A DNA stretch of 21,552 nucleotides from positions 1 through 21,552 of the IMG/VR virus record IMGVR_UViG_3300017765_000085. One strand, given 5' to 3'. The notes under the pieces are model-generated. The model did not search any database, had not been told where the DNA came from, and worked only from the letters and a program-made list of their open reading frames with translations. Below, piece after piece: positions 1 to 21,552 of the stretch. The stretch's first letter is position 1. Each line of letters opens with the position of its first letter. The position numbers were made by a program, and so were the translations under genes. This DNA comes from a virus.

Positions 1-183
1 ACCTTTTCCTTCATATAGGGCTTTTTCCTTTTTACCTAATTTTTTCTTTAAATTGTAAATTAAAGATTTTTTACCAATGTACTTTTTTCCAGTTGGTAAA
101 TGAGTTGTTTGATAAATAAAACCAAATGCTCCTTCAGGGAGGTCAACGATTTCATTAATTGTTTTTTCTTGATAGTACCACAT
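1..183 (-). CDS. GIY-YIG-like protein, N-terminal part (runs off the window)
   Basis: From an ATG at 183-181 the minus strand is open to the window edge for 61 codons (MWYYQEKTINEIVDLPEG, then GFIYQTTHLPTGKKYIGKKS). GFIY followed 11 residues later by KYIG matches the GIY-YIG nuclease signature, with the usual Thr/Asn-loop-Gly-Lys-Lys before YIG. From memory, marine T4-like phages carry a short gene beginning MWYYKG with this motif, often near the terminase genes; if so, DNA packaging genes may lie just outside the left edge. Whether it is an active nuclease cannot be judged because the downstream Arg and Glu of the family are outside the window. It starts 24 bases after the TAA of the 1280-aa gene, without a Shine-Dalgarno. 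Confidence 0.75.
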   Translation of the reverse strand, partial: MWYYQEKTINEIVDLPEGAFGFIYQTTHLPTGKKYIGKKSLIYNLKKKLGKKEKALYEGKG

Positions 184-207
184 AATAATTAATGTATGAA
201 AGGGATT

Positions 208-3200
208 TTAGGTATCCCAACGAAGTATGAAAGTAGTGTCAGTTTCGTCTGATGTTCTTATAGGCTGTCCTAATTTACCAACTACTAATAATTCATTGTC
301 TTCATTGTATAAACCAATTGTTGTAACATAAGGTTTAAAGAGTGAACCTGTTGCAAAATCAGCTAAATCCTGTGATTGAAGTGATTTTATCTTTCTTGCA
401 GAAATGTTCATTGTGTCATTAAATTCATCTTCTTGAACAGTACATTGATATTCATGTTCATAAATTAAATGTGAACCTTGAAATTGTAATTTTTTAAGTT
501 CTGATACATTTATAACTGAAATACTATTTGGGAAATTTCTTGAAAATTCCGCATTTACAAGGATTGCTTCTACGTAAAGGTTTACAATAGAATCATTTGC
601 AGTAAATGTTACGGAACTATTAGATGTTTGTACACCTGTAGACACATAACTATTTGCTAGTGTATCTTCACTAACATGAAATTTCCAAGATCCTCCATTT
701 AAATCCCATTCGATTTTATAAGTGTCTCCTGCTGTGAGGTTAGATAGTGTTTGTAATAATGTTGGGTTAACAGCTGTGTTGGCATTATTTCCATCCATAC
801 TAAGAATAAAATTACTAAATAAATTACTACTAAATGTATTTTGTATTTCGTGTCCAGTATTAACGTTAACATTAAGATCATCTAACTCCCAATTAGCCAA
901 AGATTCTTTCATGGATACTGATTCTATTGTTATTGATCTGTTATTAGGTAAAAATGATACAACTTGTAAATCTTTACCAGTAGCAGCTATACCTGCTTTA
1001 AAAGTAAAATAAAAGGTTGTAGGGGAGGAAATATTTTGTCCTGAAGATATTATTGTTATTATACTCCCAAGACTAGTAGAAGGGCTTACAATAACATTTG
1101 ATAGATTTTTTAAAGATATATTTCCTGATGATCCATCTGTAGCTGCTACTACAATTTTTATTGTATAAATTTTACCATCTACTAGACCTAAATCTGGTTG
1201 TTTTACCGCTACATTCGCCCCCGCTCCTGTATTATTTGTAAATTTAAATTGTCCCCCTGGAAGATACTCAAAATCACAACCATTTAATATAAATGGAAAA
1301 ATATCAGCCCCACTATCATCTGTTAGTTTTACTTCTTTTTTAATGGATATGTCCGACATGGTTCCTACAACAGGATTTGTTCCATCATACTCAACATAAA
1401 TGCTGGGTTGTGTACTATTAGTATGGTCAGAGATAAAAGTTCCTGTGTAAGTTCCGTCTGCAAAGTTTTGATAACTATTTGCACCCCCTCCAAGAAGTCC
1501 TACTTTATCAGTAAAACCACTAAGTGTATAACTAAATGTGTATGTTTCTCCATCTTCTAAATCGTTTGAGGTTATGCTTTGAATATAATCAGCATTACCT
1601 GCATCATAACCAGTAAAAGTGACAGAAGTTGCACTGTTGATTGTCGTAAAAGGAGCTAAGGCAGCTTGAATAAAAATAGGATCTGTAAGATCTACTTCTT
1701 CAGGACCTGGAGGAAATAAAAGAGATCCAGAAGTTAATAATTCTGGGGTACCAAAGGTTTCTACAAAATTTCCATTTATTACTTCATTAGAATCTACAGA
1801 ATCAGCTCCCCCAAGTAATATATTATTATATTTAGGGTGTGTAATAGTTGCAAACCCATTTTGGTAAAACATATTGCCTATGTAAGGTGAACCATTTACA
1901 CTTTCAGATATATTTGTAACTGTAGTAGCATTAAATGCTTCCTCAAATATATTAATATTTCCTAACTTTCCATTAAAATAACGGAAATCAGAAATATTAG
2001 TTGATTCTGTTTCACTAAGTATTCCTTTTGAACCTATATAAATATTAGCATTATTTTGTGTTTGCTTAATTGTAGCGTCTGCTGAGGATGTTATTAAATT
2101 ACCATTAAAATAAATTTCCATATTAGATCCTGACTTTTGACATAAAACATGAGCATTATTATTTAATGCAAAATCGTCAGATCCTGTTATTAGTATGTTT
2201 AAAGAAGATACTATATCTCCGTCTGATCTATCAAAGTATAATGATTGACTAACCATATAAATTTCGAAAGGAAATTGTGGCTGAGCCATAACATCTTTAA
2301 ACTGGGATGATCCTTTTACTTTAGTGTCTAATAATTGTGCTTGTCCTTCAATTACAGATGGAATTATTGTTTTTGTGGTACTTTTAGAAATTATGTGACG
2401 TTGTTTATTGTCTAATGTTTCTTCAATACTAAATTTTCTAACTGGCCATATTATGTAACTATTAATAGAGAAATCATTAATATTAATATTAGAAGGAACA
2501 TGTTGTCTTTCTCCTGGTGTAGATGTCCAATTAGGAGATTGGAGGGATATAAAAGGACTCACTCCTAATATAGAATCTGTGTCAGTTGTATGATTATTAC
2601 TTAAGGGTACTTTCCAACTAGTAGGTTGAGTTGTTGTTTGTAATATTGAATTATCTCCTAAAAGAAGAGGGTAAATTCCTAAAAGATCTTCTTTTTCTTC
2701 TATGTCTGATACAGTACCAGCATTAATTGTAGGAAATGAGCCTCTTTCTGTGTAAAGGGATTCTATTATTTCTTCCCACTCATCATAATTAGGTATCCAC
2801 CACCCGCCAAAACCATTATAATTAAAGTCTAATGCTGCTTGTACTATAGGAAATAAGGGGGTATTTGTAGTTATATAACCTTCTGCCGTTTTCCAAGCTA
2901 ATGTGTTTGTTTCTCCTCCTCCTATATCACGAAATTCAAGTGAAGATGTAGTTGTTCCCATTACGTAATTTGGGCTTCCTGCTGAACCACCATCAGAAAT
3001 AGTAGGTATAAGATTTGTGTAATTTGTGTTGTCAGTTCCTGGTATAGAAGCTGCTGGTATATTATTATGTGTAGACCAATTATTTTCTGATTGTGGCGTA
3101 CTTGGTCTTATTATAGGTTCGTCTGCTACAACATACGCATAACCACCACTCACATGAAAAACATATCCTCCTTCTACATAATCTCCTACTTCAGGTGTTG

Positions 3201-4050
3201 AAATGGTTTGTGGAACAACATTAAAAGATATAGCGAAATCTTCATCTTGGTTAAGATCAAATTTTTCATTGTCAGGAGATATTATATTAGAACCTAAATT
3301 TGCATTGAAATGTATGTTTGTAAAATAACTGTCAGTAAGACTTATTGAAGAAGTAGTAAAAGTAACATTATTATATTTTATAGGGTTAAAAAAGTAACTA
3401 TCATCATATTCTCCCTGATCTGGAGAACTATAAGTGTCAATAAGATTAACTCTGGGTTCACCATCTCTCCAAAAAACACCATTTGTATTACCATCATTTT
3501 CAAAAGGAATAGCATATCCCTCAAATGTATTTAAATCATAATTTCTAAATCCTTTAATAGGATCTATTTTTAAAATATTTGAACGAACATCTGTAGGGTA
3601 ATTATCTACATTTGTTCCACTAATTATAAGATTACCATTTAAATCATCTACTACTTCATACCCTAAAAAATTAAGATAAAAAGAACCTGGTTTTACTTCA
3701 AAACCATATAAACCCGCAGGTATAGATAATATATTAGCTCTTTCATATAATTCTCTTTTTTGGTTTAAATAATGTGTGTTACCAAATTTATTATTTATAT
3801 TTTTTTTATAATTTTTATAAAATAAATGGTCTAATTGAAAGTATTTTACAGCATTAATATTGTCTACAGGTAAACCATAACTTACAGTACTACCACTACT
3901 ATAAATGTCAATTGATTCTGAAGTCCAACTTGAAGTTAAAAATGTTATTTGATTAGTAGCTGCTTGATCTTGGTTAAAATCATATTGCTTATGAGCATTG
4001 AAGGGGACTATCGCAAAGTCCTGAGCAGTAAACTTTTTATAAATTGACAT
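208..4050 (-). CDS. Large modular tail/adsorption protein: LamG with nested DUF1566/Lcl-like domain, CBM-like repeats
   Basis: This 1280-aa protein is a probable surface- or receptor-binding component. Residues 1-225 are scaffold. A LamG-type sandwich begins at about 264 (DFAISFNVVP), is broken at about 286, and resumes at about 545 (NKQRHIISK, then FEIYMVSQSLYFDRSDG, HVLCQKSGSNMEIYFNG, NIYIGSKG) to about 705. The insert (about 286-541) runs from YVEGGYVFHVSGGYAYVVAD through FGGWWIPNYDEWEEI to SYIIWPVRK, the pattern of DUF1566/Lcl C-terminal (C-type-lectin-like) domains. Residues about 757-1185 hold about three divergent CBM4_9-like beta-sandwiches, each with a DGxxYxF/I-type strand and the first two closing on an ISIKKE-like strand. 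The last 40 residues form the same YVTTIGLYNE module as the 348-aa protein. Its substrate is unknown. The downstream gene begins 24 bases after its TAA. Confidence 0.9.
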   Translation of the reverse strand: MSIYKKFTAQDFAIVPFNAHKQYDFNQDQAATNQITFLTSSWTSESIDIYSSGSTVSYGLPVDNINAVKYFQLDHLFYKNYKKNINNKFGNTHYLNQKRELYERANILSIPAGLYGFEVKPGSFYLNFLGYEVVDDLNGNLIISGTNVDNYPTDVRSNILKIDPIKGFRNYDLNTFEGYAIPFENDGNTNGVFWRDGEPRVNLIDTYSSPDQGEYDDSYFFNPIKYNNVTFTTSSISLTDSYFTNIHFNANLGSNIISPDNEKFDLNQDEDFAISFNVVPQTISTPEVGDYVEGGYVFHVSGGYAYVVADEPIIRPSTPQSENNWSTHNNIPAASIPGTDNTNYTNLIPTISDGGSAGSPNYVMGTTTSSLEFRDIGGGETNTLAWKTAEGYITTNTPLFPIVQAALDFNYNGFGGWWIPNYDEWEEIIESLYTERGSFPTINAGTVSDIEEKEDLLGIYPLLLGDNSILQTTTQPTSWKVPLSNNHTTDTDSILGVSPFISLQSPNWTSTPGERQHVPSNININDFSINSYIIWPVRKFSIEETLDNKQRHIISKSTTKTIIPSVIEGQAQLLDTKVKGSSQFKDVMAQPQFPFEIYMVSQSLYFDRSDGDIVSSLNILITGSDDFALNNNAHVLCQKSGSNMEIYFNGNLITSSADATIKQTQNNANIYIGSKGILSETESTNISDFRYFNGKLGNINIFEEAFNATTVTNISESVNGSPYIGNMFYQNGFATITHPKYNNILLGGADSVDSNEVINGNFVETFGTPELLTSGSLLFPPGPEEVDLTDPIFIQAALAPFTTINSATSVTFTGYDAGNADYIQSITSNDLEDGETYTFSYTLSGFTDKVGLLGGGANSYQNFADGTYTGTFISDHTNSTQPSIYVEYDGTNPVVGTMSDISIKKEVKLTDDSGADIFPFILNGCDFEYLPGGQFKFTNNTGAGANVAVKQPDLGLVDGKIYTIKIVVAATDGSSGNISLKNLSNVIVSPSTSLGSIITIISSGQNISSPTTFYFTFKAGIAATGKDLQVVSFLPNNRSITIESVSMKESLANWELDDLNVNVNTGHEIQNTFSSNLFSNFILSMDGNNANTAVNPTLLQTLSNLTAGDTYKIEWDLNGGSWKFHVSEDTLANSYVSTGVQTSNSSVTFTANDSIVNLYVEAILVNAEFSRNFPNSISVINVSELKKLQFQGSHLIYEHEYQCTVQEDEFNDTMNISARKIKSLQSQDLADFATGSLFKPYVTTIGLYNEDNELLVVGKLGQPIRTSDETDTTFILRWDT

Positions 4051-4063
4051 TCAAATAACATTT

Positions 4064-5110
4064 TTAATAATCTAATTTTACTCTAATAAGTGCTTCTTTT
4101 GTAAAGTCTTTGTTAACTGGTTGGCTTAATTTTGCTACTGCTACCATATCTCCTTCTTCATTATATAATCCAACTGTTGTAATATATACTTGAGGATTAT
4201 CTATCATAGAAGTAAAGTTAAGATTTCCATTTTCATCTTGAAAAGAAGGATTAGTAGTATAATTGTATTCGTTATTTTTGGCTCTTGTAAAATAATATTG
4301 AGAAGTTACTTTTTCTTCACTGTCTAATATAAAATGTCCAACAGTATTTGATACTGCTTTTTTAATGTGGTTAAATAATTTTTGGTGGTTTCTATCTGAG
4401 TTTGTAGAAAGACCACTATTTCTAGCTGGAGCTAAACCACCACCAAGATTATCAGGGTTTAAAATTATAATTCCAGAATCAGGATAAAAGAAACCATATG
4501 AAGAGCTATTTGCTACTTGGTTTATGTTTGAACCTGAGATTATACCATTAGAACCAGATACTAAATTAAATTGTCTTCCTAAATTTGTAATTACTGCTGA
4601 ACCAGTAGAAGAAACACTATCATCTGTTAGTTTTAGGGGATAAGTTCCTCCTATATCAGAAGCAGAAAGATGTAGATTAAGAGTTCCTGCTTTCAAAGAA
4701 TGCTTAAATCTACTTCTATTTACATTAATAACATAAATATCATCGGGAGTGTGAGTACTAAATGTAAAATTTTGCGTTTCATCACCGAATACTAATTGTC
4801 TATATTGATTATATACTGCTCTAGAAGCACCTATACCAAATGATCCTGTGTCATTTGTAAAATCAGGAGATCCTGATCCTACTCTATTACCATAAGCTAC
4901 AGCATACTGAATTTCTGCTGTTGCTGATGATGATATTTCTTGAAATATGTCTAAATAAAAGTTTCCTGAACTTGTAGGTGAACTAAAAACAGCTTGTGTT
5001 GAAGATGTAAAGGCTGTGGTAAGATTATTTGTATTATTAGTCCATGTAGATGTTATTATCTTATCCGTACTAATAACTACATCTCCTTCTGTGTATTGTG
5101 TAAGTGCCAT
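4064..5110 (-). CDS. Structural protein sharing a C-terminal module with the 1280-aa protein
   Basis: This 348-aa protein is rich in Ser, Thr, Asn and Gly and is predicted to be mostly beta. The N-terminus (MALTQYTEGDVVISTDKIIT) and the segment FTFSTHTPDDIYVINVNRSR look like a structural family I have seen in marine phages. The last 40 residues (309-348), starting YITTVGLYNEEGDMVAVAKL, align without gaps to the last 40 residues of the downstream 1280-aa protein with 14 identities. The shared module, including GLYNE and a conserved QP, probably docks both proteins to the same site or to each other. The leader is an A/T-only stretch with no Shine-Dalgarno. A peripheral baseplate or tail-fibre connector role is inference. 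Confidence 0.87.
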   Translation of the reverse strand: MALTQYTEGDVVISTDKIITSTWTNNTNNLTTAFTSSTQAVFSSPTSSGNFYLDIFQEISSSATAEIQYAVAYGNRVGSGSPDFTNDTGSFGIGASRAVYNQYRQLVFGDETQNFTFSTHTPDDIYVINVNRSRFKHSLKAGTLNLHLSASDIGGTYPLKLTDDSVSSTGSAVITNLGRQFNLVSGSNGIISGSNINQVANSSSYGFFYPDSGIIILNPDNLGGGLAPARNSGLSTNSDRNHQKLFNHIKKAVSNTVGHFILDSEEKVTSQYYFTRAKNNEYNYTTNPSFQDENGNLNFTSMIDNPQVYITTVGLYNEEGDMVAVAKLSQPVNKDFTKEALIRVKLDY

Positions 5111-5127
5111 TTTTTATTTTTTATTTA

Positions 5128-5826
5128 TTATGCTAATGAAATTCCTGATTCTCCATTAAAAGATGCAGATTTTACTACTACTTTAGAAATTTCAACTGGA
5201 ATTGTTGTTCTTGCTCCTGAATCCCTACCTTCAATTATTAATGTTGTTATTAGTTTGTTATTTTTTCCAAATAATGTTAAACTATTAATAGCTGTTAAAC
5301 TAATTGCTTGACCCATTACTGTTTCACTAACTGCAGTTCCTGAATAACGTTTTAAATCTCTTCTTCTTGCAGGGCTAGTACCACCTCTTCCTGAGAAGCT
5401 AGTTAATAATCTTCTGTCAGCAATAGTAGCCATATATCCACTAGGTTCCGCTAAATTATTTAATCCATTAAAGTTTAAAGTAGTTGGATTAATAACTGTT
5501 GATGCTCCTAAAGAAAGTGTTATCTTAGGAACATTAGCTGTAACTATAGCTAGTTTTGAAGTACCACGAGGCATTGTTATTAATTTATGTCTCATAATAT
5601 TACTTTCATCTGGGATAGCTTCAATTAAGGGCATGTTTTCAATTGCTTCTCCTGAGTATTGAGAACCATTAGGGTGGTTTTCATTAAATAAAGTATAATC
5701 TATTTCGTCGTCACCTAATGCAAATTGTGTAATTCTAAAAGAACCATCATTTCTAGCTAATAATTCACGACCTCTTTTTGTTAAAATTGCATCTACTGTG
5801 ATGCTTGAATTGTCTAAATATCCCAT
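5128..5826 (-). CDS. Conserved virion structural protein of marine T4-like phages
   Basis: This 232-aa protein has the N-terminus MGYLDNSSITVDAILTKRGR followed by ITQFALGDDEIDYTLFNENH and AIENMPLIEA. I recognise these as a widespread structural family in marine T4-like phages: a short N-terminal strand-helix segment, then a domain announcing 'FALGDDEIDY'. No function is established as far as I know. The middle holds SGRGGTSPARRRDLKRYSG, a basic Gly-rich segment, and the C-terminus is beta-rich (TLIIEGRDSGARTTIPVEIS). There is no membrane segment or catalytic motif. It is preceded by an A-rich leader with the ATATTTATAA motif and followed after 17 bases by the 348-aa gene. Location in the baseplate or proximal tail is inferred from neighbours. 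Confidence 0.88.
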   Translation of the reverse strand: MGYLDNSSITVDAILTKRGRELLARNDGSFRITQFALGDDEIDYTLFNENHPNGSQYSGEAIENMPLIEAIPDESNIMRHKLITMPRGTSKLAIVTANVPKITLSLGASTVINPTTLNFNGLNNLAEPSGYMATIADRRLLTSFSGRGGTSPARRRDLKRYSGTAVSETVMGQAISLTAINSLTLFGKNNKLITTLIIEGRDSGARTTIPVEISKVVVKSASFNGESGISLA

Positions 5827-5842
5827 TGTTGTTTATTGTTTG

Positions 5843-5852
5843 TTATAAATAT
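5843..5852 (-). promoter_or_regulatory. Candidate start-proximal AT motif, copy 3
   Basis: The minus-strand 10-mer ATATTTATAA lies 16 bases before the ATG of the 232-aa gene and just after the TAA of the extension. The following leader is A-rich and ends AAACAACAATG, close to the leader of the 148-aa gene. It is either an internal promoter element or part of a translation leader. Confidence 0.3.
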
Positions 5853-5854
5853 AA

Positions 5855-6142
5855 TTATCTTCCTCTTTCTGGACGTTTTGGTACTCTTTTTACTGTTTTT
5901 TCTGTTATGCCTGCTTTCTTTAAATAATAGTCTACATTTCTTTTAATGTCTGGTGAAATTTGTTCAGGTATAAGTAATAATCCTTCGTGTCCTATTCCAT
6001 CAAACAATTCTGCATTTTTATCTATGTCTGTTATTAAAGTATGATCTTTATCTAAAAATGATAAATCATAATCAAATTGGGGAACAGCATAAATCCCATT
6101 AGTTACATGTTGTTGGTATGAATTATAATTACTATTATTAGA
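5855..6142 (-). other. In-frame 95-codon C-terminal extension beyond the TGA
   Basis: Reading minus-strand triplets directly after the TGA at 6145-6143 gives 95 sense codons and then TAA at 5857-5855. The translation looks like real protein: it includes NGIYAVPQFDYDLSFLDKDH, LFDGIGHEGLLLIPEQ and NVDYYLKKAGI, and ends KRPERGR. No ATG or GTG occurs in this frame; the only candidates are an ATT (about 6094) and a TTG (6007), so it lacks a natural start of its own. It fills the only long gap in a window where genes otherwise nearly touch, and it leaves a normal 28-base spacer before the next gene. It is best read as the C-terminal domain of the preceding gene, reached by TGA readthrough or severed by a nonsense mutation or sequence error. 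A separately translated small protein is less likely. Confidence 0.8.
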
Positions 6143-8473
6143 TCATGTAATGTCAGAAGAATATGGATTTTCATCACTGTCTAATCTTTGAAGATTAATG
6201 AAATCTTCTCCATTATAATAGGAACCTGAATAATCGTTTTCTTTACTCCAATCATTAATGTCAGTTACATCAACTCCTGGATTAGCATTAAGTTCATGTC
6301 TAAATCTTGGTCTAGATCCTAATAATCCTCCTTGAAGAAAAATAGATCCATCACACTTTATAAAATCTACTACAGGTGTATGAGTGTCAACAATACCATC
6401 TGGTGATGCATCAGGTGTTGTAGACAGAATTCCCCCTTCTTCTATGTAAGCAATTTTAATATTATCAGTGTGTCCATTTATTGTGGGGTAAAATCTACCA
6501 TCGTCTTTTTTTCCTCTTAATTTTAATTCGTTACGTTTTGGTAAAAATTCCATACCATTATCATAAGTAGTTACTTCAGTTTCAGCAGAAACTTCAAAAA
6601 GACCTATACTTCTTTCATCATTAAACCCAGGAGCAAGATCTTTACTACCTTGTAATAACGTTAAATATAATTCGGTTGTTGTTTCATTTTCTTTTAAAAA
6701 ATTTAAAGTGTCTATCATTATAAATTTAGTAGCTTTATAAAAAGCAGAATTTAAAAATTTAGTAGCAAGATGGCCACTTCCTAATCTAGGTTTATCTTTT
6801 ATAAATCCTAAACTTGATGAATAGTATTGTTTTGTAAATTTATTTTCAAAAATTGAAGAAGATTCAAATCTTGGATTCATTTTTTCATCAATTTGTTGTG
6901 GAAAAACACCAGTTGAATTTGCAAAATTAAAAAATAAAGAACCAGAACGATGTTGATCTGCGGGAAATTGGTTAAGAGTATTTATTACATATGAGACGTC
7001 GTAATCAGGAAAAATAAAATCATTAAAACCATATGTTCCAGGGTCATTTGTTGAATCTCCAACTACAAAAATACCTAGTTCAGAAAAATTAGGCATATCT
7101 CTATTGTCTCCATAAAGATAAATAGAATTAAAATATGAGAAGTCAACATTATTTGATCCCAAAAAATCACTTCCGTCGGGTTTTGTCTTAGTTTGTTTAT
7201 AATTAAAGGCTCTTAATAAATATCCTTTATTAAATTTTACAAAATAATCATTTTTTAAATTATGTTGTATAGCCTTATCTATAATTCTTGCTTTAAATTT
7301 TCCTCCTGTAGGAAAATCTGTGGTTATATATCTATGAAAGGGTTCAAAATCTTCTGAATTTCTGTCTATTACATCTACAGATCTATTTTGTTCGTCAATT
7401 ACTAATATTTGTTTAATTCCTAAGTATGAATGGTCTTTAATTTGTGAAAATTGTGGGTCTTCTTCTCCTCCTATAACTGTATCTACTATATATAAGGCTG
7501 TTGTTTTATTTTCTACAACTGGGTTTTTACCATATGAGATGTCTCCTTTTCTAAATTTATTAATTGCAGTTCCTGTTAATTTAGAACCATCATATCTTGG
7601 GTTTCTCCACCCCTTTAAATCTAATAAAGCATCGTCAAATTCTATATCATGGTGTTTTAAATAATCTAACCCATTAACTTTTTCAAAAAATTCAATGTTA
7701 GATATACCAAAATTACCTGAAAATTGAGTATTTTCAAATGCAAGAGTCATATATCGTCTACCTCTAGTCATTACTATAGCAGTACCCGCAGTATTATCTG
7801 TGTTTGTAGGATTATTTATTATAAATTCACGAAGAGGGAAAGTTTCATCATCTCCTATAATTGATGTTGTTTTATCTGGGTTGGGATCAGTAGTAGAGCT
7901 TGATTCATATACTCTAGCTTTATAAACACCAACATCTGCATCGGTATGGATTACATCGCTATTATCAAATTTATTAATAGGTACAATGGAATCTCCTTGA
8001 AAACCCATAGTTAAATTGAAAACGTTTGTTGCTGTTAAATCATTATGGTATATAACCGTCATACCTCCCCCCGCTGCGAAATTAGGGTTAGGACTAATAT
8101 GTGGAAATGTTATTACTATTTTTCCAGGTAATACTTCTCTTCCAAAATCAAAGGTTAAAAGAGTTACTGTATTGTTAGCAGGACCTTTACTTCTAAAAGC
8201 TGTTGCTTTATTTCCATCAAACATATTACTTACTAAGTTTGGTACTGGAAAAAATACATTTTGAGAGGTAGGTTCAATGGGCCAGTTATTTCCTAAACTA
8301 TTAAGAATTAAATTTCCATTTCCCCCCACTAAACCAGCTTCAGGTTCATTTGGAATTAAAGCAGTACCATCAGGACCTAAAGAAGAAGTAGATGAAAACT
8401 GACCATTTCCCATTACGTGATCCACCACCATTCCTTGGTGTAGTTGTATTTTTTTTAAATGTGATGTAGACAT
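6143..8473 (-). CDS. Structural protein with discoidin-like domain, ending at an in-frame TGA
   Basis: This 776-aa protein comes from the gene after the 1487-aa protein. Residues about 1-30 are a conserved-looking N-terminus (HLKKIQLHQGMVVDHVMGNG). Residues about 65-265 resemble an F5/8 type C (discoidin/CBM32) domain: NMFDGNKATAFRS, then LLTFDFGREV, and a closing FGISNIEFFE strand. The scaffold then resumes with DDALLDLKGWRNPRYDGSKL, a motif I recall from marine phage structural proteins. The rest is beta-rich with no enzyme motif. The stop is TGA (6145-6143), the only non-TAA terminator in the window, and coding potential continues in the same frame for 95 more codons (see the next entry). 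The full-length product would be 872 residues if the TGA is read. The start at 8473 has no Shine-Dalgarno. Confidence 0.88.
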   Translation of the reverse strand: MSTSHLKKIQLHQGMVVDHVMGNGQFSSTSSLGPDGTALIPNEPEAGLVGGNGNLILNSLGNNWPIEPTSQNVFFPVPNLVSNMFDGNKATAFRSKGPANNTVTLLTFDFGREVLPGKIVITFPHISPNPNFAAGGGMTVIYHNDLTATNVFNLTMGFQGDSIVPINKFDNSDVIHTDADVGVYKARVYESSSTTDPNPDKTTSIIGDDETFPLREFIINNPTNTDNTAGTAIVMTRGRRYMTLAFENTQFSGNFGISNIEFFEKVNGLDYLKHHDIEFDDALLDLKGWRNPRYDGSKLTGTAINKFRKGDISYGKNPVVENKTTALYIVDTVIGGEEDPQFSQIKDHSYLGIKQILVIDEQNRSVDVIDRNSEDFEPFHRYITTDFPTGGKFKARIIDKAIQHNLKNDYFVKFNKGYLLRAFNYKQTKTKPDGSDFLGSNNVDFSYFNSIYLYGDNRDMPNFSELGIFVVGDSTNDPGTYGFNDFIFPDYDVSYVINTLNQFPADQHRSGSLFFNFANSTGVFPQQIDEKMNPRFESSSIFENKFTKQYYSSSLGFIKDKPRLGSGHLATKFLNSAFYKATKFIMIDTLNFLKENETTTELYLTLLQGSKDLAPGFNDERSIGLFEVSAETEVTTYDNGMEFLPKRNELKLRGKKDDGRFYPTINGHTDNIKIAYIEEGGILSTTPDASPDGIVDTHTPVVDFIKCDGSIFLQGGLLGSRPRFRHELNANPGVDVTDINDWSKENDYSGSYYNGEDFINLQRLDSDENPYSSDIT

Positions 8474-8510
8474 AACTTAATATTTATTGTGAGTTTTTCA
8501 TATTACATAG

Positions 8511-11500
8511 TTAGAAACTATCAACTGGGTTATAATTTTCGCCAAAACTTTCTCCTGGTAATTCATAATCACGATGATACCTACGAGACCTTTTTGCAAC
8601 ATTAACATTTCCTAAAAGAATATCTGAATCTCTAAAGTTAGCGTCTGTAGATACTGTTTTTTGGCCTAATAATTCTTCTCTTATAGATATATCACTAATT
8701 GTTCCCCCAACCCCGTCTCCAGCAAATATTCTTATATCATCCCCATCAGATGTGAATGTAAATTCTATAGTACCATTATTTGTTAATCTAGATATCCCAA
8801 TAGTTCCGGGGGGTCCTCCTTGAGAAGAAAAACCAAGTGAACTTGAAACTGAATCAGAATCTGAATATCCTGATATTTTAGCAAATGCTTTGTATACTTT
8901 TGAGGAAGACAAATTTACTGCTATTGGGTCAACATAATCTGTTCCTGAGGAATTTGGAAATAATACTTCATTTGAAGAAATTATAGTTGCTCCTCCTTGT
9001 ATAGTTGTTGCAAGTGATGTGTTTGCTATGTTTGTTCCATAAGTTACCTGATTAAAACTGTTGAAAGGTCTTATGGGACCTTGTGCTGCTAATTGTGTTT
9101 CATCTAATATGAAACTATTTATATTAATAGTAACATTAGTTCCTTGTTCTTGTCTTTGTCCATCACTACCTGTAGCATTAGTAAGATTGTTTGTTGTTAT
9201 AACGCTTGAACCCGTTAATGAAAGAGATCTTTCTGGATCTATTTTAAAGTCAAATGTTTGGTAAGATCCTTGAGTCATAGTTGTACCATAATCTACTATT
9301 GGTAATTCTCTTGGAAATTTACTTCTTTCTAAATAACTAGGTTCAATTAATAAACCTGTTTTTAAATTAGCTTTCATTGGTACCCATTGTTCTATTATTT
9401 TAAACAATGTGTGATCTATATATTGAATTAATTTTATATAATCAAAAGAATTATATCTGTTGCTTTTATATCTTTTAAAATATAAATCTCTAATTTCTTT
9501 TAAGTCTTCATAATTTGAAGCTGTTTGTGCTGAAGGTAGAGGTGAACCTATATAATCATCTAATCTGAATGCTCCTAATTGATAAACTATATCTTCATTT
9601 ATTTCTGTTGTTGGAGAAAAGAATACACCTAAATCTTCAAAATCTTGTGGTTGTCTGTCTAATGTGGAAGTTTCTGATTTTATTGTAGTTGATAAAAGAT
9701 CATCATCGATAGTTCCTTCATCTATTCTGACTTTTTCACTTGTCATTGAAATACCAACAGTATCAGGAGTTGGATGATAATGGTTTTCTACTACTTCTTC
9801 CCACTTTTGAGTAGACATATTACTTTTTAAACCATTTGATACTTTTTTTAGAGAAATATTATCTACATAATACGTCCTATCAAGCCCCCCATCTGTGGAG
9901 TGGGCATTTCCATGGAGAATTCTTAATGTTGGGTTAGAATCATCTGTATATTCAAAAGTTGCTTTTGAAGTAACCCATTCATTTTCTACTAAATTATCAT
10001 AAAGAATAAAACTTGGGAATGCAGAGGAAGTCGATTGAAATCCTATCATTTGAACTTGATTTCTTGCAGAAGTATAACCTGGTGTATTATCAACAAACAC
10101 ATCCCAAGATACTTCATATAATTGTCCAAGTTCAAGGGAAGAAGAATCTATTGCTTGTTTAATACCATCATTATTTGAAGTTGTAGTATATTTAAAAGAA
10201 TAAAGACCCCCGTTTGCATAAGTAGATGATTGCCCTACATTGATAGCAGCACTATGAGCTGCCCAACTACCACTACCTTCCATATCACCATTTACAACTA
10301 ATTCAGGATTGCTGTTTATGTTAAAAAAGTTTGCATCTATGTTAGGATGAAAACTTGAACTGTCTTGTTGGTCATTGCTTCCTAAAGGTAATCTTAAAAC
10401 TAAATTTTCAAATGATGATGAAATTGTATTACCTGCATACATGAAAGGTTCAAGTGCATGTTTAGTTAAAGTATCATCTGATAATACTTCTCCTATATGA
10501 TATCTTACTTCTTGTATTGAACCTGAATATTGGTAAGCTTCAAAAGTATTGTAATCTGATCCAGCACTATTAGGTTCTAATCCTCCTATATAAACAAACT
10601 GAAAACCATTGTCTCCTGGTTTATTAGCCCATGTTCCCTCCCAAAAATTAGAAGCTGAAATATTAGCTGAAGCTTCGTATTTTAATATATTTTTATTAAA
10701 ATTAGCTTGTCTAGCTCCTATAGATAAAGAAGCTGTTTCTATTGTTCCTAAATATTTTGCTGATAAATTAATATTCCAAAAATCACCATTATATATGGGA
10801 AAATAATCTGTTGAGCATCTTGTTGTAGTATCTACTATTAATTTTAATCTACCATATTGTGTTGCATCGCCTGATGAGGATATGTCGTTAGCTGTAGAAC
10901 TATATGGTTCTAGTGTTACTATATGATCTTTACCTGAATCATAAACACCACTTAAAGTAGAACCAGATAATGTCAATAATATTTGTGTGTTATTCGTTCT
11001 GTGGGGTTTTGCTCTAAATTGTATAGTAGATCCTATTAAATTTTCTTCTAAAGAAAGAACAGTTTCTACAGTAGGGCTACTGAGCCCATTAAAGTTTTTA
11101 TTAGGATCTGAAAATCTAGTTTTTACAAAATAACCATTTGCTCCTGAGTCTCCTTGTAATGCTAATCCTGATTTTTCATAGGTAAATGTTTGGTATGTTG
11201 TTTTATCTGATGTGGATCCTCCATATTCTTTCACGTTTAATAATGTAGAAGGAATTCCATAACAACTCATTAAAGCACGTAATCCTCTTTCTGTTCCTTT
11301 TGTTTTTAAAAGGTGAGGAGCATTATGATATAAACGTTTCCATATTTCTTTTGATATATCTTTTTTAGCCACAGAACCTGCATTTGAAGCTGTTACTAAG
11401 GTTTGGTTTGTAGGTACATCATAATATGCACTACCTGAAGTACCTGTTCCTAAAATATATTCTATTAAGTTTGAATTTTCAAATTGATCAAAAGCTTCTA

Positions 11501-12974
11501 TTCCTAAACTTTTTAGAGTAAAAACAACTAAATCTTTTGAAATACCTTTTGTATGATGAGTATCATTTATTTCAGTAAGGTGTTTTATATGCACCCATAC
11601 TTGATCAAAATGTTGACCCACCATGTTAATGAATAACTTATATTGTTCATTGTCCTCATTATCTAAAACGTGATTAGGTATAAGTCTTTCTAAATTATTT
11701 TGATTACCTCTATCATATAAAGAAGCAGATAATAACTGACCACCATAAGTAGAATTAGATGATTCTTCACTTCCTAACCATGTTCTTACTTCTGATGATG
11801 AAATAGGATATAAATTAAAAGGAGCAGTAGTATTAATTTTAGGGTATGCAAAAGCTCCTGAAGTATAATATAAAAATCTTTCATATCCATCAAGACCTTT
11901 TAATAAATTATCTCTTTTATTATTAATTGAATTTTTATCGTTTAATACAAAAGAAGATGCTGATGTGTCTCCTGTTATTGATCCTATATCATTTAATTGA
12001 GAATCATATAACTCGACTAATTTTATTTTATATTCAAAGTTTTTTAAACGTTCTGTTGCGCTACTAAAATTAACAAAATTTTCAAAATGATAAGGTCTAT
12101 CTTCTGGTTCTAAACTTTCTGAAATAGGTCTTATATAATCATAAGGTATTTCAGGTATTTCTCTATTTTCTAATCTATTTAAAAGTTGATTATATGATGA
12201 AGATAATATAGAATCATTATTTAGTATAGAGTCATATGTTTTAAAAGAAGAAGGAATAGAACTATTTAATCTAGTATCAATTTTAAAATTAGGACCTCTT
12301 AAGGTTATAGAATTATCTTCTGTTTGTAATATTCCTAAATCTATTGTTAATACTGTAGGGTCTATTACTTCTTCTACTATATTTAATTCATCATTGGTTT
12401 TAAAGTCAGGAGAAAGAGGATTTAAGAGTTTGATTAAAATTTCAGGATCTGCATTTCTTTCATCTAAAGCAATATTAATTGCTGTTGCTATATTTCCTTT
12501 ATTAAAATTAAGTCCAAAGTCTTTAAAAAATATATTTGTTTCTACTTCATTAATAAAACCTCTTACAGAAGATATAGTTTGAGGATTATTATGTAAGGAA
12601 TTTACTTTTAATTTTAGTTCTGTTCTTGACGGCGATATTTCATTTATAAAAAATAATAGACTTGAAGTATTTAATATTTTTCTTCGGAGTAAATTTAATT
12701 TAATTTTGTATTTTCCGGATATGTACCCATATTTACCTAATTCGGCAACGGGATCCATATTAATTTCATTAAATAAACCTTCCGTATCTATTCCTTCAGG
12801 AGGAAAAGTATATGATGTAAAATCTAAATTAGATTGTAGTGTTTGATCATTTAAAGATAATATATGTAATTCTGCAAAGTCTTCATCTCTTCCAAATTTT
12901 CTTGTTAATTCTCTAGAAGCAACTTGAGTAGGCTTAAATTTAAAATCTTCTATTTTTTCAATTTTTTCTGCCAT
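8511..12974 (-). CDS. Giant modular baseplate/tail structural protein with LamG-like and CBM-like domains
   Basis: This 1487-aa protein is the largest in the window and takes the place T4 gp7 (1032 aa) has after gp6; identity with gp7 cannot be shown. Residues 1-600 are a structural scaffold with NQYLLFINMVGQHFD-like and KRLYHNAPHLLKTKGTERGL segments. Residues about 645-845 look like a LamG/concanavalin-type sandwich. Residues about 889-1047 (NPELVVNGDMEGSGSW to YYVDNISLKK) are a CBM4_9-like module. The scaffold resumes with HPTPDTVGISMTSEKVRID, LGAFRLDDYIGSPLPSAQ and HTLFKIIEQWVPMKANLKTG, motifs I associate with conserved marine phage structural proteins. A second sandwich of the same class occupies about 1300-1437 (ends GTISDISIREELLG) before a basic tail (AKRSRRYHRDY). 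The two modules look inserted into a conserved backbone. A sugar-binding function is inferred from fold class only. Confidence 0.9.
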   Translation of the reverse strand: MAEKIEKIEDFKFKPTQVASRELTRKFGRDEDFAELHILSLNDQTLQSNLDFTSYTFPPEGIDTEGLFNEINMDPVAELGKYGYISGKYKIKLNLLRRKILNTSSLLFFINEISPSRTELKLKVNSLHNNPQTISSVRGFINEVETNIFFKDFGLNFNKGNIATAINIALDERNADPEILIKLLNPLSPDFKTNDELNIVEEVIDPTVLTIDLGILQTEDNSITLRGPNFKIDTRLNSSIPSSFKTYDSILNNDSILSSSYNQLLNRLENREIPEIPYDYIRPISESLEPEDRPYHFENFVNFSSATERLKNFEYKIKLVELYDSQLNDIGSITGDTSASSFVLNDKNSINNKRDNLLKGLDGYERFLYYTSGAFAYPKINTTAPFNLYPISSSEVRTWLGSEESSNSTYGGQLLSASLYDRGNQNNLERLIPNHVLDNEDNEQYKLFINMVGQHFDQVWVHIKHLTEINDTHHTKGISKDLVVFTLKSLGIEAFDQFENSNLIEYILGTGTSGSAYYDVPTNQTLVTASNAGSVAKKDISKEIWKRLYHNAPHLLKTKGTERGLRALMSCYGIPSTLLNVKEYGGSTSDKTTYQTFTYEKSGLALQGDSGANGYFVKTRFSDPNKNFNGLSSPTVETVLSLEENLIGSTIQFRAKPHRTNNTQILLTLSGSTLSGVYDSGKDHIVTLEPYSSTANDISSSGDATQYGRLKLIVDTTTRCSTDYFPIYNGDFWNINLSAKYLGTIETASLSIGARQANFNKNILKYEASANISASNFWEGTWANKPGDNGFQFVYIGGLEPNSAGSDYNTFEAYQYSGSIQEVRYHIGEVLSDDTLTKHALEPFMYAGNTISSSFENLVLRLPLGSNDQQDSSSFHPNIDANFFNINSNPELVVNGDMEGSGSWAAHSAAINVGQSSTYANGGLYSFKYTTTSNNDGIKQAIDSSSLELGQLYEVSWDVFVDNTPGYTSARNQVQMIGFQSTSSAFPSFILYDNLVENEWVTSKATFEYTDDSNPTLRILHGNAHSTDGGLDRTYYVDNISLKKVSNGLKSNMSTQKWEEVVENHYHPTPDTVGISMTSEKVRIDEGTIDDDLLSTTIKSETSTLDRQPQDFEDLGVFFSPTTEINEDIVYQLGAFRLDDYIGSPLPSAQTASNYEDLKEIRDLYFKRYKSNRYNSFDYIKLIQYIDHTLFKIIEQWVPMKANLKTGLLIEPSYLERSKFPRELPIVDYGTTMTQGSYQTFDFKIDPERSLSLTGSSVITTNNLTNATGSDGQRQEQGTNVTININSFILDETQLAAQGPIRPFNSFNQVTYGTNIANTSLATTIQGGATIISSNEVLFPNSSGTDYVDPIAVNLSSSKVYKAFAKISGYSDSDSVSSSLGFSSQGGPPGTIGISRLTNNGTIEFTFTSDGDDIRIFAGDGVGGTISDISIREELLGQKTVSTDANFRDSDILLGNVNVAKRSRRYHRDYELPGESFGENYNPVDSF

Positions 12975-13543
12975 TATTTTAAGTCATTTAAATCAGATGC
13001 CGTTGTTAAATCTGGATATCCTCGAGAAGGTACATCTGCTGCTGAAGGTAAAATAATTTGATATTCATCTCTGTCTCTGCCTGGTTGATATTTTTGTGTT
13101 AATATATCTTTTGTTTCTGTTCTTATTCTACGAGCTTCTCCTTTATACATAAAGAATGACTGTCCATTTTCTACTTTTAAGAAAGTACCATTACTATAAA
13201 CTGGGTGTTCTTTTTCTTGAGATATTTCTGCATTTGATAATTCTAATATTTCATCTTCAAGAACTTCTATTCTATCTAATAATGCTTCTATTTGATCATC
13301 TTTAGGATCATAAAAATCATTTATATAGTCTCTACTTTGATTAAATAAAGTTGAATGTGATAATCTTCCTGTTTTAGGAATATCATAAAAAAGACTATCA
13401 TATGTTTGAAAGAGATTTTTTATTTTAACATCAGAACTTCTATTATCTGTTTGTATTAATTCACTAAATGATAAGTCTAAAACACTATTTACATCAGATC
13501 TACTATATAATTTTTTGGATATTTTTATATTTTCTTCTGCCAT
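12974..13543 (-). CDS. Small coiled-coil baseplate protein (hypothetical)
   Basis: This 189-aa protein is coupled to both neighbours: its ATG overlaps the preceding TAA and its own TAA overlaps the next ATG by one base. Residues about 60-75 hold STLFNQSRDYINDFYDP, and residues about 80-112 (DDQIEALLDRIEVLEDEILE) form a clear acidic coiled coil, probably for oligomerisation. A beta segment follows (VYSNGTFLKVENGQSFFMYK), then a Pro/Asp-rich C-terminus. There are no enzyme motifs. Being locked between the 389-aa protein and the 1487-aa protein suggests a linker in the same baseplate subassembly. I recall related small proteins at this place in marine T4-like phages but cannot name a function. 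Confidence 0.83.
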   Translation of the reverse strand: MAEENIKISKKLYSRSDVNSVLDLSFSELIQTDNRSSDVKIKNLFQTYDSLFYDIPKTGRLSHSTLFNQSRDYINDFYDPKDDQIEALLDRIEVLEDEILELSNAEISQEKEHPVYSNGTFLKVENGQSFFMYKGEARRIRTETKDILTQKYQPGRDRDEYQIILPSAADVPSRGYPDLTTASDLNDLK

Positions 13544-14712
13544 TATCTAACTACTTTAAAATGATAATTATCATCATATACTATTGTTCCTTCGTCGTTT
13601 TTATGTTTAAATAATACTCTATAATACCTTTCAGGTTGTAAACCATTCATAAATATTTTAAAATACATACCCTCACTATCAGCACTTAATCTTGTGTATC
13701 TATCGCTAAAAGGTATAATTTCTTCTTCTGTATGTGCATCTCTTACACTGTAAAAAGATGATGTTGTAAAATATCCTGGATTTAAATAATTTGAAGATGA
13801 AGTAAACTGTCTTACTGGGTATTTATCTCTTACATGGATTCTAAAAAATGCCTCATCATTTTGGTTATATTCTTCTTGATTTCTGTAAAGTGAAACACTT
13901 AATTCTCCGTTTTGTTTAGCTAATGATTGTGAATTATGAATACTATCATCCCATTTAAAACATAATTTAGGAGGAAATATAGTATGTGTGTCAGATGAAA
14001 AATATTTCATTTCACCAAAACTACTAGATGTATCTTGCTCTACTGAGTCTGGTTGTTTTATTAAAAAACCATGATTATCTATACCTGTTGGGTAAGTACT
14101 ATTAGCAAATAAACTTGCACTGTATTTCGTAACAATAGTAGTAACATTTATATCTGTGTCTAGATTATCTCCACTTAAAAATTGTTGAGATCCTTGAAAA
14201 TTGCTACCAGTATACCAAACACCACCACCTTTTGTAAGACCTAAAGCATCTATTGATCCTGTAGTTCCTGCTGCAAAACTTGATGTTGTCCATTGGGTTT
14301 TTGTTGTGTCATTGTCTCTATAAATCCAAGTTGCTCCATTTGAGCTTGTAGGTAAATTTGAAAATCTACCTGTTCCTTCATCCCATGATTGGGAAACAGC
14401 AAATACCTCTAAATTAAGAGTACTTACTAAATTTTTATGTTCTGTTGAAAGTAACTGTAATGTTACCGAAGGTGCTGCCCCATTAGCACTTGGATTATTA
14501 AAAGCAGAAGATCCTATTTTATCCGAAATTGTTGATTTAATTTCTTCATTTTTAAATTTAATTAAAATTCTTGAAGGATAATATCTTTGGTCTGAGCTTC
14601 CTTTTTCTTTTACAATTTCAAGAATTTCATCATTCCCAGTGTTCATTGTAGTTCTATCTGGGTGATTATATATTGTAGTATCAAGTTCGGGAAATATAAA
14701 GTAATATGCCAT
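13543..14712 (-). CDS. Baseplate-associated beta-rich structural protein (hypothetical)
   Basis: This 389-aa protein is directly downstream of gp6. The N-terminus (MAYYFIFPELDTTIYNHP, then TGNDEILEI and SRILIKF) resembles the start of DNRLRE-like beta-sandwich domains that begin with a descriptor of an extended strand, although I treat this as similarity only. The protein is beta-rich with many Ser/Thr/Asn turns. The C-terminus (about 345-389; MNGLQPERYYRVLFKHKN and DNYHFKVVR) has the look of a terminal Ig/fibronectin-like beta-sandwich. There are no catalytic motifs or membrane segments. Its TAA overlaps the next ATG by one base. By position it belongs to the wedge or its periphery, between gp6 and the very large protein; it has no clear T4 counterpart by sequence. 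Confidence 0.85.
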   Translation of the reverse strand: MAYYFIFPELDTTIYNHPDRTTMNTGNDEILEIVKEKGSSDQRYYPSRILIKFKNEEIKSTISDKIGSSAFNNPSANGAAPSVTLQLLSTEHKNLVSTLNLEVFAVSQSWDEGTGRFSNLPTSSNGATWIYRDNDTTKTQWTTSSFAAGTTGSIDALGLTKGGGVWYTGSNFQGSQQFLSGDNLDTDINVTTIVTKYSASLFANSTYPTGIDNHGFLIKQPDSVEQDTSSSFGEMKYFSSDTHTIFPPKLCFKWDDSIHNSQSLAKQNGELSVSLYRNQEEYNQNDEAFFRIHVRDKYPVRQFTSSSNYLNPGYFTTSSFYSVRDAHTEEEIIPFSDRYTRLSADSEGMYFKIFMNGLQPERYYRVLFKHKNDEGTIVYDDNYHFKVVR

Positions 14713-14723
14713 TTTTATTTTTT

Positions 14724-16724
14724 TTAGTAGCCACCTCCTCCACCACCTGAACTTGCTGCGCTACCGCCACCGTTGCCGCCAGTTGATCCTCCTGAAGTGT
14801 TGCCTGTTGTTATACCTGATGCATTGTAACCATAAGTTGTTACTCTACCTTTAATATCTGAGTTAGGAAATTTTAATTCAAATATACTTGGGTCTAATGA
14901 AGGGTAAATTACTCCTCCTTTAGTTGCTTGACCAAAATCATACTTGTATTGTGAGTATCCTACGTCAATTCCATTAATATTACTAAAAGAAATACTTTCT
15001 ACAGATTGTACTCCTAAAACACTTCCTAGTAAATTATAAACTTCGGAAATTATAATGGGTTGGTTTACCTGCCACCTATCTACATTAAAAAATTCTTTTA
15101 ATTCTGTTATGCAATTAAGTATTACTTCTTCATTATTATAACTTTTAAAAGTTACTATTTCAAAGTCTACTCCAAAATTAATAATAAATGCATCTTTTAT
15201 ATTAACTGCATCTGTTAACATTCTATATTGTTCTAAATAAGTTGATAAGTTAGTTTTTGTAGCTGTATTTAATGTTGTTAATTTTTTATTTTTATCATAT
15301 CCTAAAGTATATAAATTTAAAGCTAAAGGATTAGGAATTCTATTTGGTTCATTTGTTAATGGAGATATTTGATCATCTTGTGTTATATAAGCTTTAGCTA
15401 CTCTTCCTAAACGAGCAGGCATAGATAAAGTTCTAACTAAATAATCTTCTTTTGTAACTGTTCGTTTTTGGGCTGAAAAAGCTGCCATTGCATTCATTCT
15501 TATTTCTTCTATTGAATCCCCTGTTCCTCCCCCTACTGCTTTTTCAGGATTAGTAACTGCTACTGAACTTTTTATAAAAGTTAATAAACTTTGATTTATA
15601 TTAGGTTTATTACTTGTATTTAACTGTTCAATTTTAGTTATAGTATTTGAACTAACATTTGATTCTAATCCTCCTCCCACTAAATAAGTTACAGTTAAGG
15701 TTGTATTTGAAGGAACTTGTCCATATGCTTTTGTATATAAAAAATTAGACGGATCATATGCTACATCTAATTTAGATCTTCCATCTTTAATTCCTAGTCC
15801 AATATTATCTGGATTTGGTATAATATCTTCGTCTGCTTTATCTGAAATACCTGATCCAAATTGTAATTCTAATGTATTGTCTGTTTTAAAACGAGATACA
15901 AATCTTCTTGGTACTTTTTTTAATTTTAAAAGATATGGAGTTTGTTGATTAAATCCTTTTAATTCAGGATCATTAGCACCAGTATTAGGTACTTCTTCAA
16001 ATATTGTGTCTTGAGCTAAATAAGGTACTTCACTATATGTTTTTCCATCTGTATCTATTACTGATTCTATAGAAATAACATCAGTATCAAATAAAGTTAA
16101 AGTTTTAAATTGTTCAGCTGCCCCCACATTAAATGTTTGTGTTTTTGTTTTAGCAGAAACCCCTAATGATGTCTTTTTTAATAAAAAATATTCTGGATTA
16201 TTTAATGCATCATATTGATAAACACTAACTGTGGTAGGATCAAAACTAGATGAAAAACCAAAATCTACTTGATTTTCTAAATAAAAATCTATCCCGTCTG
16301 TTGATTGGAATAGAGAATTTTCGTTTACAATTAATGTATAATCAAAATCAGGTTTATATACTCCATCTACTAACTTAGAAGGTAATAATTGAAATATATC
16401 TAAATTAGTAGAAGCAGCTGTGGTTACTTTAGGTTTATATCCTAAAGCATAAGCTAAATTATATAAATTTTCTTTTTCTTGAGCTAATAACAAAAATGAT
16501 TCTTGTAATTGAGTGTCTGTGTAAAAAGATAAAACATCTCCTACATATGATGCCATTTCTAAAAACATCATACCCGGAGATCCTTCACTAAAATCATTAA
16601 AAGTATTAGGATAATAGGTTTGAGTAAAATCTATTAATTGAGATTTAAAAGAATTAAAATCTTTATTTAAATATTTAACGTCTTTATCTTGTGTTTTATT
16701 TGATGTTTTTGAATATGATGCCAT
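14724..16724 (-). CDS. 6: Baseplate wedge protein, gp6 / baseplate-J-like
   Basis: This 666-aa protein is close to T4 gp6 (660 aa). The N-terminus has the family's entry pattern: a lone helix with FNSFKSQLIDFTQTYYPNTF, then FSEGSPGMMFLEMASYVGDV (about residues 45-64) and NLYNLAYALGYKP. The middle resembles baseplate-J beta domains (LELQFGSGISD, about 285-295). The C-terminal third contains AVGGGTGDSIEEIR and TKEDYLVRTLSMP, as in gp6-type wedge proteins, which dimerise into the inner baseplate ring and control the switch to sheath contraction. An unusual extra is a Gly/Ser-rich tail over residues 641-666 ending in six Gly and a Tyr, encoded by the most GC-rich short patch I notice in the window. 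It overlaps the gp25 stop by one base. Confidence 0.93.
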   Translation of the reverse strand: MASYSKTSNKTQDKDVKYLNKDFNSFKSQLIDFTQTYYPNTFNDFSEGSPGMMFLEMASYVGDVLSFYTDTQLQESFLLLAQEKENLYNLAYALGYKPKVTTAASTNLDIFQLLPSKLVDGVYKPDFDYTLIVNENSLFQSTDGIDFYLENQVDFGFSSSFDPTTVSVYQYDALNNPEYFLLKKTSLGVSAKTKTQTFNVGAAEQFKTLTLFDTDVISIESVIDTDGKTYSEVPYLAQDTIFEEVPNTGANDPELKGFNQQTPYLLKLKKVPRRFVSRFKTDNTLELQFGSGISDKADEDIIPNPDNIGLGIKDGRSKLDVAYDPSNFLYTKAYGQVPSNTTLTVTYLVGGGLESNVSSNTITKIEQLNTSNKPNINQSLLTFIKSSVAVTNPEKAVGGGTGDSIEEIRMNAMAAFSAQKRTVTKEDYLVRTLSMPARLGRVAKAYITQDDQISPLTNEPNRIPNPLALNLYTLGYDKNKKLTTLNTATKTNLSTYLEQYRMLTDAVNIKDAFIINFGVDFEIVTFKSYNNEEVILNCITELKEFFNVDRWQVNQPIIISEVYNLLGSVLGVQSVESISFSNINGIDVGYSQYKYDFGQATKGGVIYPSLDPSIFELKFPNSDIKGRVTTYGYNASGITTGNTSGGSTGGNGGGSAASSGGGGGGY

Positions 16725-17140
16725 TATCTTTGTGCGTTAAAGTTTAATTGTATAGCATCTACCTCACTTGAAGGGTTATATCTATACACTATTTTTATAT
16801 ATAATATATGCTCATCTGGTGAAAATGTTGTATTAGCTGATATTAATGTTATTTCAGGTATATATATTTTTACCTGATTATCTATTCTTGATTCTAAACT
16901 ATTTGTATCTATTTCTGTTTCAAATAATAAATTTTTTAAACCAACTCCAAAAGCAGGTAAATTTACTCTTTCACCAGGTTCTGTTAATAATACATTTATT
17001 AAGTTACTTTTTACTTGTTCTTTTTGAGTAAGTGTTTGATTAAAAACTCCATCAGCATTAAAAGGAAAAGCTACACCTATGGCTACATTTTTATTTAAAT
17101 CTAGCGGATTAATTCTTATGTAGTTATCTATAGTAGGCAT
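16724..17140 (-). CDS. 25: Baseplate wedge protein, gp25 family (GPW_gp25)
   Basis: This 138-aa protein matches T4 gp25 in size and motif order. It is a core wedge component that pairs with gp6 and sits next to the sheath and tube. Residues about 16-30 (NVAIGVAFPFNADG) are the typical N-terminal entry. The central motif TEPGERVNLPAFGVGLKNLL (about 53-72) is the family signature: a Gly-Glu-Arg turn followed by a Pro-x-Phe-Gly loop. The rest is a helix and beta-strand tail (residues about 82-136) ending in IQLNF. Its TAA overlaps the ATG of the gp6-like gene by one base (TAATG), giving translational coupling with its binding partner, a sensible stoichiometric arrangement. A weak AGGA lies upstream inside the end of the previous gene; otherwise there is no clear ribosome-binding site. 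Confidence 0.93.
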   Translation of the reverse strand: MPTIDNYIRINPLDLNKNVAIGVAFPFNADGVFNQTLTQKEQVKSNLINVLLTEPGERVNLPAFGVGLKNLLFETEIDTNSLESRIDNQVKIYIPEITLISANTTFSPDEHILYIKIVYRYNPSSEVDAIQLNFNAQR

Positions 17141-17143
17141 TTA

Positions 17144-17590
17144 TTATAATCCTTTTTTCTTGTTGATTGCTTTCATTAAACCACTATAATCTCTTGTAAC
17201 AGCATTTGCTACTGATTTAGGCATACCTGTTGTATCCATTGGTAAAGGGGCTGATGTTGAAAAGGGTTGAGATAAACTTACAGGAGCATTACCTGAGTTT
17301 AAATTTGTATCTCCTGCTGCTGTTTCATTTAGTAAGTCATTTAATGTACCATCAGACACAAAATTTTGTTTTTTACGTTGTTTTATAGGTTCATTACCCA
17401 TAATTTTTTCTCTTAATGAAGTCTTTGTTGCTTCAGGAATTTCAACCATTTTTTCTTTATGTTCTGTAATTGTTGGTTTTAATTCATCACGTAAATCTTC
17501 TTTAAGTGTTTTTATTTCTCTACGTAACGCATAATCGATTTCTTCTCTAACTACTTTTCTAATTAGGTTTTCAAAGGTTTTTGCTTTCAT
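17144..17590 (-). CDS. Small helical baseplate-operon protein (hypothetical)
   Basis: This 148-aa protein is of unrecognised family. Residues 1-75 are highly charged and helical (RKVVREEIDYALRREIK and following), consistent with a coiled coil. A short basic patch (KQRKK, about residues 71-75) separates this from a low-complexity middle rich in Asn, Ser, Thr and Pro, and the C-terminus ends with a small helix (SGLMKAINKKKGL). It sits between the spike block and the gp25 wedge gene, and its stop is three bases from the gp25 start. It has its own longer upstream gap with a candidate AT motif, so it may begin a transcript that carries gp25 and gp6. A chaperone, scaffold or small structural role is possible. 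I do not assign one. Confidence 0.8.
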   Translation of the reverse strand: MKAKTFENLIRKVVREEIDYALRREIKTLKEDLRDELKPTITEHKEKMVEIPEATKTSLREKIMGNEPIKQRKKQNFVSDGTLNDLLNETAAGDTNLNSGNAPVSLSQPFSTSAPLPMDTTGMPKSVANAVTRDYSGLMKAINKKKGL

Positions 17591-17609
17591 TGTTGTTAAT
17601 TGTTGTTTA

Positions 17610-17619
17610 TTATAAATAT
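17610..17619 (-). promoter_or_regulatory. Candidate start-proximal AT motif, copy 2
   Basis: The minus-strand 10-mer ATATTTATAA lies 19 bases before the ATG of the 148-aa gene, within one of the longer gaps of the window (36 bases). It is followed by an A-rich leader ending AACAACAATG, a leader end also seen at the 5826 start. It may be an internal promoter or a translation leader; the assignment is tentative. Confidence 0.3.
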
Positions 17620-17626
17620 AAATTTT

Positions 17627-18763
17627 TTAAACTTTATAGCGTCTATATCCTAACATTTGGAAGTTAGCATTATACACTTTTTCTATAATTTCATCATTAC
17701 CTTGATTTCTTAAAAAATTTAATTGATTTTCGTAATAATCTGCTAAATCGTCTGAAAAATCAAAAGGATCAGCTCCATCATCTATGGCTTGTTGTGTAAA
17801 TCCTATACTATTTAAAAAATCACTAGCTGTTTGTCCTCCAGAATTAAATTGCCATATATCCCCGTTTTCTGCTGTAAAAGGACTTTCAGGATTAGGAGGA
17901 GTTCCTGTAGGGGAAGTAGAAGTACCATCCCCTGAAGTTAATACCCAGCTTGGATTTCCAACTCCTGTTCCCGCACCTACAACATCACCTGAAAGATTAC
18001 CTGGAAGTCCATTGTCATTAGTTTGTATATTACCATCACTATCTGTTGCATTATCATTTTCATTAAAAGCAGCACAACTTGATAATTGTCCTAAAAATAA
18101 TGTTTCTAACAATCCAATAATAAAATTTATGATATTTTTTACGGTGACTAATGCTGCTATTGCAGCTGCAACATATCCTATATATTTTAGTGCTTTAGAT
18201 GTATATCTTTCAAGTAATTTTGGGATTGTTTTTACTGTAGCTTTTATAGTTGTTATAAGACCTTTTGCAGCATCTAATTTATCTTTTAAAAATATTGCTG
18301 TTCCTGGAGCTATTAAAACTCCTCCAGGTGTACCAAATGCTTTTATTGATCCTAATCCTAATAATATTGTTTTTCCTACTGATATAACAGCACTTAATGT
18401 CCCTACTAATGCTGCTATTTTAGCACAAATGCCTAATATTTTTTGAATTGCTGCTATTATTTTATCACATATTTTTTTTATTTTTTTTAAAGCTTTTGTA
18501 GCTCCTTCAACTATTTTTTTTAAAGTATTTAATATTTTTTTTATTTTATTATAATTCTTTTCGGATTTTTTTAATCCATTTGCATTACACACAGCTGCGT
18601 TTGCTTCTGGTTTAAATTTATCTTTAATTTCTTGTGTTGAAGGTAATTTTGATCTTACCTTACCTACTTGTTTTGTTCCTTGTTCTTTAATCTTTTGTTT
18701 AACTCGATAAAGTGCTTTATCTTGTTGAGATAATAAACTTCTTATTGGACCTGCTACTGACAT
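17627..18763 (-). CDS. Tail protein with Lys-rich amphipathic and hydrophobic segments (hypothetical)
   Basis: This 378-aa protein is of unrecognised family. Residues about 1-105 are strongly basic and helical, with repeated K-K-I patterns (NTLKKIVEG, ALKKIKKICDK). Hydrophobic Ala/Ile/Leu/Gly-rich segments lie at about 108-137, 146-158 and 195-226. Residues 235-310 are a flexible Asn/Gly/Ser/Thr/Pro-rich linker, and the C-terminus (about 311-378) is compact and acidic, ending in GYRRYKV. There is no signal peptide; the hydrophobic segments are internal. In a tail operon this could be a tape-measure-like, pilot or membrane-contacting protein that helps the spike or DNA cross the envelope, but I cannot prove that. 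Cysteines occur at about 59, 99, 113 and 230. The ATG is one base after the preceding TAA, indicating coupled translation. Confidence 0.82.
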   Translation of the reverse strand: MSVAGPIRSLLSQQDKALYRVKQKIKEQGTKQVGKVRSKLPSTQEIKDKFKPEANAAVCNANGLKKSEKNYNKIKKILNTLKKIVEGATKALKKIKKICDKIIAAIQKILGICAKIAALVGTLSAVISVGKTILLGLGSIKAFGTPGGVLIAPGTAIFLKDKLDAAKGLITTIKATVKTIPKLLERYTSKALKYIGYVAAAIAALVTVKNIINFIIGLLETLFLGQLSSCAAFNENDNATDSDGNIQTNDNGLPGNLSGDVVGAGTGVGNPSWVLTSGDGTSTSPTGTPPNPESPFTAENGDIWQFNSGGQTASDFLNSIGFTQQAIDDGADPFDFSDDLADYYENQLNFLRNQGNDEIIEKVYNANFQMLGYRRYKV

Positions 18764-18764
18764 A

Positions 18765-19247
18765 TTATACTAATTTAATTCGTTTACTTTTAATTTCTTC
18801 TATTTCTGATCTTAAGTCTGAAATTGCTGTTCTTACTGTTCCAAAAGCTCCTTCATTTCCCCCAAAAGGGGCACAGGGACCTGTTAATGGAGCTACTAAT
18901 GTATACTGTCCTACTAATATATTAATTAAATCATCCATCATATCTAATAAATTATTAAGATATTCGTCTGTTTTATCTCCTAGTAATGCTGGTTCTGTGG
19001 GGTATACCTTTTTTTGAGGATCATCCTCATCTACTAATAAACCTAAATACATATTAGGTGCATTTACTACAAATTTATTTCCATCTAAATCACCTGTGTC
19101 AAAATGGAAACTACCGTTTGTACTAAAACCTATAATTTTATCTGAAAATAATAAAATACTATCTGTTTTAGCATTAAACAATAATCTGTCTGAATTTATT
19201 ATTACTTGTTTCCCTTGGTATATATCTGGTTGATCTGGTATAAACAT
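18765..19247 (-). CDS. Spike-like beta-strand-rich tail protein (putative)
   Basis: This 160-aa protein begins one base after the stop of the hub-amidase gene. Residues about 10-70 are a run of short beta strands (IINSDRLLFNAK, SILLFSDKIIGFSTNG, FHFDTG, FVVNAPNMYLGL), the alternating pattern expected of a trimeric beta-prism or beta-helix such as the C-terminal part of T4 gp5. A TEPALLGDKT segment and helical residues follow, then a Pro/Gly/Cys stretch (GPCAPFGG), and the protein ends in a charged helix (SDLRSEIEEIKSKR) that could form a coiled coil. From memory of marine T4-like phages, this kind of segment can follow the NSIRFG-type domain in a single polypeptide; here it is its own gene. 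A role as the spike stem is inference. The fold should be tested by structure prediction. Confidence 0.82.
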   Translation of the reverse strand: MFIPDQPDIYQGKQVIINSDRLLFNAKTDSILLFSDKIIGFSTNGSFHFDTGDLDGNKFVVNAPNMYLGLLVDEDDPQKKVYPTEPALLGDKTDEYLNNLLDMMDDLINILVGQYTLVAPLTGPCAPFGGNEGAFGTVRTAISDLRSEIEEIKSKRIKLV

Positions 19248-19248
19248 A

Positions 19249-21126
19249 TTATGCTAAATTATTAAATGGGTATTCTCCTCTTGCTACTTGTTGTCCTACT
19301 TTTTGATAATTAGGTAATTCATTCATATCTAATTGCCATTGAGGGTTAACTAAGCCTCTATTTTTTTCTAATCCTAATTCTGTCATAAATTTAGGTACAA
19401 AAAACCAAGGACAAGCTTTTTCCGCAACTTGGTTATGACCAAATACTTCTATATCTGGGTATCTTTTACAATAAAATTTAACCATATCTACTAAAGTTAT
19501 TGCTTGTCCTTTAGTCATCATATTTTTTCCTTGTTTAAAATCAAGTCCCCCAATCCATGAAAAATGTACTGAATTAGAATTTTGACCCTTAACTCCATTA
19601 GTAATTTGACTATCTTTATATATTTGAGTTACTTTACCACTTGCCTCTATTAAAAAATGATATCCTCCTGTTCCCCAATTTTTACTGTGAAAGAAATAAT
19701 TCATAACATCTACTGTAGTATTTTTAATATTACCTGCAGTTGTATGAATAAATAATTTTGTTATTCTAGTACTTGTAGGTCCTAAATTATTACTAAGCTG
19801 GCTCCATGATTTGGGGGCTACTATTATTATTTCTTTACCATGTTTATTAGTAAGTGTGTAAGGATATCCTTTAGATTTTTTACCTTCTTTTATTTCTTTC
19901 TTTTCTTGTTTATGTTTTTCTGCTCCTTCATTGTTAGGAGTAGAACTAGGATCCGGTAAATTACTAGGATCTCCTTCTACTACTGGATCTTCTTCTGAAC
20001 CTCCTATTTCTGTATTTTCATGGGCTATTTGGTATTCTACAAAATCTTCTTCTGATACTTGTCCTGATTCTGTCATTTCATCAAAGAAAGAAAGTGAATC
20101 TGTTTCTCCTGCTGGTTCTTCTGTTGGTTCTTCTTCTACAGGAGAAGGAGGTGATGGAGTAGTTTCGTTATCTTGTTGTGTTATTTCTTCTTCAATTTCT
20201 TGTTCTGTGGGTTTTTCTGGTGGTTCAGGTTCTTTAACTTCTACTATTGGGGGGTCTGTTAGTTGTGTTATAGGATCTACAGGAAGTATTATTTCAGATA
20301 AATAAGATTGGAAGTTTGTTGAAGCTACTATTAATGAAGATATTTTTTGGTTAGAAGTCATATAAATAGAAGAATCATCTCTATTAATATCTTCAATTGT
20401 AGGTACCCATCCCTTATCGTCTAATTCTTTTGATTGACCATTTCTAATAATAGTAATGGGTGTGCCTATTTCTTCGTCTCCTTGAGACCAATCATTTTTA
20501 TTGTTTTCAGGTATAACATCATCTTTAACGCTTGCCCCAAATCTTATAGAATTACCATATCTACCCTCTATAATATAATCACCCTCATAAGGTAATAGTG
20601 GTTTTACATTTAATTGTTCTTTAAAATAATTTCCTAAATCTATTTCAGAACTTCCATCAGTAACTTGTCTAGTCATACCGTTTTCTGATGCTTGATAATC
20701 TTGAACCGTAGATTGGCCTGATTCACCTTCTAAAGAAGCTTTAGTAGGTAATGCATTATGGTGTTGATGAGACCATATATTAATACCTCCTGTGGGTAGA
20801 TAATATGTGTCGTGATCTTTATTTAAACCATATATATCTTTATTGGCCCCTTTTAATATAATTACTATTTCATTTTTTAAAGGATATTGTTTTATATTAG
20901 GATATAATGGTCTAGCTGCATTGTTTTTATCTGGTTTAGTAACACTAGTAGTTTCAGTAACTCCTGTATAAAATATAGTTCCTAATGAATCCCATCCTCC
21001 TAATTCTTTCCATCTTGGGTGGCTTTCGTCTAAAATAATATCTATTACCCTTACGGAAGTTAAAGCAACTCCTGTAGGTCCACCTCCACCACCTCCTGTT
21101 CTTCCTGAGCTTATATTATATCCCAT
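19249..21126 (-). CDS. Baseplate hub/spike-like protein with C-terminal N-acetylmuramoyl-L-alanine amidase
   Basis: This 625-aa protein probably sits at the tail tip and cuts the amide bond between N-acetylmuramate and L-alanine in host peptidoglycan. A Gly-rich N-terminus (residues 11-16) precedes a structural domain. Residues about 183-258 carry EGRYGNSIRFG, PITIIRNG and EDINRDDSSIYMTS, motifs I associate with hub/spike proteins of marine T4-like phages. Residues about 285-420 are an acidic Pro/Glu/Ser/Thr linker. Residues about 440-580 are an Amidase_2/PGRP domain. H461 (FIHTTAG), H564 (FGHNQ) and C572 (KACPWF) match the zinc ligands of T7 lysozyme, and Y489 and K570 match its catalytic Tyr and Lys. 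The H-to-C spacing of 8 and K two before C are as in T7 lysozyme. The enzyme therefore looks active. T4 gp5 carries a muramidase in this role, so an amidase would be a functional substitute. The amidase call is firm; hub placement is inference from the N-terminal motifs and neighbours. Confidence 0.92.
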   Translation of the reverse strand: MGYNISSGRTGGGGGGPTGVALTSVRVIDIILDESHPRWKELGGWDSLGTIFYTGVTETTSVTKPDKNNAARPLYPNIKQYPLKNEIVIILKGANKDIYGLNKDHDTYYLPTGGINIWSHQHHNALPTKASLEGESGQSTVQDYQASENGMTRQVTDGSSEIDLGNYFKEQLNVKPLLPYEGDYIIEGRYGNSIRFGASVKDDVIPENNKNDWSQGDEEIGTPITIIRNGQSKELDDKGWVPTIEDINRDDSSIYMTSNQKISSLIVASTNFQSYLSEIILPVDPITQLTDPPIVEVKEPEPPEKPTEQEIEEEITQQDNETTPSPPSPVEEEPTEEPAGETDSLSFFDEMTESGQVSEEDFVEYQIAHENTEIGGSEEDPVVEGDPSNLPDPSSTPNNEGAEKHKQEKKEIKEGKKSKGYPYTLTNKHGKEIIIVAPKSWSQLSNNLGPTSTRITKLFIHTTAGNIKNTTVDVMNYFFHSKNWGTGGYHFLIEASGKVTQIYKDSQITNGVKGQNSNSVHFSWIGGLDFKQGKNMMTKGQAITLVDMVKFYCKRYPDIEVFGHNQVAEKACPWFFVPKFMTELGLEKNRGLVNPQWQLDMNELPNYQKVGQQVARGEYPFNNLA

Positions 21127-21127
21127 T

Positions 21128-21502
21128 TTATTCTTTTGGTTTATCTAGTTGTTTAGGTTCAGATTCAACTGTTTTTGCTATTTCTTCAGTTAGTTCTTGA
21201 AGTTGAGCCATCTCATCTTCTGTAAGAAGACCACCATCACCTCCTGAAGCAGATGATGTAGATAAACGTTGTACAATAGCTGCCATTTTAATTAATTGAT
21301 CATCATTTTTAACGCTTATTTCCATATATTCTTTAATTAATGGTACTACAACTGTAGCATCACCTAAAGATTGAACTAATGGTCTTAATTCAGCAATTAA
21401 AGATGCAAGTTGTTTGGCTTTTTTCTTTTGATTACCATGAATTTCTTTCAATAAATCTGAGAAAGAAGTATCGTCAAATATTAATTGATTTAATGGATCC
21501 AT
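21128..21502 (-). CDS. Small acidic helical structural or assembly protein (hypothetical)
   Basis: This 124-aa protein is one I do not recognise with confidence. It appears to be almost entirely alpha-helical. Residues about 15-90 contain regular heptad-like leucine and isoleucine spacing, suggesting a coiled coil. A short Ser/Gly-rich break follows (SASGGDGG, about residues 86-93), then a second helix rich in Glu/Gln and Leu and a charged tail ending in K-E. There is no signal peptide or membrane segment. The ATG at 21502 is the first in frame after the TAA of the upstream gene, and there is no Shine-Dalgarno. The stop is one base from the start of the hub-amidase gene, so the two are probably translated together. 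A baseplate-hub assembly or chaperone role is plausible only from position. Confidence 0.8.
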   Translation of the reverse strand: MDPLNQLIFDDTSFSDLLKEIHGNQKKKAKQLASLIAELRPLVQSLGDATVVVPLIKEYMEISVKNDDQLIKMAAIVQRLSTSSASGGDGGLLTEDEMAQLQELTEEIAKTVESEPKQLDKPKE

Positions 21503-21510
21503 ATATTTTA

Positions 21511-21520
21511 TTATAAATAT
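21511..21520 (-). promoter_or_regulatory. Candidate start-proximal AT motif, copy 1
   Basis: The minus-strand 10-mer ATATTTATAA ends 8 bases before the ATG of the 124-aa gene. The same 10-mer lies upstream of the genes starting at 17590 and 5826. On the plus strand it contains TATAAATA, the T4 late promoter consensus, but that points away from the genes. It may be a promoter element or an unstructured leader. Its function is not shown by sequence alone. Confidence 0.25.
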
Positions 21521-21528
21521 GGAAAAGA

Positions 21529-21552
21529 TTAAACTCTTACATAACCTGTTTC
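21529..21552 (-). CDS. C-terminal end of an upstream gene (partial)
   Basis: On the minus strand the right edge reads seven sense codons, E-T-G-Y-V-R-V, followed by TAA at 21531-21529. The frame stays open to the window edge, and the stop lies 26 bases upstream of the next start, the usual spacing here. The V-R-V ending resembles the ends of other structural proteins in this window. Seven residues are too few to assign a family. By position it should be another tail, hub or tube protein. Confidence 0.4.
   Translation of the reverse strand, partial: ETGYVRV

Follow-up and report, generated by a model that had tools for sequence, protein, structure and literature searches.

An Lcl/DUF1566-like domain nested within a LamG jelly roll of a marine phage tail protein as a putative, exchangeable second binding head

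Introduction

How might a phage carry two binding specificities on one adsorption protein, and change one of them without disturbing the rest? This question is raised by a tail protein encoded in the window, by which we mean the whole stretch of DNA that was analysed: a 21,552-base IMG/VR virus record that is a metagenomic fragment of a contractile-tailed marine bacterial phage. An earlier note on this DNA had proposed that positions 2026-3261 encode a LamG domain split by about 255 residues of a different, Lcl/DUF1566-like domain, inserted as a second binding head into a surface loop of the first. These positions correspond to aa 264-675 of a 1280-aa protein, and every motif quoted from them is present.

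The 1280-aa protein and its genomic setting

The minus strand of the window contains a tail block that encodes an amidase-bearing protein, homologues of the gp25 and gp6 baseplate wedge proteins, and large structural proteins. The two wedge homologues place the 1280-aa protein in a contractile-tail setting. The gp6 homologue is closest to that of Microcystis phage Mel-JY01 (48%), followed by those of the Flavobacterium immuto phages (46%). The N- and C-terminal parts of the 1280-aa protein are likewise common to a 357-aa protein of Flavobacterium phage immuto and to a protein of Mel-JY01, and the immuto orthologue directly precedes genes annotated as tail fiber and tail spike. The 1280-aa protein has no match in NCBIfam or PHROGs, PADLOC found nothing, and a literature search found no paper on phage Mel-JY01. 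The features of the gene are as follows.

208..4050, minus strand: adhesin-like tail protein, whole, 1280 aa (open reading frame; last gene of the structural block in the fragment)
3376..4050, minus strand: N-terminal scaffold, aa 1-225 (aa 1-201 align with residues 1-218 of the immuto protein, E 1.8e-6)
3202..3375, minus strand: LamG N-terminal flank, aa 226-283, ending in DFAISFNVVP (confident model strands; one jelly roll with the C-terminal flank)
2416..3201, minus strand: nested Lcl/DUF1566-like insert, aa 284-545 (~262 aa), with EGGYVFH, GGWWIPNYDEW and WPVRK in that order (lacking in 42 of 72 relatives; sub-threshold Lcl_C matches; fold match for the relative L007)
1897..2415, minus strand: LamG C-terminal flank, aa 546-718 (Laminin_G_3 over the cut-off at aa 602-711; Z 18-20)
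1816..1896, minus strand: scaffold segment YIGNMFYQNGFATITHP, aa 719-745 (kept in relatives, including immuto, IGNVIYPHG)
499..1815, minus strand: second optional insertion, aa 746-1184 (defined by its lengths in relatives)
1339..1584, minus strand: CBM-like module, aa 823-904 (blastp E 1.4e-6 to the relative L041; weak CBM_4_9 match)
208..498, minus strand: C-terminal scaffold domain, aa 1185-1280 (44% identical to immuto, 48% to Mel-JY01)

A neighbouring 348-aa protein (window 4064-5110) has a C-terminal end that resembles that of the 1280-aa protein (208-498), with 54% identity over 24 aa, and the likeness extends over 80-110 aa by way of the Mel-JY01 and immuto proteins. Because their C-terminal ends are alike, the two neighbours may share an attachment domain.

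A LamG jelly roll interrupted by a second domain

The Pfam profile Laminin_G_3 (PF13385) matches the protein with 33.6 bits against a cut-off of 27.6, covering only aa 602-711 (profile positions 54-150 of 151). Taken by itself, the 61-aa N-terminal flank gives no Pfam match, and joining the flanks changes the score from 36.2 to 36.6 bits with no extension along the profile. The profile finds a match at E <= 1 in every one of the eight empty-site relatives scanned, with 4.2e-15 as the best value, and positions 19-67 of an empty-site profile, A3, match the start of the jelly roll in 6hox (E 0.0039).

The two flanks were brought together by structure prediction. An AlphaFold2 model of aa 226-748 was built from an alignment of 52 sequences (51 relatives plus the window, chosen from 73 distinct regions, with the largest and the doubly nested ones among those left out) and has a mean pLDDT of 62.9 and a pTM of 0.54. 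The insert is bordered by LamG strands that are mostly confident (pLDDT about 74-96, in blocks), and long parts of the insert itself fall below 50, that is, they are poorly modelled. In structural alignments that extend over model residues 1-495, 172-191 residues superpose on contiguous jelly rolls of ~190 residues with an rmsd of 2.2-3.0 and Z scores of 18-20. As modelled, both flanks form one jelly roll of ~185 residues that is interrupted by the insert. Foldseek gives E values down to 2e-7 to the ConA-like domains of clostridial neurotoxin binding regions; we claim no functional kinship with neurotoxins, as these chains are fold neighbours through the ConA-like jelly roll only. The proposal that LamG is split by a different domain of ~255 residues is thus borne out both by the model and by the 42 of 72 distinct relatives in which the site holds 1-29 residues and LamG is uninterrupted. 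The protein resembles LamG/ConA-like domains in its fold and in its score over the Pfam cut-off and differs from them in that, in its lineage, the domain is broken by a complete second domain.

Identity of the insert

The insert of the window alone matches Lcl_C (PF07603) with 13.0 bits (E 0.13) against a cut-off of 34.9. Lcl_C is matched at E <= 1 by 17 of 18 inserts of the family (best 1.5e-4), and nine of ten inserts scored singly reach 15.1-22.5 bits, none of them 34.9; the insert of L015 has no Lcl_C match. All inserts for which a score is shown fall below the Pfam cut-off. Profile comparison places the window-type and the other inserts in one family (hhalign 98.4%, E 7.8e-15 for a single comparison). 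Among the genome-scan loci listed for the nearest cellular relatives, 62 of 80 are from Bacteroidota, and of nine that were scanned eight match Lcl_C at E <= 0.1, one of them over the cut-off.

The fold was examined in a model of the insert of L007, which serves as a representative and is not that of the window (mean pLDDT 62.7, pTM 0.68). Its top match is the C-terminal domain of Legionella Lcl (8q4e; Z 8.8, 123 of 131 residues), a comparison to which Foldseek assigns a probability of 1.00 and an E value of 3.8e-3, which is above 0.001. The second match is a fimbrial protein of B. ovatus (4eps, Z 8.5), and the next row is a C-type lectin (Z 4.2). According to PMC11162425, the Lcl C-terminal domain is itself C-type-lectin-like. 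Searching PDB sequences with profiles of the insert gave no meaningful match. Because the scores are sub-threshold and the fold and family evidence is supportive, we name the insert Lcl/DUF1566-like and do not call it a Pfam member. The kinship suggested in the earlier note is therefore real but remote. The likeness to the Legionella domain (PF07603; PMC11162425) lies in the L007 fold and in a core of the form GG-x-V-F ... DWW-P-x-x-E ... PVR. The phage domain differs in scoring below the Pfam cut-off and in lying within another domain rather than at a C-terminus, and no collagen-like stalk is seen in the phage protein.

Occupancy of the loop among relatives

Relatives were collected from a whole-protein scan (32 loci), a scan with the LamG-region alignment (best 80 of 149 loci) and a scan for the other guest (11 loci). 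Eleven truncated relatives that lack the N-terminal flank were set aside, as was Mel-JY01, which was aligned separately. Both flanks are present in 72 distinct proteins, that of the window among them; the same loop is empty in 42 of these, holds the Lcl-like insert in 24 and holds an unrelated domain in 6. Because the best 80 of 149 confirmed loci were used along with the other two scans, this split describes the relatives nearest the window and not the whole population. The empty loops have 1-29 residues; that of L069 has 1, and a value of 90 in one alignment is a local-alignment artefact. The Lcl-like inserts have 187-273 aa, with 449 in L039 and L041 and about 696 in L017. The unrelated guest has ~130-135 aa (L079, L082, L179-L182) and is similar to parts of further large phage proteins (L183, L184, L187). 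That the loop may be empty, hold the Lcl-like domain or hold an unrelated one suggests a plug-in site for swapping a part that probably grips host cells.

A tree built from the flanks only (65 rows: 40 with no insert, 23 Lcl-like, 2 other) needs two changes for the Lcl-like state and one for the other domain, all of them forced by well-supported branches, and there were therefore at least three events at this one loop. Two gains of the Lcl-like insert, or one gain and one loss, fit the tree equally. The insert is probably derived because the outer lineages are empty. No direct repeats were found as an insertion scar, and scans of viral contigs with the insert alone (4 and 5 loci) returned only known relatives or overlaps and no other context.

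Two further observations concern the surroundings of the loop. The LamG loops of L020 and L023 (26-29 residues) contain a short motif, IG-x-x-F-V-V/I-G, which occurs again in a different loop of that LamG. L075 has a CBM-like stretch (aa 222-362) inserted just ahead of a LamG with an empty loop, which is a further insertion point.

Further levels of nesting

Nesting extends in both directions from the loop. The immuto orthologue aligns with aa 1-201 and 1188-1279 of the window protein and lacks LamG, and Mel-JY01 has a full-length orthologue in which LamG is present and the loop is empty (25.7% over 100% of L018). At the other end of the series, the Lcl-like inserts of L039 and L041, which come from two metagenomes, hold a further CBM-like module of ~130 aa, and L042 lacks this module; profile comparison (86.9%, E 4.2e-6), and not Pfam, links the insert of these three with the window type. 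The CBM-like module at aa 823-904 of the window protein belongs to the same family as the module nested in L039 and L041. It lies in the second insertion, a site that is absent or has 5-30 aa in many relatives and reaches up to ~1100 aa in others. The earlier proposal of nesting thus stands for the Lcl/DUF1566-like domain in a LamG surface loop, which is upheld by the structure and by the empty-site relatives, and it missed the extra levels and the unrelated guest in the same loop.

A 1487-aa protein has a CBM-like module at aa 1315-1431 (window 8682-9032) that is related to the second-site module of L078 (E 7e-12), and CBM-like modules therefore move between different structural genes. The second-site insertions of L008, L053, L083 and L094 (280-580 aa) contain repeated motifs of the DGT(K)(M/L)Y type, which recall a beta-propeller; the two that were scanned (L008 and L094) gave no convincing Pfam match. 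In L017 (aa 306-1003) the insert starts and ends like the Lcl-like domain and holds about 450 extra residues.

A broader reading of these architectures may be offered tentatively, at somewhat less than even odds. The one LamG loop would be a general plug-in port, with gain or loss at least three times, two unrelated guests, guests that have ports of their own (CBM-like within Lcl-like) and a LamG that was itself added to a smaller scaffold, such that adhesins would be built by successive nesting and hosts changed through exchange of guest cassettes.

Sequence variation between close relatives

In one near-identical pair, L003 and L004, the differences are concentrated in the insert, with 53 substitutions in 810 nt compared to 13 in ~2980 outside it (Fisher p 9e-25). 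dS is 0.086 in the insert and 0.012 outside, and dN is raised in the insert too. The 53 changes comprise 13 C/T, 11 A/T, 10 A/G, 10 A/C, 7 C/G and 2 G/T; they fall evenly on codon positions, are scattered over the insert and are accompanied by a small in-frame indel. In L008/L009 and L011/L014, too, differences are far more marked in the insert than in the N-terminal part. L009 and L010 have identical inserts and differ at the second site, and in L013/L014 it is the N-terminal part that differs most. Judged from these comparisons, the differences between close pairs read as modular exchange by recombination, in which the insert would be one among several exchanged units.

Proposed role and rival explanations

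The best explanation as a whole, to which we assign a probability of roughly three in four, is that the nested Lcl-like domain in the LamG loop of a tail adhesin is a second host-surface binding head that is exchanged as a cassette. The 1280-aa protein would be a tail- or baseplate-associated adhesin of a contractile-tailed phage, anchored by a two-part scaffold (~225 N-terminal and ~96 C-terminal aa). The LamG/ConA-like jelly roll between the scaffold parts would serve as the first binding head, and the complete Lcl/DUF1566-like (C-type-lectin-like) domain, in the loop between the strands ...F-ISF- and RYIISK, as the second, optional one. Both putative heads may bind glycans or polymers on the surface of the bacterial host. 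The loop presumably tolerates insertion because the incoming domain has its two termini near each other. Phages would gain, lose and exchange the insert through recombination between related phages, which would alter adsorption and leave the scaffold undisturbed. The two specificities that the earlier note placed on one adsorption protein are accordingly best called putative, as Lcl domains also trimerise.

This last property underlies the main rival to a second binding head, in which the insert is nested but mainly structural, trimerises like the Lcl C-terminal domain and stabilises or spaces the adhesin with no second ligand. We regard it as unlikely though worth keeping in view, since 42 of 72 relatives manage without the insert, and since in one near-identical pair no part of the protein differs faster than the insert, an unusual pattern for a domain that only acts as a spacer. 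The same pair bears on whether a diversity-generating retroelement (DGR) acts on the insert. DUF1566 domains are known as DGR targets in phages, according to PMC8143477, and L003 and L004 vary most in the insert, but the changes there are not restricted to adenine, are even over codon positions and scattered, and come with raised dS and an in-frame indel; the lack of adenine bias makes recombination or selection likelier than a retroelement. RVT_1 was found in none of five related contigs, all of them possibly fragments, and a DGR seems highly improbable here. An assembly chimera might be suspected given that the sole source is a single 21.5-kb metagenomic fragment, but 24 distinct proteins share the insert and its position, and 42 do not have it; an unfamiliar fold that runs on without a break is opposed by the flanks, which form one jelly roll. 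The chance that either accounts for the nested domain is negligible.

Comparison with known systems

The closest parallel to an exchangeable second head is the evolved Dit (evoDit) of lactococcal skunaviruses and other siphophages, in which carbohydrate-binding modules are inserted in a conserved tail-tip protein. As described in PMC10688798 and PMC6669499, classical (empty) and evolved (filled) forms coexist with many insert groups, and the insert promotes adsorption of skunaviruses to exopolysaccharide-bearing hosts. The phage protein described here shares with evoDit a module inserted in a conserved tail protein and the coexistence of empty and filled forms; binding by its module is inferred. 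The two differ in the carrier: the contractile-tailed phage uses a LamG jelly roll, and the tail protein that contains it is not known to be Dit (Pfam and PHROGs gave no match suggesting Dit on the 1280-aa protein). They differ also in the insert, which is Lcl/DUF1566-like as opposed to the BppA-like CBM of evoDit. Additionally, two relatives have a further module within the insert.

A second comparison is with the DUF1566/Fib_succ_major DGR targets of the Bacuni phages (PMC8143477), which are also DUF1566-type putative host-binding domains on a phage. These targets were modelled on the fimbrial tip protein bacova_04982, which is 4eps, the second fold match of the L007 insert. Their variable repeat lies at the 3' end and is altered by an adenine-directed retroelement, whereas the domain described here is internal and its changes are not adenine-directed. 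No LamG with a nested DUF1566 domain was found among the literature matches listed.

Significance

Host range is unknown for most marine phages. The conserved loop described here occurs empty or with either of two kinds of guest, and the members of one close pair differ chiefly in their guest; together these forms offer a natural series in which to ask what portion of an adhesin determines host range. If the nested domain is a second binding head, the principle of evolved Dit would apply to a different fold and a different group of phages, with nesting at several levels.
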